Positions 1-64,000 of a stretch of DNA of 64,000 nt are shown in pieces; positions within the stretch are counted from its first letter, which is position 1, and each line of letters begins with the position of its first letter. The position numbers and the translations under genes are program-made. The stretch spans positions 132,885-196,884 of the forward strand of contig JASBTF010000001.1 in the NCBI GenBank assembly GCA_030148545.1, read 5' to 3'. A model generated the notes under the pieces. It worked only from the letters and a program-made list of their open reading frames with translations. It made no database searches and had not been told where the DNA came from. This DNA comes from Pseudomonadota bacterium (GTDB lineage Bacteria > Pseudomonadota > Alphaproteobacteria > UBA2136 > JASBTF01).

Positions 1-713
<713 letters not shown>

Positions 714-1463
714 CTAAGCCGCAGCTTGTTGCTGTGCTTGGCTGTTGCTGATGTTGTGGGCGAGCTGTAGGCCTTGCGGGGTGCCCATATCTACCCACTG
801 ATTTTGGTAAATTACGCCGTGTAAGCGGCGTTGTTGTGCGGCGTTTTTCCAAGGTTCAACAAGTGAAAATGCTTCTGCAGGGTGTTGAGCTATCCACTGT
901 GGATTGCAAATATGCACGCCAATATAGCAAAGATGATCGTTTGTTTTCACATCTGGAAATTGCAAGCTGTTGTTGTTGAGTTCAAAGTCGCCATGCTTGC
1001 GTAGGCCTTGAGTGTTATTGCATGGGGTGAGCAATAAGGTTGCGTCGCTTGCGGCTGGGTTGTGCGCTTTGGTAAGTTGCTCAAAGGGAGCGGTATCTCC
1101 AGCTTGCCATACGCTATCGCTGTTAATGACAAAAATAGGGTCGGTGCCTAAAAGCTGTGCGGCGTTTTTAATGCCGCCGCCTGTTTCTAGCAGTTTTTCT
1201 TCCCAGCTGAAGGTGATGTCTAGCCCTGGCCAGCGTTGTGGTTGGTGGGTATTAATAGCGTTAACAATTTTAAGGGCTAAGTAGCTTACGTTAATAATAA
1301 CGCGCTGCAGTCCAAGATGTTGCAGGCGGTCGAGATGGTGAAAAATAATGGGTTGGCCAGCAACTTCCACCAATGGTTTGGGGGTAGTGGCAGTAATATC
1401 GTTTAGGCGTGTGCCGCGGCCAGCGGCAAGAATCATCGCGGTATGTGGTTGTTGCTGTAGCAT
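714..1463 (-). CDS. murU: N-acetylmuramate-1-phosphate uridylyltransferase (MurU-type nucleotidyltransferase)
   Basis: This is a cytosolic nucleotidyltransferase of 249 residues. The N terminus carries the signature AAGRGTRLNDITATTPKPL (nucleotide-binding loop, residues ~12-30), and a metal-binding Asp lies in FVINSDSVW. On sequence alone it could be a mannose-1-phosphate guanylyltransferase. The gene directly upstream encodes an AmgK-type amino-sugar kinase, and AmgK plus MurU form the peptidoglycan recycling route from MurNAc to UDP-MurNAc, so MurU is preferred. A probable own promoter (TTGCAA, 16-base spacer, TATAAA) ends 8 bases before the ATG, and no Shine-Dalgarno sequence is seen. Confidence 0.85.
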   Translation of the reverse strand: MLQQQPHTAMILAAGRGTRLNDITATTPKPLVEVAGQPIIFHHLDRLQHLGLQRVIINVSYLALKIVNAINTHQPQRWPGLDITFSWEEKLLETGGGIKNAAQLLGTDPIFVINSDSVWQAGDTAPFEQLTKAHNPAASDATLLLTPCNNTQGLRKHGDFELNNNSLQFPDVKTNDHLCYIGVHICNPQWIAQHPAEAFSLVEPWKNAAQQRRLHGVIYQNQWVDMGTPQGLQLAHNISNSQAQQQAAA

Positions 1464-1513
1464 ATGTATACTTTATAGTGTATTGGCACTATTTTGCAAG
1501 CGTAAGCCGTTAC

Positions 1514-3019
1514 TTATGCAGCTTTGCTTTGTGCGGAGGCTAATAAAGGTTCTAGCAGTGGTCGCACTGGTTCGGTTACGGGGTGTTTAAGGTGCTCGGC
1601 CACGTAGTTCCAGCAGCGGGGTAGGAAGTCGCGATACTTAGGCTTGTTATCGCGACGGTCTAGGCGTTCAAAGCAGCCAATAATTTTAAGGGTGCGAATA
1701 AGGCTGGCAATAACAAAACCACGCTCAAATTTTTCAGCATCAATACCCACGGCATCAGAAAATTTTTGTAGCAGCTCTTGTTTGAGCTGTGGCGCCATAT
1801 CTAGACGAGCATCTTCCAGCAGCATGCTTAAGTCGTAGGGCAGTGGGCCGTGGCGTGCATCTTGAAAATCAAGCAGGGCTAGGCTGTGAGTACCCTCCGG
1901 CGTTGCTGTTTGTGGCATGAGGTTAGCAGCGTGATAGTCCCAAATCATGGTGGTTTGTGGGAAGGTCATCAGCTCATCAAATAGCGGTTGGAAGGTATCA
2001 TGCCATTGCTCACGGGTGGTAGGTTCTACAGCGCTACCTTGTTGGAAAGGTAGGCACCAGTCTACAAAACGAGCAACCTCGGCCCATAAATCAGCAGCGG
2101 TATAAGCGGTGAGCTGTGGGTTTGGGTTTTGCTGATGTGTTTGGTAGAGCTGGGTTAGAATATCCACCGCACAGCTGTACCATTGGTTACAGTCCTCTGC
2201 GGCAATAATTTTGTCAAAAAGTGTGCCGTCACCAAGGTCGCTTTCCACAAGGTAGCTTTGTTGATGATCTATACTTTCCACTTGTGCAAGTGTGAAGCCG
2301 TTGTTGAGTAAATATTCTGCCATATTTGCAAATGGGGTAACATTTTCCAGCGGTGGCGGGGCATCCATTAGGATTTTGCTGGTGCCTTCATGTTCAAAAC
2401 GCCAGTAGGAACGGAAAGAGGCATCGGCTGCAACGCAGCTTGGCGGTTGCTGCACGCTATAGCCATTGTTGTTAAGCCAGTCCATACGCGCTTGGTCGCT
2501 TTGTGCGCGGCGTAGCTCTGGGAACATCATAGCTAAGCGTTTGGCCCAAGTTTGGTCCGCTTCTAATGTGGCGGTGCGGGTATCGTCGTCATTAATGGTG
2601 ATGTTAATAGTGAGGAAGCCGCCTTTGTCTACCTCGGTTGGGGCGTCGGCGTCTTCTTGTTGTGGGCTGTAGTAGTGCCCACCGTTTTGCGGCCATTCCA
2701 CCACGCTAATGCCGTGCTGGAGGTATTCTTCCAAGCCTAGGGTTTCAATTTCAGATGGGTCGCCAAGGCGGTAAAGATCTATGTGGGCTACGGGGAGGCG
2801 TGTGTCGCTATAGGTTTGGGCAATAGTAAAAGTGGGGCTGGGCATGTGGGTGGCGGTACTGCCTAAAGCTTTAAGTAAGTAACGGGTAAAGGTGCTTTTG
2901 CCGGCGCCAAGTTCGCCTTGTAAGCGGAGTACATCGCCACATACAAGGACACGAGCAATGCTGTTAGCTAGTTCAGCAGTGGCATTCTCATCAATAAGGG
3001 GAAGGGTGTGGGTCATCAT
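1514..3019 (-). CDS. tsaE-amgK: Fused TsaE (tRNA t6A ATPase) / AmgK-like sugar kinase
   Basis: A 501-residue two-domain protein. Residues ~1-150 are TsaE, the ATPase of the complex that makes N6-threonylcarbamoyladenosine in tRNA: Walker A GELGAGKSTFTRYLLKALG, PSPTFTIAQTY, HIDLYRL and VVEWP are all present. Residues ~165-495 are an aminoglycoside-phosphotransferase-fold kinase of the AmgK type (anomeric MurNAc/GlcNAc kinase), with ADASFRSYWRF near its start, the catalytic-loop segment WDYHAANLM and the metal-binding segment LLDFQDARHGPLPYDLSMLL. Each half is about full family length, so this is a fusion and not readthrough. murU follows 50 bases downstream on the same strand. The promoter is divergent from the reductase gene and shares its -35 region. 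Confidence 0.9.
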   Translation of the reverse strand: MMTHTLPLIDENATAELANSIARVLVCGDVLRLQGELGAGKSTFTRYLLKALGSTATHMPSPTFTIAQTYSDTRLPVAHIDLYRLGDPSEIETLGLEEYLQHGISVVEWPQNGGHYYSPQQEDADAPTEVDKGGFLTINITINDDDTRTATLEADQTWAKRLAMMFPELRRAQSDQARMDWLNNNGYSVQQPPSCVAADASFRSYWRFEHEGTSKILMDAPPPLENVTPFANMAEYLLNNGFTLAQVESIDHQQSYLVESDLGDGTLFDKIIAAEDCNQWYSCAVDILTQLYQTHQQNPNPQLTAYTAADLWAEVARFVDWCLPFQQGSAVEPTTREQWHDTFQPLFDELMTFPQTTMIWDYHAANLMPQTATPEGTHSLALLDFQDARHGPLPYDLSMLLEDARLDMAPQLKQELLQKFSDAVGIDAEKFERGFVIASLIRTLKIIGCFERLDRRDNKPKYRDFLPRCWNYVAEHLKHPVTEPVRPLLEPLLASAQSKAA

Positions 3020-3030
3020 GATTGGCAGTA

Positions 3031-3081
3031 ATTATGCCGTTGTGTTGTGTGCTTGGCAAGGTTGTTGGTGTCAGGTATGTT
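3031..3081. promoter_or_regulatory. Overlapping divergent promoters (tsaE-amgK leftward, ferredoxin reductase rightward)
   Basis: Rightward: TTGGCA at 3053-3058, 17-base spacer, TATGTT at 3076-3081, then 7 bases to the ATG at 3089. Leftward: TTGCCA (complement of 3054-3059), 17-base spacer, CATAAT (complement of 3031-3036), then 11 bases to the ATG at 3019. Both promoters use the same TTGGCAA heptamer as their -35 element, so simultaneous occupancy by two polymerases looks sterically impossible. Neither start has a Shine-Dalgarno sequence. Confidence 0.6.
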
Positions 3082-3088
3082 TTGCTCC

Positions 3089-4105
3089 ATGAGTTTATAT
3101 GAGACAGATGTGGCGATTATTGGTGCTGGCCCAAGTGGCTTGTTCACTGTGTTTGAGGCGGGTTTTTTGGGTTACAAAAGTGTGGTGATAGATGCCCTGC
3201 CTGAAATTGGCGGCCAACTGACGGCGCTATACCCTGACAAGCCGATTTACGATGTGCCGGGTTACCCGCATATTTTGGCTGGTGAATTGGTGGATAAATT
3301 GGTAGAGCAAGCCAGTGCTTATGAGCCAATGTACCTGACCAATAGCCCTGTCCAACAGTTGGAAAAAAATGATGAAGGTGTGTTTACCCTAACAGCTGGT
3401 GAGCATACGGTAACGGCTAAAGTGGTCGTGATAGCTGGTGGTGGAGGGGCATTTACGCCGCGCAAACCAAAACTTGCAGATTTGGAAGCATATGAAAATA
3501 GCAGCGTGTTTTACGCAGTACGCGATAAGCAGAAGTTTGCAAATCAGCATATTATGATAGCCGGTGGTGGTGATAGTGCTGTGGATTGGGCTGTGGCGTT
3601 GGCCGACGTAGCGGTGCATGTGCATGTGGTGCACCGGCGTATGGATTTCCGTGCGGCAGAAGCAACGGTTGCACAAATGCAAGAGCTTGTTGAACAAGGT
3701 AAAGTCACATTGCACCAGCCTTGCCAGCCTCAGGCGTTACATGGTGAAAATGGCCAGCTGAGTGCGGTAACCGTGGCTGATGTAGATGGCGCAGAAAGCA
3801 CGGTTAACGTGGATAGCTTACTTTGTTTTTATGGCTTGGCACCAAACTTGGGCCCTATTGCAGATTGGGGTTTACAGCTGGATAAACGCAAAGTAGCGGT
3901 GGACGCTGCAACCATGAAAACCAATGTGGATGGCATTTTGGTAGTAGGGGACATGGCGCAGTACCCGGGCAAATTGGGGTTGATTCTGACCGGTTTTGCC
4001 GAGGCAGCCATTGCGGCCAAAACAGTGCAAAGCATTATTAACCCAGAGAAAAAGTTTAAGGTGAGTTATTCCACCAGCGTGGGTGTGCCTGGACAAACGA
4101 AATAA
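3089..4105 (+). CDS. Ferredoxin/flavodoxin--NADP+ reductase, thioredoxin-reductase-like type
   Basis: A flavoenzyme of 338 residues that moves electrons between NADPH and ferredoxin or flavodoxin. The FAD-binding motif IIGAGPSGLFTVFEAGFLG is near the N terminus and the NADPH-binding motif IAGGGDSAVDWAVALAD is at about residues 156-172. VVGDMAQYPGKLGLILTGF near the C terminus is the family FAD contact. The CxxC redox centre of thioredoxin reductase is absent, which separates it from TrxB. The frame is open upstream with earlier starts at 3047 and 3077, but the promoter geometry (-10 box ending at 3081) favours the ATG at 3089 as a leaderless start. The stop codon lies inside the first arm of a long palindrome. 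Confidence 0.88.
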   Translation: MSLYETDVAIIGAGPSGLFTVFEAGFLGYKSVVIDALPEIGGQLTALYPDKPIYDVPGYPHILAGELVDKLVEQASAYEPMYLTNSPVQQLEKNDEGVFTLTAGEHTVTAKVVVIAGGGGAFTPRKPKLADLEAYENSSVFYAVRDKQKFANQHIMIAGGGDSAVDWAVALADVAVHVHVVHRRMDFRAAEATVAQMQELVEQGKVTLHQPCQPQALHGENGQLSAVTVADVDGAESTVNVDSLLCFYGLAPNLGPIADWGLQLDKRKVAVDAATMKTNVDGILVVGDMAQYPGKLGLILTGFAEAAIAAKTVQSIINPEKKFKVSYSTSVGVPGQTK

Positions 4106-4217
4106 ATGCGCTTCTGTGCACATTTTTTGCGGAATGCGCTAATGCTCAAGTAGGTTTACTATACTCCGCTTGGCTTACCCTTAGAAATGCGCCCAGATTG
4201 CTCATTTATTTCGTTTG
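4094..4217. repeat. Long imperfect palindrome, repeat family R1, copy 1
   Basis: The outer arms CAAACGAAATAAATG (4094-4108) and its exact complement (4203-4217) enclose about 94 bases with further partial pairing. The centre holds a GTAGGTTTACTA core at about 4150-4161. The 5' arm covers the stop codon of the reductase gene. Two more palindromes with the related core GTAGrTTAACTAC occur at 31095-31226 and 33263-33364. The arms differ in sequence between copies but remain self-complementary. Confidence 0.6.
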
Positions 4218-4247
4218 AATATCGATGTGATGGCATGTGTTTTGGTC

Positions 4248-4276
4248 GTGACAATTTGGGGTATACAGGGTATGCT
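4248..4276 (+). promoter_or_regulatory. Putative promoter of the coiled-coil membrane protein gene
   Basis: GTGACA at 4248-4253, 17-base spacer, TATGCT at 4271-4276. The predicted start of transcription is about 24 bases before the ATG at 4307, and an AGGA ribosome-binding site (4293-4296) lies between, so this gene has a conventional leader. Confidence 0.45.
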
Positions 4277-4306
4277 GGGCGAGTTTCAAATTAGGAAAGA
4301 AGTTTC

Positions 4307-5650
4307 ATGCTGAATCGTTTATACACCTTGGGTATTGCACTGTTGGCGCTAGGCGCATTGGGGTACATGGGGTGGCAGCAAGCACAACAGCAACAACAGT
4401 TTCAGCAGGCACAAGGGCGTGTATTGGGTGAATTGCGTGATGTGCAAGCGCATTATAATCAGCAAATGGCAGCATGGTACCAAACGCTGATTCGTGGCCA
4501 GAATACGAGCGATTTTAAATATTACTTTGCGCAGTTTAATGAACAACACCGGCAGACACAGCAAAAATTTGCTGATTTACAGCAGCAAGCACGCTTAGCA
4601 GGTTTTGCGGTAGAGGGCATTGTGCAAGCGCGTGAGACACATGCAGATATTTTAGCGCCATATGTGGATGCCATGCGTCAATATTCTCACACCACGCCGG
4701 GAGCTATTCAGCTGACGGACCGTGCTACGGTTGAAATTGCAGAGCTGAACGAAAGTGTTTTTGACCCGTTAAGCCAAAGCTTGGTGACATTAAGTGAACA
4801 AACCAACTGGCAGAGCTGGATGCAGTTTGCGCAAGAAGCTGGCTTGGTGGCTGCTATGGCATTGGTGTTGCTATTTGTGCAACCAGGTACTGGGCGCGTA
4901 CAACAGGTGCAGAGTGGTGTGAATTTACCAGCAATTTTGGAACAAGCGGTACAACATCCGCTAGACCAACCGGGTGCAGTGGCTAATGTGTTGGCTGCGG
5001 CGGGTTTAAACCCAGCAGAGCTGGAAGCTACAGTGCAGCAGGTTAAGGTGCAAACACATGAGATGGAAATGTTGTTTGAAACACAGCGTTACGCGTTGAA
5101 ACACATTACGGAAACAGCACAAGAAATAGTGGTAAGTGGCCAATTTGCTGAAGATAGCCAGCCAGTGCAGGCATTAGAGCTGTTGCAACAACGTGGGCAG
5201 CAAGCTGAGCAAGTATTACAAAACATGGCGGCACAAACATTGAGTGTGAGCCGTACGGTACGCACGCTGACAGATGTACGCGAGAAGTTTCAAGATTTTG
5301 CATTGCAAATGACTGTGGAATCACAAAAAGATGGTTCGGAAAAATTCCAGCAAATGGCTGAAGATGCACAACGAATTTCTAACCACACACACCTTAGTTT
5401 TGGTGCAGTACAGCGTGAGTTAGGCGGGCTTGTGATGCAGTTTAAGGCTACTCAGCATGCTATGCACAAGTTGCTCAGCGCTGGTGATGCATTATTGCAC
5501 GCTGGTGATGATTGGCGTGTGGCTCTGAATGGTCAACGTCAGCTTGGCGAACGCTTAAGTGCGCAATTGTTAACATTGCGTAAAACAACACAAGTGACCG
5601 ATGATATGTACCACCGTGCAGAGGGTACATTTATGAAGCTTGCGGCTTAA
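4307..5650 (+). CDS. MCP-topology membrane protein with cytoplasmic coiled coil, function unknown
   Basis: I do not recognise a named family. The 447-residue protein has a membrane segment at ~5-23, a Gln-rich predicted periplasmic helical region (~24-175), a second membrane segment (~178-192), and then about 250 residues of Gln/Glu/Ala-rich cytoplasmic helix. The topology is that of a chemoreceptor, but there is no HAMP domain and no conserved signalling tip of the kind [15 protein letters not shown]. The AGGA ribosome-binding site lies 10 bases before the ATG. It ends 3 bases from the convergent hybrid kinase gene, which has a similar periplasmic sensor layout. A structural or scaffold role near the chemotaxis or kinase complexes is only a guess. 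Confidence 0.75.
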   Translation: MLNRLYTLGIALLALGALGYMGWQQAQQQQQFQQAQGRVLGELRDVQAHYNQQMAAWYQTLIRGQNTSDFKYYFAQFNEQHRQTQQKFADLQQQARLAGFAVEGIVQARETHADILAPYVDAMRQYSHTTPGAIQLTDRATVEIAELNESVFDPLSQSLVTLSEQTNWQSWMQFAQEAGLVAAMALVLLFVQPGTGRVQQVQSGVNLPAILEQAVQHPLDQPGAVANVLAAAGLNPAELEATVQQVKVQTHEMEMLFETQRYALKHITETAQEIVVSGQFAEDSQPVQALELLQQRGQQAEQVLQNMAAQTLSVSRTVRTLTDVREKFQDFALQMTVESQKDGSEKFQQMAEDAQRISNHTHLSFGAVQRELGGLVMQFKATQHAMHKLLSAGDALLHAGDDWRVALNGQRQLGERLSAQLLTLRKTTQVTDDMYHRAEGTFMKLAA

Positions 5651-5653
5651 CCT

Positions 5654-7723
5654 TTAGCTGTTGTAGCTCATCATTTCTTGAACCGTATGACGAGTGACAA
5701 CAGGCGCATCAGCCTGGCCCTTATAATGATGAACAAGAGCAAGTGCTTGCAATAAGCGCTCGGCAATCATTGGTTTTACTAAATAACCTTGGAAACCAAT
5801 TTTTTGCATGAGCATACCATCGCCACGTCGTGCATCGGATGTGAAGAGTACGAGTTGTAAGTCATTAAACTTTTTATCGGCACGGAGTTGGGCGCCAAAG
5901 TCGGTACCGGTTAGTTTTTCTTCAGGGTTAAGCCTGTGGTCTAGCAGGAAAATATCGAAGGGTTTTTTACTATGTATTGTACTGAGGGCTTTTTTGCTTT
6001 CGGCAATAGTGGCGGTGGTTACCACAGTATGGCCAGCACGTTCGAGCCATTGTTGGTAAATTTCACGGTTAGTTTGGGCATCATCGAGCAAGAGAATATG
6101 TTGCGGCGGTAAGCTATTAAACGCGTTTGGTTGTGTGGTTTCCTCGGTCTCGTTAATTGTGTATGGCAGGTGTACAGAAAAAGCAGTGCCTTCACCTTCT
6201 GTACTGCTGAGGTAAACTTGGCCACCAATGAGGCGGCTGAGCCTATCAATAATAGCGAGGCCTAACCCTGTACCACCATATTGGCGTGTGGTGGAGCTAT
6301 CGGCTTGGGTGAAGTGTTTGAAAATTTCAGATAGTTTATCGTTAGGGATACCAATCCCACTATCTTCTACTAAGAATTGGTAGCGAATTTGGCCAATATC
6401 TGTAAATCCAAGGCTGGTTACTGTTACTTTTACGAACCCTTGTTCGGTAAATTTGATGGCATTGCTGATGAGATTGCTGAGGATTTGGCGTAAACGACCA
6501 GGGTCGCCAACAATATGGTGAGGAATACTGCTATCAATATCACCAATCAGCTCAATATTTTTCTCTTTAGCTATTAGGCTATGGCTATTAAGAACATCCT
6601 CAATGAGGTAGATAACATTAAAAGGTATTTCTTCTAAGTTTACTTTGTTCGCCTCAACCCGAGAATAATCTAGTACATCTTCTAATAATTTAAGTAATGC
6701 CTCTGCTGAGTTTAGCATGGTATTGAGCATTTCAGACTGGCTTGCATTGGTAGATGTATCGCGTAGTAAGTTACCAAAGCCAATAATAGCATTGAGAGGC
6801 GTGCGAATTTCATGGCTCATATTGGCTAAGAATTCAGTCTTGGCTTTAGCGGCAGATTCAGCTTGTAATAAAGCATCCTGTAACGAGTGTGTACGCTGCT
6901 GTACTTTATATTCTAAATCGCTATTGAGCCCTTGTAGCTCGGCAGTGAGCTGGGCATTTTTGGCCATAAGTTGCTCTAGAGTGAGCGCTGTTTTAGCGAG
7001 TGATCCAAGTTCATCTTTACGGTGTTGGAAAGGGATATTTTCTGCTTTTTTACCGTCAGCCAGGCGTTTTAAAACTTTGGTAATCTGCGCAAGTGGCAGA
7101 CCAATATGCTTATTAAGTAAGAGCGTGAGCAGCAAGCAGCTGATGATGAGGAAGAAAGTGGACGCTACAGCAATATATTCGGCTACGTGGTGCTGATGCT
7201 CTAGGTTTTCTTCAATTTCCCTAATATGGTAGGTGATGCGGAATTTTTCTGTAATAAGTAGTGATTGTGCACGGTGGTATGAAGGAAAGAAGTTCTGGTG
7301 GAGAGTTTTTAGTGCACTTTCTTGAGCAAAGAGCTTCATGCTTTTGCTGATATCCAGCATGCTCATGTAGCTTTTGCGCAGCTCTACGCGTGATTCTTCT
7401 AAGTGAACGCTGATATCATCAGTGCTTGGTGCAGGCTCACTTATACGTAATACAATTTTATTATAAACGCCATCAATGGCCCGTTGCTGGCGCTCTTGTG
7501 TTTCAAAATCGTACATGGCGGGTAGTGCTTCTACCAATACGCCAAAACGAGCAACCTGGCTGGTTAGTGTTGAAATGTGGTGGTAGAGATGGCGTGTGCT
7601 TTCTAGCTCATTAATGGCTGCGTGCGTTACATTGCGTAGGTACAGCGTTAAGATAGCAGCAATAATAGTGGCTATAATAGCTAGTACAGCAAAAGCGCTA
7701 AGAAGTTTGTGGCGTAGCTTCAT
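5654..7723 (-). CDS. Hybrid sensor histidine kinase (TM-sensor-TM-HAMP-HisKA-HATPase-REC)
   Basis: A membrane sensor kinase of 689 residues. Order from the N terminus: membrane segment (~5-28), helical periplasmic sensor (~29-180), membrane segment (~183-204), HAMP (~205-258), coiled coil, HisKA with phospho-acceptor His at ~304 in [16 protein letters not shown], HATPase with GTGLGLAI, and a C-terminal receiver with [10 protein letters not shown] and phospho-acceptor Asp in DIFLLDHRL. The frame extends upstream to 7762, but the ATG at 7723 follows a GGAG site and overlaps nothing, sitting just after the stop of the PstS-like gene (TAAAATG), so I chose it. Tight linkage to that periplasmic binding protein suggests they sense together. 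No separate response regulator lies nearby. Confidence 0.9.
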
Positions 7724-7724
7724 T

Positions 7725-8504
7725 TTACTCCAAATTGTCCATATACTTTTGAATGATATCAATAATTACAGCTTGTTCAGGGCTTTTTTCAAAATAATCT
7801 TGCCGTGTTACTAGTAGCAGTGGTTGCTGTATTTCGGCTGGTGTTTGGGCAATAGTACGTACGCCAAAGCGCTGTGTATGTGTAACAGAACTGCTTAAAA
7901 AGCCAAAACTGGCTGGCAGTTGGCTAACCACTTTTGCAACTAATGGTGCGTGAGGTAGTGGGGTAATATTGGTGGTGATGCTACGCTCTTTAAGTAGTTT
8001 TGTTTCAATAAAATTGTAAATGCCGCCGCTGGGGTGTTCTGTAATGACTTGAATTTTTCCTAGTTCAGGGTGGCCAAGCTCAGACCAGTGGGTAATTTCA
8101 CCAGCCATAATGCTAAGTGCCTGGGGGTAAGTAATGTTTTGTACGGGGTTGTTTGGGTGTACTACAAAGTGGATATCAAGCGCGCCAAGGTTGTGCACAT
8201 TAAACTGCTGTTGAGCTATGGCTGGCACTTCAGTGCTCATTTTTTTTACTAAAACATCTAGCGGAGATGAAATCATGCCGATATCTGCATCGCCATTTGC
8301 TAGGGCTGCTAAACCACGGCCAGAACTGCTCATTTGTACATCTAGCGTATGAGGGATAAGGAGCTGCAAGGCGGGGAGGTGGTCTCTAAATACGGCGCTG
8401 TAAACCGTTGATGAGCCCGCAATAATGGTTGTGCGGTGGTCGTGTGCTGTAGCTGTCAAAACAGTGGCAGTAGCAATAAGGAGGCTCAGCACGTGGCGTA
8501 ACAT
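7725..8504 (-). CDS. PstS-like periplasmic substrate-binding protein
   Basis: A 259-residue protein with a signal peptide ([20 protein letters not shown]) and a type-2 periplasmic binding fold like phosphate-binding Pst[12 protein letters not shown] near the mature N terminus, [24 protein letters not shown], and [15 protein letters not shown] correspond to PstS ligand-site segments. No pst transporter genes are adjacent. Instead the next gene, 1 base away, is a hybrid histidine kinase, so the protein may serve as a sensor input and not a transport component. The ATG at 8504 is preferred over the upstream open frame because it places the signal peptide at the N terminus and follows an AGAG-like ribosome-binding site. 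The ligand is not certain; phosphate is the family default. Confidence 0.8.
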
Positions 8505-8524
8505 ATGTATTTTCTCTTTTATTC

Positions 8525-8552
8525 TTGTGACATAGTGTGCCAACAATAAAAT
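8525..8552 (+). promoter_or_regulatory. Putative promoter of the prepilin peptidase - CCA-adding enzyme operon
   Basis: TTGTGA at 8525-8530, 16-base spacer, TAAAAT at 8547-8552. It lies in the 65-base gap between the divergent PstS-like and prepilin peptidase genes. The 5' leader would be about 10 bases. Confidence 0.45.
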
Positions 8553-8569
8553 GATTAAACAAACGGAAT

Positions 8570-9214
8570 ATGCAACCAGTGCAGGAAAAGTGGCAAGTTT
8601 TTTGGGGGAGTGAGGCAATTCAGTACGAATGTGCTACGCTATGGGAGGCTTCGCGTTCTGTGTGGCTGCCATTGTTGTATATGCTATTGGGGCTGTGGGC
8701 TGTTGTGCAGTTTTGGGGGCAGTGGCCTGTTTTTTGGGGTGTGTGGGCGTTTATACTTTTAGCCGTACCATTGCTATTGATTGATTTTAAACATTTTATT
8801 TTGCCAGATTTACTGGTTTTTCCTGGTATTGTATGCGGTCTTATTGTTGGGCCAACTGTTATGCAGCTGGGTGTAGCAAACAGCTGGGGTGCGGCTGCTT
8901 TTGGCTTTGGGTTATTTTATTTGGTGCGCTGGGGCTTTGCTAAAGCTCGCGGCATAGAGGGCATGGGCTATGGCGATGTAAAGCTGATGGCCATGTTGGG
9001 TGCATGGACTGGCTGGCTAGGTTTGCCGCTTATTTTTCTGGTGAGTAGTATACTAGGCTTGCTGGCGTTTGGGTTGCGTTATGTTGTACGTGGCGATGGT
9101 GGCGATGTACCGCTGCCGTTTGGCCCATTTTTGTTGGCTGGCGCTTGGTTAGCGCTGCTGTATAGCGATATGCTATGGCGTATACTTATTGAGTGGCGTG
9201 GGGTGTGGAGCTAG
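8570..9214 (+). CDS. A24-family prepilin peptidase lacking the N-methyltransferase region
   Basis: A polytopic inner-membrane aspartic protease that cleaves type IV prepilin or pseudopilin leaders. Both catalytic Asp regions are visible: LLLIDFKHFILPD (~residues 64-76) and GMGYGDVKLMAMLGAW (~residues 130-145), the second being the GxGDxK family signature. At 214 residues it is shorter than bifunctional PilD/GspO (~250-290), and the N-terminal cytoplasmic segment with its CxxC pairs is absent, so it probably only cleaves and does not N-methylate. It overlaps or abuts the CCA-adding enzyme gene. A pseudopilin-like substrate candidate is encoded at 14648-15313. Confidence 0.88.
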   Translation: MQPVQEKWQVFWGSEAIQYECATLWEASRSVWLPLLYMLLGLWAVVQFWGQWPVFWGVWAFILLAVPLLLIDFKHFILPDLLVFPGIVCGLIVGPTVMQLGVANSWGAAAFGFGLFYLVRWGFAKARGIEGMGYGDVKLMAMLGAWTGWLGLPLIFLVSSILGLLAFGLRYVVRGDGGDVPLPFGPFLLAGAWLALLYSDMLWRILIEWRGVWS

Positions 9215-10380
9215 TGCAACCTGTTTGTATTCAAATCAATTTACCTGAGCAGCTACCGCTAGCAACGCTGGAGCGTATGGCTCAAGCTTTAGCACCGCAT
9301 GAGCTGCGCTTGGTGGGTGGTGTAGTACGCGATTGGATACACCATACACAAGTCAGCACAGATATTGATTTAGCAACAACAGCCACGCCTGATGACATGC
9401 TAAAACAGCTTACAGATGCTGGTTTTAAGGTGATTCCAACTGGGTTGGATCATGGCACGGTAACGGTGGTTGCAGACGGGTATACGTTTGAAATCACCAC
9501 ATTACGTGAAGATGTGCATACGGATGGGCGCCATGCAACAGTGAGCTTTGTTGATGACTGGTATACTGATAGCTGCCGGCGTGATTTTACAATGAATGCA
9601 TTGTACTGCACGTTGGGTGGTGACGTTTACGACTACCATGATGGATTGTCTGACCTTGAAGAAGGGCGTGTTCGCTTTATTGGTGATGCAGCCACGCGTT
9701 TGGAAGAGGATTGGCTGCGCTTACTGCGTTATTTTCGGTTTAGAGCTCGTTTGAGTGATGCGAGCGCAATTGAACCAGAGCTAAAGGATGTATTAGCCCA
9801 AGCTGTGCCACAGTTGGGTGTGCTTTCAGTTGAGCGTATTGGTGTGGAGTGGCGTAAACTACTGAGCTATGACGCACCACAGCAAAGCTTGCAAGATATG
9901 CAAAACTTGGATGTGTTTAAGCAACTAGAATTGCCACAGCCGAATATTGAGGCGTTAAATACAAAAACAAATGATCATTTAACCCGTGAAGTAATGCTGT
10001 TTGGGTTAGCTGATACAGCGTGGTTTAAAGCTAAGCCGTTGCAACACACTAAGGCTGAGCAACAAGCACTGGGCCAGCTTGCTAAAGCAGTGGCTGAGCA
10101 AACATATACGGCACTATGGCAGCTTGTGTATGTATATAGGCGAGAAACTGTAGAGCGATTGTTGTGCCTGCGCGGTAATCAACAGCAGTTGCGCCAACTT
10201 GCAGATGTGCAAGAGAAAGAATTTCCGCTAAGTGGAGCGGATGTTATGGCGGTTGGTATGGATGCTGGTCCACGTGTTGGCGAAGTTTTGAAAAAATTGG
10301 AACATGAATGGTTGCAGCAAAATGCACCAGATAGAGATGTCATGTTAAAGCGTCTGACAAACTTGGTTGCTGCTTCATAA
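9193..10380 (+). CDS. CCA-adding enzyme / poly(A) polymerase family tRNA nucleotidyltransferase
   Basis: A class II nucleotidyltransferase that adds or repairs the 3' CCA end of tRNA. The catalytic head is seen in LVGGVVRDWIHH and STDIDLATTATPD (DxD metal site), followed by RRDFTMNALYCTLGG, DYHDGLSDLEEGRVRFIGDA and EEDWLRLLRYFRFRARL, all standard for the family. At ~395 residues it matches the short alphaproteobacterial form; I see no HD phosphohydrolase domain. The start is uncertain: GTG codons at 9193, 9205 and 9214 are in frame. The last overlaps the upstream stop by one base, which would be typical translational coupling. Confidence 0.88.
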   Translation: MAWGVELVQPVCIQINLPEQLPLATLERMAQALAPHELRLVGGVVRDWIHHTQVSTDIDLATTATPDDMLKQLTDAGFKVIPTGLDHGTVTVVADGYTFEITTLREDVHTDGRHATVSFVDDWYTDSCRRDFTMNALYCTLGGDVYDYHDGLSDLEEGRVRFIGDAATRLEEDWLRLLRYFRFRARLSDASAIEPELKDVLAQAVPQLGVLSVERIGVEWRKLLSYDAPQQSLQDMQNLDVFKQLELPQPNIEALNTKTNDHLTREVMLFGLADTAWFKAKPLQHTKAEQQALGQLAKAVAEQTYTALWQLVYVYRRETVERLLCLRGNQQQLRQLADVQEKEFPLSGADVMAVGMDAGPRVGEVLKKLEHEWLQQNAPDRDVMLKRLTNLVAAS

Positions 10381-10466
10381 GAATAATGGAAGTGGCTCAG
10401 TTTGGTGCTGCGCGAGTGGATAAGTTTTTACGGCTGTACTGGCTGGGCACCCTTCCCGCGACTCCC

Positions 10467-10495
10467 TTGAACCGTCTTCTTTAGAGGCGTATTCT
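10467..10495 (+). promoter_or_regulatory. Putative promoter of the hibernation factor gene
   Basis: TTGAAC at 10467-10472, exact 17-base spacer, TATTCT at 10490-10495. Transcription would start near 10502, giving a leader of about 36 bases that contains the strong GAGGT ribosome-binding site at 10526-10530. Confidence 0.45.
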
Positions 10496-10537
10496 TAAGA
10501 TAGGGAACGATAAAAACAATAGAAAGAGGTAAGGCGC

Positions 10538-11161
10538 ATGAAAATTAGCATCGCAGGACGACACATGGACGTAGGCCAATCATTGGAGGAGCACACACAC
10601 GCGCGCCTAGAAGGGATGACGCAGTACTTTACGCAAGTAAACGATGCTGACGTTACGTTCCGTCATGGTAACGAAGGAAACCATAAAGCCGAGGTGACAA
10701 TTCACGCTAGTGGTGTAACATTGCGCGCAACAGGAAGCGCTAAGGACAACTTTTTTGCCGCAATTGATGACGCCGCTGAAAAGCTGGAAACACAGCTAAA
10801 ACGTTATAAAGGTCGTTTGAAAAAGCACCGTGAACGCCGTGAAAACAGTGCCGCGAAGTTTGAGGCATTCCAAACTATTAGTACTGTACACCAGGTTGTG
10901 GAGGAGTCTCAGCTGGATGAAGTGCCGGTAGATTTTGCCGAGTATGTACCAAAAGTGGTGAAGAAAGATGTACAGAGCTTGCAGGCAATGACGGTAGATG
11001 AAGCCGTGATGCATATGGACCTGTTGCACGCACCGTTCTTTGCGTTTCAGAATATTACAACGGGCGATATTAACGTAGTGTATCGCAAGTACGGTAACGA
11101 GGATGACGATACTGTTGTGTGGGTAGAACCGCACAAACCAGCAGCCACACAAGCTGCATAA
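10538..11161 (+). CDS. hpf: Ribosome hibernation promoting factor, long form
   Basis: A 207-residue protein that binds the 30S subunit and, in long forms, dimerises ribosomes into 100S particles in slow-growing cells. The N-terminal HPF/RaiA domain (~1-105) begins MKISIAGRHMDVGQSLEEH and ends in the basic helix LKRYKGRLKKHRERR. The C-terminal dimerisation domain (~140-200) holds VKKDVQSLQAMTVDEAVMHMDLL followed by FFAFQNITTGDINVVYRKYG. A GAGGT site sits 7 bases before the ATG. The gene stands alone between its own promoter and a strong terminator. The rpoN and ptsN genes that often flank hpf in alphaproteobacteria are not here. Confidence 0.95.
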   Translation: MKISIAGRHMDVGQSLEEHTHARLEGMTQYFTQVNDADVTFRHGNEGNHKAEVTIHASGVTLRATGSAKDNFFAAIDDAAEKLETQLKRYKGRLKKHRERRENSAAKFEAFQTISTVHQVVEESQLDEVPVDFAEYVPKVVKKDVQSLQAMTVDEAVMHMDLLHAPFFAFQNITTGDINVVYRKYGNEDDDTVVWVEPHKPAATQAA

Positions 11162-11180
11162 GCTTAGCAAATAAAAAGAA

Positions 11181-11213
11181 AGAGCCCAGCTATGTAGCTT
11201 GGGCTCTTTTTTT
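11181..11213. terminator. Bidirectional rho-independent terminator after hpf
   Basis: AGAGCCCA (11181-11188) pairs with TGGGCTCT (11200-11207), with extra GCTA/TAGC pairing inside, followed by a run of T to 11213. The hairpin also encodes the last residues of the convergent gene at 11190-11735. Confidence 0.85.
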
Positions 11214-11735
11214 ACAGGAGTTTTTAATTTCTTGGCGGCGGGTATAAACAGCCTTAGCTAAATCCCAGTTATGGGCTTGAGCTAAGGCCATAATGATATA
11301 AAACAGCTCGTCTAGGGCATCATGAATATGCGCCAGTGCTGTTGCTTCATTGTGTTCGCCATGGTCTTGCTTTTCTAGCGCTGCAGCTATTCTTGCACCG
11401 TGGGCAACCAAGGTGGAGCCAAAGTTCATAAAGTGAGAGGCGTGGGGCTTAAGCATAGGTACAGTGATGTTGTAGGCAAAGCGGTTGGGTAGCTGGTAAT
11501 TTGTGTTTTGTGCGAAAGATAGCAAGGTTAGCATAGTATCTTGCGCTATTCTTTTATAGGGTTTCCAGCGCGTTTCAGGGTTTTGTAGGTCTCCTGCATA
11601 TTTGAAGAGGTGCAGCGTGAGGTGGGTGCGGATATGACGATTGTCTTTATCGTGAATATCTAGGTGATAGTCATGGTCGTGTTGGCGCTGTTCCTCAATA
11701 AAGGGGTACAGCTCAGCCAGTGTGGTAAGTGGCAT
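11190..11735 (-). CDS. Uncharacterised His-rich all-alpha protein (weak MazG-like resemblance)
   Basis: I do not recognise this 181-residue protein. The N terminus is rich in His and acidic residues (HDHDYHLDIHDKDNRHIRTH), and the C terminus (~residues 130-172) contains a DALDELFYIIMALAQAHNWDLAKAV helix pair that resembles the tail of MazG-like nucleotide pyrophosphohydrolases. The MazG metal motif ExxE is not clearly present, so the link is weak. A strong AGGAGG ribosome-binding site lies 5 bases before the ATG. Its 3' end overlaps the hpf terminator. An alternative reading is a metal-binding cytosolic protein. Confidence 0.7.
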   Translation of the reverse strand: MPLTTLAELYPFIEEQRQHDHDYHLDIHDKDNRHIRTHLTLHLFKYAGDLQNPETRWKPYKRIAQDTMLTLLSFAQNTNYQLPNRFAYNITVPMLKPHASHFMNFGSTLVAHGARIAAALEKQDHGEHNEATALAHIHDALDELFYIIMALAQAHNWDLAKAVYTRRQEIKNSCKKRAQAT

Positions 11736-11810
11736 TGTTGCCTCCTAAAAGCGGAACGAATCAGATATTGTCCACACCTTACGGTGTGCTGAGCGGCAGG
11801 TCAAACAGCT

Positions 11811-12530
11811 TTAGGTGCTTAAGCCTGCATTGAGAATGCGGTGGCGTAGCCAAGAGTGCAACCCGCGAGAAATCCAACGTGTGGGGCGGATGAGCTGAAG
11901 GAGCTCATCGGTTAGGTTGGGGTTAGCAACATCATTTACCACCACGCCAAGCAAGTTAGCACCGGCAATTTGCAGTTGGCGTACAGCGCGTTGTGCGGCA
12001 CTACGTGGTGTACTGCCTGCCAGTAGCACCATAATGGTACGGTCGGCAGCGCTGGCTAGCAAAATAGGATCGGCATTTTGGCGGTTGTGTGCTTCTACTG
12101 GCGTTGTATCAATCACAATTTGGTCGTAATCACTCTTGAGTGATTCCAGTGTTAGGCGCGCTAAGGTGGCATCACGCAGGTGATTTACTGATTCAATATC
12201 GGCAGGTGCCGCCAAAAAGTGCAGGTTATCATGGTCGGATGCTGCGGTAATAAGATCGGTTAATGGGTCCTTTGGTGGGCGTGTTGGCAGTTGCCACGCT
12301 TGGCGGGTAAGGCCTAATTTTTCTGAGATCCAGGTGTTTTTCAGGTTTAGGTCCACCAGTAGCGTTTTTTGGCCTTGTTGTGCGCTGCGCAGTGCCAGCA
12401 TGTAAGCAACAAGTGATGTGCCTTCGCCAAAGCGGGTGGCGGTAACAACAAGTGTGCCACGTTCATCAGCTAGGGCACCGCGGTGCAAGCGGCCAACTTC
12501 GGTGTAGGAGGTAGGTTGTAGCAAGGCCAT
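11811..12530 (-). CDS. BY-kinase/CpsD-like P-loop protein with a degenerate Walker A
   Basis: A 239-residue protein resembling the cytoplasmic half of bacterial tyrosine kinases of the Wzc/CpsD type. TLLVDLNLKN corresponds to Walker A' and YDQIVIDTTPVEAH to Walker B. The Walker A region reads VTATRFGEGTSLVAYML, where GEGKS/T is expected: the ATP-contacting Lys is replaced by Thr. There is no Tyr cluster at the C terminus (it ends RHRILNAGLST). Two bases upstream is the Wzz-like membrane gene, so the pair looks like a split Wzc that controls polysaccharide chain length. Kinase activity is doubtful; a regulatory or ParA-like role is possible. Confidence 0.8.
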   Translation of the reverse strand: MALLQPTSYTEVGRLHRGALADERGTLVVTATRFGEGTSLVAYMLALRSAQQGQKTLLVDLNLKNTWISEKLGLTRQAWQLPTRPPKDPLTDLITAASDHDNLHFLAAPADIESVNHLRDATLARLTLESLKSDYDQIVIDTTPVEAHNRQNADPILLASAADRTIMVLLAGSTPRSAAQRAVRQLQIAGANLLGVVVNDVANPNLTDELLQLIRPTRWISRGLHSWLRHRILNAGLST

Positions 12531-12532
12531 AA

Positions 12533-13531
12533 CTATGAGCTCCGTTGAATAATTTGTGCATCTACTACCACGTGGCCGTGGTCAATTTGTACGGGGCCAA
12601 GGTTTGGCAAACGGCCAAGTACGGTGAGGCCTAGGCTGCGCATAATTTCGTCATCGTTACGGAGGCTACGGTCGGACAGACGGGCTAGGATCACCATACC
12701 AAGGCCGAGGAAAAAGCCGCCAATAAGGCCATACCAAACACGTGCACGGATTTGGTATGCTTCGAGCTGGTTAACATCCACACGTGGTGCTTCGGCAAAC
12801 CAAATGAGCCCTGTGGGGAGCACGTTTGCACGGTCGGGCTGGAAACGGTTAGCGCTGGCTAGTAGCTGTTCATATTCATTTTGCACTAGCTCTAGCTGAG
12901 CACTGGCGCGTTGCAAATTAAACTCGGCCGTTACAATGGCGCGTGTTTGCTTTTCATCGGGCGTGTCGCCTGCCTCTTGCTCTAGCATACTGAGTGCGGT
13001 TTGGCTTTGACGTACCTGGGTACGGTAGTGCTTAATTTTTTCTTCTAGGCCAACCAACTGTTGGTCGGTGCGGAAGCGCTCTGGTGCTAATAGCTCGTAA
13101 ATGAAGTTAAAAATCAGCGTTTCTAGCTGGCTGGTCATGCCTTCTGGCATATCGCCGCTTAGGGTGATTTCTAGAAAATTATCGCTCAGAATATTTAGGT
13201 CGAGGCGATTGATAAAGTCACGTGTGATGAATGCTTGTTCTTCAGTGGTTTGCTCGGTGAGCAGCTGGCCAGTTTCGTTTAATGTGTCCTCTACCAAACG
13301 TTGATTGGTGAGGATACGATAGAGCAGTTCTTCGTGCTGCTCGTTATGAATGTTACGTAGTAATGGTGTTGTGGCGCGGGTTGTGTCCACATCCAACGTG
13401 GCGCTGGCGGTATAGCTTGCAGGTTTAGAAAGACCGTGCAAAACAAGTAGCAGCGGCACCAAAATAAGGCTGGCCACAAACACGCGGCGGTGGTGCCACA
13501 GGGCAGCTAAAGAGTGGTAGAACATACGCAT
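12533..13531 (-). CDS. Wzz-like polysaccharide co-polymerase (chain length determinant)
   Basis: A 332-residue inner-membrane protein with a membrane helix near the N terminus (~17-34, VFVASLILVPLLLVLHGL), a large periplasmic region with a long coiled coil (~150-225), and a second membrane helix (~268-288, GLIGGFFLGLGMVILARL). SYTASATLDVD directly after the first helix is the usual Wzz start of the periplasmic domain. It is the probable membrane partner of the BY-kinase-like protein encoded next. The ATG at 13531 is preceded by TATGAT 8 bases away and by no Shine-Dalgarno sequence. Confidence 0.85.
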   Translation of the reverse strand: MRMFYHSLAALWHHRRVFVASLILVPLLLVLHGLSKPASYTASATLDVDTTRATTPLLRNIHNEQHEELLYRILTNQRLVEDTLNETGQLLTEQTTEEQAFITRDFINRLDLNILSDNFLEITLSGDMPEGMTSQLETLIFNFIYELLAPERFRTDQQLVGLEEKIKHYRTQVRQSQTALSMLEQEAGDTPDEKQTRAIVTAEFNLQRASAQLELVQNEYEQLLASANRFQPDRANVLPTGLIWFAEAPRVDVNQLEAYQIRARVWYGLIGGFFLGLGMVILARLSDRSLRNDDEIMRSLGLTVLGRLPNLGPVQIDHGHVVVDAQIIQRSS

Positions 13532-13539
13532 TGGGTCGT

Positions 13540-13568
13540 ATCATACGGCAGAATAGGTCTTGAGCCAA
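13540..13568 (-). promoter_or_regulatory. Putative leaderless promoter of the Wzz-like/BY-kinase-like operon
   Basis: On the minus strand: TTGGCT (13568-13563), exact 17-base spacer, TATGAT (13545-13540), then 8 bases to the ATG at 13531. The predicted transcription start coincides with or just precedes the start codon. Confidence 0.55.
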
Positions 13569-13617
13569 ATGTTGTGCCTGCAGGTTGTGCGGAAAAAGTG
13601 TGCTTCCTTGTTTTTGA

Positions 13618-13646
13618 GTGACGTTTTAGCAACGCAAGCGTATGCT
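13618..13646 (+). promoter_or_regulatory. Putative leaderless promoter of the small basic protein gene
   Basis: GTGACG at 13618-13623, 17-base spacer, TATGCT at 13641-13646, ATG at 13653. Confidence 0.45.
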
Positions 13647-13652
13647 GGGAGT

Positions 13653-13859
13653 ATGGGTTGGTTATTTGACGACGAGAAAGAGAAAAACAAAAAACCGGAT
13701 TACACCGCATACATTTTTGGCGACCACCGCAAAAAGCAAAAACCAAAGAAGCGCCCGAATGTGTTTATTGACCCCATTGGCGCCATATTACACGATTTTA
13801 AAAAAGATGTGCGCAAGGCAACTGGTGTGGATTTTATTGACCGTAAAAAGAAATGGTAG
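13653..13859 (+). CDS. Small basic protein, function unknown
   Basis: A 68-residue Lys-rich protein, MGWLFDDEKEKNKKPDY at the start and DFKKDVRKATGVDFIDRKKKW at the end. I recognise no family. The frame continues upstream to 13560, but the ATG at 13653 is preceded by a promoter-like GTGACG, 17-base spacer and TATGCT ending 6 bases before it, the same leaderless layout seen at several confident genes in the window. This supports both the start and the reality of the gene. It is followed by tRNA-Val on the same strand. High Lys content and lack of membrane segments suggest a cytosolic, possibly nucleic-acid-contacting protein. Confidence 0.6.
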   Translation: MGWLFDDEKEKNKKPDYTAYIFGDHRKKQKPKKRPNVFIDPIGAILHDFKKDVRKATGVDFIDRKKKW

Positions 13860-13880
13860 TTCATATTTTTTAAAAATGTT

Positions 13881-13909
13881 TTGACAATCGGTGCGGAAGT
13901 GTTTATTTC
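13881..13909 (+). promoter_or_regulatory. Promoter of tRNA-Val
   Basis: A consensus TTGACA at 13881-13886, 17-base spacer and TATTTC at 13904-13909. The start would fall about 7 bases before the mature 5' end of the tRNA. Confidence 0.7.
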
Positions 13910-13922
13910 TCTGCCTCGCACC

Positions 13923-13998
13923 GGGCGGTTAGCTCAGTTGGTAGAGCAACTCGTTTACACCGAGTAGGTCGGGAGTTCGAGCCTCTCACCGCCCACCA
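13923..13998 (+). tRNA. tRNA-Val (anticodon TAC)
   Basis: A 76-base cloverleaf. Acceptor GGGCGGT pairs with ACCGCCC. The D arm is GCTC/GAGC, the anticodon arm ACTCG/CGAGT carries loop TTTACAC with anticodon TAC, and the T arm is GGGAG/CTCTC with TTCGAGC. The 3' CCA is encoded (13996-13998). Confidence 0.97.
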
Positions 13999-14042
13999 TT
14001 AAAATAAAAAATGCCCGTAAGGGGCTTTTTTATTTTAATGGT
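13995..14042 (+). terminator. Terminator of tRNA-Val with an extended perfect stem
   Basis: ACCATTAAAATAAAAAA (starting at the discriminator base 13995) is exactly complementary to TTTTTTATTTTAATGGT ending at 14042. Between them is a GCCC/GGGC hairpin with loop GTAAG. The 5' arm includes the tRNA CCA end, so the terminator and tRNA share bases. Confidence 0.85.
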
Positions 14043-14059
14043 GGTGGTTTTTTAGGTAA

Positions 14060-14150
14060 CAGCGCGGTCGGCAAAGCCGACACTTGTTCCCAAGGACACC
14101 CTGGACCCGCGCCAACCCACTCGCATTGCGAGCTGGGGATGGTGTATAAC
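14060..14150 (+). repeat. Structured dispersed repeat R2, copy A
   Basis: A ~90-base element with hairpins GTCGGCAAAGCCGAC, AGGAcaccCTGG-like and CTCGCATTGCGAG. It matches, on the opposite strand, positions 33390-33486. Shared blocks are GTCGGCAAAGCCG, CGCCAACC and GGGATGG, in the same order and spacing. The hairpin at 14119-14134 differs in both arms in copy B yet still pairs. It ends next to the stop of the DUF4442 gene. Confidence 0.6.
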
Positions 14151-14155
14151 TTGGC

Positions 14156-14629
14156 TTATTTCTTTCGGACGTAAAGTATTTTTTCTACAGTCGCAATTTC
14201 TTCCCCGGCAGTATCTGTAATGGAAACAGGGAGGCTGAAAATATATTTTTCGCCAGCAGCTGTTTTGTCTTTGATGTTGTTTATAATGTCTTCAGTAATT
14301 TTAAAGTCGGCAAATAAATCGGTACGGCCTGGGCGTTTAAAATCAATTTCTGCACCTTTGTCCCACACAATGTAGCCGGGCCCTAAAATGTGGATGAGCA
14401 AGAACATATAAAAAGGGTCGGTCATGGCGTAAATGGAGCCGCCAAAGTGAGTACCCACATAGTTCATATTAAGCAAGCCGCGCTTTAGGCGTACGCGAGC
14501 ATAGCGGTAGTTTTCACCAAACTCTTGTACAGCAATGCAGGCTCCCCAAAAGGGTGGCCATAAATTCACCATTACTTTGGTAATGTCAGGTGGCAGCGGC
14601 CCTATTTTTCTGAGTAGGTTTGCTGCCAC
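14156..14629 (-). CDS. DUF4442-type hot-dog fold protein (putative thioesterase)
   Basis: A 157-residue protein of the DUF4442 / YiiD C-terminal type hot-dog family, which is related to acyl-CoA thioesterases. The conserved stretch NYVGTHFGGSIYAMTDPFYMFLL (~55-77) holds the family HFGG and TDPF motifs. The start is a GTG 18 bases after the pseudopilin-like gene stop; no Shine-Dalgarno sequence is visible, so it may be reinitiated. Substrate and physiological role are unknown. Confidence 0.8.
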   Translation of the reverse strand: MAANLLRKIGPLPPDITKVMVNLWPPFWGACIAVQEFGENYRYARVRLKRGLLNMNYVGTHFGGSIYAMTDPFYMFLLIHILGPGYIVWDKGAEIDFKRPGRTDLFADFKITEDIINNIKDKTAAGEKYIFSLPVSITDTAGEEIATVEKILYVRKK

Positions 14630-14647
14630 AGTATGGGTGGTGGGTGC

Positions 14648-15313
14648 TTATTGCTTACGCGTTAGCTTGTAGTACACGTCGTCTTCGCCAGGGTGAGCCT
14701 CGATACGGAGGTTACCAGCAGCGGAGCCTGGTACACCGTCGAATGATTCATCTAGCTTGCCGGCAGTGGTGTCTGGCACACCGGTAACTTTTACCCATAC
14801 GGAGCAAATGCCACCGCCAGAACACGCTGCTGGTGGGGTGCCGTTTACATCTTCACGGCCTTCGGTCAGGCTGATTTCGCCATATTTTGGGTGTTTGGTA
14901 CTGGCAATGGTCAGGTACGGGCCACTCCAGCCAAAAATGTTGTTGCTGTCGGTTAACAGGTCGGTAAAGCGGTTGGTGTCGGTACCGGTATCAATCACAA
15001 AAGTTTTGTAAGCCTCAGAAAAGCTTTTCATTTCCAGCTGAAGCGCGGTTACGCTTGCGTTACCAAGGTGGTTAACCGATACCGCGGTAATTACGATAGA
15101 TAGTGTACCAAAAATGGCTAGAGCAATACGGGCGTCTAGGCCGAACATGGCCCCGCGCTGGCTGCTCAGCACGCGCCACTGGGCGTTAGCACATTTTTTT
15201 TGCAGGCTTAGCACTGCTCGTGTAGTCATTTCTACAGGTCGCACCGCCGCGCCTTTAAAAAAACGCGCTACCATCCCATTGGTGCGGCTAGGTGAAGTTG
15301 GGATATGAGTCAT
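14648..15313 (-). CDS. Pseudopilin-like membrane protein with atypical cleavage region
   Basis: A 221-residue protein with a long basic N-terminal region (~55 residues), then AMFGLDARIALAIFGTLSIVITAVS, a hydrophobic helix resembling the N-terminal helix of type IV pilins and type II secretion pseudopilins, and a C-terminal globular domain with a Cys pair (ACSGGGIC). If cleavage occurs at G/L the expected Glu at +5 is missing and an Asp occurs at +2. The leader is unusually long. The family link is by pattern only. It lies 12 bases downstream of the cytochrome c gene with an AGGA site 10 bases before the ATG. A prepilin peptidase gene is 6 kb away. Confidence 0.65.
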   Translation of the reverse strand: MTHIPTSPSRTNGMVARFFKGAAVRPVEMTTRAVLSLQKKCANAQWRVLSSQRGAMFGLDARIALAIFGTLSIVITAVSVNHLGNASVTALQLEMKSFSEAYKTFVIDTGTDTNRFTDLLTDSNNIFGWSGPYLTIASTKHPKYGEISLTEGREDVNGTPPAACSGGGICSVWVKVTGVPDTTAGKLDESFDGVPGSAAGNLRIEAHPGEDDVYYKLTRKQ

Positions 15314-15325
15314 AATGATTAGGTC

Positions 15326-15853
15326 CTATTGTAGTGTTTTGAGGTAGGCAATTAAGTTGGCGCGGTCAGCCGCTTTTTTGAGGCCTGGGAACGCCATTTT
15401 AGTACCAGGGATGTAAGCTTTTGGGTTTTTAAGATATTGGTAGAGTGCTTCTTCATCCCACACAATTTCGCCCTGCTTGTCGTAAAAAGCGCTGGAGTAA
15501 GAAAACTCGTCGTAGCTGGCAATTTGTTTACCGAAAATATCCCACATTTTGGGGCCAATGCGGTGTTTACCATCAGCGTCAAAGCTGTGGCAGGCCTTAC
15601 ATTTGGCGGAAATAGTTGCACCGCGCGCTGCATCGGCTACAAAGCCTTCTGGTAGAACATCTGGGTCAGGCTTAGGTGCTGATACAGTGCTTTTGTGTGC
15701 ATTTGGGTCTTCCGCACCGGCGACAACAATGTGCGCTTCCTCGTGCTTGGGTAGTAGGCTACCCGTAATAAAGAACATGCCACCAAAGTAGGTTATAGCG
15801 AGTAAATCCGCTACCACTACCAAAATACAGAACCAACGGCTAAAAGAATCCAT
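15326..15853 (-). CDS. Membrane-anchored cytochrome c (CycM/c552 type)
   Basis: A 175-residue protein with an uncleaved N-terminal membrane anchor (~8-30) and one c-type heme domain facing the periplasm. The heme-attachment site is CKACH (~86-90) and the distal Met ligand is in GTKMAFPG (~150). RIGPKMWDIFG and the closing LIAYLKTL are standard for the class I family. In alphaproteobacteria such proteins carry electrons from the bc1 complex to cytochrome oxidase. The promoter-like TATAAG ends 7 bases before the ATG. Confidence 0.92.
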   Translation of the reverse strand: MDSFSRWFCILVVVADLLAITYFGGMFFITGSLLPKHEEAHIVVAGAEDPNAHKSTVSAPKPDPDVLPEGFVADAARGATISAKCKACHSFDADGKHRIGPKMWDIFGKQIASYDEFSYSSAFYDKQGEIVWDEEALYQYLKNPKAYIPGTKMAFPGLKKAADRANLIAYLKTLQ

Positions 15854-15905
15854 GTGTCTACTTATATAACTTTATTGTTTGGACGCATAATAGGGGGTTA
15901 AGTAT

Positions 15906-15934
15906 TTGCTCGTCAACGCTGGAACGACTAGCAT
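15906..15934 (+). promoter_or_regulatory. Putative leaderless promoter of the DnaJ/TerB protein gene
   Basis: TTGCTC at 15906-15911, exact 17-base spacer, TAGCAT at 15929-15934, then 6 bases to the ATG at 15941. Confidence 0.5.
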
Positions 15935-15940
15935 GTGCCA

Positions 15941-16708
15941 ATGCGTTACCGCCTGCGGCAATTTAGCACTCATGCACTGGTTCCTTTTTTGGGGCTGGCC
16001 ATTGGTGCCTTAGTTTTTAACGGTAAAACACTGGGTATTGTGTTTGGTTTGGGACTTGGTATTGCCATACAGCGCTGGTGGTGGCAGCGCGAACGTCATC
16101 GTGTGGCGCAGTGTATTCAGCAACAAAACCAAAGCGTGGCTTTTATTAAACTCGCAGCTTTAATGGCCAAGGTAGATGGTGTGGTAAGCACTGCTGAAGT
16201 AGCAGTATTTAAAAAAGGTATTAGCTACCACCCCAAAATTAAGCGTTTGGTGGGTAAGTTGTTTGACCGTGCAACACAGCGAGTGGAGGATGGCCCACAG
16301 CTGGCGTTGGAAGCGAGTGGGCTGGCGCCAACACCAGAGTTACTTAAATTGTTATACGACATTGCAACGGCTGATGGCACGGTGCATGCGCACCAACATA
16401 CCCTGTTGCGGCAGGTGGCTAAGGTATGGGGTGTGCCAGATAAGGAATTACAACAACAGCTACGTAACTGGGGGGCGCACATAGCAGGTGAAGATATTTT
16501 GGTAGATGCATTTGCAACTTTGGGCCTAGCTGCTGGTGCCACATGGCAGGAAGTAAAAACAGCATATAAAAAGCTAATTCGGCAGCTACACCCAGATAAG
16601 CTCCGAGGTGATGACGCACACCCGCAAGACATTGCGCGTGCCGAACAGCGCCTGCAAGAAGTGACGGAGGCGTACCAGCAAATATCTGATAATATTGGGA
16701 AAAATTAG
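15941..16708 (+). CDS. DjlA-like membrane J-domain protein with TerB domain
   Basis: A 255-residue co-chaperone-like protein. One or two membrane segments lie near the N terminus (~10-45), followed by a TerB-like helical domain (~65-170, ALMAKVDGVVSTAEVAVFKK and IATADGTVHAHQHTLL) and a C-terminal J domain (~185-250) with the essential HPD in LHPDKLRG. This matches DjlA, which recruits DnaK to the inner membrane. Residue AYKKLIRQLHPDK is canonical. The ATG at 15941 is preferred over the GTG at 15935 because it lies 6 bases after a -10 box. The client is unknown. Confidence 0.85.
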   Translation: MRYRLRQFSTHALVPFLGLAIGALVFNGKTLGIVFGLGLGIAIQRWWWQRERHRVAQCIQQQNQSVAFIKLAALMAKVDGVVSTAEVAVFKKGISYHPKIKRLVGKLFDRATQRVEDGPQLALEASGLAPTPELLKLLYDIATADGTVHAHQHTLLRQVAKVWGVPDKELQQQLRNWGAHIAGEDILVDAFATLGLAAGATWQEVKTAYKKLIRQLHPDKLRGDDAHPQDIARAEQRLQEVTEAYQQISDNIGKN

Positions 16709-16715
16709 TTTTTTA

Positions 16716-16789
16716 TTGACTTTGTCACTTGTAACACCGCATACTATTCATGTTGAGAGCACTGCGCCATTTGGCCGGTGCTTTTTTTG
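16716..16789 (+). promoter_or_regulatory. Promoter plus terminator-like hairpin in the tail-fibre gene leader
   Basis: TTGACT at 16716-16721, 18-base spacer and CATACT at 16740-16745 would start transcription near 16752. Directly after this, AGCAC...GTGCT (about 16758-16782) with inner CGCC/GGC pairing forms a hairpin followed by seven T. This could be an attenuator or a separate ~38-base RNA, or the hairpin may simply end the upstream DjlA-like transcript. The tail-fibre ribosome-binding site AAGGA follows at 16806-16810. Confidence 0.5.
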
Positions 16790-16818
16790 TAAGTAAATCT
16801 CAAATAAGGAACGAGAAG

Positions 16819-18195
16819 ATGACAACATATCAGCGCCCTAGTGGCGCTTATAGTGGTGCCGATGGCTTAAGCAATCGCACCAAATATCAGGAGGATGCGG
16901 CGGCCGTACCCAAGGTGCCAATTAGCAGTAGTAAAATAGATGGTGACTTTAACTACATTATTGATGCGTTAAACACCATTATTAGTGCTGCAGGCAGCCG
17001 CAGTAGTATTGATGATCGCTTGAGTGTGAGCCTCAATGATGATGGGACATTAAAAGCTAGTGTAACCGTTGGGGTGGATGATTGGGTGGCCGATGCTGCT
17101 GCAAGTGGTTTAACCCGTGTGGATGATAGCTCTCTTACACTAAACGGTGACCAAACCAGTGTGTACCTGCCTATGCGCCGTGTGCGGATGATTATTGGCG
17201 GTAACCCGGTGTTTGGTTCGGTTGTAAGTGCAAGTTACGCAGCCAGTGTAACCACATTGGTATTGGGTGATTTAGTGGATGCTGCTGGCAGTGCTACAAC
17301 TGTTGCTACTGCGCCAAGCGCTATTGCTTATAGCTATGCAACAGCAGGGGTAACAGGTAACAGTACGCTGCGTTTTGAGCAGTTGAACGGTGTGGCCGAT
17401 GCCCCAGTGGTTCGGCTAAACGATACCGGTGCAAGCGGTAAAGAATATGGCCTACAAAGCGATGGTGGCCAACTGAATGTGGTGGAAAATACTGGCACAG
17501 CAGCACCGGTGTGGACCACACGTTTGAGTGTGAACAGCAGTGGGCTGGATTTAAGCGGTAGCCCACTAGGCACCAGCTCTATTGCCGATGTAGCTGTAAC
17601 AACGGCAAAGCTAGCTGATGATGCGGTATCTACCGCTAAAATGGCAAGTGGTACTGCAGATAACCTACTTGGCTATAATGGTAGTGGTAACCCAAGTGAA
17701 GTTACTATTGGCAGTGGGTTGAGCTTGAGCAGTGGTACGCTGAGTAACACGGCAACGGTAAGCGATGCGGCAACAAATACAGCGGGTTTGGTAGAGCTTG
17801 CAACGGCAACCGAAGTAGGTAACGAAACCAGCAGCGGTACCGAGGCACCATTAGCTGTGCAACCGAGCACATTAAAAAACCACCCTGGTGTGGCTAATGC
17901 TTGGGTTTATTTTGATGGTACAGGCACCGTGAGTATCTCCGACAGTTATAACGTGAGCAGCATTACCGATAATGGTACGGGTGACTATACCATTAACTTT
18001 ACTAATGCGATGGCCGATAGCAGTTATAGCGGTGCTTATGGTGGTACTCGCACAGCATCTAGTGGCCATGGTGGACACATTATGACCGGTACACGGGGTA
18101 CCAGTTCGTTACAAATATTAACTTGGGGTGCAGATACCGCGTGGGATGCAGCTCGTGATTGGGACCGTGTGGAGGTAATGGTATGGAACAGCTAG
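16819..18195 (+). CDS. Phage tail-fibre-like protein
   Basis: A 458-residue Ser/Thr/Ala/Gly-rich protein with the layout of a phage tail fibre. The N terminus (TYQRPSGAYSGADGLSNRT, then PISSSKIDGDFNYIIDALN) matches virion-attachment ends of tail fibres. The middle is beta-rich with TTAKLADDAVSTAKMASGT, a trimeric-fibre signature. The C terminus WVYFDGTGTVSISDSYNVSS with DNGTGDYTINF is the tip-domain type common in tail fibres. AAGGA lies 8 bases before the ATG. The next gene overlaps by 13 bases. No other phage genes are near, so it is a stray module, a domesticated gene, or cargo that could act as a surface adhesin. Confidence 0.8.
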   Translation: MTTYQRPSGAYSGADGLSNRTKYQEDAAAVPKVPISSSKIDGDFNYIIDALNTIISAAGSRSSIDDRLSVSLNDDGTLKASVTVGVDDWVADAAASGLTRVDDSSLTLNGDQTSVYLPMRRVRMIIGGNPVFGSVVSASYAASVTTLVLGDLVDAAGSATTVATAPSAIAYSYATAGVTGNSTLRFEQLNGVADAPVVRLNDTGASGKEYGLQSDGGQLNVVENTGTAAPVWTTRLSVNSSGLDLSGSPLGTSSIADVAVTTAKLADDAVSTAKMASGTADNLLGYNGSGNPSEVTIGSGLSLSSGTLSNTATVSDAATNTAGLVELATATEVGNETSSGTEAPLAVQPSTLKNHPGVANAWVYFDGTGTVSISDSYNVSSITDNGTGDYTINFTNAMADSSYSGAYGGTRTASSGHGGHIMTGTRGTSSLQILTWGADTAWDAARDWDRVEVMVWNS

Positions 18196-18614
18196 TATAT
18201 GTGATAGATCGTGGGGATAGCGTTGCTATTGATATTCCTGCGCCGGCAGCAGTAGCAAAGGGTGATTATCAATCTCCGCAAGGCGCTTTGGCGGTAGATG
18301 CATCGGCACTGCCAAGTAGCTTCCGTAATGCATGGCGTGTGGAAAATGGCACTGTGGCAGTCAATATGGTTGCAGCACGAGAGCTGTTTTTGGATGAGCT
18401 GCGCCGTATGCGAGATGCACAGTTAGCTGAGCTTGATGGCCAAATGCTAAAAGCAATGGAGCAGTTTGATGAAGCTGAACAAGCAGCACTTGCAGCCGAA
18501 AAACAAGCATTGCGTGACTTGCCGCAAACTGTGGCAGTGCAAACTGCTACCAACATTGATGAGTTGGTAGATTTGTGGCCAATTGGTGAGTTAGGTGCAG
18601 TACCGGCTTTTTAA
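18183..18614 (+). CDS. Phage tail-fibre assembly-like protein
   Basis: A 143-residue protein that overlaps the tail-fibre gene by 13 bases, so the two are translationally coupled. The C-terminal half is a charged helical hairpin (AELDGQMLKAMEQFDEAEQ, then KQALRDLPQTVAVQTATNID and LVDLWP). The KQALRDLP...LWP pattern occurs in small proteins encoded after tail-fibre genes in many phages. Role in fibre assembly is inferred from this pattern and position. Its TAA overlaps the stop of the convergent ligase gene within the palindrome TTAA at 18611-18614. Confidence 0.7.
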   Translation: MEQLVYVIDRGDSVAIDIPAPAAVAKGDYQSPQGALAVDASALPSSFRNAWRVENGTVAVNMVAARELFLDELRRMRDAQLAELDGQMLKAMEQFDEAEQAALAAEKQALRDLPQTVAVQTATNIDELVDLWPIGELGAVPAF

Positions 18615-19810
18615 GTTCGGTCGGCTTTAACAATAGTGGCGGTTAGCGCGCTGGTGAGAATCAGCGCCGCTACCCACCATGTTTGCCATGCGCCATAACT
18701 CACGCTGGTAATAACCACAACACAGGCCCAGTACGCCCACCATAGGGCCAAAGTTTCTTTTTTAGCGGTAATCCACTGGCGTGGGTGGAGCCACCACAGC
18801 AAGGCAGTGGTAATGAGTGCAACACCAATAAAGCCAAGTTCCAACCACCATTGTAGTGCCATGTGGTGCGGGTGGAGTGGAATACTCTCGCCAATGCTAC
18901 CGTGTGGTAGCATAATCATTTCCCCAAGGTGGCGGGAGGCATGCAAGCCATAACCCCATAGTGGTTGGTTGGCAATAAGCTCGGTTACGTAGTTCCAAAT
19001 AGCCAAACGATGCATGGATGAATTGGGCAACTGTTGCATAACATCGGTTGGGATAAAATTAGCCAAAGCCCACAGTAGTAGTGGTGTGGTGAGAATAAAA
19101 GCGCCAACACCAATCCATAGAATTTTTGTAAAACCAGTAGGTAAATAACGCACGAGCAGGAAGGTTAGCGCGCCAACGCCCAGCCCTATTTGAGCGCTCA
19201 GGCTATCGGTTTGTGCAACAAGCAAGGCAACAATAGCCACCAATAACCAACCTAATTTGTGTTGCTGGCGTTGGCTGAGCAGTAGCCATATTGGCCATAG
19301 CCACAGTACAAGCATGGCGGTGCCTTTGTTCCACATACTGGTGATAACAGGTGCTTTGGTGCCGTCTGCAAGTTGCAAAATGGCGTGCTCTTGCCACACA
19401 AAAGCAAGCGCAAGTACTTGAATGGTTAGTAAAAAACCACCAATGAGCACATGGTTCCAACGGTGCCAAGCTGTGCTGGTGTAGCGCCAGCTCCAAACCC
19501 ATAAACCCATGCACACAGCGGTAATCAGTAGGCTAGTAAATTTATCAAACGCTTGCTCGGGAAAAGGGTGCCATAAGCTACTAATGCCGAGCCACGCTGT
19601 GATACAGGCCGCTAGCAGTGCATGTTTTTTATTAATGTTCTTTAGTGTTTTGTATAGTTTATGCCAAACATCAGCTTTGTAGGACAAAATACCCATGGTG
19701 GCTAGCAGCAGTACGAGTAGCAAAGGGACAACCGTATTAGGGCTAAGCAGCCAAATGGTGCCACACAGGGCAAGGAGCAAAACTTTTACAAAGGCGAGCG
19801 ATGCAAGCAT
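18611..19810 (-). CDS. O-antigen ligase / polymerase-like membrane protein
   Basis: A 399-residue inner-membrane protein with about 11-12 hydrophobic segments. The large periplasmic loop near the C terminus contains RLAIWNYVTELIANQPLWGYGLHASR and LHPHHMALQWWLELGFIGVAL, the conserved Wzy_C/WaaL pattern (W-GYG and H-hydrophobic-LELG). It probably ligates or polymerises surface polysaccharide on an undecaprenyl carrier. It stands alone between the tail-fibre module and apbC, without neighbouring glycosyltransferases. It cannot be assigned as ligase versus polymerase from the sequence. Confidence 0.85.
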   Translation of the reverse strand: MLASLAFVKVLLLALCGTIWLLSPNTVVPLLLVLLLATMGILSYKADVWHKLYKTLKNINKKHALLAACITAWLGISSLWHPFPEQAFDKFTSLLITAVCMGLWVWSWRYTSTAWHRWNHVLIGGFLLTIQVLALAFVWQEHAILQLADGTKAPVITSMWNKGTAMLVLWLWPIWLLLSQRQQHKLGWLLVAIVALLVAQTDSLSAQIGLGVGALTFLLVRYLPTGFTKILWIGVGAFILTTPLLLWALANFIPTDVMQQLPNSSMHRLAIWNYVTELIANQPLWGYGLHASRHLGEMIMLPHGSIGESIPLHPHHMALQWWLELGFIGVALITTALLWWLHPRQWITAKKETLALWWAYWACVVVITSVSYGAWQTWWVAALILTSALTATIVKADRT

Positions 19811-19845
19811 GGGTAAGGGTTTAGCGCAAAGTTATACGGAATGTC

Positions 19846-19874
19846 TTGAGATTTTTTTGTAAACCGCCTACTAA
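19846..19874 (+). promoter_or_regulatory. Putative leaderless promoter of apbC
   Basis: TTGAGA at 19846-19851, exact 17-base spacer, TACTAA at 19869-19874, then 5 bases to the ATG at 19880. Confidence 0.5.
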
Positions 19875-19879
19875 AGGGT

Positions 19880-20725
19880 ATGTCTACGTCACCATTAGAA
19901 CACATTCGCCACATTGTGGCAGTTGGCTCCGGTAAGGGCGGTGTTGGTAAAAGCACCGTAACGATGAACTTGGCTACTACCTTGGCAAAAATGGGCCACA
20001 AAGTTGGCATTTTGGATGCTGATGTGTATGGCCCCAGCCAGCCAACCATGTTGGGAGTGGAAGAAGCTGAACCACAAAGTGATGGTGAGACCATTCAACC
20101 TGTTGAAACATATGGTGTTAAGCTGATGTCTATGGGCTTTATGGTGGATGCAGATACCCCGCTTGTGTGGCGTGGCCCTATGGTGCAATCGGCACTTAAG
20201 CAGATGTTATTAAACGTAAATTGGGGCGAGCTGGATTATTTATTTCTCGATTTGCCACCAGGCACGGGCGATATTCAGCTCAGTTTGGCACAAAGTGCCC
20301 CGCTGAGTGGGGCTATAGTGGTTTGTACGCCGCAGGATTTGGCACTTTTAGACGCCCGTAAAGCAGTGACAATGTTTGGCAAAGTGAACATTCCGGTGTG
20401 GGGTCTTATTGAAAATATGAGCACCTTTATTTGCCCGCATTGTGGCGGTGAGAGCCATATTTTTGACCATGGTGGTGTGGTGAAATTTGCTGAAAAATTG
20501 GATGTACCAGTGTTGGGGCAGTTGCCATTGGATATGGACCTGCGCCTTGCGACCGATAGTGGCAAGCCCGTGGCTGTCACTACGCCTAAGAGCCAAGCCG
20601 CAGCGCATTTTTATAAATGTGCTGAGAAAGTGCATATTGCAGCACAGGATGCTGAAAATCAGCACGACATGCCGATTGGTGCCGATGGTGCAGCACCAAA
20701 ACAGGTGAAGATTACTATTCAATAA
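19880..20725 (+). CDS. apbC: Iron-sulfur cluster carrier ATPase (Mrp/ApbC/NBP35 family)
   Basis: A cytosolic P-loop ATPase of 281 residues that binds and transfers 4Fe-4S clusters to target proteins. The deviant Walker A VGSGKGGVGKSTVTMNLA is at ~16-33, LDADVYGPSQPTMLG follows, and the cluster-binding pair CPHC occurs at ~195 after ENMSTFI. Walker B is LFLDLPPGTGDIQL. The N-terminal MIP18/DUF59 domain of longer homologues is absent, so this is the short form. It stands alone; no suf or isc genes are in the window. Confidence 0.93.
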   Translation: MSTSPLEHIRHIVAVGSGKGGVGKSTVTMNLATTLAKMGHKVGILDADVYGPSQPTMLGVEEAEPQSDGETIQPVETYGVKLMSMGFMVDADTPLVWRGPMVQSALKQMLLNVNWGELDYLFLDLPPGTGDIQLSLAQSAPLSGAIVVCTPQDLALLDARKAVTMFGKVNIPVWGLIENMSTFICPHCGGESHIFDHGGVVKFAEKLDVPVLGQLPLDMDLRLATDSGKPVAVTTPKSQAAAHFYKCAEKVHIAAQDAENQHDMPIGADGAAPKQVKITIQ

Positions 20726-20763
20726 AATTTTTGTAATTCGGAAGTGGCTTGTACCGATTGGAC

Positions 20764-20792
20764 TTGACGGTATGTTGGTGCATTCGTAGTAT
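20764..20792 (+). promoter_or_regulatory. Putative leaderless promoter of hflK-hflC-miaA
   Basis: TTGACG at 20764-20769, exact 17-base spacer, TAGTAT at 20787-20792. Seven bases later would be the transcription start, which is the A of the hflK ATG at 20799. Confidence 0.6.
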
Positions 20793-20798
20793 CGGGCC

Positions 20799-21995
20799 AT
20801 GAAAGTATCACCATTCCAATTGTCGTGGGACAATAACCAAGGTGGACCTTGGGGTAAGTCAAAAAAATCATCACCAAAAACTGGTCAACGCCGTGGCGAC
20901 CAAGCGCAACCGCGCCCGCGTGCTGCAGGGCCAGATGCTGAGGCAGAAGAAATGCTGCGCCAAGCAGAGGAGCGCCTGCGCCGCATGTTTGGTGGCGGTA
21001 ATGGCGGTGGCCGTGGTGCACAGGGCCCGCAAGGTATGCTGAAGTTTTTGGTACTTATTGTTGCTGGTATTTGGCTGGCGAGCGGTATTTACATTGTAGC
21101 GCCTGATGAGCAGGGTGTGGTACTGCGCTTTGGGCAGTATGTGCAAACAACATCACCGGGTTTGAACTACCACCTGCCACAGCCAATTGAAACAGTGATT
21201 AAGCCAAAAGTAGAGCGTGAAAACCAAATTGAAGTGGGTTTTCGTAGTTTTGAAAATGCGAGTAGTGCGGTGTTGAACCGTTTGCGCCAAGCCGGTGCTA
21301 ACCGTAATGCTACGGCGGATGTGCCTGATGAGTCGTTGATGCTCACTGGTGATGAAAACATTGTGGACCTTGATTTTACCGTACGTTGGCGTATTGCCGA
21401 TGCGCGCGCATTTTTGTTTAACGTGGCCGATGTACCAACAACCATTAAGGATGTAGCAGAGAGCGCAATGCGTGAAGTGATTGGTAGCCAGCCGATTGAT
21501 GATGTGCTGACTGAAAGCCGCAAAAGTGTGCAAGAGCAAACCAAGCAAAAGCTACAAAACGTGTTGGATGGTTATGCCGCTGGGGTGATTGTAACGGGGG
21601 TTGAGCTGCAGCAGGTAAACCCGCCGGCGCCGGTTGTGGATGCGTTCCGTGACGTGCAGGCAGCACGTGCTGACGCTGAGCGTTTGGAGAACGAAGCGCA
21701 ATCTTACGCTAATGATATTTTGCCACGTGCTCGCGGGGAAGCGGCGCAGTTACTGCAAAATGCGGAAGCGTATAAGCAGTCTAAAATTGCTGAGGCAGAT
21801 GGTAATGCACAACGCTTTTTGGCGCAGCTAGAAGAATACCGCAAAGCGCCGGAAGTAACACGTGACCGTTTGTACTTGGAAACGATGGAACAAATTTTGG
21901 GTGAGGCGCGAACCATGTACCTCTCAGGGGAGGCGGCGCAAGGCGTGTTGCCATACTTGCCGTTACAGCAAAAACCACAAGGGGGGGCACGCTAA
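20799..21995 (+). CDS. hflK: FtsH protease modulator HflK
   Basis: An inner-membrane SPFH/band-7 protein of 398 residues that forms the HflKC cage around the FtsH protease. The N-terminal region is Gly-rich and disordered (WDNNQGGPWG, later GGGNGGGRGAQGPQG), followed by one membrane segment (~78-98), and then the SPFH domain (VVLRFGQYVQTTSPGLNYHLP, ENIVDLDFTVRWRI) and a long Ala/Glu coiled coil. It overlaps hflC by one base. The ATG sits exactly at the predicted transcription start and no ribosome-binding site is present. Confidence 0.95.
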   Translation: MKVSPFQLSWDNNQGGPWGKSKKSSPKTGQRRGDQAQPRPRAAGPDAEAEEMLRQAEERLRRMFGGGNGGGRGAQGPQGMLKFLVLIVAGIWLASGIYIVAPDEQGVVLRFGQYVQTTSPGLNYHLPQPIETVIKPKVERENQIEVGFRSFENASSAVLNRLRQAGANRNATADVPDESLMLTGDENIVDLDFTVRWRIADARAFLFNVADVPTTIKDVAESAMREVIGSQPIDDVLTESRKSVQEQTKQKLQNVLDGYAAGVIVTGVELQQVNPPAPVVDAFRDVQAARADAERLENEAQSYANDILPRARGEAAQLLQNAEAYKQSKIAEADGNAQRFLAQLEEYRKAPEVTRDRLYLETMEQILGEARTMYLSGEAAQGVLPYLPLQQKPQGGAR

Positions 21996-22855
21996 TGCGT
22001 ACTCAACATATTTTCCTACTTTTTTTACTGGCCATTGCCGGTGTGCTGGTTGCTAACAGTGCCTTTATTGTGCGCGAAACTGAGCAAGCGATGGTGCTGG
22101 CGCTGGGTCGTGTAGAACGGGTGGAAGCCGAGCCAGGCTTGAAGTTTAAAGTTCCATTTTATCAGCAGCTGCTGTTCTTCGATAAGCGTATTTTGGAAGC
22201 AGATGCACCTGAGCAAGAGGCGCCAACTGCGGACAAAAAACGTATTGTGATTGATAGTTTTACCCGCTGGCAAATTGCTGATGCCAAGCTGTTTTATGAG
22301 CGTTTAAAAACTATGGGTAATGCTCAGGCGCGTTTGAACCGCATTGTGAACTCCAGCATTTTGAACGTGGTGGGTGGTAATAGTCTGTTGGACTTGGTAA
22401 CTGGTGACCGTACTAAAATTGTTGAAGATATTCGTATGGCTGCGGCAGAAGAAGCTAAGCCATTTGGTATTGAAGTGGTAGATGTGCGGATTAAGCGTAC
22501 TGACCTGCCAAGCGCTAACCAACGTGCGGTGTTTGAGCGTATGCGCACCGAGCGTGAGAAAGAAGCGCGCGAAATTCGAGCAAAAGGTGCTGAGCAGGCG
22601 CAGATTATTCGTGCTGAGGCTGAAAAACAGCGCACCATTTTGCTGGCAGAAGCTAATCGTGATGCTGAAAAACTACGCGGGGAAGGCGATGCAGGCGCTA
22701 TTAAAATTACGGCGCAAGCGTTTGGCCAAGATAAGGATTTTTATCACTTCCAGCGCAGCTTGCAGGCTTACCGCGAAGGGTTGAGCAATGGTGATACGCT
22801 GTTGTTGATGGACCCTTCTGTTGGTTTCTTCGACGTGTTGAACAAGTCTAACTAA
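21995..22855 (+). CDS. hflC: FtsH protease modulator HflC
   Basis: The SPFH partner of HflK, 286 residues. An N-terminal membrane anchor (~5-25) is followed by the band-7 domain (VRETEQAMVLALGRVERV, EPGLKFKVPF, DSFTRWQIADAKLFY) and a coiled-coil tail. Together with HflK it modulates FtsH turnover of membrane proteins. Start and the hflK stop overlap in TAATG. miaA follows after 3 bases, so the three form one operon. Confidence 0.95.
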   Translation: MRTQHIFLLFLLAIAGVLVANSAFIVRETEQAMVLALGRVERVEAEPGLKFKVPFYQQLLFFDKRILEADAPEQEAPTADKKRIVIDSFTRWQIADAKLFYERLKTMGNAQARLNRIVNSSILNVVGGNSLLDLVTGDRTKIVEDIRMAAAEEAKPFGIEVVDVRIKRTDLPSANQRAVFERMRTEREKEAREIRAKGAEQAQIIRAEAEKQRTILLAEANRDAEKLRGEGDAGAIKITAQAFGQDKDFYHFQRSLQAYREGLSNGDTLLLMDPSVGFFDVLNKSN

Positions 22856-22858
22856 ACT

Positions 22859-23779
22859 GTGACTTTACCACTGGCGATACAGCTGTTTGGGCCGACGGCC
22901 AGTGGTAAAACCAGTTTGGCGGTTAAGCTGGCGCAAGCGCTAAATGGCGAAATTATCAACGCCGATAGCCAGCAAGTTTATGCTGGCTTGCCTATTATTA
23001 CTGCCCAACCTGAGGAAGATGAAAAGCAGGGTGTGCCTCACCACCTGTTTGGCTGCTTGCAGCCAAATGAACCGTTGGATGCCGGCAAGTATTTAGCGCT
23101 TGCGACCCAAAAATGTGAAGAGGTACTTGCCCGTGGCAAAGTGCCATTGTTTGTAGGTGGTACGGGTATGTACTTGGATGTGCTCGCGCGTGGGATTAGC
23201 CCACTGCCAACATTGCCAGATGAGGTAAAGCAGCAAGTAGCACAGCAGTTGGAGGCGCAAGGTCAACAAGCGTTGTATGATGAACTTAAACAGGTGGATG
23301 CCACGTGGGCAGCAGCGATTGACCCAGCCGACAGCCAGCGCACGCAACATGGTTTGGTGGTGTGGCAGGCCACGGGTAAAAAGCTGAGTGAGTGGCAGCA
23401 GCAACCACGGCAGGGCGCGTTACCTGTAAAATGGTTGCGGGTGGCATTGTGCCCGCCACGGCCAGTGCTGCGGGCGCGGATTAGCCAACGTTGGGGTATT
23501 ATGCAACAGCAAGGCGTGGTGGAAGAAGTACGCACGGTGTGGGAGCAGTTTAAGGATGCGCCAACACAAGGGGTGCTGAAAAGCATTGGTGTGCCAGAGT
23601 TGGCCAAATACTTTACTGGTGAATGGGCGCTGCAACAGGCGGCGGACCGCATTGAAACGATGCACCAGCAATATGCCAAGCGCCAACGCACGTGGCTGCG
23701 CAATAACTTTGTGGCCGATGTGGCATTGCTGACGGGGGATGCGGAGTTGGCATTGGCTCAGTTGCAACAAGGTGCCTAG
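22859..23779 (+). CDS. miaA: tRNA dimethylallyltransferase
   Basis: Adds the dimethylallyl group to A37 of tRNAs that read UNN codons. The P-loop is FGPTASGKTSLAVKLA (~10-25), then NADSQQVYAGLPIITAQP, PHHLFG, DAGKYLALA and LFVGGTGMYLD, all hallmark MiaA segments. 306 residues matches the family. The start is a GTG at 22859, three bases after the hflC stop; there is no ATG in the region. Transcribed with hflKC, a pairing also known in enterobacteria, though there miaA precedes hfq-hflX-hflK. Confidence 0.95.
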   Translation: MTLPLAIQLFGPTASGKTSLAVKLAQALNGEIINADSQQVYAGLPIITAQPEEDEKQGVPHHLFGCLQPNEPLDAGKYLALATQKCEEVLARGKVPLFVGGTGMYLDVLARGISPLPTLPDEVKQQVAQQLEAQGQQALYDELKQVDATWAAAIDPADSQRTQHGLVVWQATGKKLSEWQQQPRQGALPVKWLRVALCPPRPVLRARISQRWGIMQQQGVVEEVRTVWEQFKDAPTQGVLKSIGVPELAKYFTGEWALQQAADRIETMHQQYAKRQRTWLRNNFVADVALLTGDAELALAQLQQGA

Positions 23780-23806
23780 CTTTGCGGCAAAGTGTCAGTT
23801 AAGGCG

Positions 23807-23835
23807 TTGCTGTGGCTTGGTGTTGCGCTTATAGT
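23807..23835 (+). promoter_or_regulatory. Putative leaderless promoter of sucAB
   Basis: TTGCTG at 23807-23812, exact 17-base spacer, TATAGT at 23830-23835, then 8 bases to the ATG at 23844. No Shine-Dalgarno sequence precedes the ATG. Confidence 0.5.
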
Positions 23836-23843
23836 ACTGAGCT

Positions 23844-26576
23844 ATGAGTACTGCCTATCTTGAACAACTTTACCAGCAATATTTAACCAATCCGGGCGCT
23901 GTGGACCCTTCGTGGCAGGCGTATTTTAAGCAAAATGGCCCAGTAAAAGCTGCGAGCCAAGGCACTGGTGCGGTGGCAACACCAAAAGCGGATGACCGCG
24001 CAAGCGATATGCTGCAAAGCACAGCAGCTGGTGCTGCGGCAACTGCGCAAGGACGTGTGAGCCGGCTGATGCAAGCCTACCGTGCACATGGGCACCGCAG
24101 TGCTAGCACTAACCCGTTGCGTGCCGAGGCAGATGTAAGCCCTGAGCTGGCGTTGAGTCACTTTGGTTTGGGTGATGAAAATTTAGATACACTGTACGCT
24201 ACCAACGGCCTGTTGAATGAGGAATATGCCCCGTTGCGCGATATTTTGGAGGCGTTGCAAGCTACATATACCGGTAGTATTGGTGCCCAGTTTGTGGAGC
24301 TGGCTGAAGCTGAGCGCTTGTGGCTACAGCAGCGCATGGAAACCGTGCGCAATGCACCAACCTATAGCGCTGAGGAAAAACAGCGCATTTACCACGGCCT
24401 AATGGTGGCGAATAACTTTGAAAAATTCCTTCATACCAAGTTTGTGGGTGTTAAGCGTTTTTCTATTGAAGGGGCGGATAGCTTGATCCCGATGTTGGAC
24501 ATGCTCACCGAAACCGCTGCCGACCAAGGGGTGCATGACATTGTAATGGGTATGGCACACCGCGGACGTTTGAATGTGCTGGCGAATATTATGCACAAGC
24601 CCATGGTGGAAATGATGGCTGGCTTTAACGACACCATGAAGTTTGATAACGATGCCTCCAGTGGGGATGTGAAATACCACATGGGTAAATCGTACGATGT
24701 GACTACCAGCAATGGGCACAAAATCCACTTTTCATTGTTGAATAACCCAAGCCACCTTGAGGCAGTAAACCCTGTGGTGCTGGGAAGCACCAAGGCTAAG
24801 CAAGTTCGTGTGGGTGATGTGGATGGTAGCAAGGTGCTGCCGCTACTGATTCATGGTGATAGTGCCTTTGCTGGCCAAGGTGTGGTGATGGAAACCTTGA
24901 ACATGGCTGGCCTGCAAGGCTTTAACGTGGGCGGTACGATTCACGTGGTGATTAATAACCAGCTTGGCTATACGGCTGAACCGCAGGAAGCGTTTAGTGG
25001 TGAATACTGCACCGATGTGGCGCGTTTGGCGCAGGTGCCTATTTTCCACGTAAATGGTGATGACCCCGAAGCCTGTGTGCATGTGATGCAGCTGGCGATG
25101 GCTTACCGCAAGCAGTTTAAGCGTGATGTGGTGATTGATTTGGTGTGCTACCGTCGCCATGGCCATAACGAGGGTGATGATCCGAGTTTTACACAGCCAA
25201 CGATGTACCAAACCATTAAGCAGCAGGCAGTACCTGCGGCTGGCTATAAGCAGCGCCTTGAGCAAGAACAAGCCATGAGTGCTGACCAAGCCAAACAAAT
25301 GGAAAGCGATTACCACGAACGTATGAGCGAGGCGCTAGAGCAGTCGAAGACTGAGGTACGTGTGGCGCGCGATATGTTTGGTAGCGTGTGGCAGGGCTTT
25401 AGCGAGAGTGATGATAAAGCCTCGAAAACTGCGGTGACGAAAAAAGCTTTACAAGCCGTGGCAGAATCAACGGTGAGCTGGCCGACTGATTTCACCATCA
25501 ACCCTAAGGTGGGTAAGGTGATTGAGCTGCGCGCTAAAATGCAGAACGGTAAAGAAAAACTTAACTGGGGTGCTGCTGAAATGGCGGCCTACGGTACGCT
25601 ACTGCAGGAAGGGTATAGTGTGCGCCTAACCGGGCAGGATGTGCAGCGTGGTACCTTTAGCCACCGCCATGCAGCGCTGGTAGATTACAAAACTGGAGTG
25701 CGCATTTATCCAAGTACGCAGCTGGCTAAGGATAATGCACGGTTTGAGGTGTATAACTCCTGCTTGTCGGAATATGGGGTGATGGGTTTTGAGTTTGGCT
25801 ATAGCTTGGCTGACCCGAATACGCTTACCATTTGGGAGGCGCAGTTTGGTGACTTTGCCAATGGTGCGCAAATTATGATTGATCAGTTTATTTCGGGTAC
25901 TGAAATTAAATGGCAGCGGTTGAGCGGTTTGGTGCTGCTGTTGCCACATGGTCAGGAAGGACAGGGGCCTGAGCACAGCAGTGCACGCTTGGAGCGCTTT
26001 TTACAGCTGTGTGGGGATGATAACATGATTGTGGCTAATCCAACCACACCGGCGCAGATGTTCCACCTGTTGCGCCGGCAAATACACCGCAAGGTGCGTA
26101 AGCCACTGGTGGTGATGACGCCGAAGAGTTTGTTGCGTCACCCAGAGGCTGTGAGTCCACAAAGTGAGCTGACCAAAGGTGGATTCAACACTGTGATTGC
26201 TGATGAAGCTGTGAAGCCGAAGAAAGCACGTAAAGTGGTGCTAACCAGTGGTAAGCTTTATTACGAATTGGCGAAATACCGTGCTGATAAGAACATTAAT
26301 GATGTTGCTGTGGTGCGTGTGGAGCAGTATTACCCACTGCCAACTGAGGCGCTGAAAACTGTGTTGAAAAGTTATAGCAAAAATGTGGACTTAGTGTGGG
26401 CACAGGAAGAGCCGCGCAACCAAGGTGCATGGCAGTTCCTGCGTGATACTCTGTTTGAAGAGCTAGGGCGTGACGTTAGCTATGTGGGCCGCCCCGCTAG
26501 TGCCAGCCCCGCTGCGGGTAATGCCACTACCTTTATTGAAGGACAGGGTAAGCTAGTGGTTGAAGCATTTGCGTAA
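23844..26576 (+). CDS. sucA: 2-oxoglutarate dehydrogenase E1 component
   Basis: The thiamine-diphosphate-dependent decarboxylase of the 2-oxoglutarate dehydrogenase complex, 910 residues, cytosolic. The N-terminal E2-binding segment (AYLEQLYQQYLTNPGAVDPSWQAYF) is present. Diagnostic segments are MAHRGRLNVLANI, LLIHGDSAFAGQGVV, INNQLGYT, VCYRRHGHNEGDDPSFTQP, then DVQRGTFSHRHAAL and LPHGQEGQGPEHSSARLERFL in the C-terminal half. sucB follows 34 bases downstream. Neither lpd nor sucCD is in the window. Confidence 0.97.
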   Translation: MSTAYLEQLYQQYLTNPGAVDPSWQAYFKQNGPVKAASQGTGAVATPKADDRASDMLQSTAAGAAATAQGRVSRLMQAYRAHGHRSASTNPLRAEADVSPELALSHFGLGDENLDTLYATNGLLNEEYAPLRDILEALQATYTGSIGAQFVELAEAERLWLQQRMETVRNAPTYSAEEKQRIYHGLMVANNFEKFLHTKFVGVKRFSIEGADSLIPMLDMLTETAADQGVHDIVMGMAHRGRLNVLANIMHKPMVEMMAGFNDTMKFDNDASSGDVKYHMGKSYDVTTSNGHKIHFSLLNNPSHLEAVNPVVLGSTKAKQVRVGDVDGSKVLPLLIHGDSAFAGQGVVMETLNMAGLQGFNVGGTIHVVINNQLGYTAEPQEAFSGEYCTDVARLAQVPIFHVNGDDPEACVHVMQLAMAYRKQFKRDVVIDLVCYRRHGHNEGDDPSFTQPTMYQTIKQQAVPAAGYKQRLEQEQAMSADQAKQMESDYHERMSEALEQSKTEVRVARDMFGSVWQGFSESDDKASKTAVTKKALQAVAESTVSWPTDFTINPKVGKVIELRAKMQNGKEKLNWGAAEMAAYGTLLQEGYSVRLTGQDVQRGTFSHRHAALVDYKTGVRIYPSTQLAKDNARFEVYNSCLSEYGVMGFEFGYSLADPNTLTIWEAQFGDFANGAQIMIDQFISGTEIKWQRLSGLVLLLPHGQEGQGPEHSSARLERFLQLCGDDNMIVANPTTPAQMFHLLRRQIHRKVRKPLVVMTPKSLLRHPEAVSPQSELTKGGFNTVIADEAVKPKKARKVVLTSGKLYYELAKYRADKNINDVAVVRVEQYYPLPTEALKTVLKSYSKNVDLVWAQEEPRNQGAWQFLRDTLFEELGRDVSYVGRPASASPAAGNATTFIEGQGKLVVEAFA

Positions 26577-26610
26577 TTGATTATGATGGAAAGAACAAAA
26601 GGATTTAGCG

Positions 26611-27801
26611 ATGACCATTACTGTTGAAGCACCAGCGTTGGGCGAGAGTGTAACTGAAGCAACTGTAGCCCTGTGGGCCAAGCAAGAAGGCGATTTTGTA
26701 CAAGAAGATGAGCTGATTGCCGAGCTGGAAACCGACAAAATTAACTTGGAAGTTACCGCGCCAAAGGCCGGCAAGCTGACCAAAATTATGATTGGCCAAG
26801 GCGATAGTGTTACGCCGGGTGTGGCCATGGCGGAAATTGATGAAAGTGCTAAGGGTGAAGCTGCTGCAAGTGCGCCAGCAGCTGAGGCTGCACCGGCACC
26901 GGCTGCCACACCGGCTGCTACGCCTGCTGCTACAGCAAGTTCTGAACAACCACTGAGCCCTGCGGTGCGTCGCCTTACTGAAGAGAATAATATTGATGCC
27001 TCAACCGTGGCTGGCACGGGTAAAGATGGCCGTGTACTGAAAGGTGATGTACTGGCGCATATGGAAAACCCAAGTGCTGCAGCACCAGCGGCCGGGGCGG
27101 CGCGCCAGGAAGAGCGTGTGCCAATGAGCCGCTTGCGCCAAACGATTGCCAAACGCCTTAAGGAAGCACAAAACGAAGCGGCGATGCTGACCACCTATAA
27201 CGAGGTGGACCTGAGTGCTATTGGTGCGCTACGCAAGCAATACCAAGATGAGTTTGTGAAGCGTTACGGCATTAAGCTTGGTTATATGTCTTTCTTTACC
27301 AAAGCTGTTGTGGCGGCGTTACGTGAGTACCCGGCGGTGAATGCTAGTTTGGATGGCACAGATTTGGTTTACAAGCGTTATTACGATATTGGTATTGCTG
27401 TAAGCACCGATAAGGGCCTCATGGTACCGGTGGTGAAGGATGCAGACCAACTGAACTATGCTGGTATTGAGCTGAAAATTGCAGACCTAGCAACACGTGG
27501 CCGCGAAGGAAAATTGCAAGCAAGTGAGCTGCAAGGCGCAACCTTTAGTATTACTAACGGTGGTGTGTTTGGTAGCCTGCTTAATATGCCAATTTTGAAT
27601 ACGCCAAACGTGGGTATTTTGGGTATGAACACAATTCAGCAGCGCCCTGTTGTGGTGAATGGTGAAGTGGTGGTACGCCCCATGATGTATATTGCGTTGA
27701 CGTATGATCACCGTGTGATTGATGGTAAGGAAGCTGTTGGTTTCTTGAAAGCTGTTAAGGAAAACTTGGAAGATCCACAGCGTCAATTAATTGGGGTATA
27801 A
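26611..27801 (+). CDS. sucB: Dihydrolipoyl succinyltransferase (2-oxoglutarate dehydrogenase E2)
   Basis: The E2 core of 396 residues. One lipoyl domain (~1-76) carries the lipoyl-Lys at 43 in [10 protein letters not shown]. An Ala/Pro-rich linker (~80-112) follows, then the peripheral-subunit-binding domain (~113-150, [19 protein letters not shown]) and the catalytic domain with [14 protein letters not shown] and active-site DHRVIDG near the C terminus. AAAGGA is 9 bases before the ATG. The 3' end overlaps the convergent small gene by 19 bases. Confidence 0.97.
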
Positions 27802-28091
27802 AACCCGCAGCCTTCCAATAGAATTGGATTAAATAGCACGATGGCACCGCTCTGTTTAAGGGCGGTGCGTGTTTTTGGGGCGGGCGTATTAATAACCCAC
27901 AACGCTGGATGCCGCCCACGGCGAATGGCCTCGTTACCTGTGCTTGTGATGGCGCTAAAAGCCTGCTCACGCGACCAATTGAGAGGAAACATCACACCTA
28001 TGCGTTGTTGCTGGCTGGGCGCATGAAACAGCAAAAGTATTGGTAAGCTTACCAAAGTGCCGAGTAGGGTAACCGTTAAAGTTGTACGCAT
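27783..28091 (-). CDS. Small single-pass membrane protein, function unknown
   Basis: A 102-residue protein with one N-terminal hydrophobic segment (~5-22, [18 protein letters not shown]) and a soluble domain with [18 protein letters not shown] and [10 protein letters not shown]. Short proteins of this layout (a VxFPP/L-W-S start, a GG-type C-terminal end) occur in alphaproteobacteria, but I know no function. The hydrophobic segment is either a signal anchor or a signal peptide. Convergent overlap with sucB argues against it being an artefact only weakly. Confidence 0.6.
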
Positions 28092-28161
28092 TGCGCGTAA
28101 TCATTTCATGAATTTGCTATTTTGTGTATGCTGAAAGCGAATAATAATAAAAAATTTGATT

Positions 28162-29523
28162 ATGAACGCATTAGATAAAATTCGTCGCACTGGTGGTGCT
28201 GTTGTAACTGGCTCGTTGTGGCTTGCCTTTTTGTATGGCGCTGTTTTGCATGCATCGGCAAGTGGTCCAATGTTTGTTATGAGCACCTTAGCTGTGGCAG
28301 CCATTGGTACTTTTTTTGGTGTTGTGCAATGGCGCAGTGCCCTTTCTCGCCTTGTGTTAGCAGCGTGTTTAGCGGTGCAAACATCGCTGGTTGTGTATGG
28401 TGCTGCTGGTGCCACGTATCAGCTTGATTACCATATGTATTATTTTTCCTTTATGGCTCTTTTGGCGGTGATGCTCGATTGGCGTACAATTTTGCTTTAT
28501 AGCGGCGTGGTTGCCGTACACCATTTAGTACTTAATTTTGCCCTGCCTTATGCTGTGTTCCCAGATGGTGCCGACTTTGCTCGTGTGCTGTTGCACGCTG
28601 TGGCAGTGGTGATTGAATGTGCAGTGCTGATTTGGTTTACACGCGAAGTTGCTGCGGTAATTAAAGGCTTTGATGGGTTCGGTGAACGTATTTCTGGTGC
28701 AATGGATGAAAACGACCTTACATTCCGCCTTTCTAATGGTGGTTCTAGCCAAATGACCGGGTTTGTTGAAACAATTAATGGTTTTGTAAGTAAGGTGCAG
28801 GGGCTTGTGGCGCAAATGGCTGGTGGATCAAGAAAATCTGCTGAAGCAGCCAAGGCTATTGATAGCAATGTGCAGCAACTTACCGATTATGCCCGTGTGC
28901 AGGAAGATTCTGCACAGCAAATTGCAGCAGCGTTGGAAGAAACATCGGTAAATATTAATCAAATTAATGAGCTTTCTAAAAAGAATCGTAGCCATGCAGA
29001 GCGTATGGGTCAGCAAACGACTCAGGTTGTGGCGGCAATGGGTGTGTTGCAGGATAACACCAAGCGTGTGACGCAGGTAACGCAGACGATTCAGGATATT
29101 TCTGAGCAAATTAACTTGCTAGCACTGAATGCCTCTATTGAGGCGGCGCGTGCTGGGGATTCTGGCCGTGGTTTTGCGGTGGTAGCTGATGAGGTGAAGA
29201 AGTTGGCTGACCATGTGGCAAGCTCTACGCAGCAAATTAATGCTGATGTGGCGCAAGTAGAAAACAACGTGACTGAATGTGTGACGGCGATTGATGAAGT
29301 GAAAGAAGGTATTGGTGATATTACTGAAGGTACCCAAAAAACGGATGTAGCGTTGCAAGAGCAATCGGCTGCGACGGAGCAGATTACGTCAACTGTAAAT
29401 CAGTTCTCGGAGAGTTTGCGTACGGTTGTGGCTAATATTGATGCTACGGCACAAGAGGTACAAAAAGTAAGCAGTTTTGCACAAGAAATTGACCAGCAAA
29501 TTAATAGCTTTAAGTATAACTAA
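28162..29523 (+). CDS. Methyl-accepting chemotaxis protein with multi-pass membrane sensor
   Basis: A chemoreceptor of 453 residues. The N-terminal half (~1-165) has about five to six membrane segments and almost no periplasmic domain, with [15 protein letters not shown] in the last loops, so it probably senses within the membrane or energy state. The cytoplasmic signalling domain carries the conserved tip [33 protein letters not shown] that contacts CheA/CheW. Two flanking methylation-helix regions are visible. The frame reaches a TTG at 28156, but the ATG at 28162 is the natural start. It ends before a strong terminator. It is remote from the che genes at 51-60 kb. Confidence 0.93.
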
Positions 29524-29530
29524 CATATGC

Positions 29531-29560
29531 AGAAAGGCCCCAAACGGGGCCTTTCTTGTT
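29531..29560. terminator. Rho-independent terminator between chemoreceptor and Nudix gene
   Basis: A perfect 11-base stem AGAAAGGCCCC (29531-29541) and its complement (29546-29556) with loop AAAC, followed by TGTTT. It serves the chemoreceptor gene and could also act for the convergent Nudix gene ending at 29560. Confidence 0.9.
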
Positions 29561-30192
29561 TATGAGAGCTTTAACTGTTGCCAGCGCTCTGCACAGGTTT
29601 TTAATACGTAGTTATTGTTGGTGCGTGAGTCGTTGAATATTTCATCAACTGTGAACCAGCGTAGCTCCCGGTGTTTGTCGGTTTCTAATAACTTTGCAGC
29701 TTCAGGTGTAGTGGTTGTACAAAGGTAAAGCACGTGTATTGAACGTTTAGGGTGTTTAAAAGGGCCGTTAGCAGCAAATATATGCATTGCCATATAAAGT
29801 GGTAGTTCTCCTAATGGCGTTGCTAAATTTGTGAGCGTGGTTTCTTCCGCGGCCTCTTCTTGGGCAATTTGCAATAGGTTTGGATTGCCATCGGCATGGC
29901 CACCAGGCTGGATCCATTCATTTAATTTCATGTGATCTAGTAGCACAACACGTTGTGTTGTTTCATCAACCAAAAAAGCGCTGGCCATAACATCGGTTAA
30001 TGGAATGTGCCCTGCAATTTGGAAACGTTCAGGCGTTGATCGGTAGGCCCATGTATTGGGGCAGGCGGTAATCAGGTTTTCTAACTCACGTGAGGCAGCA
30101 GACTCTAGCGTGCCAGAGGTTACAAACTGTTCGCGATGTTTATTCAAAGTCTCCAACAGTTTTGCATTATGTTTTGTCGTATGTTTATCCAT
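29560..30192 (-). CDS. Nudix hydrolase
   Basis: A 210-residue protein with a Nudix box from about residue 95: GGHADGNPNLLQIAQEEAAEET. The metal-binding Glu residues are present, although the usual REUXEE reads EEAAEE and the following Gly is Thr. Nudix enzymes hydrolyse nucleoside diphosphates linked to another moiety; the substrate here is unknown. The first ~80 residues are helical and extra to the core fold. The ATG at 30192 is chosen because the longer frame would run into the thyA promoter region. Confidence 0.85.
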   Translation of the reverse strand: MDKHTTKHNAKLLETLNKHREQFVTSGTLESAASRELENLITACPNTWAYRSTPERFQIAGHIPLTDVMASAFLVDETTQRVVLLDHMKLNEWIQPGGHADGNPNLLQIAQEEAAEETTLTNLATPLGELPLYMAMHIFAANGPFKHPKRSIHVLYLCTTTTPEAAKLLETDKHRELRWFTVDEIFNDSRTNNNYVLKTCAERWQQLKLS

Positions 30193-30219
30193 GACATATG
30201 CCTTATAAACGGTTATGAT
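30191..30219 (+). promoter_or_regulatory. Putative promoter of thyA
   Basis: ATGACA at 30191-30196, exact 17-base spacer, TATGAT at 30214-30219. It gives a leader of ~31 bases containing AAGGA at 30242-30246. The -35 overlaps the start codon of the divergent Nudix gene. Confidence 0.5.
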
Positions 30220-30256
30220 CTGCCGTAGATCTAGCACAGAAAAGGAATGGATACAA

Positions 30257-31093
30257 ATGAGTGCTCTTACTCAACAGACTCCCGTGCAAACCGCAACGTT
30301 TACAGCATATGAAGATCTGTTACGCGATGTGCGCGAAAACGGTGATTTTAAAGGTGACCGTACTGGCACCGGAACATACAGCGTTTTTGGGCGGCAAATT
30401 CGCTTTGATTTGAGCCAGGGGTTTCCGCTGGTGACAACTAAAAAAGTGTTTATGAAAGGTATTACCCACGAGCTATTATGGTTTTTGCAGGGCGATACGA
30501 ACATTAAGTACTTGCAAGAAAATGGTGTGAAGATTTGGGATGAATGGGCTGACGAAAATGGTGATTTGGGCCCTGTATATGGTTACCAATGGCGTAACTG
30601 GCCAGCACCAAATGGTGAGGCAGTTGACCAAATTACTAACCTGGTAGAGCAGCTGAAGAATAACCCTAATTCTCGCCGCCATATTGTGAGTGCATGGAAC
30701 CCCGCTTTTGTAGATGATATGGCGCTACCGCCATGCCACTGCTTGTTTCAGTTCTATGTGGCTAATGGCAAGCTGAGCTGCCAGCTGTATCAGCGTAGTG
30801 CTGACTTGTTTTTGGGTGTGCCGTTTAACATTGCGTCCTACGCGCTGTTGACGCACATGTTGGCGCAAGTGTGTGGGCTGGAAGTAGGCGAGTTTGTGCA
30901 TACTTTTGGTGATGCGCACATTTACAGCAATCACTTGGACCAAGTAGACGAGCAGTTGAGCCGCACAGCTTTTTCTGCGCCAACATTGTGGTTGAACCCT
31001 GAGGTGACTGATATCTTCAGTTTTTCTTATGGTGACATCAAGGTGCAGAACTACGAAAGCCATGATACAATCAAGGCACCAGTAGCCGTTTAA
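30257..31093 (+). CDS. thyA: Thymidylate synthase
   Basis: Converts dUMP to dTMP with methylene-tetrahydrofolate. 278 residues. [13 protein letters not shown] near the N terminus binds dUMP phosphate, the catalytic Cys is in [12 protein letters not shown], and [19 protein letters not shown] and [11 protein letters not shown] follow. The ATG at 30257 has AAGGA 10 bases upstream; the frame runs to 30215 without a better start. It is followed by folA, whose product regenerates the folate that ThyA oxidises, across a 165-base palindromic gap. Confidence 0.97.
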
Positions 31094-31094
31094 A

Positions 31095-31226
31095 ATCGTT
31101 TCAAACTCTACTAGACCTAGCTGCAAATGCACTTTGTTTGCGCGCCATTGCTCATGTAGATTAACTACACGGTGCGGCGGTGCTCAACAAAGCTCATTTT
31201 CACAAACAGTCTAGCGCGTTTGAAAC
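31095..31226. repeat. Long imperfect palindrome, repeat family R1, copy 2
   Basis: The outer arms begin GTTTCAAAC (31098-31106) and end GTTTGAAAC (31218-31226), with inner complementary blocks such as CTAGAC/GTCTAG and CAAATGCACTTTGTTTGC against AAAGCTCATTTT. The centre holds CATGTAGATTAACTACA at 31153-31169. It fills the thyA-folA gap. The same core occurs in copy 3 at 33302-33318. Confidence 0.65.
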
Positions 31227-31258
31227 AGATTTAACCTTTGAGATATCGTGAGGAGACG

Positions 31259-31777
31259 ATGACTAAACCTATAATTACCTTGATTGCTGCAGTGGCTGAA
31301 GATGGCACCATTGGTGTTAATGGTGATTTGCCTTGGCCGCGTTTGCAGCTAGATATGGCTCATTTTCGTCAATACACGCGCGGTAAACCTGTTGTGATGG
31401 GTCGTGCCACGTGGGACAGCTTGCCTGAGGCACATCGTCCACTACCGGACCGCACCAATGTTGTACTGACCCGTAATAGCAACTTTAGCGCCGAAGGTGC
31501 TGAGGTTGTGCATGATGCCAAAGCTGCTATTAGTGCTTGCGGTGCTGTGGAGGAAATCTGCATTATTGGTGGGGAGCAGATTTATAGCCTGTTCCTTGAG
31601 CAAGCAGATAAGCTTGTACTGACAGAGGTGGAAGCTGCCTATCCTGACGGTGATGCACATTTCCCTAACTATAACCAGCTTGACTGGATAGAAATTGAAA
31701 ACTTAGCAAAAAGCTATAAATCTGCAAAAGCTGATGTGCCCAGCTTTAAGATTAGAACTTATGAGCGCCGTACCTAA
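31259..31777 (+). CDS. folA: Dihydrofolate reductase
   Basis: Reduces dihydrofolate to tetrahydrofolate with NADPH. 172 residues, standard for the bacterial enzyme. IAAVAEDGTIGVNGDLPWPR near the start, PVVMGRATWDSLPEAHRPLPDRTNVVLTR and the CIIGGEQIYSLFL nucleotide-binding segment are all recognisable. GAGGAG is 5 bases before the ATG. It ends inside a strong terminator whose loop contains the stop codon. Confidence 0.96.
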   Translation: MTKPIITLIAAVAEDGTIGVNGDLPWPRLQLDMAHFRQYTRGKPVVMGRATWDSLPEAHRPLPDRTNVVLTRNSNFSAEGAEVVHDAKAAISACGAVEEICIIGGEQIYSLFLEQADKLVLTEVEAAYPDGDAHFPNYNQLDWIEIENLAKSYKSAKADVPSFKIRTYERRT

Positions 31778-31801
31778 TTGGCTGGGGGGCGCTCTTTTTT
31801 T
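31763..31801 (+). terminator. Terminator of folA
   Basis: GAGCGCC (31763-31769) pairs with GGCGCTC (31788-31794), followed by seven T. The folA stop codon lies within the loop. Confidence 0.85.
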
Positions 31802-32471
31802 ATTTAAATAGCTTACGTAGGTGTTTAAGGCCGTCTTCCATAGAGCTATGCACGAGTGAGCCAATAGAGTCGAGTAGGACAATAGCGTTAGAGCTGGTGT
31901 TGAGCTCTTTTACACCACCCTCGGTAAGGCGTAGCACCATGCGGCAGTTTACTTCGTGAATATTGTCATAAGCTTGGGCGAGGTCTGTCACCATTTTTTC
32001 AGCACTATGACTGGTTTGGTCTTCAGCCTGTTTTTTTATTAGATAGCGGCCAGCAACGCGGGCTAAAGTTTCATCTACCGTGGGGAAAGGGAGGTGTTGC
32101 CAGGCAAGCCCACGGAATAATGTGAAACTTGGGCAGCCGCTGCGTGCCATGATGAGGCCAAATAGGCCGCCTAGTGCATCTTGTACGCTGGTTGTTTTTT
32201 GGTAGCTGCGCTCTGGGGTGTCTACGGTTACATCTACCGTATCGTATGTTTGTAGGTGCGCTAGCTTTTCAATAGGGTCTTGCAAGCTTAGCGCGACAGG
32301 GCAGTATTTCTTTTTGCTGACGGTACAGCCTTCACATTTGTGGAACTCTAGTTCGGCCCATTCTGCTGGTGTATTAGGTACAGGTGTGGGCGTATCGCTC
32401 CCTTCCTCCAACACAACAGTATAGTGTGTGCTGTCATTTTTATGGGTGAAGGTGTAGGTTATCTCTTTCAT
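31800..32471 (-). CDS. Conserved-type hypothetical protein with Cys-rich N-terminal motif
   Basis: A 223-residue protein of unknown function. The N-terminal half is beta-rich (EITYTFTHKNDSTHYTVVLEE) and is followed by CEGCTVSKKKYCPVALSLQDPI (~47-68), a three-Cys pattern that may bind a metal. ALGGLFGLIMARSGCPSFTLFRGLAWQHLPF resembles uncharacterised proteins with the same CP and HLPF pattern. The frame is open to 33023, but that upstream part is antisense to rlmB; the ATG at 32471 follows TATTAT by 7 bases and is divergent from rlmB by 31 bases. Confidence 0.75.
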   Translation of the reverse strand: MKEITYTFTHKNDSTHYTVVLEEGSDTPTPVPNTPAEWAELEFHKCEGCTVSKKKYCPVALSLQDPIEKLAHLQTYDTVDVTVDTPERSYQKTTSVQDALGGLFGLIMARSGCPSFTLFRGLAWQHLPFPTVDETLARVAGRYLIKKQAEDQTSHSAEKMVTDLAQAYDNIHEVNCRMVLRLTEGGVKELNTSSNAIVLLDSIGSLVHSSMEDGLKHLRKLFK

Positions 32472-32502
32472 TCCACTTATAATATGTGCTAGGGCATTAA
32501 TT

Positions 32503-33258
32503 ATGCCTAAGCAAAAAAATGTACAAAAGAGTTTCCGGAAGCCTGCGTCACGTAAACAAGAGAGCCCAAGTAATGCTGGGTGGATTTGGGGGATACACCC
32601 TGTACGTGCGGTTTTGGGGGCTAATCGTCGCCAAGTGCAAGAGCTGTTGGTTACGGCTAAACACAAAAATGAATTTGGTGAGTTAGCGAGTAAAATTGTT
32701 ACTGACAGTGAGCTAGATAGTATTTGTGGCAAAGAAGCTGTGCACCAAGGTGTTGCCGTACGGGCAGGTAGTTTGCCGCAACCGGACTTGTCTGATGTTT
32801 TGGCAAATGGTGTACAACGTTTGGTATTGCTAGACCAAGTGACGGACCCGCATAACTTGGGTGCTATTTTGCGCAGCTGTGCTGGGTTTGGCGTGGATGC
32901 GGTGGTTGTACCAAAGCATGGTAGCGCGCCGTTAACATCGGTTGTAGCTAAGGCCAGTGTAGGCGCTATGGAACTGGTGCCAGTGGTGACAGTGTCTAAC
33001 TTAAACCGGGCTATTGAGGCCATTCAGCAAGAGAATTTTCAGATGCTTGGCTTGGCTGGTGAAGGTGCACAAGAGTTGCCAGAAATTGAACCAGCTAAAA
33101 AACAAGCGATTGTTATGGGTAGCGAAGGTGAGGGCTTACGCCAAAAAGTACGTGAAAAATGTGATGTATTGGTGCGTATTCCAATGAGTGATCGTTTAGA
33201 ATCCCTCAACGTTTCTGTAGCGGCTGGGATCACGCTGTACAGCCTGTTTGCTGAATAG
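32503..33258 (+). CDS. rlmB: 23S rRNA 2'-O-methyltransferase, SpoU family (RlmB-like)
   Basis: An SPOUT methyltransferase of 251 residues. The N-terminal L7Ae-like substrate-binding domain (~28-98, IWGIHPVRAVLGANRRQVQELLVT and KEAVHQGVAV) is followed by the knotted catalytic domain with the three SpoU motifs: LDQVTDPHNLGAILRSCAGFG, IVMGSEGEGLRQ and RIPMSDRLESLNVSVAAGI. RlmB methylates G2251 of 23S rRNA in E. coli; family members of similar sequence can act on tRNA, so the target is inferred. A TATAAT at 32479-32484 suggests a promoter shortly upstream. Confidence 0.9.
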   Translation: MPKQKNVQKSFRKPASRKQESPSNAGWIWGIHPVRAVLGANRRQVQELLVTAKHKNEFGELASKIVTDSELDSICGKEAVHQGVAVRAGSLPQPDLSDVLANGVQRLVLLDQVTDPHNLGAILRSCAGFGVDAVVVPKHGSAPLTSVVAKASVGAMELVPVVTVSNLNRAIEAIQQENFQMLGLAGEGAQELPEIEPAKKQAIVMGSEGEGLRQKVREKCDVLVRIPMSDRLESLNVSVAAGITLYSLFAE

Positions 33259-33262
33259 CCCC

Positions 33263-33364
33263 TTTGCCGATTTATGAAAATTTTCTGGTGCCTGCGCTCC
33301 GCATGTAGGTTAACTACATCTTACGGTGCTCGGCACTGGCGAAAATATCCCTAAATACGGCAAA
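33263..33364. repeat. Long imperfect palindrome, repeat family R1, copy 3
   Basis: Arms start TTTGCCG (33263-33269) and end CGGCAAA (33358-33364), with GATTTATGAAAATTTTC facing GAAAATATCCCTAAATAC and GGTGCC facing GGCAC. The centre is CATGTAGGTTAACTACA at 33302-33318, followed by ACGGTGCTC, which is also found after the core of copy 2. Confidence 0.65.
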
Positions 33365-33389
33365 TCTAGCCATTCGCAGTGCTGGCTTG

Positions 33390-33486
33390 TGTATTCGCCA
33401 TCCCAAGCTGCCGTTAGGCAGTTGGTTGGCGGAGGTACAGGATACTTCCTGTTAGCAAGCAGCGGCTTTGCCGACTGCGCCGCTAT
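33390..33486 (-). repeat. Structured dispersed repeat R2, copy B
   Basis: Read on the minus strand it aligns to copy A at 14060-14150: GTCGGCAAAGCCG (33475-33463), an AGGA..TCCT hairpin, CGCCAACC (33431-33424) and a CTGCC/GGCAG hairpin (33406-33422). It lies between R1 copy 3 and the stop of the aminopeptidase gene. Confidence 0.6.
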
Positions 33487-33487
33487 T

Positions 33488-34663
33488 CTAGGATATAATC
33501 CAGAAACTATCGTCTTTAGGTAGGTCGGTAATATTTTCCATGCCGTTTTCGGTAATGGTCACAATGTCCTCAATACGTACGCCGCCCATGACATCGTTAT
33601 GGGTGCTGGGTGGGTAGTACAACCCAGGCTCTACAGTAACAACATGGCCAGGTTGGAGAATAGATTCACCCTGAGAAATACGCGGTGTAGCCGGGTCATG
33701 AACTTCTAACCCTACGGCATGGCCCGTGCCGTGAAAGTAGCCATAGTAAGCTTCATCGTCGGTTTTACCAGTCGCATAACCAGCTTCAGCAAAGCCATCT
33801 ACCATTGCTTTATGAATGGTGGCGCCATCCACCTGCGGAGCGATCATCTCTAAGGCTTTAGCTTGCATGGTGCGCACGGTATCGTACAGCTTGTACTGTG
33901 CATTACTGGGTTTGCCTTTAATAAATGTGCGGGTTAAGTCGCCATTGTAGAAGTTACTGTGTTGCGGGAAGCAATCTACCACAATGAGCTCACCAGCTTG
34001 AATTGGCCCGCTACCACGCTCGTGCGGCACGGCACCTTGCGCGGCTGAGGCAACAATAGGGCCGCCATTAAATCCAGTGCAGCCACCGTCGAGCAGGGTT
34101 TTATTCATTTCTGCCTGAGCAATCTCGCTGGTGAGGGTGTTGCCCTGCCATATTAATGTGCCATCTGGCTGTGCTTTGCTTGCGGCTAAAATACGGCGCA
34201 AATAATGAAAAGCCGTGGTGTTTACCTGTTGTACATGGCGCAGCTTTTCAAGCTCATTATCTGTTTTAAAGGCACGGTTAGGGAACACGCTACCGCTTTG
34301 TGGTGTAAGCTTAAAACCACGTTCGCTTAATATGCTAAACAGGCTGCTTGGAAAATCTTCGGCAACATCAATTTCTTTTGGGAGGCCGTTGGGGTCGGTT
34401 AAAATGAGTTGATAAGCATACTCAGCTTTAGAGGGCTGTGCGTCACGTTTTTTGAGTAGTTCGCCGAGCTCTTCGTAGCTGTGTAAATGGTCTAAATAGC
34501 TTTCACGCTGAGCAATAGCAAACTCTAGCGGGCCAACAAGGCCATGGCTTTTGCCATTGCTATCTATATAACAAAGGTGTGGGTCGCTTACATCCATACC
34601 GGTGGCATAGCGCCAATCTGCATCTTTACTGTAAATGAGCTTTGGGGTGGCAGTAGGTTTCAT
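33488..34663 (-). CDS. M24 family metallopeptidase (aminopeptidase P / Xaa-Pro peptidase-like)
   Basis: A 391-residue dimetal peptidase of the pita-bread fold. The metal ligands are visible in order: Asp in IVVDCFPQ, Asp in NGDLTRTF, His in YFHGTGHAVGLEVHD, Glu in VTVEPGLYYP and Glu in GVRIEDIV. The N-terminal ~140 residues replace the usual creatinase-like domain with a shorter diverged one. It probably removes N-terminal residues next to proline. TATGCT lies 6 bases before the ATG without a clear -35 box or Shine-Dalgarno site. It is downstream of prmA, 39 bases away. Confidence 0.9.
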   Translation of the reverse strand: MKPTATPKLIYSKDADWRYATGMDVSDPHLCYIDSNGKSHGLVGPLEFAIAQRESYLDHLHSYEELGELLKKRDAQPSKAEYAYQLILTDPNGLPKEIDVAEDFPSSLFSILSERGFKLTPQSGSVFPNRAFKTDNELEKLRHVQQVNTTAFHYLRRILAASKAQPDGTLIWQGNTLTSEIAQAEMNKTLLDGGCTGFNGGPIVASAAQGAVPHERGSGPIQAGELIVVDCFPQHSNFYNGDLTRTFIKGKPSNAQYKLYDTVRTMQAKALEMIAPQVDGATIHKAMVDGFAEAGYATGKTDDEAYYGYFHGTGHAVGLEVHDPATPRISQGESILQPGHVVTVEPGLYYPPSTHNDVMGGVRIEDIVTITENGMENITDLPKDDSFWIIS

Positions 34664-34702
34664 ATTCTGAGCATAACCAACAAGGCTGGTGCTTGCTAGT
34701 TA

Positions 34703-35578
34703 TTAAATACGTACTAAACGTACGGCGCGCCAATCATCCTGAGCGAAGTTTTTATCTACCTTGAGGCCTAGTGCTTGGTAGTCCGCAATAACATCGTCCT
34801 CTTGGTCGCCCAAAAAACCAGAGAGAATAACGGTACCGTTGGGGCTTAGGTGGTCAACAATGGCGGGGGCTAACTCCTTAAGTGGGTTGGCTAAAATGTT
34901 TGCCAAAATAAGCTGGTAAGGGCCGCGCTCACTCATTGCTGGGTGGCTAAAGCCATCGCTTTCTAGGGTGACAATATCAGCAGCAACGCCGTTATTAGTT
35001 GCGTTTTCTTGGGTGGCTTTTACGCTTTCTGGATCGTTATCGGATGCAACAATAGCGCTAAAGCCTAGCTTTGCCGCTGCAATGGCGAGGATACCGCTGC
35101 CGCAGCCTAGGTCGAGCACGTTGTTGTAGCTGCTGTTTTGTTCGTAATGGCTATGCAACAAGCTAAGGCACCCTGCTGTGGTGGCGTGTTTACCGGTACC
35201 AAAGGCCATAGCTGCTGGAATGTAGAGGCCAATAAGGTCTTGCGGTGTTGGGGCGTCAGCATCGTAGGTGATGTGGAATGGCTCCAGTGTGAGTGGTTTA
35301 AACTCTTGCTGTTGTTGGTTTTGCCAGTCATCGGTTGGCTCGGCAAAGTTAATGGTGAGTGTGCCTAGCCCTGTTTGTTGGGCAGCGTTTTGTAGTGCGG
35401 TGGAGAGCGCATCTTCCTGTGCAGAGGATTCGGTCCACCATGTGAGCTGCCAGCTTGCATCATCTTCTGGAGCGTCGGCGACGTTAAGAATAGCGTCGGT
35501 TAGTTCGGTAATGGTTTCGAACGTATCCAGTGCTTCGGCTGGTACGATGTGGGTAAAATGTCTGACATTTGAACTCAT
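34703..35578 (-). CDS. prmA: Ribosomal protein L11 methyltransferase
   Basis: A 291-residue SAM-dependent methyltransferase that trimethylates ribosomal protein L11. The N-terminal substrate-recognition part is followed by PAMAFGTGKHATTAGCLSLL, VLDLGCGSGILAIAAAKLG (SAM motif I), ASDNDPESVKATQENA and LILANILANPLKELAP (the PrmA NILA motif). The start codon at 35578 lies 7 bases after a TACCTT -10 box, indicating a leaderless mRNA. Confidence 0.94.
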   Translation of the reverse strand: MSSNVRHFTHIVPAEALDTFETITELTDAILNVADAPEDDASWQLTWWTESSAQEDALSTALQNAAQQTGLGTLTINFAEPTDDWQNQQQQEFKPLTLEPFHITYDADAPTPQDLIGLYIPAAMAFGTGKHATTAGCLSLLHSHYEQNSSYNNVLDLGCGSGILAIAAAKLGFSAIVASDNDPESVKATQENATNNGVAADIVTLESDGFSHPAMSERGPYQLILANILANPLKELAPAIVDHLSPNGTVILSGFLGDQEDDVIADYQALGLKVDKNFAQDDWRAVRLVRI

Positions 35579-35585
35579 GTGAAAT

Positions 35586-35614
35586 AAGGTAATGAATTAA
35601 ATGGTTTATGACAA
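35586..35614 (-). promoter_or_regulatory. Putative leaderless promoter of prmA
   Basis: On the minus strand: TTGTCA (35614-35609), exact 17-base spacer, TACCTT (35591-35586), then 7 bases to the ATG at 35578. Confidence 0.5.
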
Positions 35615-35626
35615 GTTTTTGCGATC

Positions 35627-35656
35627 AAAAAACCGAGCCTAAGCCCGGTTTTTTAT
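35627..35656 (-). terminator. Terminator of the cyclophilin gene
   Basis: On the minus strand AAAAAACCGGGC and GCTCGGTTTTTT (35654-35627) form an A/T-flanked hairpin with loop TTAG and one mismatch, ending in T residues. It separates the cyclophilin gene from prmA. Confidence 0.8.
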
Positions 35657-35668
35657 CAAGTAGGTGTG

Positions 35669-36208
35669 TTACTCAGCGTCAGCTGCAACTTGCATGCTTA
35701 CGATTTCATCTGGGTCTTCCACGGCGCCATTGTCGTATGCGCTACCTTTTTTGATGGCATCAATATGTTCCATGCCGTCTGTCACCTTGCCCCATACAGT
35801 GTACTGGCCGTCTAGGTGTGGTGCTGGCGCAAGCATGATGAAGAACTGTGCGTTAGCACTGTTTGGGTCACCTGTGCGTGCCATGCTGGCAATGCCACGG
35901 TCGTGTTCAATGTCGTTAAACTCTGCTGGTAGGTTTGGCTTGTCTGTGCCGCCAATACCGTCGCCATTTGGGCTACCAGTTTGTGCCATAAAACCAGGAA
36001 TTACACGGTGCCATAGCTTGCCGTTGTAGTAGCCTTCACGGGCGAGCTCTTTAATGCGCTCAACGTGTTGTGGGGCTTTGTCTGGGTACATTTCAATTGT
36101 TACGCGTCCTGCTGGTACGTCTAGGTATAGTGTATTTTCTAGGTCGGCGCTGTTAGCGTTGGTCATGAGTAATCCTCCAATCATTAGGGAAAGCAACAGG
36201 TGTCGCAT
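35669..36208 (-). CDS. ppiA: Periplasmic cyclophilin-type peptidyl-prolyl isomerase
   Basis: A 179-residue protein with a cleavable signal peptide (MRHLLLSLMIGGLLMTNANS). The cyclophilin core begins at ~28 and shows WHRVIPGFMAQTGSP (active-site Arg and Phe), GIASMARTGDPNSANAQFFIM and YTVWGKVTDGME. It catalyses proline cis-trans isomerisation in the periplasm, where it may aid folding of outer-membrane or secreted proteins, including the large RTX protein encoded just upstream on the same strand. AAGGA is 10 bases before the ATG. Confidence 0.93.
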   Translation of the reverse strand: MRHLLLSLMIGGLLMTNANSADLENTLYLDVPAGRVTIEMYPDKAPQHVERIKELAREGYYNGKLWHRVIPGFMAQTGSPNGDGIGGTDKPNLPAEFNDIEHDRGIASMARTGDPNSANAQFFIMLAPAPHLDGQYTVWGKVTDGMEHIDAIKKGSAYDNGAVEDPDEIVSMQVAADAE

Positions 36209-36262
36209 CTTTATTGTTCCTTATTTCGCTTATGTGGCGCAAACGTATAGGAAGTTTATGAA

Positions 36263-39200
36263 TTAAACAATGTTAATTGTCGCACCTAGGTCGAACTGGA
36301 TGTACAGGTATGGGTCCACAAATGGGTTGGTTGGGTGGACGTACTCTACGTATGTAACACCGTCGGATGCATGGTCGAGACGACCATCGCCGTAAGCGAG
36401 GTTCCAACCTGCTTTGCTATTACTTGCACCACCGCCAATATTACCGCTGAACCCTGTTAGGTTAATGGTGTCGTTAGCATCGAGGTCGATAACGAGGTAG
36501 CCACTATCGGTAAGGCTGTTGAGTGCAGTTTGGCTGAGGGTAAGGGTATCGGCAGCGCCATTGTTGAGGTCAATACGCTCAATACCGCTGAAGTTACCTG
36601 TGGCAACATCAATAGTGGCGCCACCTACGTCTACATCTAAGGTGTCTAGTCCGGTACCACCAGCAATGCTACTGTCGGCACTATCCCACACCAGAATATC
36701 ATTACCTGCACCACCGTTGAGTAGGTCGGTACCTGTGCCACCGTCTAGTGTGTCGTTACCGCCGGTTGCACTGACAGCATTGGTTTCACCATAGAGTTGG
36801 TCACTACCTGCACCACCATACAAGGTATCATCACCGTTACCACCATACAGTGTGTCGCCTTCGCCATCTCCGTATAGGGTGTCGTTATCGTCTTGCCCGA
36901 GGATAAAGTCAGCGCCTGCGCCACCGTATAGGGTGTCGTCACCGCTACCACCAATCACAAAGTCGCCATCGCCTTCACCATACAAGGTGTCGTTGTCGCC
37001 TTCACCTTGTAGGGTGTCAGCGCCTGCGCCACCGTAAATCGTGTCGTTACCATCGCCGCCGTAGAGTTCATCGCTACCGCCGTGGCCGTTAAGGTTATCG
37101 TCATCACCTAGACCATAGAGGTAATCGGCCCCTGCGGAACCATTCAGCGTATCTTGCTGTGGTGTACCGCGTACGGTTTCGAACCCGCTGATGCTAATCG
37201 TGCCAGTTTGGCCAGCAATGGCAACGGTGCCTGCGGTTAGGTCTACCGTGATCGCTTGAGCAAGGCTGCTAAAGTTAAGGCTGTCGTTTGCACCTGTCGC
37301 CCCTTCTAGTACGGCGTCGGTATTATCGGGGTTGAGTAGGGTTACATCGGCCGTGTTGCCGCTGTAGCTATTGCTTTGCAGGGTAACATCGCCCGCAGCG
37401 TTAATGTACACCGCAGCAAACGTATAGCCGCTTAGTGTGTTGCCAGTAATGGTGCCGCTTTCTAGGTCGTTACTGTAAATACCTGTGGTGCTGGCGTTGG
37501 CGCCAGTATCGGCCAGTACGTTATTGGTAATATCAATATCGGTAATGGTACCTGTGCCTAGGTCGATTGTGCGGTCACTAGCGGTGACGTTACCACTAAT
37601 GTGGTTATTATCAATTTCCCAACCACTGTGTGCGGTGCCTGTGGCGGCAATAGCGGTGCCACTTTGGCTGGTAAAGCGGTTGTTGGTAATAGTGATATTA
37701 TCGCTTGTGCCGGTAGCAACAATGCCATTATCGCTAATACCATCTAGTTGGAAACCGCTGATGGTAATATTATCGGCATCGCTGGCAATGGTAATACCTA
37801 CGCCGGCAGCTGGTGTTAAAATACTCTCGGCACCACGGGTGCCAGTAACGGGGCTAATATTGCTGTTTGCACCAATTAGGGACAAAGCTTTGTTGATGGT
37901 TAAGTTTTCGTTAAAGCTACCGCTGGACACAAACACATAGTCGCCAGCGCTGGCAGCATTAATAGCCGCTTGAATGCTCTCGCCACTATCTACAAAGTGC
38001 AGGCTGCTGCTGGCAATGGTTTGGTCATCGAACTGTAAATTTTCCACATCGGGGTTTACGGTATCGGTACCATCGGGTCCTGTTACAATGAGGTTGCCGC
38101 TTACATCTTCACTAAAGGAATAAGCAGAAAAATTACCGCTGAAAATAGCTGTATCGGTACCGGCACCACCGTTAATAGTATCATCGTCTGCGCCACCGGT
38201 AAGCGTATCGTCACCATTACCGCCGTTTAATTCATCGTCGTTAGTGCCACCGTTTAGGGTGTCGTTATTGTCGCCACCATTTAAGGTGTCTTCGCCGTTG
38301 CCGCCATTCAGCACATCGTCGCCGCCGTCACCGTTGAGAACGTCATCGCCGTCATCACCGTTGAGCGTATCATTATCGGCGCCGCCGTTTAGCGTATCGT
38401 TGTTGTCGCCACCATTTAGGGTGTCGGCACCACTATCGCCATTGAGGGTATCAACACCAGCGCCGCCGTTTAATGTATCATCGTTGTTGCCGCCATTCAG
38501 CGTATCATTGCCGGCGTCACCGTTAAGAACATCGTCGCCATCGCCACCGTTTAGGGTGTCGTTATCGTTACCGCCGTTTAGGGTGTCATCATTATTACCA
38601 CCGTTAAGAATATCGTCCCCAGCATCGCCATTCAGCGTGTCGTCACCATCGTCACCATTCAGCGTGTCGTTATTGGCACCACCGTTTAGGGTATCGTTTT
38701 CGCTACCGCCGTGGAGGGTATCTACGCCCGCGCCACCGTGCAGTACATCTGCGCCAGCATTACCGTAGAGCGTATCATCGCCATCTTCACCGTATAGCGT
38801 ATCGTCGTTGTTGCCACCGCTAATTTGGTCGTTTTCAGTGCCGCCATACAGGGTGTCGTCGTCATCGCCACCATCAATAGTATCTGCGCCTGCACCACCA
38901 CGAATGGTATCGTTGCCGGCATCACCATTCAGCACATCGTCGCCGCCGTCACCATTAATAATGTCATCGCCAGCGTTACCGTAGGCGGTATCGTTATCGG
39001 CGCCACCGTTAATGGTGTCGTTATCGCCATTACCGTAAATTGTGTCGTCTCCAGCGTCGCCATTTAAGGTGTCTTGGCCTGGGCCACCATACAAGATGTC
39101 GTTGTCGTTACCGCCGTTTAAGGTATCGTTACCACTGCCGCCATTAAGCGTATCTGCGCCATTACCGCCGTTGAGTACGTCGTTACCGTCATCACCGTTG

Positions 39201-39886
39201 AGCGTATCGTTGCCAGCATCGCCGTTCAAGGTGTCGTTATCATCGCCACCGTTGAGAATGTCGTCGTTATCGCCACCGTTTAGGGTGTCATCGCCACCGA
39301 AGCCGTTGATGGTGTTGATGCCAAAGTCACCGGTGAGTACATCATTCCCTGCGCCACCGTTAAGAATGGGTTGGCTTACCGGGCCTGTGCTGGTGAACAC
39401 AACGGGTGGTAGTTCTACCGGTTGGCTGCTGCCAAAGCTGTTGGTGCTCGTACCGTTATTGCTGCTGTTGGTACCGTTATCATCGTTATCGTCGTCGTTT
39501 AGCGTATCATCGCTATTGAGTGGGTCGGCATTGATACCAAAAGTGTCCACGTAGTTGATTGGGGAACCATTGCCATTTGGGTTGGTGTTAGTTTGTGGGC
39601 CAGCCGCAGGTTCAATATCGGTATTGTTTAGGGTGGCTAGTAGCGTTTCGCGCGCAATTTCTTGGCCATCTACCACTACGGTTTCTAAATTCTCGGCATT
39701 GGAAAAGCCAATAAGTTCAATAACGCTGCCATCGGTAAAAGTGAGGATGAGGCTGTTGGGTGTGTTGCTTAGTACTACATCGGCCAGGGTGAAATCGGCA
39801 AAGCTAACCTGGGTGAGGTCGCTTACATTAATAATAACGCGTTCGGTTGCTGCTGGTTTGTTGAGCGCAAGCTGCGTGTTGGCCAT
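36263..39886 (-). CDS. Giant RTX / parallel beta-helix secreted surface protein
   Basis: A 1207-residue Asp/Asn/Gly-rich protein. A diverged N-terminal domain (~1-100, NVSDLTQVSFADFTLADVVLS and TFTDGSVIEL) resembles the start of T1SS-exported adhesins. An Asn/Asp linker with DDTLNDDDNDDNGTNSSNNG follows. RTX block 1 (~170-580) repeats GGxGxDxLNGGxGxDxL, binding Ca2+. A pectate-lyase-like beta-helix (~625-880) repeats SDNITITNNRFTS. RTX block 2 (~910-1080) follows, then a C-terminal region without Cys that ends in NIV, compatible with a type I secretion signal. Transport genes are not in the window. GAGGGAAG precedes the ATG. Its product may be an adhesin or polysaccharide-modifying enzyme. 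Confidence 0.9.
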   Translation of the reverse strand: MANTQLALNKPAATERVIINVSDLTQVSFADFTLADVVLSNTPNSLILTFTDGSVIELIGFSNAENLETVVVDGQEIARETLLATLNNTDIEPAAGPQTNTNPNGNGSPINYVDTFGINADPLNSDDTLNDDDNDDNGTNSSNNGTSTNSFGSSQPVELPPVVFTSTGPVSQPILNGGAGNDVLTGDFGINTINGFGGDDTLNGGDNDDILNGGDDNDTLNGDAGNDTLNGDDGNDVLNGGNGADTLNGGSGNDTLNGGNDNDILYGGPGQDTLNGDAGDDTIYGNGDNDTINGGADNDTAYGNAGDDIINGDGGDDVLNGDAGNDTIRGGAGADTIDGGDDDDTLYGGTENDQISGGNNDDTLYGEDGDDTLYGNAGADVLHGGAGVDTLHGGSENDTLNGGANNDTLNGDDGDDTLNGDAGDDILNGGNNDDTLNGGNDNDTLNGGDGDDVLNGDAGNDTLNGGNNDDTLNGGAGVDTLNGDSGADTLNGGDNNDTLNGGADNDTLNGDDGDDVLNGDGGDDVLNGGNGEDTLNGGDNNDTLNGGTNDDELNGGNGDDTLTGGADDDTINGGAGTDTAIFSGNFSAYSFSEDVSGNLIVTGPDGTDTVNPDVENLQFDDQTIASSSLHFVDSGESIQAAINAASAGDYVFVSSGSFNENLTINKALSLIGANSNISPVTGTRGAESILTPAAGVGITIASDADNITISGFQLDGISDNGIVATGTSDNITITNNRFTSQSGTAIAATGTAHSGWEIDNNHISGNVTASDRTIDLGTGTITDIDITNNVLADTGANASTTGIYSNDLESGTITGNTLSGYTFAAVYINAAGDVTLQSNSYSGNTADVTLLNPDNTDAVLEGATGANDSLNFSSLAQAITVDLTAGTVAIAGQTGTISISGFETVRGTPQQDTLNGSAGADYLYGLGDDDNLNGHGGSDELYGGDGNDTIYGGAGADTLQGEGDNDTLYGEGDGDFVIGGSGDDTLYGGAGADFILGQDDNDTLYGDGEGDTLYGGNGDDTLYGGAGSDQLYGETNAVSATGGNDTLDGGTGTDLLNGGAGNDILVWDSADSSIAGGTGLDTLDVDVGGATIDVATGNFSGIERIDLNNGAADTLTLSQTALNSLTDSGYLVIDLDANDTINLTGFSGNIGGGASNSKAGWNLAYGDGRLDHASDGVTYVEYVHPTNPFVDPYLYIQFDLGATINIV

Positions 39887-39997
39887 GGTGATTTCTTCCC
39901 TCTAACTCACTAAATTCGTGGCACAGTTATGACCGACTCATCTATATATTGCAAGTATTGAATACACAAATTTATTCCTTTTGGGATAGGGTGTGAT

Positions 39998-41863
39998 TTA
40001 TAGGTTGCACAGAGGAGAAATACGCAATAGTTGGTAGGTGGCGGTGCCATTGTTGGTTTTAAGTGTGCGGGAGCTAAAACGTTGTAACTGTTGCTCAGCA
40101 ACAGGCGTTAGGCAGCCTGTATTGCGCAAGGTGTGGAACGTTTGTGCATCGTGCCGGTTACCTTGTGGCACTTTAAGTAGCCAGTGGGTATAGCCTTGTT
40201 GTTGTAGCTGTTGCCATACGGCTTTGGGGGTGTCGGTCATCAGCCCAATTTGGCTTTGGTAGTAGGGGTAATGGTAGCCATAAGGCAGTGGCATATTGTA
40301 GTTCAGCTGGCGTAGATTGTGCGTGAAGATTTTGGGGTTTTTATGCTCCACTAAATCTAGCAGTTTAAGCGTGCCGAGAGTGTTAATTTGTGCCTGTTGG
40401 TATGCTTGCGGCGTTTGGTTGGTTAGCACAGCTTTAAGCGCGGGTAGGTTAATGGCCAGTGCCGCCAAACCAAATAACCCTAGTGTGGCCAACATAAACA
40501 GTTGTTGGCTGTGTTGTGCTAGCTTGGGTGCGCTGTGCCATGCTTGGTAAACCAAAGTGCTACCAGCCAATAGGGTGAGTGGAAAAACCGGCAGTAGGTG
40601 ACGTGTTTTGCTAGAGGCACCAAGGAAAAACCACAGTGCAAAAAAGCCAACAAAAATAATGCTGCCTAGCCATGCAGGTTGTGCATCATCGGCCCAGTTT
40701 TGTGGGCGGTAGTGCCATAGGCTAACTACTGCGGCGAGCATACCAAGTGGCAGCAGGTGGCCAAGCCCTGTGCGGGAGTTGTCGTACGGTGTGCCGTTAA
40801 GGGTTGCCTCAATAGGGTAGTACATAAAATGCCACAAGCTTTGGCCATAGCCAGCGCGGGTGCCATCCATAAAGGTGCTGAATACGCTGTTTTGCGCAGT
40901 GCTCCAATTAGGGCAGTTAAAAATACTACCGCAACCAATAGGGAAAATGGGAGAACCACTATTAAGCCATAGCCATATATAAAACGGTGCTGCAACAAGC
41001 GTGATAACAGCAGCAAAGCTGATAGCGTGTTTAGCTTGCTGCCACAGTGGTTGCCTGCGGTTGAGGTAGAGGTAGCTGAGCCCAATTAAAAAAGCGCTAA
41101 ATAGGCTGAATAGTTTCATCCCCAGCATGGCGCCGGCAGCAATGGCGGCCACTACCCACCACTTACCTTGGAATTGCTGGTGTTTAAGCAGGGCAAAAAT
41201 AGCCAGTGCCACCACACCAACGAGGCGTAGCTCCACCGTGCCGGCAGCAAAGCCGTAGCTGAATATGGGTAGGGCAAGTACTACAATGGCGGTCCATGCG
41301 GCCCAAGCGGTGGGGAGCCACACACGCCCAAGCTGATACACCATGCCCGCCGCCATGAGTGCGCTGAGCCAGGCAAGTGCCATCATGGCGCGCTCGCCAC
41401 CTAGGGCGTAGCTTGTAATCCAGCTGCTTTGGGTGAGGAATGGTACCGCGTAATCCACCGCCATGGACTGGAAAATAAGAGCTTGTGCCTCTACAAACTG
41501 TTTAGGTAATGCAAAATGGTAGGCAAGGCTATCTGCCTCTACTGGGGGAAGGCTGGCGCTGAACAGGTGCAGTAAAGCAAAGCCGCTGGCAAAGAGTAGT
41601 GGCAGTTTAAGGTTTTTAAAGTTGGGTTTGGTTATGTTTGTACCTACCCAGCCGATGAGCCCAGCCAAGGCGAATAGTGGTACGGGGTAGGCCATGTGCC
41701 CTGCATAAAACAGGAAGGTAGCGGTGCTGATAATGGTAAAACCAAGCCAAAATTGGGCAAAAAACCCAATATCTAGCTGTAAAAAACGCTGGCCAATACG
41801 TCCCCAGCCGGTGAAAACAAGTAGTAAAACAATGGCCCAGCCAAATGTGGTGAAGAGTGCCAT
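39998..41863 (-). CDS. GT39/ArnT-like multi-pass membrane glycosyltransferase (putative)
   Basis: A 621-residue protein with about 11-13 membrane segments. The loop after an early segment carries LPPVEADSLAYHFALPKQFVEA, resembling the acidic first periplasmic loop (ExD/DE) of ArnT/PMT glycosyltransferases that use polyprenyl-phosphate sugars. The C-terminal ~120 residues are soluble. The frame extends to 41914, but the ATG at 41863 overlaps the stop of a 38-residue gene in TAATG and is the likely start. A GT2 gene of the DPM1 type is encoded divergently and could supply the lipid-linked sugar. The acceptor is unknown. Confidence 0.75.
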   Translation of the reverse strand: MALFTTFGWAIVLLLVFTGWGRIGQRFLQLDIGFFAQFWLGFTIISTATFLFYAGHMAYPVPLFALAGLIGWVGTNITKPNFKNLKLPLLFASGFALLHLFSASLPPVEADSLAYHFALPKQFVEAQALIFQSMAVDYAVPFLTQSSWITSYALGGERAMMALAWLSALMAAGMVYQLGRVWLPTAWAAWTAIVVLALPIFSYGFAAGTVELRLVGVVALAIFALLKHQQFQGKWWVVAAIAAGAMLGMKLFSLFSAFLIGLSYLYLNRRQPLWQQAKHAISFAAVITLVAAPFYIWLWLNSGSPIFPIGCGSIFNCPNWSTAQNSVFSTFMDGTRAGYGQSLWHFMYYPIEATLNGTPYDNSRTGLGHLLPLGMLAAVVSLWHYRPQNWADDAQPAWLGSIIFVGFFALWFFLGASSKTRHLLPVFPLTLLAGSTLVYQAWHSAPKLAQHSQQLFMLATLGLFGLAALAINLPALKAVLTNQTPQAYQQAQINTLGTLKLLDLVEHKNPKIFTHNLRQLNYNMPLPYGYHYPYYQSQIGLMTDTPKAVWQQLQQQGYTHWLLKVPQGNRHDAQTFHTLRNTGCLTPVAEQQLQRFSSRTLKTNNGTATYQLLRISPLCNL

Positions 41864-41979
41864 TAGCCTAAGAATACCTTCATAATTGTGCTTAACAGTG
41901 GCACAAACTGCCACAAAAATAGTGCCAAGCTAGCCCAGCACAGTAGGCTGATGAACCATAAGGTCATGTTGTTCTTCAT
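41863..41979 (-). CDS. 38-residue single-pass membrane protein coupled to the glycosyltransferase
   Basis: The frame reads MKNNMTLWFISLLCWASLAL then FLWQFVPLLSTIMKVFLG, a short N-terminal charged stretch followed by one long hydrophobic helix. Its stop codon overlaps the ATG of the GT39-like gene (TAATG). A TATGCT -10 box ends 7 bases before its ATG with TTGTTT 16 bases further upstream. It may be a small subunit or leader-type regulator of the large membrane enzyme. I know no family. The reality of the gene rests on coupling, promoter position and a plausible membrane helix. Confidence 0.6.
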   Translation of the reverse strand: MKNNMTLWFISLLCWASLALFLWQFVPLLSTIMKVFLG

Positions 41980-41985
41980 GATGCG

Positions 41986-42032
41986 TAGCATAGCAGCAAA
42001 TTATTGCCAAACAAGGTTCAAAAGCGTACTTT
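41986..42032. promoter_or_regulatory. Divergent leaderless promoters of the glycan locus
   Basis: Rightward: TTGCCA at 42004-42009, exact 17-base spacer, TACTTT at 42027-42032, then 7 bases to the ATG at 42040. Leftward: TTGTTT (42014-42009), 16-base spacer, TATGCT, then 7 bases to the ATG at 41979. The two -35 boxes share base 42009, an arrangement close to that at 3031-3081. Confidence 0.5.
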
Positions 42033-42039
42033 ACGCCAC

Positions 42040-43023
42040 ATGACGGTGCAGAAGAAAAAAGGCCTCAAGCTGATTATCCAGATTCCTTGCTATAATGAGG
42101 AGTTTGCCTTGCCAATTACACTTAAGGAATTACCACGCAAAGTACCCGGTGTGGACGTGGTGGAATGGCTGGTGATTGATGATGGCTCTAGCGACAAAAC
42201 AGTAGAAATTGCTAAAGAACATGGCGTGGACCATGTGGTGAGTAACCCGGTAAACATGGGGCTGGCTAAAACCTTTATGCGTGGTTTGGAAGCCTGCTTG
42301 CAACGCGGTGCCGACATTGTGGTAAACACCGATGCTGATAACCAATATAATGGTGCCGATATTGAGAAACTGGTAGCACCTGTTGTAGCTGGTGAGGCTG
42401 AAATGGTGGTAGGTGCACGCCCAATTGAGAGCATTGCGCATTTTAGTCCGCTGAAAAAATTCCTGCAAAAACTGGGTAGCCACATGGTACGTGTGCTGAG
42501 TGGTACCGATGTGGCGGATGCACCAAGTGGTTTCCGTGCTTTTAGCCGTGACTGTGCGGCACAGCTGCATGTGTTTAACAAATATACCTACACGCTGGAG
42601 ACTATTATTCAGGCGGGGCATAAGGGGATGCGCGTGGCCTCGGTGCCGATTCGGGTAAATGGTGACTTGCGCGAAAGCCGTTTGGTGAAAAGTATTTTTA
42701 ATTATGTGCAACGGTCGATGTTGACTATGTTCCGCATTTTTATGATTTATGCGCCGCTGCGGTTCTTTTTGGTGTTGGGCAGTGTACCGTTTGCACTGGG
42801 GATGCTGTTGTGCCTACGTTGGGTGATGTTGACCTATGTGTTTATTGAGCCGGGGCGTACCTATTTACCGAGTCTTGTTTTGGCAGCAATTTTGTTACTA
42901 ATTGGTGTGCAAACATGGATATTTGCCTTTGTGGCCGACCTAATGGCCGCAAACCGTAACATTTTGGAAGAGTTGCGTACCCGTTCACGTTTGGCTGCAT
43001 TGAGCAACAAAAAAGAAAGTTAA
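42040..43023 (+). CDS. GT2 family glycosyltransferase (polyprenyl-phosphate sugar synthase type)
   Basis: A 327-residue GT-A glycosyltransferase of the DPM1/ArnC/GtrB kind. IQIPCYNEEFALPITLKELP, WLVIDDGSSDKTVEIAKEHG, NMGLAKTFMRGLEA and the metal-binding NTDADNQYNGADI are canonical. Two C-terminal membrane segments (~250-275 and ~285-310) anchor it. It probably transfers a sugar to undecaprenyl phosphate, which the divergent GT39-like protein could use. The frame runs to a TTG at 42004, but that is the -35 box; the ATG at 42040 is preferred. It leads a four-gene operon. Confidence 0.9.
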   Translation: MTVQKKKGLKLIIQIPCYNEEFALPITLKELPRKVPGVDVVEWLVIDDGSSDKTVEIAKEHGVDHVVSNPVNMGLAKTFMRGLEACLQRGADIVVNTDADNQYNGADIEKLVAPVVAGEAEMVVGARPIESIAHFSPLKKFLQKLGSHMVRVLSGTDVADAPSGFRAFSRDCAAQLHVFNKYTYTLETIIQAGHKGMRVASVPIRVNGDLRESRLVKSIFNYVQRSMLTMFRIFMIYAPLRFFLVLGSVPFALGMLLCLRWVMLTYVFIEPGRTYLPSLVLAAILLLIGVQTWIFAFVADLMAANRNILEELRTRSRLAALSNKKES

Positions 43024-43026
43024 GCT

Positions 43027-44460
43027 GTGAGCAAGGTAAATATTACAGCACCAGCTGAAACATGGGCGCAGTTTGAACAGCAGGTTATTAAACCCGGTAA
43101 CTGCATGCACTGCGGTTTGTGTGTGGGTGTATTACCAGAAAAGCTGGCATTTGCTGAAACGCCACAAGGGCTATTGCCACAGCTTACAAAACAGTTAGAC
43201 GATGCCGATGCAGAAGCATTAAACACGGCATGGGCGTGCTGCCCGGGGCGTGGTGTGCCTTACCACCATGTAAATGAGTTTTTGGGTCGTACGGCACACC
43301 CACTACTAGGTGCGTTTGAGGAAACATATGTTGGCCATAGTGGTAACAAAACAGTACGGGAGCGTGGTGCTTCTGGTGGAATTCTCTCCAGCGTGTTGAT
43401 CCACCTGTTGGAAACTAAACGAGTTACGGCGGCCATTGTTTTGCAGCAAGGTGCACATACGCCAGAGCAAGCTGCGCCCGTATTTGCCCGCACAGCAGAT
43501 GAGGTTTTGGCCGCAGCACAAAGTGTTTATGCAGTAACGCCAACGCTAACAGTGCTAGAGCAAATTGACCCAGCCGCAGGACCCTATGCCATGGTGGTCT
43601 TGCCCGAACAAGCAGCAGCATTACGCATGCTACAAGCAGCGGGTGACCCACGTGCGTTGGCAATTAAGTATGTATTTGGGCCATATGCGGGTACCAATAT
43701 GTACCATGGTTCGGTACGTGGTTTCTTGCGTGGGCAAGGCGTTGGTAACGATGTGGCAATCAGCAAGTTACAGTGGCGTGCTGGCGAGTGGCCGGGTTAT
43801 TTGCAGGTAGATACGGCTGATGGTCGCACGTTTAAAGCTGAGAAGTTTTATTATAATTACCTGATTCCGTTTTTTATCTCGCGCAATTGCCAGATTATTC
43901 CAGATTTTACCAATGAGCTTACCGATTTGAGTGTGGGTGATGCGTGGGCACCAACGTATGAAAAACAGCGTGGTGGCCATGCGGTGGTTGTACCGCGCAC
44001 GGCCGAGGTGCAGAGCATTTTGCAAGAAATGGTAGAGCAGGAAAAGCTGGTGCTGAATGCGGTGAGTGTAGAAAAAGCGCTCTCCATGCATGGGCACATG
44101 TTGGACTTTAAAAAGCGTGGGGCATTTATTCGCCTTGGTTGGCAAAAAGCAGCTGGCAAACCTGTACCACAGTACGATTATGCGCCAGCAGACGTTGGCC
44201 TCATGCGCAAGGTTGTGGAAGGGGTGTTATGGTTAATTTTTACCACTGGTCGCCAACCGTGGGCACGGTGGATTATTACCCGTTTACCGCTGAGCATTGT
44301 GGGGCCAACGTTTAATGGCTTGCGCTTGAGCTGGAAGAAATTATCGAAGCCCACTAAGCGCAAAGGCTTGGCAGAAGTAGCGTTTACCCAAACATTTATG
44401 GATGAGCGTTGGCAGGAAATTGCCCAAACAGAATCAACACAGGAGCAAGCCCGCGCATGA
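43027..44460 (+). CDS. FrhB-like iron-sulfur/flavin protein (F420 hydrogenase beta-subunit family)
   Basis: A 477-residue protein related to coenzyme F420 hydrogenase/dehydrogenase beta subunits. The N-terminal 4Fe-4S ferredoxin-like motif is CMHCGLCVG (~26-34) with WACCPG further on. The middle has [19 protein letters not shown] (FrhB_N) and the C-terminal part [23 protein letters not shown] (FrhB_C). The family normally has C-x2-C-PD there; here the second Cys is Ile. Similar proteins occur in exopolysaccharide clusters as possible reductases. The start is a GTG 3 bases after the GT2 stop. It overlaps the next gene by 4 bases (ATGA). Confidence 0.8.
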
Positions 44461-46046
44461 GTGATGCTCTCGCCAAAACGTTAACACAATATGCTGAGCG
44501 CCATGCAGCACGAGTGCTGACGCAGCTAGACCGTGACCCGGATAGCCCTACCTATGGCTGTTTTGACCGTAATTATTGGCATTATAAAATTCGTGATTTT
44601 GCTAGTAGCATTTTGCAGCAAGGTTTGTTTTTGCTGGAGGCTTTGCGCCAAGGGCAGCTGAGTAACCCTCAGGTAGATTCAAAAATTGCTGGTGAGTGGA
44701 CTCTTGCGGCTGTGAATGCACTTTCTTGGCAAGTGGATTCGGCAGGGCGGGTGGATGAATATTACCCGTACGAAGAAAGCTACCCAGCTGCGGCATTTGG
44801 TTTATATGCAGTGAGCAAGGTTTTGTGGCAATGGCAGCAGGAGAAATCTCCACTGCTGGCGCGCGTAGATTGGCGTGGGTTGAAGCGCTTGGCTCGTGCG
44901 TTAAGCAAGCGTACGGAGCCACAAGCAGCAAACCAGTTTGCTGCTGGGCTGGCTGGTTTAGCCATGGCGCAGCATGTGCCAGAGCTGGAGGTTAAACAAA
45001 AGCAAGTTGCCAAGTTGGCAGATGTGTTTTTTGAGCTTCAGCATGAGGAAGGGTGGTTTCCGGAATATGGCGGGCCAGATTTTGGTTACTTAACTGTAAC
45101 CATTGATGCTTTGGCAGATTATGCAGATGCCACAGGCGATGAACGTGCACCGGCTGCCGCCAAAAAAGCGATTAGCTTTTTAGCTAGTTTGGTGGGTGCA
45201 GATGGTGATTTGCCGTGGACCTTAAACAGCCGCAATACTGATTATATTACCCCGTATGGTTTGAGCCGTTTTGCTGCAGATGATGCAGAGGCAAGCTTGT
45301 TGTTGCATCAGCTGTTTAAAAATGCGCTGAAGCCGGAGCACTTTTTAGCCAATGTGGATGACCGTTACCACTGCCACTATGTGTACGCTAGTTTGGTGCG
45401 TAGTTTGCCATTTGCTGAAGCTGCCGTAGCGCCTGTTGGTCGTGCTGTAGGGGTGCAAAGGTTGTTTGCTGGTTGCGGTTATTGGGTACAGCATAGTGCT
45501 AAAAATAGTGTTTATATTGGGGCTAAAAAAGGTGGCCTAGTACGAGTGCATTACACTAATAAACCAGCTGTGGTTGACCATGGTTGGCGGGTAAAAAACA
45601 GGCATGGCCAGCTATTTAGCAATAACTGGTGGCAGGATGATTGGGTGGTTACCGTACGTGAGCACACAGTGCAAGTGCGTGGCCCGTTGGTGCGGGTGGG
45701 TTTCCAAAACAGCTCACCGTTTAAGCACGTGGTGTTGCGTATGTTGGCGTTGGTATTGCGCAAAAAACTGATGCCGCTGTTAAAAAATATTATGATTTTC
45801 CGCCCACAAGCAGCCAAAGGACCTGCATTTGAGCGCACCATTGTGGTGGATGAAAAAACAGTAGAGCTAACCGATGGTATTGCTGTTTGTCATGATGCAA
45901 CGGCTTATGTAGCGCCACGGCAAAATCGCCGCCATGTGGCAAGTGCTGATAGTTTCCATGCTGAGGAAGGTCGTGCACCGTTATTGCAAGCTGCACCAAC
46001 AGTGTTGGAAAAGCCATTGCAGCACCAGCAAATTGTTAAGTTATGA
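44457..46046 (+). CDS. Alpha/alpha-toroid protein, heparinase/polysaccharide lyase-like
   Basis: A 529-residue protein. The N-terminal two thirds is helical with [58 protein letters not shown] and [20 protein letters not shown], the pattern of alpha/alpha-toroid enzymes such as heparinase II/III and related surface-glycan proteins. The C-terminal third is beta-rich ([16 protein letters not shown]). No signal peptide is seen, so it may act in the cytosol or be an unusual one. The catalytic residues cannot be assigned. The ATG at 44457 overlaps the upstream stop. Confidence 0.7.
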
Positions 46047-47002
46047 CCAAGCGCCACCTGCATGTGTTGAGCATTGCCATTAGCCTTGGCTTGTTGGCGT
46101 TAATTTACAGCCTGATTGATATGCAAAGTTTTGTGGCGGTGTGGCGTGAGCTACAGTGGGGCTGGTTGGTGCTGGCCATGCTCATTACCGTACCATTGTT
46201 TATGGCAACAGCGTGGCGTTTGCAAAAGTTGAGTGAATCGAACTTAGGCTTGGGGCTGAGCTGTCGGGTAAATGCACAAGCTAGTACTATGAACTTAGTT
46301 GCTCCTGCCAAGTTGGGTGATGTGGGCAAATGTATATTTTTAGCGCAGCATAGTAAAACACCGGTGAGTGGATGGTTTACGCTGTGTGTGTTTGAGAAAC
46401 TATTAGACTTAGCTACGTTATTAGCGTGGTGTGCGCTGGGGCTATTGCTTTCACCTTTGTTGCCCGATGGTGTGCGTTGGACAGTGCTGCCTGTAGGTGG
46501 TGCGGCAGTGGCGTTTTTTGTGGCGTTGTTGTTTCGTAAAATTACTATTGGGCTCATGGATGTTATGGCTGGCCACTTACCAGACAAACTGGCCAATATT
46601 TTGCGTAAATTACGAGAGGAATGGGCACAGCTGAGCATGCTGATGCAGCGCCAGCCGCAACGGTTTTGGTTGGCCGTTTTGGTGACCATTGCATTGTGGG
46701 CAGGGCATTTATTGCAAATTTGGTTGCTCGCGCAAGCTGTGCAGCTGGATTTAGATTTATGGACAATGTTGGCCTTGGTGCCACTGGCTTTAGTGGTGGG
46801 TTTGCTACCGTTTACGCTAGCTGGCATTGGTACCCGAGATGCAGCGTTTGTGTTGTTACTAGGTGCGTATGGTAATGCACCAGCGGCAGCAGCTTTGGGG
46901 CTGCTCACTACCTTCCGCTACATTTTGCCGGCACTGGCGGGGATACCGCTACTGGCGCGAGACATGGCCACATGGCGACAGTTGCTGAAGGATAAAAATT
47001 AA
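46043..47002 (+). CDS. Flippase-like inner-membrane protein (lysylphosphatidylglycerol synthase TM / UPF0104 family)
   Basis: A 319-residue protein with about eight membrane segments. NLVAPAKLGDVGKCIFLAQ and LLPFTLAGIGTRDAAFVLLLG are the two conserved loops of the family (AglD/MprF N-terminal type). Members flip lipid-linked intermediates across the inner membrane. The start overlaps the previous stop by 4 bases, so it closes the GT2-FrhB-toroid-flippase operon. It is followed by a structured region at 47005-47098. Confidence 0.85.
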   Translation: MTKRHLHVLSIAISLGLLALIYSLIDMQSFVAVWRELQWGWLVLAMLITVPLFMATAWRLQKLSESNLGLGLSCRVNAQASTMNLVAPAKLGDVGKCIFLAQHSKTPVSGWFTLCVFEKLLDLATLLAWCALGLLLSPLLPDGVRWTVLPVGGAAVAFFVALLFRKITIGLMDVMAGHLPDKLANILRKLREEWAQLSMLMQRQPQRFWLAVLVTIALWAGHLLQIWLLAQAVQLDLDLWTMLALVPLALVVGLLPFTLAGIGTRDAAFVLLLGAYGNAPAAAALGLLTTFRYILPALAGIPLLARDMATWRQLLKDKN

Positions 47003-47004
47003 AA

Positions 47005-47098
47005 AACAGCCCCGACAGGAGTGGCTCGTTATACTCGCCGCCTTCGGCCTATGGCCTCTGGTCGAACCTAAGGTTCAACCCCTTAGCTAGGGGCTGTT
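47005..47098 (+). other. Structured non-coding region with alternative pairings
   Basis: AACAGCCCC (47005-47013) pairs exactly with GGGGCTGTT (47090-47098) around ~76 bases that contain GGCCTATGGCC (47046-47056) and GAACCTAAGGTTC (47064-47076). The 3' GGGG can instead pair with the closer CCCC (47079-47082). It lies after the flippase operon. No U-run follows directly. Confidence 0.5.
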
Positions 47099-47100
47099 GC

Positions 47101-47125
47101 AAAACAAAACCCCCTGTGGGGATTT
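47101..47125 (-). terminator. Terminator of tRNA-Arg
   Basis: On the minus strand CCCC-ACA-GGGGG is followed by TTTTGTTTT, about 15 bases after the tRNA 3' end. Confidence 0.75.
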
Positions 47126-47135
47126 AATTTTACAA

Positions 47136-47212
47136 TGGCGCACCCGACAGGATTCGAACCTGTGGCCTTCACCTTCGGAGGGTGACGCTCTATCCAGCTG
47201 AGCTACGGGTGC
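47136..47212 (-). tRNA. tRNA-Arg (anticodon CCG)
   Basis: Read on the minus strand: acceptor GCACCCG/CGGGTGC, D arm GCTC/GAGC, anticodon stem TCACC/GGTGA with loop CTCCGAA and anticodon CCG, T arm CAGG/CCTG with TTCGAAT, and an encoded CCA. 77 bases. Confidence 0.97.
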
Positions 47213-47222
47213 TTGTGTGTGA

Positions 47223-47251
47223 GGGATACCTGATAATGTACGATAAGGCAA
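47223..47251 (-). promoter_or_regulatory. Putative promoter of tRNA-Arg
   Basis: On the minus strand: TTGCCT (47251-47246), exact 17-base spacer, TATCCC (47228-47223), then 10 bases to the tRNA 5' end. Confidence 0.5.
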
Positions 47252-47345
47252 GTTAGGTTGTGGTGGCTTTTCTTGCGATCAGTTCTGTCTTGCCTTGTGT
47301 TGGCGAGCGAGGCACAATAACGCAGTTTAAAAATAAGGTTTAATT

Positions 47346-47693
47346 ATGACAGCGCAAACTATAACTTTAAGAGAGTATCAAAAATTTACTAATACTACCG
47401 CTGTATATCCAGATGCGGGTAAAAATAATATCCCTGCGTTAATGTATGCTGGATTGGGTTTGGCTAGTGAAGCTGGTGAATGTGCTAATTATATTAAGAA
47501 AGTCTACCGTGATGGTGATACACCTGAGCTGCGCCAGAAGATTGCCGATGAGCTTGGTGATATTCTTTATTACGCTTCACACACTGCAGAAATTTTGGGT
47601 TTAGACATTCAAGAGTTGTTAGAAAAGAACCAGAAAAAGTTACTTTCTCGTAAAGAGCGTGGTGTATTGAAGGGTAGTGGGGATAACCGATAA
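47346..47693 (+). CDS. MazG-like nucleotide pyrophosphohydrolase
   Basis: An all-alpha NTP pyrophosphatase of 115 residues. LASEAGECANYIKKVYRDGD holds the first ExxE metal motif and DELGDILYYASHTAEILGLD the second ExxD pair, as in MazG-type single-domain enzymes. These cleave aberrant or excess NTPs to NMP and pyrophosphate. It overlaps the zinc-protein gene by one base (TAATG). A weak ribosome-binding AAGG lies 9 bases before the ATG. Confidence 0.9.
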   Translation: MTAQTITLREYQKFTNTTAVYPDAGKNNIPALMYAGLGLASEAGECANYIKKVYRDGDTPELRQKIADELGDILYYASHTAEILGLDIQELLEKNQKKLLSRKERGVLKGSGDNR

Positions 47694-47893
47694 TGTCTGA
47701 GCAAATTCGCCCGCAAAGTAGTGATGTTGTGGCTGTGGCTAAGCGCAAAGTAGTGTGTGATGGACCAGAAACTGGCCGCCACCCACGTGTGTTTTTGGAG
47801 ATGAATGATGGTGAAAAAACGGTGGTTTGCCCGTATTGCTCACGCGTGTTTCAGTTTGCACCTAATGAGGTGAAAAAAGCAGCGCATAGCTAG
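47693..47893 (+). CDS. zf-CHCC (NDUFS6-like) zinc-binding protein
   Basis: A 66-residue protein of the zf-CHCC family. The zinc ligands are the Cys in KRKVVCDGPET, the His in TGRHPRVFLEM and the pair in VCPYCSRVF. Relatives include the NDUFS6 subunit of complex I; the bacterial form is a small protein found widely in alphaproteobacteria. Translationally coupled to the MazG-like gene. It ends 4 bases from the convergent DsbA-like gene. Confidence 0.9.
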   Translation: MSEQIRPQSSDVVAVAKRKVVCDGPETGRHPRVFLEMNDGEKTVVCPYCSRVFQFAPNEVKKAAHS

Positions 47894-47897
47894 CTTT

Positions 47898-48662
47898 TTA
47901 GTTTAAGGGAATTTGCACCCCTTTTTCACTACCCCAAATAGGGCGCCCTTGCAGAATATTACGGCTGTAGTCTGGTAATTTTTCCAGCTTTACCAGTTTG
48001 TTGTCTACCCGGTAGCCATTAAAGAAATATGTCGGTATTTCTTGGACACCTAAGTGGCGAGCATCTGCTTGGTCTTGTAATAAGTGATTTAATGAGCGTT
48101 CGGCCTCGGTCACCATGGCGGCACGAACTTCATCTAGTGGAATGTTCATACCTTCCAGGTAGCTTACAAAATCTGCCGTGCTTAACGTACTTACATTGGT
48201 TGGTAAGTTATCCCAAAACTGTTTGTGCATGCCTTTTTTACGCATATATTGAGCAAAAAGGCCACCATCAAGAATATCTGGGTTGTGTGCCTTATATTTA
48301 TAAACCACACGTAGGTTTTTACCAAAATCCTTCATGGTTTCTAGCACAGTATTAATTTGATATTGGCAGCTACCACAGGCCGGGTCGGTGAAGATGACGA
48401 GCTGTAGCGGTGCAAACTTAGCCCCAATTTGGTAGTTAGCATGGTTTTCTGGCACGTCGTACTTGTTGGGTTTAACGTACTTAAAGCGCTGAGTTGTAAG
48501 GCCTTGGGCGAGTTGATCACCATCGGCAAATACAGAGCCGCGTTGTTTATTAGCGGCGCTGAGCTTGGTTAAGTTATCTCCCACCGCATCTGTGTTGACC
48601 ACTTTGAAGCCGATAACAGCAGCAATAATGGCAGCACAGATGAGGAGGAGTGAAACTTTCAT
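47898..48662 (-). CDS. DsbA/DsbG-like thiol-disulfide protein
   Basis: A 254-residue thioredoxin-fold protein exported or anchored by an N-terminal hydrophobic helix (KVSLLLICAAIIAAVIGFKVV). The active site is CGSC in VIFTDPACGSCQYQI (~95), and the cis-Pro loop is QEIPTYFFNGYRV. CGSC differs from the CPxC of oxidising DsbA, which suggests another redox potential. It is 4 bases downstream of the CPFC protein gene, so the two form an operon. Confidence 0.85.
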   Translation of the reverse strand: MKVSLLLICAAIIAAVIGFKVVNTDAVGDNLTKLSAANKQRGSVFADGDQLAQGLTTQRFKYVKPNKYDVPENHANYQIGAKFAPLQLVIFTDPACGSCQYQINTVLETMKDFGKNLRVVYKYKAHNPDILDGGLFAQYMRKKGMHKQFWDNLPTNVSTLSTADFVSYLEGMNIPLDEVRAAMVTEAERSLNHLLQDQADARHLGVQEIPTYFFNGYRVDNKLVKLEKLPDYSRNILQGRPIWGSEKGVQIPLN

Positions 48663-48666
48663 TCAG

Positions 48667-49359
48667 TTACTCAGCAAGTGCTGCGTCGATTACTTGTTTA
48701 AAGTTAGCAACGGGTTGGGCACCTGAAATTGGCTCACCATTAATGAGGAAATATGGTGTGCCACGTGCGCCAGCGGCAGAAGCATCTGCTTGGTCCTCTT
48801 CAACAAGGCGGGCTACTTCGGCACCGTTACGGTCGGCATTAAATTTGGCAACATCTAGGCCTGCTTCTTCGGCAACGGCAACGTAGGTTGCGTCGCTGAG
48901 CTGGTCGGTACGTTCCCACAGAATTTTAGAGTATTCCCAGAACTTACCTTGTAGTTGTGCGGCTTGTGCGGCTTTGGCAGCTGGAATAGCCTCGGGGTGA
49001 AATGGTAGGGTGTAATGCTTGTAAACAAAGCGGATTTTATCGCCATATTCTGCATGTAGTTGCTCTAAAGTTGGCTGTACACGGCGGCAGAATGGGCACT
49101 GGAATTCACCAAACTCAACAATAGTAATTGGTGCATCGGCAGGGCCTTTGGCTGCATTGTGTGGCTTAATAGCATTTTTAAAAGCTTCTAGCTGTTGGCG
49201 TTTTTGGTAAGCATCAATAGAATCCAGCAAGGCATCGCCATTGGCTGCAATGTAGTCGGCTACAATTTTTTCTACTGTAGCTTGGTCGAGCTGCTGAGCT
49301 TGGCTATTGGCACTAAACAGTAAGGTTGCTGTAAGGGCAGCAAGGGTTAAAAAGCGCAT
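48667..49359 (-). CDS. DsbA-family (BdbD-like) periplasmic thiol-disulfide oxidoreductase
   Basis: A 230-residue protein with a cleavable signal peptide (MRFLTLAALTATLLFSANSQA). The thioredoxin fold has the active site CPFC in VEFGEFQCPFCRRVQ (~92-95) and the cis-Pro loop GTPYFLINGEPISG. Similar to BdbD/Com1-type oxidoreductases that put disulfides into exported proteins. It precedes the CGSC protein in a two-gene operon; no DsbB is in the window. Confidence 0.9.
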   Translation of the reverse strand: MRFLTLAALTATLLFSANSQAQQLDQATVEKIVADYIAANGDALLDSIDAYQKRQQLEAFKNAIKPHNAAKGPADAPITIVEFGEFQCPFCRRVQPTLEQLHAEYGDKIRFVYKHYTLPFHPEAIPAAKAAQAAQLQGKFWEYSKILWERTDQLSDATYVAVAEEAGLDVAKFNADRNGAEVARLVEEDQADASAAGARGTPYFLINGEPISGAQPVANFKQVIDAALAE

Positions 49360-49444
49360 GGATCTCTCCGTATCGTTTGTTGTTGTATCTTTTTAATATC
49401 GTTGTTTATTTGCTTTTGCTTACGGGGCTGGTTACCTTGGCAGT

Positions 49445-50974
49445 ATGACAACCCTAATTCCTGGCCGAGCAACACCCGACGCCACAAAAGCATACGCCGA
49501 TGCGGCGTGGCAAGCCAACCCAAAAATTTCACCCGATAGCTGGCGCCTACTGGAAGGGTGCACCATTGGCAAGGTAGCTGTGGGTAGTTACCGCTTGGAA
49601 GATGATGTAGCACAGCGCGAAACAGTACGTACGGCGTGGCAAAGTGGCCTCAATTTAGTGGAAGTAGGACCAACCTATGGTTATGGCACAGGGTTGCGTG
49701 TGGTTGGGGAAGAACTACAACAAGGTATTGCCGCAGGTAGAGTAACTCGTGAACAGTTGGTGTTGGTTGGCAAGGGCGGTTATGTGCCGGAGTGGATGAT
49801 TGAAGAAGTGCCGGCAGAGAGCGTGGCGCTCACACCGGTGATGGGGCATTGCATGAGCGAGAGCTTTATTCAGAGCCAGCTTGTGTTGTGTCGCCAAGGG
49901 CTGGGTGTGGAAACTCTAGATGGCTTTTTGGTACATAACCCAGAAGTGCAGCTCCCCATATTGGCTGAAATGCTAGGTGGTGTAGATGCCGCGCGTGAGC
50001 AATTTTATCAACGTTTAACAGCTGCTTTTAAAGTGCTTGAGCAGGCTGTTCAGGCAGGAGAGCTTGCCTGGTATGGCGTGAGCTCTAACGGATTTGTAGC
50101 AGATGCAGAAGATATTTTTGCAGTGGATTTAGCGCAAGTATTTGCTTGTGCGCAAACTGCAGCGCAGGAGGCGTATGGCCGCCGCAAGCGCCCTATGTTG
50201 CGCTGTATTGAACTGCCGTTGAATATTTTGGAACTAAATGCGCTGAAAACGGTGAACACTAAAGCGCATAAGTTTGGTGGGCAGGATGATGTATCGGTGC
50301 TGGAGCTGGCGGCGCGTATGCATTTATCTGTGTTAACTAACCGCCCGCTGAATGCGTTGACAGATGATGGTATTGGTTGGCGTTTGGCCACGGCAGAGCA
50401 AAATGAAGCAGACGTTATGGCACAGTGGGAGAAAGCTTTAGCTGGGCTGGGTGCTTTGGAGCAGGAGTTAAACCAAAAACTACAAGGGTGGCCACAGCAA
50501 GGCGAGGTGGCGGTATTCGCTTGGTCGGTTGGTGGTAGCGATTTGCTGGCTGATATTGGTGGTCGTATGGATTATGACCAGTTGTTTGATGAGTTTATTA
50601 TTCCGCAATCATGGCAAATGGATACGGCGGTGGAGAGTTTGCAGCAGCAAACACCTGAAATGGCAGAATGGCTGGCCAACTGGCAGCAGCAATATCATGC
50701 TGCCTTGAGTACGGTGTTAAATGCTGTAGCGCAGGTAGCTAAATTGCGCGATACACAGCGTAATGCACCGTTGTTGAACGAGTTGCAACAGCGTGCACCA
50801 AGACAATGGGCAGAGGCTGATTTAGCAGCATTGGCGTTGAATGCGGTGGCGAGTATTCCAGGTGTTACCTGTGTGTTAAACGGCGTGCGCCAACCACACC
50901 ATGTGGCAGATGCCGTAATGACTTTTGAGTTGGGCGATTTCCCTGACCCTGCAAAAGTTGTGGGTGCACAATAG
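49445..50974 (+). CDS. Divergent aldo/keto reductase-like protein with long C-terminal extension
   Basis: A 509-residue protein. The N-terminal ~330 residues follow the aldo/keto reductase barrel: VAVGSYRL, GLNLVEVGPTYGYGTGLRVVGEEL, LVLVGKGGYV (active-site Lys), LDGFLVHNPE (active-site His) and WYGVSSNGF. The tetrad Asp that usually occurs as DTA-x-YG reads EVGPTYG, so Asp is replaced by Glu. An extension of ~170 residues ends in [22 protein letters not shown], resembling the C-terminal end of such enzymes. The substrate is unknown. A TTACCT -10 box ends 7 bases before the ATG. Confidence 0.75.
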   Translation: MTTLIPGRATPDATKAYADAAWQANPKISPDSWRLLEGCTIGKVAVGSYRLEDDVAQRETVRTAWQSGLNLVEVGPTYGYGTGLRVVGEELQQGIAAGRVTREQLVLVGKGGYVPEWMIEEVPAESVALTPVMGHCMSESFIQSQLVLCRQGLGVETLDGFLVHNPEVQLPILAEMLGGVDAAREQFYQRLTAAFKVLEQAVQAGELAWYGVSSNGFVADAEDIFAVDLAQVFACAQTAAQEAYGRRKRPMLRCIELPLNILELNALKTVNTKAHKFGGQDDVSVLELAARMHLSVLTNRPLNALTDDGIGWRLATAEQNEADVMAQWEKALAGLGALEQELNQKLQGWPQQGEVAVFAWSVGGSDLLADIGGRMDYDQLFDEFIIPQSWQMDTAVESLQQQTPEMAEWLANWQQQYHAALSTVLNAVAQVAKLRDTQRNAPLLNELQQRAPRQWAEADLAALALNAVASIPGVTCVLNGVRQPHHVADAVMTFELGDFPDPAKVVGAQ

Positions 50975-50994
50975 GGTGTATATTATTGGCAAAT

Positions 50995-51032
50995 AAAAAG
51001 AAGAGGGGTGTTATCCCCTCTTCTTTATTTTT
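50995..51032. terminator. Bidirectional terminator between the reductase gene and the cheA unit
   Basis: AAAGAAGAGGGG (50997-51008) and CCCCTCTTCTTT (51015-51026) form a 12-base perfect stem with loop TGTTAT, flanked by A and T runs on both sides. Confidence 0.9.
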
Positions 51033-51154
51033 AAAAAGCTTGTTGGCTTGATAAGTTTGCTGGTGATTTCTTTTTGTTGAGCAAGAGATACAGCAGTATA
51101 ACCACCATATTTCATTAGTTGTTGAAACAGCGTTAATTGAGCTTTTGAAAGCAT
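51011..51154 (-). CDS. 47-residue protein downstream of cheA
   Basis: The frame reads MLSKAQLTLFQQLMKYGGYT then AVSLAQQKEITSKLIKPTSF and ends LKIKKRG; the stop lies in the terminator loop. An AGGA site is 8-9 bases before the ATG. It starts 76 bases after the cheA stop on the same strand. The sequence is amphipathic with a basic tail and no membrane segment. Its ribosome-binding site is inside a hairpin (51157-51218). I know no family; codon structure, position and Shine-Dalgarno site support a real gene. Confidence 0.65.
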   Translation of the reverse strand: MLSKAQLTLFQQLMKYGGYTAVSLAQQKEITSKLIKPTSFLKIKKRG

Positions 51155-51156
51155 TG

Positions 51157-51218
51157 TTGCATTCCTAACGTGATGTAGATGTTGTCTTACTCTACATGTT
51201 GAACTGGTTGGAATGCAA
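51157..51218 (-). promoter_or_regulatory. Hairpin sequestering the ribosome-binding site of the 47-residue gene
   Basis: On the minus strand TTGCATTCC (51218-51210) pairs with GGAATGCAA (51165-51157), and inside ATGTAGA (51197-51191) pairs with TCTACAT (51179-51173). The AGGA ribosome-binding site (51166-51163) lies in the 3' arm. Transcripts reading through from cheA would contain the full fold. Confidence 0.55.
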
Positions 51219-51229
51219 ATAATGTTAAA

Positions 51230-53320
51230 TTAAGCAGCGCGGCGTGTTAGGTCTTTTAGTAGGTACGGTACGTCCAGAATCATTTGTACTTGGCCATCAC
51301 CATTAATGGTAGCCCCTGCTACAGCTGGGTGCGTGGTGAATAGGTCGCTGAGCTGTTTAATCACTGCTTCTTCTTGGCCGTGGAGTTTATCTACTACCAA
51401 GCCAACCATTTGGGTGTTTTCGCGGATCACAATAATGAAGCCGCGTTCCGGAATGCTGCCGCCACCTTTGGCAAGCTGATGTAAGTAGAAGAGAGGTAAT
51501 GTTTGATTACGCAGTTCAATAACATCGTTGTTATTCACATTACGACGGTGCTCAGGGTTAAATTTAATAACCTCGGCTACATCACCAATTGGTACAGCAA
51601 AAAACTCTTCTGCTGCTTCTACCACCAACGCTTGTACAATAGCGAGCGTGAGCGGCAATTGCACACGAATGGTTGTGCCTTTGCCTTCTTCGGAGCGGAT
51701 ATCCAGCTGACCTTTTAGTTTTTGGATGTTGGAGTTTACAACGTCCATACCCACACCACGGCCAGATACATCGCTTACGGTATCAGCGGTAGAGAAGCCC
51801 GGTGCCAAAATGAGGCGTACAGCATCTTCATCGGCCATTTGCTCAGCTGCAGATTCGTTAATAATGCCTTTTTCAACAGCTTTACGTTTAATGATATCTG
51901 GTGGAATACCTTTACCGTCATCAATAACTTTAATCACCACGTTATTACCTTCGTAACAGGCACTAATGTGTAGCGAGCCTGTGCGCGCTTTACCATTAGC
52001 TTCACGTGTTTCAGGGTCTTCAATACCGTGGTCGAGCGCGTTGCGAATAAGGTGTACCATTGGGTCGCCTAAATCTTCCACAAGTGACTTATCAACTTCA
52101 GTATCTTCACCTTCAATGGTGAGTTCAATATCTTTACCGAGTTGGCTTTTAAGCGTACGCACTTGGCGCGGAATTTTATCGAACACTTTAGAAATCGGCT
52201 GCATGCGTGTACGCAGAACCGATGTTTGCAGGTCGGTTGTTACGCGGCCAAAAATTTCGAAGTTGTTTACAATAGCAGAGTGGTTAGACAGTGTGCGCAA
52301 AGCTTTTTGTGCGTCTGGCGTGCTTAGTTGGCGGATGAGGCTGTTACGGGCCAGTACCAGCTCACCAACTAGGTTCATCACCTCATCCAAACGTGTGGTT
52401 TCGATACGTAGTGTTTCTGCAGGTGCATCAATTTTACGGCGAGACGTTTGTTTGCGGCGGTCGTCTTCGTTAGCTTGGCGGCGATCATCACCTTTTTGGC
52501 GGCGCTCAACAGGGGTAACATCACGCGGTTGTGCGGGAGCTACTTCGGTACCTTGTGCTTCAGCCGGGGCTGACTCTTCTTTTTCCTCGTCGGCAATTTC
52601 TGCTTCCAAAACAGGTTCTTCTGCAGCTGGTGCGCCTAGTTGAGGGTCGTTCATCACTTCATCTAGTAGTTCTGCATTTACAGGAGGTTTTGGTGCCGGT
52701 TCAGCTGCCGCTGGTGCTTCTTCCTCAGCTGGTGCGCCTAGCTGTGGGTCGTTTTTAACTTCGTCTAATAGGTCGGCATTTACTACTGGTGCTTCAGCTT
52801 CTGCTGGTTCAGCTGCCGCAGGGGTTTCTTCCTCGGCTGGTGCGCCTAGTTGAGGATCATTTTTAACTTCGTCGAGTAGGTCGGTATTAACAGCTTGTGG
52901 TGCTGGTGCTTCGTTAGCATCACCACAGGTGAGGTCCTCTAGCTTTTTAATCAGCTCGCTGTTGTCCATGTTGGAGTTATCATCTCCTGCCATGTAATTA
53001 TCCATCATGGTGCGTAGGGTATCGTTACTATCGAGCAAGGCATCCATTACTGGGGTGGTTACTTTTACACGGCCGCCGCGCACTTCATCCAACAAGGTTT
53101 CGCCGCAGTGCGCAAGCTTGGCAAGTTTATCGAGCCCCAAGAACCCTGCGCCACCTTTAAGGGTGTGTAGGACACGGAAAATACGGTCAACTAGGTCGGC
53201 GTCAGTGTCACCATCGGCGGAAAGAGCTTCTAGGCGGATCAAATCCTGCTCTAGGCTATCAAGGCTTTCCTCAGCTTCGGTGAAAAACTCCTGTAGAATT
53301 TCTTGATCCATGCCGTCCAT
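51230..53320 (-). CDS. cheA: Chemotaxis histidine kinase CheA
   Basis: A 696-residue cytosolic kinase. The Hpt domain (~5-105) has phospho-acceptor His52 in RVLHTLKGGAGFLGL. Residues ~141-240 are a low-complexity linker with three near-identical 20-residue repeats around LLDEVKNDPQLGAPAEE (at ~145, ~181, ~215) in place of an obvious P2 domain. The dimerisation domain (~305-370) includes TTRLDEVMNLVGELVLARNSL. The ATPase domain has HLIRNALDHGIE, IDDGKGI and GRGVGMDVV. The CheW-like P5 domain (~555-690) closes it. GGAG is 7 bases before the ATG. It lies downstream of dnaX on the same strand, and its partners cheY-cheZ-cheB are 4.5 kb away. Confidence 0.96.
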   Translation of the reverse strand: MDGMDQEILQEFFTEAEESLDSLEQDLIRLEALSADGDTDADLVDRIFRVLHTLKGGAGFLGLDKLAKLAHCGETLLDEVRGGRVKVTTPVMDALLDSNDTLRTMMDNYMAGDDNSNMDNSELIKKLEDLTCGDANEAPAPQAVNTDLLDEVKNDPQLGAPAEEETPAAAEPAEAEAPVVNADLLDEVKNDPQLGAPAEEEAPAAAEPAPKPPVNAELLDEVMNDPQLGAPAAEEPVLEAEIADEEKEESAPAEAQGTEVAPAQPRDVTPVERRQKGDDRRQANEDDRRKQTSRRKIDAPAETLRIETTRLDEVMNLVGELVLARNSLIRQLSTPDAQKALRTLSNHSAIVNNFEIFGRVTTDLQTSVLRTRMQPISKVFDKIPRQVRTLKSQLGKDIELTIEGEDTEVDKSLVEDLGDPMVHLIRNALDHGIEDPETREANGKARTGSLHISACYEGNNVVIKVIDDGKGIPPDIIKRKAVEKGIINESAAEQMADEDAVRLILAPGFSTADTVSDVSGRGVGMDVVNSNIQKLKGQLDIRSEEGKGTTIRVQLPLTLAIVQALVVEAAEEFFAVPIGDVAEVIKFNPEHRRNVNNNDVIELRNQTLPLFYLHQLAKGGGSIPERGFIIVIRENTQMVGLVVDKLHGQEEAVIKQLSDLFTTHPAVAGATINGDGQVQMILDVPYLLKDLTRRAA

Positions 53321-53407
53321 GGTGGTCTCCAGCTTTTATTATTATTTTTTAATTTGCCTATGTAACATAGCACAGGTTTTATTAAGGGAGAAAGGGTAAA
53401 CAGCTGT

Positions 53408-55048
53408 TTAATCCACTGCCTCTAGCACGGCGCCGGGGAATTGCGCCAAAATCTTTTGTACTTCTGGATTTTCTTTAGCAGCATCTAGGCGCTCTTGGGC
53501 GTTGCGCTGCTTTGTTTCATGCACAGTTTCGTTTGCTGAAGCTTCCAGCAGTGTGATTTGCCAATTTTTTTGCGTGGCCTCTTTAAGTGATTGGCGCAGG
53601 CGCTGTGCAATGTCAGATGCTTCGTGCACGCCTTTTTCTACTTTTAGCTTCAGGAAGGTATCTTCCATCATATCGCAGCGTACTTGTTGCTCCAAAATAG
53701 CGGCGAGCGCCGGTTGCTGTTGCTGTAGAATGGTAATAACATCAACCCAGTTTTTGGGCATGGCTGCAGGTGTTGGTTGTGCTGCTTTTTCTTCCCACGG
53801 TGGGGTTGCTTCTGCAACTTGTTGCGGTGCAGGCTCTGTTACTGTGGCCTGGGGTGTTGGTGCTGGCTGCGGTTTAGGCGTTGGCGACTTTTTTACCGTT
53901 GCGGTGTTGGCCGCTCCTTCTGTTTGTAGCAGCTCGGTTAATGGCGGTAAGGCTGCTAGGTGGCTTACGCGTACAATGGCCATGGTTAGTGCCTCGTAAG
54001 GGCGTGCAGCGAGTTTAATATCTTCTGCGCCTTTTAGTAACGTTTGGTAAGCGCGGCTGAGCTGGTCTAGTGCTACTTTTTGGCTGAGCTCACTGCCATT
54101 TTGCTGCTCTAGTTCGCTTAGTGTATTGCTGGTAGCAAGTTCAGGGATGAGCTTGATACGTGTGAGCAGGTGCAGGTTGGCGAGTAGGTCTTGCGCTACG
54201 AGTAGCGGGTCTACGCCTAGTGCATGGAGCTCATCCAGTAGATTTAGCGTGGCTGGGGTGTCGTTATTAAAAATATTGTTGAGTAACTGCCACAGGCGTG
54301 CACGGTCGGCTAGGCCAAGCATTTTGCTGACTAAGTCGCTCTCAATTTTTTTACCGGCAGATAGGGCAATGGCTTGGTCTAGCAGGCTAAGGCCATCACG
54401 TACCGAGCCATCGGCAGCGCGAGCAATAAGCTGAATGGCCGCCGTATCAGCTTCAATGCTTTCTTTTTGCAGGATATCGGTAAAGTGTTCGGCCAATTGC
54501 TCGGCGCTGAGGCGTTTGAGGTCAAACCGTTGGCAGCGCGACAGTACAGTTACTGGGATTTTATGAACCTCGGTAGTAGCAAATAGGAAAATTACATTGG
54601 CTGGTGGTTCTTCCAGCGTTTTGAGCAGGGCGTTGAACGCCGCTTTACTCAGCATGTGCACTTCGTCGATGATGTACACTTTGTAGCGGCCTTGTACCGG
54701 AGCATAGGCTACGCCTTCAAATAGGTCGCGAATATCATCTACGCCAGTGTGGCTGGCAGCATCAAATTCCAGCACGTCGGGGTGGGTACCGGTGGTGATG
54801 GTTTGTACTTGTGGGTCGTCCTCGGTCCAGCTGGTGTTAGGGCCATCGGTGCAGTTAAGTGCTTTGGCAATTAGGCGTGCAATACTGGTTTTACCAACAC
54901 CACGAATCCCCGTAAGCACATAAGCGTGGTGCAGGCGATTTTGCTCAATAGCGTTTTGGAATGTTTGTACCAGAGCATCCTGTCCTTTGAGTTCGGCAAA
55001 GGTTTGTGAGCGGTATTTACGGGCAAGAACTAAATAGGCGTCAGACAT
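53408..55048 (-). CDS. dnaX: DNA polymerase III subunit gamma/tau
   Basis: The clamp-loader ATPase, 546 residues. ARKYRSQTFAELKGQDALVQTF starts it, Walker A is LTGIRGVGKTSIARLIAKALN, the DEAD-like box is YIIDEVHMLSKAAFNALLKTLEEPP and the sensor-1 region is FATTEVHKIPVTVLSRCQRFDLKR. The zinc-binding Cys pattern of other DnaX proteins is not obvious. A Pro/Ala/Gln-rich linker (~395-460) precedes the tau-like C terminus. The ATG at 55048 is chosen over the upstream open frame because MSDAYLVLARKYR is the family start; TATAAG ends 7 bases before it. Confidence 0.95.
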   Translation of the reverse strand: MSDAYLVLARKYRSQTFAELKGQDALVQTFQNAIEQNRLHHAYVLTGIRGVGKTSIARLIAKALNCTDGPNTSWTEDDPQVQTITTGTHPDVLEFDAASHTGVDDIRDLFEGVAYAPVQGRYKVYIIDEVHMLSKAAFNALLKTLEEPPANVIFLFATTEVHKIPVTVLSRCQRFDLKRLSAEQLAEHFTDILQKESIEADTAAIQLIARAADGSVRDGLSLLDQAIALSAGKKIESDLVSKMLGLADRARLWQLLNNIFNNDTPATLNLLDELHALGVDPLLVAQDLLANLHLLTRIKLIPELATSNTLSELEQQNGSELSQKVALDQLSRAYQTLLKGAEDIKLAARPYEALTMAIVRVSHLAALPPLTELLQTEGAANTATVKKSPTPKPQPAPTPQATVTEPAPQQVAEATPPWEEKAAQPTPAAMPKNWVDVITILQQQQPALAAILEQQVRCDMMEDTFLKLKVEKGVHEASDIAQRLRQSLKEATQKNWQITLLEASANETVHETKQRNAQERLDAAKENPEVQKILAQFPGAVLEAVD

Positions 55049-55141
55049 GAATTTTCTTATAGCGTACCCTTGCCATTTAGGGAAGGATATTGTACATAGT
55101 ATACAACGTTTGTTGTGTTTTATATAAAGAATGAGGCTGGT

Positions 55142-55717
55142 ATGTCGGAATCGAAAGAGTTCGCACCAGCTGAAATGTTGGTGCATGTGGAGGGGCAAAG
55201 CTATGTAGTAGCGCCCTTAAGTTTGGGACAACCTACAAGGCGTATGCGCCTTATGGTGCGTGCATTGCAGGAATTTCATGAAGATATTGCGCGTCATGAT
55301 AGATGGTTAATACTTGGTCCGAGTCAGCCTTGGTTTAGTACTAAAGCTTATTTGGTTTTACCCATCCTGCAAGGGCGTTACTGGCTTTATGCTATGCCTT
55401 TGCCTTATGGTATGGCAAAGCCTGCCATATCTAGTGCGCGTGGCCGTGGGTTTGAAGGTTTTGTGATTTCTCAGCTTAAGCAAGTTAAAGTTGCTGATGC
55501 AGAGAATGGTTTATCTCCTGATGATTTGGGAAAACCGCTTAGTGATGACGAAATAAGTTGGCACTTAGGTGCTGATGACCCTGACCAACTTGTGTTTCCC
55601 GTTTTCTTGGATCAGGTTGATGGTTCAGAGAATGCTCTTGCTGGTTATCATGCGTTGCTTAGGCAGTATGAGGAAACCATTCCTGATAGCTCAGATGAAG
55701 AGGCAGGTGCTAGCTAG
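55142..55717 (+). CDS. Hypothetical acidic protein, function unknown
   Basis: A 191-residue protein with no recognised family. MSESKEFAPAEMLVHVEGQSYVV at the start is followed by a mostly beta region (DRWLILGPSQPWFST, LQGRYWLYAMPLPYG) and a strongly acidic C terminus (DSSDEEAGAS). The start at 55142 follows an AGG-rich site 5 bases upstream and the promoter-like TATATA at 55121-55126. Its stop codon lies within a terminator hairpin. It lies between dnaX (divergent) and the SRP RNA gene. Confidence 0.7.
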   Translation: MSESKEFAPAEMLVHVEGQSYVVAPLSLGQPTRRMRLMVRALQEFHEDIARHDRWLILGPSQPWFSTKAYLVLPILQGRYWLYAMPLPYGMAKPAISSARGRGFEGFVISQLKQVKVADAENGLSPDDLGKPLSDDEISWHLGADDPDQLVFPVFLDQVDGSENALAGYHALLRQYEETIPDSSDEEAGAS

Positions 55718-55740
55718 CAACTGCCTCTTTTCTTTTTGTT
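55699..55740 (+). terminator. Terminator after the acidic hypothetical gene
   Basis: AAGAGGCAG (55699-55707) pairs with CTGCCTCTT (55721-55729), followed by TTCTTTTTG. The stop codon TAG at 55715-55717 lies in the loop, and an inner GCTAGCTAGC can pair with itself. Confidence 0.8.
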
Positions 55741-55760
55741 ATAAATCTTATAGTGTCGCT

Positions 55761-55850
55761 GCGCTGGTGATGGACATGCTTGTAGGGCAGCCCGTCAGGG
55801 CCGAAAGGCAGCAGCGGACCTTATTTTAGTCATGGGTCATTGCCAGCATT
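55761..55850 (+). ncRNA. ffs: Signal recognition particle RNA (small, 4.5S type)
   Basis: The universal SRP domain IV signature is present: GTCAGGGCCGAAAGGCAGCAGC at about 55789-55810, with the GGAA-like tetraloop (GAAA) and the A-C/AGCAGC internal loop that binds Ffh. Flanking arms GCTGGTGATG (from 55763) and CATTGCCAGC (to 55847) pair to close a single hairpin of ~85-90 bases. A TATAGT -10 box is at 55749-55754. The end is followed by TTTATAATTTTT. A small SRP RNA close to dnaX is known in alphaproteobacteria. Exact ends are estimated. Confidence 0.9.
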
Positions 55851-56167
55851 TATAATTTTTCAGGGTGTTCGCTATAGGTGCAGCTGCTAAAAGGTGGTTT
55901 TAGGCTAGGTGGCCAGCGGTTTAGGGCTTGCAGGGTAGGAATATCGCTACGTGGTAGGTTAACAGCAACCCATTGGTGACCGTCTAGCGCCATGAGTACA
56001 TGGCGGCGAGTGCCATCCACAATGCCGCTACGCCAGCGTTTAATGCGTGTTATGGGTACGGGTTTATAGTGCAGGTCTACGCCTAAATCCCACCATAAAT
56101 GCCCTGTAGGTGCATAGGTTTCTAAGCAAACAATATTTTTATAAATGCGGAATTTTGCAGCACTCAT
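55850..56167 (-). CDS. Hypothetical protein of 105 residues
   Basis: I do not recognise it. FRIYKNIVCLETYAPTGHLWWDLGVDLHYKPVPITRIKRW is beta-rich, followed by GTRRHVLMALDGHQWVAVNLPRSD; no membrane segment or signal peptide is seen. The ATG at 56167 is 6 bases after TACAAT with TTGATT 16 bases further upstream, again a leaderless layout. The stop abuts the 3' end of the SRP RNA gene, which is convergent. Confidence 0.65.
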   Translation of the reverse strand: MSAAKFRIYKNIVCLETYAPTGHLWWDLGVDLHYKPVPITRIKRWRSGIVDGTRRHVLMALDGHQWVAVNLPRSDIPTLQALNRWPPSLKPPFSSCTYSEHPEKL

Positions 56168-56304
56168 ATGCGTATTGTATTGAATTTTTTAAATGAATCA
56201 ATTGTGTGATGATTCACCAAAACGACACACCCCGTTGTGTTTGTTGTTTGTATGTGGTGCGGAAAAACTTTTTTTAAACGTGTGCTTGCGGCACAATAGC
56301 GCGC

Positions 56305-57372
56305 ATGAGTAAGAGCGAAACAGCCGTTGCCCCTTTGTTGACTGCACCATTCCAAAATGTGGTGGTTTTAACCGATTTTAATGACGATGTTGCGAATGCA
56401 CAAATTGAAATGCGCTTGCGTAATGTGCTGGCGTACACTGTGCAACAGCGCAATAAGCGCACAACATTGCCTGATGATGTTGCCATTTCCGATGTATTTG
56501 TAGAGCGCCGCTTGCAACCACCACCGGTGATGAACGTACGTGATATTCCTCCCGGTAATATTGATTATGCAGCTTATGCGCTATACTCTTGCTATCGTGC
56601 GCTAGGGCGTACTAAGCCAAATTTATTTATTCATGTAACAGACCCGGGTGTGGGCCACAGTGAGGACCGTTGCTTGCTGATGACTGACATTGGTAATACA
56701 TTTATTGGCCCTAATAATGGCTCCATTGGTTTGCTGGCACGTTTTTTTGCTGAGCGTAATATTCGCACCAAGCAGTGGTTGCTAGATATTGATATTATTG
56801 AACAAATTGAACAAGCTCGCATGGAAAGTCCAACGTATCACTTGCCGCGTGCGTTCCATGGTCGCGATTTGTTTGGTGTGGTTGGTGGCCTTATTGCTGG
56901 TGGGGTAGACCCAATGGCACTGGTGCAACCTCAGTCCGATGGTATGCCAGTGGTAAAACGCCCGTTTGCAAGTAAATTGCAGGCACTACCAATGCAGTTG
57001 CGCCGTCCTCAGCCGTTTTTTGCCATTCGTGATAATATTTATGGAAACCTCAAAACGAACCTAACACTAGATGCATTAGCGTTTGACCAAATGGTAGAAG
57101 AAGATGCGCGTTTTCGTGTGCGCTGCTGTCATAAGCATCCGCGTGGGCCTTTCTGCTGGGGTAACAGCACTATGACATTCCCAGCGCGTCGTGCCTTTAC
57201 TGCGGGTACGGCCGTGGGTATGCCACAACTATTTTTAGGGTCTACCATGGCACCAATGTGGGATGAGCGCTTGGTTGAGCTAGCATTGCACAGAGATGAT
57301 TTAGCCGCTGATTTTGGTATGGCCGATAACGACGGTGCTGCTGCTGAATTTACTATTGAACGGATTAGCTAG
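56305..57372 (+). CDS. SAM hydroxide adenosyltransferase family protein (DUF62)
   Basis: A 355-residue protein of the family that hydrolyses S-adenosylmethionine to adenosine and methionine, related to SAM-dependent fluorinases. VVVLTDFNDDVANAQIEM at the start, HVTDPGVGHSEDRCLL, GNTFIGPNNGSIGLLARFF and LPRAFHGRDLFGVVGGLIAGG correspond to the family TDFG, VDPGVG, PDNG and FHGRD motifs, some of them altered (TDFN, GPNNG). CACAAT ends 7 bases before the ATG. A GTG-start Nudix gene follows by 2 bases. Confidence 0.85.
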   Translation: MSKSETAVAPLLTAPFQNVVVLTDFNDDVANAQIEMRLRNVLAYTVQQRNKRTTLPDDVAISDVFVERRLQPPPVMNVRDIPPGNIDYAAYALYSCYRALGRTKPNLFIHVTDPGVGHSEDRCLLMTDIGNTFIGPNNGSIGLLARFFAERNIRTKQWLLDIDIIEQIEQARMESPTYHLPRAFHGRDLFGVVGGLIAGGVDPMALVQPQSDGMPVVKRPFASKLQALPMQLRRPQPFFAIRDNIYGNLKTNLTLDALAFDQMVEEDARFRVRCCHKHPRGPFCWGNSTMTFPARRAFTAGTAVGMPQLFLGSTMAPMWDERLVELALHRDDLAADFGMADNDGAAAEFTIERIS

Positions 57373-57374
57373 CT

Positions 57375-57812
57375 GTGACCGCTCCTGAACACCGTGAACG
57401 GCATTGGTATGATGTTCGGCAGTATGTGGTGGTGCTGAATAATAAAAAAGAATTTTTGTGCCTACAACTTCCTGACAGTTATGGTGAAGGCTGTGGTGGT
57501 AAGTGGGTATTGCCTGGTGGCAAGCTGCGTCCGGATGAAAATATTACTGACAGTTTGTTGCGTGAAGTTGAAGAAGAAACTGGGCTAACAGTAACCATGC
57601 GTGGCGTATTTTCAGCAGCACGCTGGGCTACTGAGAACTCAGAGAAATACGGAACTTTTTGGTGGGCAGAGGCAGCGGATGGCGATATTCAGCTGAGTGA
57701 TGAACACCAAAATTATAATTGGCGCCCACTGGCCGATGCAGACAAGGTAGACTGGCTTTTGGCTTTTTTGCCACGTCTGTTGGCAGATTTAACGGTGTCA
57801 GTTGACGGCTAA
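57375..57812 (+). CDS. Nudix hydrolase
   Basis: A 145-residue protein that is essentially one Nudix domain. The box from about residue 52 is GGKLRPDENITDSLLREVEEETGL, with intact metal-binding Glu residues. The substrate is unknown; neighbours suggest an operon with the SAM hydrolase-like protein, so adenosine-linked metabolites are a candidate. The start is a GTG 2 bases after the previous stop, without an ATG nearby. Confidence 0.85.
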   Translation: MTAPEHRERHWYDVRQYVVVLNNKKEFLCLQLPDSYGEGCGGKWVLPGGKLRPDENITDSLLREVEEETGLTVTMRGVFSAARWATENSEKYGTFWWAEAADGDIQLSDEHQNYNWRPLADADKVDWLLAFLPRLLADLTVSVDG

Positions 57813-57881
57813 GTGTTTACCTCATATGGTCAAGACGTGCCAAACAGGTTATATTAACGTAAGAACAAGAAAAAGAGTGTC

Positions 57882-58271
57882 ATGGCTGTAAATAAAGACA
57901 TGAAAATCCTAGTGATTGACGACTTCCAAACAATGCGACGCATTGTGATTAACCTTTTGCGTCAACTTGGGTTTAGTAATACTTACGAGGCGGTAGATGG
58001 TCAGCAAGCTTGGGAACGTATCCAGGCTGATCGTGACTTTGATCTCATCGTTTCAGACTGGAATATGCCGAACATGACAGGGCTTGAACTGTTAGAAAAA
58101 GTGCGTGCACATCCTGATTATAAAGAACTACCTTTTATTATGGTTACAGCAGAAGGAAAGCGTGAAAACGTGATTATGGCTGTAGAAAAAGGTGTAAGCA
58201 ATTACGTGGTGAAACCGTTTAACGCGGCAACACTAAAACAAAAACTAACACGTGTTATTGGCGACTTTTAA
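57882..58271 (+). CDS. cheY: Chemotaxis response regulator CheY
   Basis: A single-receiver protein of 129 residues that, when phosphorylated by CheA, binds the flagellar switch. The acidic pocket is in ILVIDDFQTMRR, the phospho-acceptor Asp in LIVSDWNMPNMTGLELL, with Thr in IMVTAEGKREN and Lys in YVVKPFNAATLKQKL. It leads cheY-cheZ-cheB with 27- and 21-base gaps. A TATATT at 57850-57855 is the best -10 candidate. Confidence 0.96.
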   Translation: MAVNKDMKILVIDDFQTMRRIVINLLRQLGFSNTYEAVDGQQAWERIQADRDFDLIVSDWNMPNMTGLELLEKVRAHPDYKELPFIMVTAEGKRENVIMAVEKGVSNYVVKPFNAATLKQKLTRVIGDF

Positions 58272-58298
58272 CCAATCAAATTTATTGGGAGTGGGGAC

Positions 58299-59003
58299 AT
58301 GCAAAACGTTGATTTGCAAAAACGACTAGAAGAGATTGAAAAAGCAGATGGTATGGTGCCAGTTGCTGAAGTACGAGAGCTGCTTGTAGCTGTTCGTGAA
58401 CTGTTTGAAGGTGGGCAAGCTGGCGAGGTATCGCTAGGTGATGAGCTCTCTGACTTGGCAGGCTATATTAATGCTGCAAAAAGTGAGCTACGTGCTTTTG
58501 CTGACATGAAGCTGGCTGACAAGGAAATCCCTGATGCAAGTGACCAGCTGGATGCCGTTGTAAAGGCAACAGAAGCTGCAACAGACCAAATTATGGATGC
58601 TTGTGAAAGCATGGAGCGTAATAACACAGCGCTGCGCCAACGTTTGTTGGATGTTGATCCACCGCTGGATCCAGATGTGTTGGCTAGCGTTGACGATATG
58701 CTTGGCGAAAGTCAAAAGCGTCTGACAAATATTTTTGAAGCTTGTAACTTCCAAGATCTGACAGGTCAGCGGATTCAAAAAATTGTAAGCACATTGCGTA
58801 ATATTGAACAGCAAGTACTGCGTATGGTGATTCTGTTTGGTATGAAGCAAAGTGGTGAAGCAACGACCGAGGCTGTTGTACAAGAGCGTATGGAAGAAGC
58901 GCGCCAAGCTAAGGAAAGTGGCTCACTTGAAAATGGTCCTCAGCTACCAGGCCAAGGCTTGGAACAAGATGATGTTGACGCACTGCTTGCAAAACTCCTG
59001 TAA
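58299..59003 (+). CDS. cheZ: CheY-P phosphatase CheZ
   Basis: A 234-residue mostly helical protein. The active helix contains ACNFQDLTGQRIQKIVSTL (~148-166), where the Gln contacting the CheY active site is conserved, and the C-terminal DDVDALLAKLL is the CheY-binding peptide. CheZ speeds dephosphorylation of CheY-P. It is less widespread in alphaproteobacteria, which more often use extra CheY proteins as phosphate sinks. Confidence 0.92.
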   Translation: MQNVDLQKRLEEIEKADGMVPVAEVRELLVAVRELFEGGQAGEVSLGDELSDLAGYINAAKSELRAFADMKLADKEIPDASDQLDAVVKATEAATDQIMDACESMERNNTALRQRLLDVDPPLDPDVLASVDDMLGESQKRLTNIFEACNFQDLTGQRIQKIVSTLRNIEQQVLRMVILFGMKQSGEATTEAVVQERMEEARQAKESGSLENGPQLPGQGLEQDDVDALLAKLL

Positions 59004-59024
59004 CGGCAAACGAAAGGCAGTCTA

Positions 59025-60161
59025 ATGTCACAAAAAATTCGAGTTCTTGTTGTAGATGATAGTAGCTTTATGCGCAGCATGCTGCCAAAGCTTATTGAAA
59101 AAGACAGTAAGTTCGAAGTTGTTGGTTTTGCCGAGAATGGTGAAGAGGCAATTCAAAAAGTTGCCGAGCTAAAACCAAATGTGGTGACTCTTGATATTGA
59201 AATGCCAGTTATGGATGGCCTGACCGCGCTGAAGCATATTATGGCAAAAACGCCAGTGCCAATTGTAATGGTAAGTACCCTTACAGAATCTGGTGCTGCT
59301 GCAACGTTGAAAGCTCTTTCCGACGGTGCTGTAGATGTATTACCTAAATCATTAGACAGCGAAGATAAGAATGTTTTCCGCCAAACACATTTGCTGCATG
59401 AAAAATTAACCGCAGCTGCAAGTGTAAAAGTGGGTGACTTTGTACAGCCTGTACAACTTGCCGCACCAACACCGGTACCAGTTACACCGGTAAGTGCGCC
59501 AGCACCTGCTGCACCAACCGCTTCTGCACCAGCACCACAACCTGCTCAGCCAGCACCTGCCCCTGTAGCAGCTGCGCCGTTAGTATCTGGCCAGGCTAAG
59601 TTATTGCTTGTTGCTGCCAGTACGGGTGGCCCAAAAGCACTGCAAGAAGTTTTACCAAAGCTACCCGCCAATTTGCGTGTACCTGTTTTGGTTGTGCAGC
59701 ATATGCCAGCACAGTTTACAGCAGCCTTGGCCGATCGTTTGCACCAAGATTGCCAACTAGGGGTGTGTGAAGTGCAAAATCGCCAATTGCTTAAGCCGGG
59801 TGTTATTTATGTAGCGCCAGGTGGCATGCAAACCCGCGTGTTTGAAGCTCAAGGCCATTTGGTGGCAGATGTTCAGTCAGATAAAGGTGAGTCACCTTAT
59901 CGTCCATCGGTTGATGTAGCGGCTGGCTCTGTTGCTGAGCTGCTTGGCGGCAAAGTATGTGGCGTTATGCTAACCGGTATGGGTGATGATGGCTCTAAAA
60001 CCTATCTGCAGCTACGCCAAGCTGGTGCGCATATTATTACGCAAGATGAATCAACGAGTGCGGTATATGGTATGCCTCGTGCTGTGGCTGAAAATGGTGC
60101 TGCAAGCGAACAATTACCATTACAAAGTATTGCGGCAGCGGCTATTAAAGCTGTTGGCTAA
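59025..60161 (+). CDS. cheB: Chemoreceptor methylesterase/glutaminase CheB
   Basis: A 378-residue two-domain regulator. The receiver (~1-120) has VVDDSSFMR, phospho-acceptor Asp in VVTLDIEMPVMDG and Lys in VDVLPKSL. A Pro/Ala-rich linker (~147-190) leads to the esterase with catalytic Ser in VAASTGGPKAL, His in VVQHMPAQFTAAL and Asp in MLTGMGDDGSKTY. No CheR or CheW gene is in the window. It ends before a terminator. Confidence 0.95.
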   Translation: MSQKIRVLVVDDSSFMRSMLPKLIEKDSKFEVVGFAENGEEAIQKVAELKPNVVTLDIEMPVMDGLTALKHIMAKTPVPIVMVSTLTESGAAATLKALSDGAVDVLPKSLDSEDKNVFRQTHLLHEKLTAAASVKVGDFVQPVQLAAPTPVPVTPVSAPAPAAPTASAPAPQPAQPAPAPVAAAPLVSGQAKLLLVAASTGGPKALQEVLPKLPANLRVPVLVVQHMPAQFTAALADRLHQDCQLGVCEVQNRQLLKPGVIYVAPGGMQTRVFEAQGHLVADVQSDKGESPYRPSVDVAAGSVAELLGGKVCGVMLTGMGDDGSKTYLQLRQAGAHIITQDESTSAVYGMPRAVAENGAASEQLPLQSIAAAAIKAVG

Positions 60162-60182
60162 AGTTTTAAAAGTTAGTTTAAG

Positions 60183-60203
60183 AGCGGGCGACAGCCCGCT
60201 TTT
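60183..60203 (+). terminator. Terminator after cheB
   Basis: AGCGGGC (60183-60189) pairs with GCCCGCT (60194-60200), loop GACA, followed by a short T tract. Confidence 0.7.
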
Positions 60204-60252
60204 ACTATGTTATAACCTGATCACGTTAAGAAATTAAGAAGAGGATCTTTCC

Positions 60253-60564
60253 ATGAAAGGCATGATGAACATGATGAAGCAGGCGCAAGAAATGCAGCGT
60301 AAAATGCAAGATGCGCAGGCACGTATCCAAGCGTTGGAAGTAACTGGTAAAGCTGGCGACGATTTGGTGACAGTAACAATGGCAGGGTCATTCGCTGTGA
60401 AAAATGTGAGTATTAAGCCAGATGTTGTGGATGCTGATGATATTGAAACTTTGGAAGACATGGTAACCGTAGCGTTGAACGATGCTATTGCACAGGTGCA
60501 GCAGTTCTCCGAAACAGAGATGAAATCTGTAACTGGCGGTATGAGTATTCCAGGTCTTGGCTAA
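60253..60564 (+). CDS. ybaB: Nucleoid-associated protein YbaB/EbfC
   Basis: A 103-residue DNA-binding dimer. MKGMMNMMKQAQEMQRKMQDAQARIQALEV is the typical N-terminal helix, followed by VTMAGSFAVKNVSIKPDVVD and the C-terminal helical segment ending MKSVTGGMSIPGLG. GAGGAT precedes the ATG. recR follows 3 bases downstream; ybaB-recR is usually preceded by dnaX, but here dnaX is 5 kb away and faces the other way. Confidence 0.95.
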   Translation: MKGMMNMMKQAQEMQRKMQDAQARIQALEVTGKAGDDLVTVTMAGSFAVKNVSIKPDVVDADDIETLEDMVTVALNDAIAQVQQFSETEMKSVTGGMSIPGLG

Positions 60565-60567
60565 GCT

Positions 60568-61161
60568 ATGAGCCAACCACTGCCACTTAAAAGCTTTATT
60601 AAACGTTTGAGTAAGCTGCCAGGGCTTGGCCCACGTAGTGCGCAGCGTGTTGCGCTGCATTTGCTTACCGAACGCCAAAAAGCTGCTGATTTGCAAAAAG
60701 AACTCGCTGAAGTTTTGTCTTCAGTGCAAGAGTGTTCCATATGTGGAAATTTGGGCCTAGATAACCCGTGCCATATTTGCGTATCTGAAAAGCGCCGGCG
60801 TGATGTGCTGTGTGTGGTGGAAGGTGTGGATGATTTATGGGCGCTGGAGGATGCCGGTACGTTTGATGGGCAATACCATGTGCTTGGCGGGGTGATGAGT
60901 GCGCTAGACGGTATTGGCCCCGAAGATTTGCGCCTTAAGGAGCTGATTTCCCGTGCTGCGGAAAATGACGTGCAAGAAGTTATTTTGGCGCTTGGTGCTA
61001 GTGTGGATGGCCAAACAACAGCGCATATTATTGCTCAGCAGCTCGCTACAACAGGTGTAAAGGTAACAACCCTCGCTAAAGGTATGCCAGTGGGTGCTGA
61101 GCTGGATTATATGGATGCCGGTACATTGGCCTTGGCATTACAACATCGTACTAATTTATAA
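60568..61161 (+). CDS. recR: Recombination mediator RecR
   Basis: A 197-residue DNA-repair protein that works with RecF and RecO to load RecA. LGPRSAQRVALHLLTERQK is the HhH region, CSICGNLGLDNPCHIC is the zinc finger, and the Toprim domain has CVVEGVDDLWALED and VQEVILALGASVDGQTTAHII. Length and motif order match the family. It is translated with ybaB. Confidence 0.96.
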   Translation: MSQPLPLKSFIKRLSKLPGLGPRSAQRVALHLLTERQKAADLQKELAEVLSSVQECSICGNLGLDNPCHICVSEKRRRDVLCVVEGVDDLWALEDAGTFDGQYHVLGGVMSALDGIGPEDLRLKELISRAAENDVQEVILALGASVDGQTTAHIIAQQLATTGVKVTTLAKGMPVGAELDYMDAGTLALALQHRTNL

Positions 61162-61357
61162 TTACCGTAATTTCAGCATAGTTTTATTAAAAGCCTTGGT
61201 TTAGTAGAGCTACTGTTTCAGCGCAAATTCTATGATGCATCATAACAAACGCCTCCCACTAGGGGAGGCGTTCGACGACGTTTCGCTTCAACTAAGAGCC
61301 TAAACAGGTGGTCTATATCACCTTCGGTTTCCGGCGGTAGCATTCTGCTCGTGCCGG
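61162..61357. other. Non-coding gap after recR with several hairpins
   Basis: Within 196 bases: a possible palindrome centred on AGTAGAGCTACT (61204-61215) with weak outer GCATAG/CTATGATGC pairing; a 10-base stem AACGCCTCCC/GGGAGGCGTT (61248-61257, 61263-61272); GGTG/CACC near 61312-61326; and an ACCGGC/GCCGG-type hairpin near 61333-61358 read on the minus strand. The last may end the RppH-like transcript. I see no open reading frame. Confidence 0.5.
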
Positions 61358-61930
61358 TTAAAAGTTTGAACCAGCCATTTTTTGCTGTTCATGCTTTTCC
61401 CACATGGCTTCCATTTGATCAGCAACTGTGCGGGAGGCCGCAGTATGTTCGGCGACTTTAGCGTTAATAAGTTTGCTGAAGTCAGAAACCATCTCCATAT
61501 AAGCAGGTGATTTCAAGCCAAACATATCCACAATTTGCTGGATAGACTTAAGCGAAGCCCATTGCACATCGACAATGTTTTCTTTCTTGTCGGTACGACG
61601 TTCTGCACTAGCAGCGCTGCGTGGCGTATCTGCATTGAGCTGAAACAGGAACCAGCGCATCTCAAGTTCACCAATATGATTGGTGTAAGAGAGAATTTTC
61701 TGGTGGCGTGTCACGAAGGTGACTTCCTCTGGTTTCAGGCCAGTTTCCTGGCGCAATTCAGCGTAAGCAGCACCTAGTGGCTTTTGCCAATGCTCAATAC
61801 CACCTTGTGGTAGCTCATGATAGCGTGCGCCGCTATAGGTTTCCTTGGTGATATAGAGTACATCACCGTTTGTGGGGTCAAAAACCACAATCCCCACTGT
61901 GGGGCGCGGTTTTGCGGCATCTTTTGCCAT
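61358..61930 (-). CDS. RppH-like Nudix protein with altered Nudix box
   Basis: A 190-residue protein resembling RNA pyrophosphohydrolases: PTVGIVVFDPTNGDVLYITKE and YHELPQGGIEHWQKPLGAAYAELRQETGL. The box differs from GX5EX7REUXEEXGU: the first Glu is Gln, the Arg before the catalytic Glu is Ala, and the next Glu of the EE pair is Gln. The C-terminal ~40 residues are an extra helix. The function may be weakened or changed. AAGGAGGG is the strongest ribosome-binding site in the window. A promoter and a terminator-like hairpin precede it. Confidence 0.8.
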   Translation of the reverse strand: MAKDAAKPRPTVGIVVFDPTNGDVLYITKETYSGARYHELPQGGIEHWQKPLGAAYAELRQETGLKPEEVTFVTRHQKILSYTNHIGELEMRWFLFQLNADTPRSAASAERRTDKKENIVDVQWASLKSIQQIVDMFGLKSPAYMEMVSDFSKLINAKVAEHTAASRTVADQMEAMWEKHEQQKMAGSNF

Positions 61931-61960
61931 GGCACCCTCCTTTATGATGAAAAAATTAAT

Positions 61961-62039
61961 AAAAAAACGCGAGGCCCGCGAGGGCAGGCCTCGCAGAACG
62001 ATATGCTACATTATATAGGGTGCTAATTTAGGGTTTCAA
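61961..62039 (-). promoter_or_regulatory. Promoter followed by a terminator-like hairpin before the RppH-like gene
   Basis: On the minus strand: TTGAAA (62039-62034), 18-base spacer, TATAAT (62015-62010). Transcription would begin near 62003. GCGAGGCC (61994-61987) then pairs with GGCCTCGC (61976-61969), followed by seven T, and the gene ribosome-binding site comes 20 bases later. This is either an attenuator or a ~45-base separate RNA. Confidence 0.6.
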
Positions 62040-62051
62040 CCCCGTGTTAGT

Positions 62052-62528
62052 TTATGAAAATAAATATTCGTAAACAGGCTTGCGCATTTCCACCACTTGC
62101 TTAGTTAACCACTGAGGGTCTACCCAGCGGGCTTGGCGGAATTCTTCATCGGTAGCATGTGCAAGCGACGTTGCCTCAAACGGGTCGGTTTTTAATTGAA
62201 ACTCAAACCACAGTTGGCGTTGGCCAATGCGCTTATCGTTTTTATATTTGGGCTTAAAGCGGTTAGGCCATAAGTAGGTAAGCCAATCTTTAGGGTCGTT
62301 GCGCAGTTCTACATCATCTGGGCTAAGGCCAGTTTCTTCCTTTAGTTCGCGCCAGGCAGCTTGTTCAGGTGTTTCGCCTTCATCTACACCACCTTGTGGG
62401 AGCTGCCATGCATTTGGTGTATCAGCACGTTCACCAGCCCATACTTGGTGGTTATGCCAAATAATAAGCCCAATATTGGGGCGGTATAAATCCCAATCTG
62501 GGTGCTCGGGGGTGATGATTAGGCTCAT
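62052..62528 (-). CDS. rppH: RNA pyrophosphohydrolase
   Basis: A 158-residue Nudix enzyme that removes pyrophosphate from the 5' end of mRNA and so triggers decay. DLYRPNIGLIIWHNHQVWAGER is the RppH N terminus and the intact box is LPQGGVDEGETPEQAAWRELKEETGL. LWFEFQLKTDPFEATSL and the WLTKQVVEMRKPVYEYLF ending agree. The ATG at 62528 overlaps the upstream deacetylase stop by 4 bases (ATGA). It is the last gene of ctpA-deacetylase-rppH, a common alphaproteobacterial order. A second, degenerate RppH-like gene follows. Confidence 0.93.
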   Translation of the reverse strand: MSLIITPEHPDWDLYRPNIGLIIWHNHQVWAGERADTPNAWQLPQGGVDEGETPEQAAWRELKEETGLSPDDVELRNDPKDWLTYLWPNRFKPKYKNDKRIGQRQLWFEFQLKTDPFEATSLAHATDEEFRQARWVDPQWLTKQVVEMRKPVYEYLFS

Positions 62529-63535
62529 GGTAAGAGCGCTGATACAGGTACCAGCTGTAGGTTTTTTTCCGCTAAAGTTGGGGCCCAAGCCTTAAGCGCT
62601 GCCACAGTTTGTGGGTGTGGGTGGCCAATGGCGATGGCGTAACCTTGGCTCTGTGCGCGTTGTTCTACTTTGGCTAAAGCTTCTTCAATTTTGCTGGTAT
62701 CAATATAGTGATCGAGGAAGATATCACGCTTAAGTACTGGTAAATTCAACCCAGTTGCGGCAATAGGCACCGCGCTTTTGTTGGTGGTCACACTGTCGAG
62801 GAAGAACATGCCTTCATCTTGAACCACTTTAAATACTTCATTTAAGCCTTCTGGCCATTCGGTAAATTTGCTGCCCATGTGGTTGTTTACACCAACAGAA
62901 AAATTCTTCAGGTGCATAATGTTGGTATGCACTGTAGAGCTAATGCTATCTAGTTCAGCGTTGGCAAATAGAGCATTTGGCCCAGGGTTAATGATTTCCT
63001 CAGCGCTGCGGCTGTGTGGTTCCATTGGCAGGTGGATCATAATTTCATGCCCGCGAATACGTGCTTGAAATGCTTGGTCTACACTGTATTTACCATACGG
63101 CAGGAACGATAAAGTCATGGGTGTAGGTAGGGTAAGGGCGTTAGCGCTACGGTCTTCAATTTCGCCCATGTCGTCAATCACAATGGCAATTTTACCCATA
63201 GTATTACTTGCCATGGTTACAGGTACAGCATTGGCCACATAGCGCGGCACATCTGGCCAGCGTTGTGGTTGCTCAGCCATATCTTCTGGAGCCGGTTCGC
63301 TAGGTTTGCCAGCAGCAGGCTCAATACTGGCTTCTAGCATTGTGTCTGCCAGTGCTTCTGGCTGCTGCTTATTGTGGTGCAGTGCCATAGCAATTAACAA
63401 GAAAGCTATGCCTGTAACACCCATAGCCGCGCTCATAAAGCTGAACAGGCGCGTACTACGGCGTTTTGGTTGTTGCTGTTGTTGGGCTACATCCAACAAT
63501 GGGGTTGAAGAGTTAGCGTTGTGCTGCTCATCCAT
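62525..63535 (-). CDS. Divergent polysaccharide deacetylase family protein
   Basis: A 336-residue protein with an N-terminal membrane anchor (~34-53) and a periplasmic domain of the divergent polysaccharide deacetylase family. KIAIVIDDMGEIEDRSANAL, TLSFLPYGKYSVDQAFQA, EIMIHLPMEPHS, GVNNHMGSKFTEW, MFFLDSVTTNKS and IAIGHPHPQTVAAL are the family motifs; H and D residues in these positions make the metal site of related deacetylases. It lies between ctpA and rppH in one operon, pointing to a role in envelope maintenance. Confidence 0.9.
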   Translation of the reverse strand: MDEQHNANSSTPLLDVAQQQQQPKRRSTRLFSFMSAAMGVTGIAFLLIAMALHHNKQQPEALADTMLEASIEPAAGKPSEPAPEDMAEQPQRWPDVPRYVANAVPVTMASNTMGKIAIVIDDMGEIEDRSANALTLPTPMTLSFLPYGKYSVDQAFQARIRGHEIMIHLPMEPHSRSAEEIINPGPNALFANAELDSISSTVHTNIMHLKNFSVGVNNHMGSKFTEWPEGLNEVFKVVQDEGMFFLDSVTTNKSAVPIAATGLNLPVLKRDIFLDHYIDTSKIEEALAKVEQRAQSQGYAIAIGHPHPQTVAALKAWAPTLAEKNLQLVPVSALLP

Positions 63536-63541
63536 GAGGTC

Positions 63542-64000
63542 CTACTTTCTCCACAGCGATAGCGCATTAACAATATCCAGCGCGCGCTCAAGTTGGTAAT
63601 CTTCAACTTTTACAGCGTCAGAGCTGGTACGCTCACTATCGTCAGCGTTGTCTTTTTTATCGCCATTTTCTTCAATAGCTTTTTCCAAACCACCCACTTC
63701 AATGTGGCCTGGTAATGCTGCTTCACCACTGGCTTCGCCCAGTTCTAGCTCTTCAACTTTTACCGGCTTAATTTCAATGTCGGGCTCAATCCCTTTAGCT
63801 TGAATAGAAATACCAGCTGGGGTGTAATACAGCGCAGTGGTTAGGCGCATACCAGCGCCACCTGGTAGGGTCATTACTGTTTGCACCGAGCCCTTACCAA
63901 AGGATTTCATACCCACAACTACGGCACGTTTGTGGTCCTTCAGCGCGCCAGCAACAATCTCGGAGGCACTGGCAGAACCTTGGTTAATCAGTACAACCAT
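63542..64000 (-). CDS. ctpA: Carboxy-terminal processing protease CtpA, C-terminal part
   Basis: Only the last ~152 residues are in the window; the 5' end lies to the right. The S41 catalytic Ser is in [20 protein letters not shown] and the general-base Lys in [19 protein letters not shown]. The C-terminal tail is acidic ([20 protein letters not shown]). Periplasmic Ctp proteases cleave peptidoglycan hydrolases or other envelope proteins at their C terminus. The deacetylase gene starts 6 bases downstream. Confidence 0.95.

Follow-up and report, generated by a model that had tools for sequence, protein, structure and literature searches.

A heparinase-fold protein and a replaceable flavin reductase in a probable module for lipid-linked sugar modification

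The window, by which we mean the whole 64,000-nucleotide stretch of DNA analyzed here, contains a divergent locus whose four + strand genes probably form one module that makes a remodeled sugar on polyprenyl phosphate and exports it. These genes follow each other in the order GT2 glycosyltransferase, FrhB-like flavin reductase, a toroid protein here called TOR, and flippase. The first-pass annotation had seen no obvious place for the FrhB-like protein and TOR in a lipid-linked sugar route, yet no other pair of the set is linked so tightly. The product may be a reduced or otherwise novel sugar that ends on the cell surface.

Organization of the divergent locus

An ORF check of the window recovered the six ORFs of the locus where the first-pass annotation had placed them. 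On the - strand, a 38-amino-acid (aa) single-transmembrane (TM) peptide (41863..41979), an ORF with one hydrophobic segment and no family match in Pfam or NCBIfam, lies ahead of a PMT_2/GT39-like membrane glycosyltransferase (39998..41863). The latter is polytopic, with 8 hydrophobic segments, matches PF13231 of Pfam at 31.3 bits (cutoff, 26.1), and is predicted to transfer a lipid-linked sugar at the periplasmic side. The stop codon of the peptide ORF overlaps the ATG start codon of the GT39-like gene as TAATG, so the two genes are translationally coupled, as had been proposed. The GT39-like gene most likely starts at this ATG (41863) rather than at GTG 41914.

The + strand arm opens with a GT2 polyprenyl-phosphate sugar transferase of the DPM1/AglJ/GtrB type (42040..43023), for which ATG 42040 is a more likely start than TTG 42004. 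A 3-nucleotide gap separates it from the FrhB-like gene (43027..44460), and ATGA overlaps join the latter to the gene of the 529-aa TOR (44457..46046), and TOR to the LPG_synthase_TM flippase, which is AglD-like (46043..47002). Both the tight coupling and the protein families originally assigned to this arm were thus confirmed. The promoters of the two arms would have to sit in the 60-bp divergent intergenic region (41980..42039), where a promoter scan found promoter-like sites at chance level, no more than in shuffled sequence.

The GT2 protein matches PF00535 of Pfam at 1.6e-20; its best NCBIfam models, AglJ and PpgS, both score below the cutoff, and three hydrophobic segments lie at its C terminus (240-258, 263-281, and 292-310 in the numbering of the TTG-start translation). 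The flippase matches PF03706 at 1.4e-35 and TIGR00374 above the cutoff. The GT2, GT39-like, and flippase proteins had been read as one complete route, and this reading gains some support. In Dictyoglomota, a flippase fused to a PMT_2 domain is encoded beside the TOR gene, which brings both arms of the window locus into one protein; on the other hand, the TOR set is not always accompanied by the PMT_2 arm. At the level of the genes, linkage, this fusion, and the presence of GtrA (PF04138) in place of the flippase in some TOR loci (L011, L012, L028, and L031) point to possible joint action of GT2, flippase, and GT-C transferase. Such transfer logic is already known: the GtrA/GtrB/Gtr and ArnC-ArnE/F-ArnT systems likewise combine a GT2 polyprenyl-phosphate transferase, a flippase (small or AglD-like), and a GT-C transferase, and the exchange with GtrA is a further likeness to the Gtr systems. 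The present locus differs from them in having a flavin reductase and a heparinase-fold enzyme as well.

Conservation of the gene set across phyla

The first relative found was on a Phyllobacterium plasmid, with the order GT2, TOR, flippase, and membrane protein, and with GT2 matching at 370 bits. A TOR profile, run against 84,980 species genomes, then yielded 334 coding stretches, a pattern-limited number, of which 80 were kept. The neighborhoods of these 80 loci contained a match to GT2 in 52, to the flippase in 36, and to FrhB in 20 cases. The conservation that had been in question extends across phyla: the four + strand genes are present as a complete and adjacent set in Cyanobacteria, Bacteroidota, and at least one Methanophagales archaeon. 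The order GT2-FrhB-TOR-flippase of the window is found in the cyanobacterial loci L010 and L025; a GT-C gene interrupts it in L014 (Cyanobacteria), and the flippase gene is inverted in the archaeal locus L034. Five Bacteroidota loci (L015, L017, L018, L020, and L030) have the order GT2-flippase-TOR-FrhB, and L026 has GT2-FrhB-flippase-TOR. Partial sets (FrhB-TOR or GT2-FrhB-TOR) occur in Acidobacteriota, Verrucomicrobiota, and a Pelagibacteraceae cell.

In some cyanobacteria the module is split yet stays complete. Genomes in which TOR is accompanied by the flippase only (L009, L013, and L051) encode the same FrhB family elsewhere, and in split modules FrhB adjoins GT2 (L094, L096, and L097); the L016 genome contains the FrhB family in fragments. 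We compared phylogenetic profiles in 291 cyanobacterial genomes, counting TOR of the window type (TOR1) above 400 bits and the FrhB family at an E value of 1e-60 or less. The 9 genomes that contained TOR1 were exactly those that contained the FrhB family (Fisher p 2.7e-17). Since 6 of the 9 had been reached through TOR, the unbiased reading rests on the other 3 genomes, with which alone p is 2.6e-7, and on the finding that FrhB never occurred without TOR. Any TOR homologue was present in 65 of the 291 genomes; the 56 genomes with only a second type of TOR all lacked the FrhB family. This second large clade has neither FrhB nor nitroreductase nearby, which indicates that some TOR systems do without a reduction step.

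Exchange of the FrhB-like protein for a nitroreductase

Neighbor clustering revealed a nitroreductase (PF00881) directly adjoining TOR in loci that lack FrhB. With profiles built from the neighbors, FrhB was detected near TOR in 19 of 77 loci and the nitroreductase in 13; the two were never found together (0/77), versus about 3 loci expected if they were independent. The FrhB family was not found in genomes with a nitroreductase-coupled TOR; a single distant member (4e-13) was seen in the L012 genome, a nitroreductase case. The TOR of L012, one of the closest relatives of the window TOR, is coupled to the nitroreductase, and on the tree the two partners were exchanged at least 3 times. The nitroreductase occupies the same slot beside TOR as FrhB but belongs to an unrelated fold family, so this is a non-homologous replacement. 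That two unrelated flavin enzymes fill one slot is the best evidence that the product or substrate of TOR needs flavin reduction.

TOR has a heparinase-like fold and retains two catalytic residues of lyases

TOR matched no Pfam or NCBIfam family, including PF07940 and PF16889. Its AlphaFold model, built with 62 sequences, reached a mean pLDDT of 95.2 and a pTM of 0.95 and combines a toroid with a beta-sandwich. The top Foldseek matches in the PDB were PL33 hyaluronan lyases (E 4.9e-8), PL8, PL35 (GAGase VII, TM score 0.52), and dermatan-sulfate epimerase 1 (6hzn, TM score 0.53). These similarities are remote, with TM scores of about 0.42-0.53, but run end to end, whereas GH127 superposes poorly (rmsd about 17). 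Against a profile that we built from 29 heparinase II/III proteins, hhalign gave a probability of 95.7% and an E value of 9.9e-9 over 394 columns, which supports distant homology of TOR with heparinase II/III as judged from sequence profiles. A direct profile link to PL8 was not significant (hhalign, 20%), and global mode was uninformative. The initial description of TOR as an alpha/alpha-toroid, heparinase-like protein is correct, and so is its lack of a signal peptide: no N-terminal hydrophobic segment would pass for one.

In the hhalign alignment, Y211 of TOR coincides with the family Tyr and N159 falls within one column of the family Asn; D374 and G376 align with the DxG turn, and R460 and D473 with the R/D pair. 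Catalytic triads are Asn238-Tyr291-His444 in PL33 (PMC11848413) and Asn192-Tyr246-His401 in PL35 (PMC12088678). N159 and Y211 are invariant in all 82 TOR homologues, at a spacing of 52, versus 53-54 in PL33, PL35, and PL12 (PMC11848413, PMC12088678). In contrast, the HxHxD His/metal motif of the lyases is missing in TOR: the stretch falls in an alignment gap, just ahead of which lies K358-G-G. E106, E203, D208, D301, and R460 are also invariant, and K358 is nearly so; the four acids (E106, E203, D208, and D301) would also suit a glycosidase. With no curated match and no HxHxD motif, we rejected an assignment of TOR to standard heparin or pectate lyases, in agreement with the first-pass annotation, which had not treated it as one. 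Weak Pec_lyase matches in TOR relatives covered only short stretches of toroid repeat at changing positions.

TOR thus shares its toroid and antiparallel beta-sandwich with the heparinase II/III lyases (PL12, PL15, PL17, PL21, PL33, PL35, and PL39) and DS-epimerase 1, along with the Asn and Tyr of the lyase triad at near-identical spacing. It differs from the lyases in lacking HxHxD, a signal peptide, and any Pfam or NCBIfam match, in sitting in a biosynthetic module, and in a hydrophobic-basic helix (residues 421-448) that is inserted in the beta domain and is not a TM segment. The surrounding residues 415-455 include 8 K/R and no D/E. An amphipathic reading of this helix was discarded, as the hydrophobic moment over the whole helix is low and hydrophobic-basic fits better.

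All 38 TORs coupled to a reductase have Gln at residue 160. Among the other 44, 36 have His160, and none of these has a neighboring reductase. Because Q and H changed only 3 times on the tree, the comparison has no power beyond descent, and we take the split as a clade-level pattern, a hint rather than a test.

The FrhB-like protein resembles C=C and C-O reductases

The FrhB-like protein matches PF04422 and PF04432 of Pfam, and its Fe-S cysteines C26, C29, C32, and C72 are invariant in 20 relatives. The nearest PDB entries to its model (pLDDT 92.5) were 8riu_B, which is the CODH-linked FrhB of an ethanotroph, F420-dependent sulfite reductase, and HCAR. With these and BciB it shares an N-terminal Fer4 domain, FrhB_N, FrhB_C, and the 4-Cys cluster. 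Reduction of C=C or C-O bonds is the known activity of some of its relatives (BciB, PMC4836224; HCAR). Cyanobacterial BciB reduces a vinyl group with electrons from ferredoxin, and the unrelated BciA can stand in for it (PMC4836224); an exchange of C=C reductases thus has a precedent.

Several features set the protein apart from the FrhB/FdhB family. A family-specific, hydrophobic-basic C-terminal extension of about 130 residues (approximately residues 348-477) contains no TM segment, and most members have one 4-Cys set. Hydrogenase or F420 partner genes do not adjoin it; within the window, no gene for a partner hydrogenase or dehydrogenase subunit lies beside it, and its partners are GT2 and TOR, which always accompanied it in the cyanobacterial test. 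From their composition, the extension, which is more loosely basic, and residues 415-455 of TOR look like membrane-interface elements.

Proposed pathway and alternative readings

For the module that we favor, we infer the substrate, the order of the steps, membrane binding, the chemistry, and the acceptor as follows. On the cytoplasmic side of the membrane, GT2 would attach a sugar to polyprenyl phosphate. TOR would work on the lipid-linked sugar as a peripheral membrane enzyme, most likely removing the proton adjacent to a carboxylate, as in a uronic acid, and then eliminating or epimerizing; the residues kept for this chemistry would be a neutralizing Asn and an acid/base Tyr. In this branch of the family, the completing reduction would come from the FrhB-like protein, presumably a [4Fe-4S] flavoprotein of the ferredoxin or F420 type whose tail binds the membrane; it might, for example, reduce a C=C bond to yield a deoxy or inverted sugar. 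The product would then cross the membrane by way of the AglD-like flippase, and its transfer to an acceptor would fall to the PMT_2/GT39-like enzyme together with the 38-aa peptide. Both the Asn and the occurrence of UGDH-type genes suggest a uronic acid as the substrate; neighbor clusters place such genes near five TOR loci, and one is present in the host genome. As a pathway operating across domains, in which TOR eliminates or epimerizes a uronic sugar carried on polyprenyl phosphate and the intermediate is reduced by a flavin reductase to a new deoxy or inverted sugar before flipping, the proposal is tentative, and we consider it rather doubtful in this full form. The missing HxHxD motif counts against elimination or epimerization, and TOR may have another activity, for instance as a hydrolase.

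TOR might instead be a C5-type epimerase like DS-epimerase 1, acting on a lipid-linked uronic acid, with the flavin reductase serving a separate step such as making the donor. DS-epimerase 1 is among the best structural matches of TOR by TM score and has the Tyr and the fold in common with PL33 (PMC11848413), and the second-clade TORs, with His160 and no reductase, are as a self-contained epimerase would be. However, no partner lies as near to the window TOR clade, or co-occurs with it as strictly, as FrhB or the nitroreductase, which argues for directly coupled steps, and the Gln160 of all reductase-coupled TORs also counts against this reading, which we consider unlikely. Less probable still is a division of labor in which FrhB or the nitroreductase carries out a redox epimerization on the lipid and TOR, as a hydrolase, presents or trims the substrate. 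DprE1/DprE2 are an established case of redox epimerization of a polyprenyl-phosphate sugar and provide the precedent, and a hydrolase might have four invariant acidic residues such as those of TOR. Against such a role stand the invariance of N159 and Y211 and the end-to-end alignment of TOR with lyases and epimerases, but not with hydrolases.

That the locus is an ordinary glycan locus with FrhB and TOR as unrelated passengers appears highly improbable. Genes for GT2, flippase, and PMT_2 proteins are common in glycan islands, and coenzyme F420 hydrogenase and nitroreductase genes are occasional in capsule loci (PMC4616057). Yet the gene order kept across phyla, the split but complete modules, the identical phylogenetic profile, and the replacement of one partner by another all contradict a passenger role.

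Novelty and genomic setting

A literature search that covered few subscription journals found no paper on this gene set, nor on the pairing of an unannotated, cytoplasmic heparinase-fold enzyme with a replaceable flavin reductase, and the sugar-altering step appears to have been undescribed so far. If the favored module is correct, sugars are rebuilt on their carrier lipid by a lyase-fold enzyme together with a flavin reductase. Cytoplasmic heparinase-fold enzymes would then be biosynthetic rather than degradative, and a large uncharacterized family, judging from the matches to TOR in species genomes and cyanobacteria, would gain a function.

The host genome (G000) comprises 1.14 Mb in 3 contigs. 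The genes flanking the locus are unrelated to glycans and encode an RTX protein, cyclophilin, PrmA, MazG, and CheA. The GC content of the locus (0.47-0.51) equals that of its surroundings, and base composition thus gives no sign of a horizontal island. Nevertheless, a single-sequence query detected no TOR in any of 95 other genomes sampled in the order and class, and a profile was positive in only 4 of 289 genomes, among them the genome of the window itself.

The nitroreductase coded beside the heparinase-fold toroid protein (TOR) is usually 210 to 220 aa long, and it reaches ∼450 to 470 aa at the TOR loci L036, L039, L044, and L056. Several candidate-phylum and archaeal genomes host these long forms, and Pfam searches of two of them, from L036 and L044, identified PF00881 in both.

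TOR of a second type, which carries His160 directly after the invariant N159 and occurs without the FrhB-like reductase, was found in 56 of 291 cyanobacterial genomes; outside cyanobacteria, it is usually adjoined by the flippase and GT2. This second type probably represents a self-sufficient form of TOR.

In Dictyoglomota and one further bacterium, the gene immediately 3' of TOR encodes a PMT_2 glycosyltransferase fused to the flippase (L040:2725-5007, L045:10532-12787, and L063:10532-12820). At L007:1-4443, a highly divergent TOR neighbors a radical-SAM gene, a GT2, and an FAD-linked oxidase that, judged by eye only, looks DprE1-like.

In the window, the GT2/FrhB/TOR/flippase/PMT_2 locus is adjoined by the gene for a 1,207-aa RTX calcium-binding repeat protein (36263-39886, minus strand) with 27 HemolysinCabind stretches. 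An inverted repeat, ACAGCCCC...GGGGCTGT (46999-47098), lies in the spacer that separates the flippase gene from tRNA-Arg(ccg); it may be a terminator or a repeat element.
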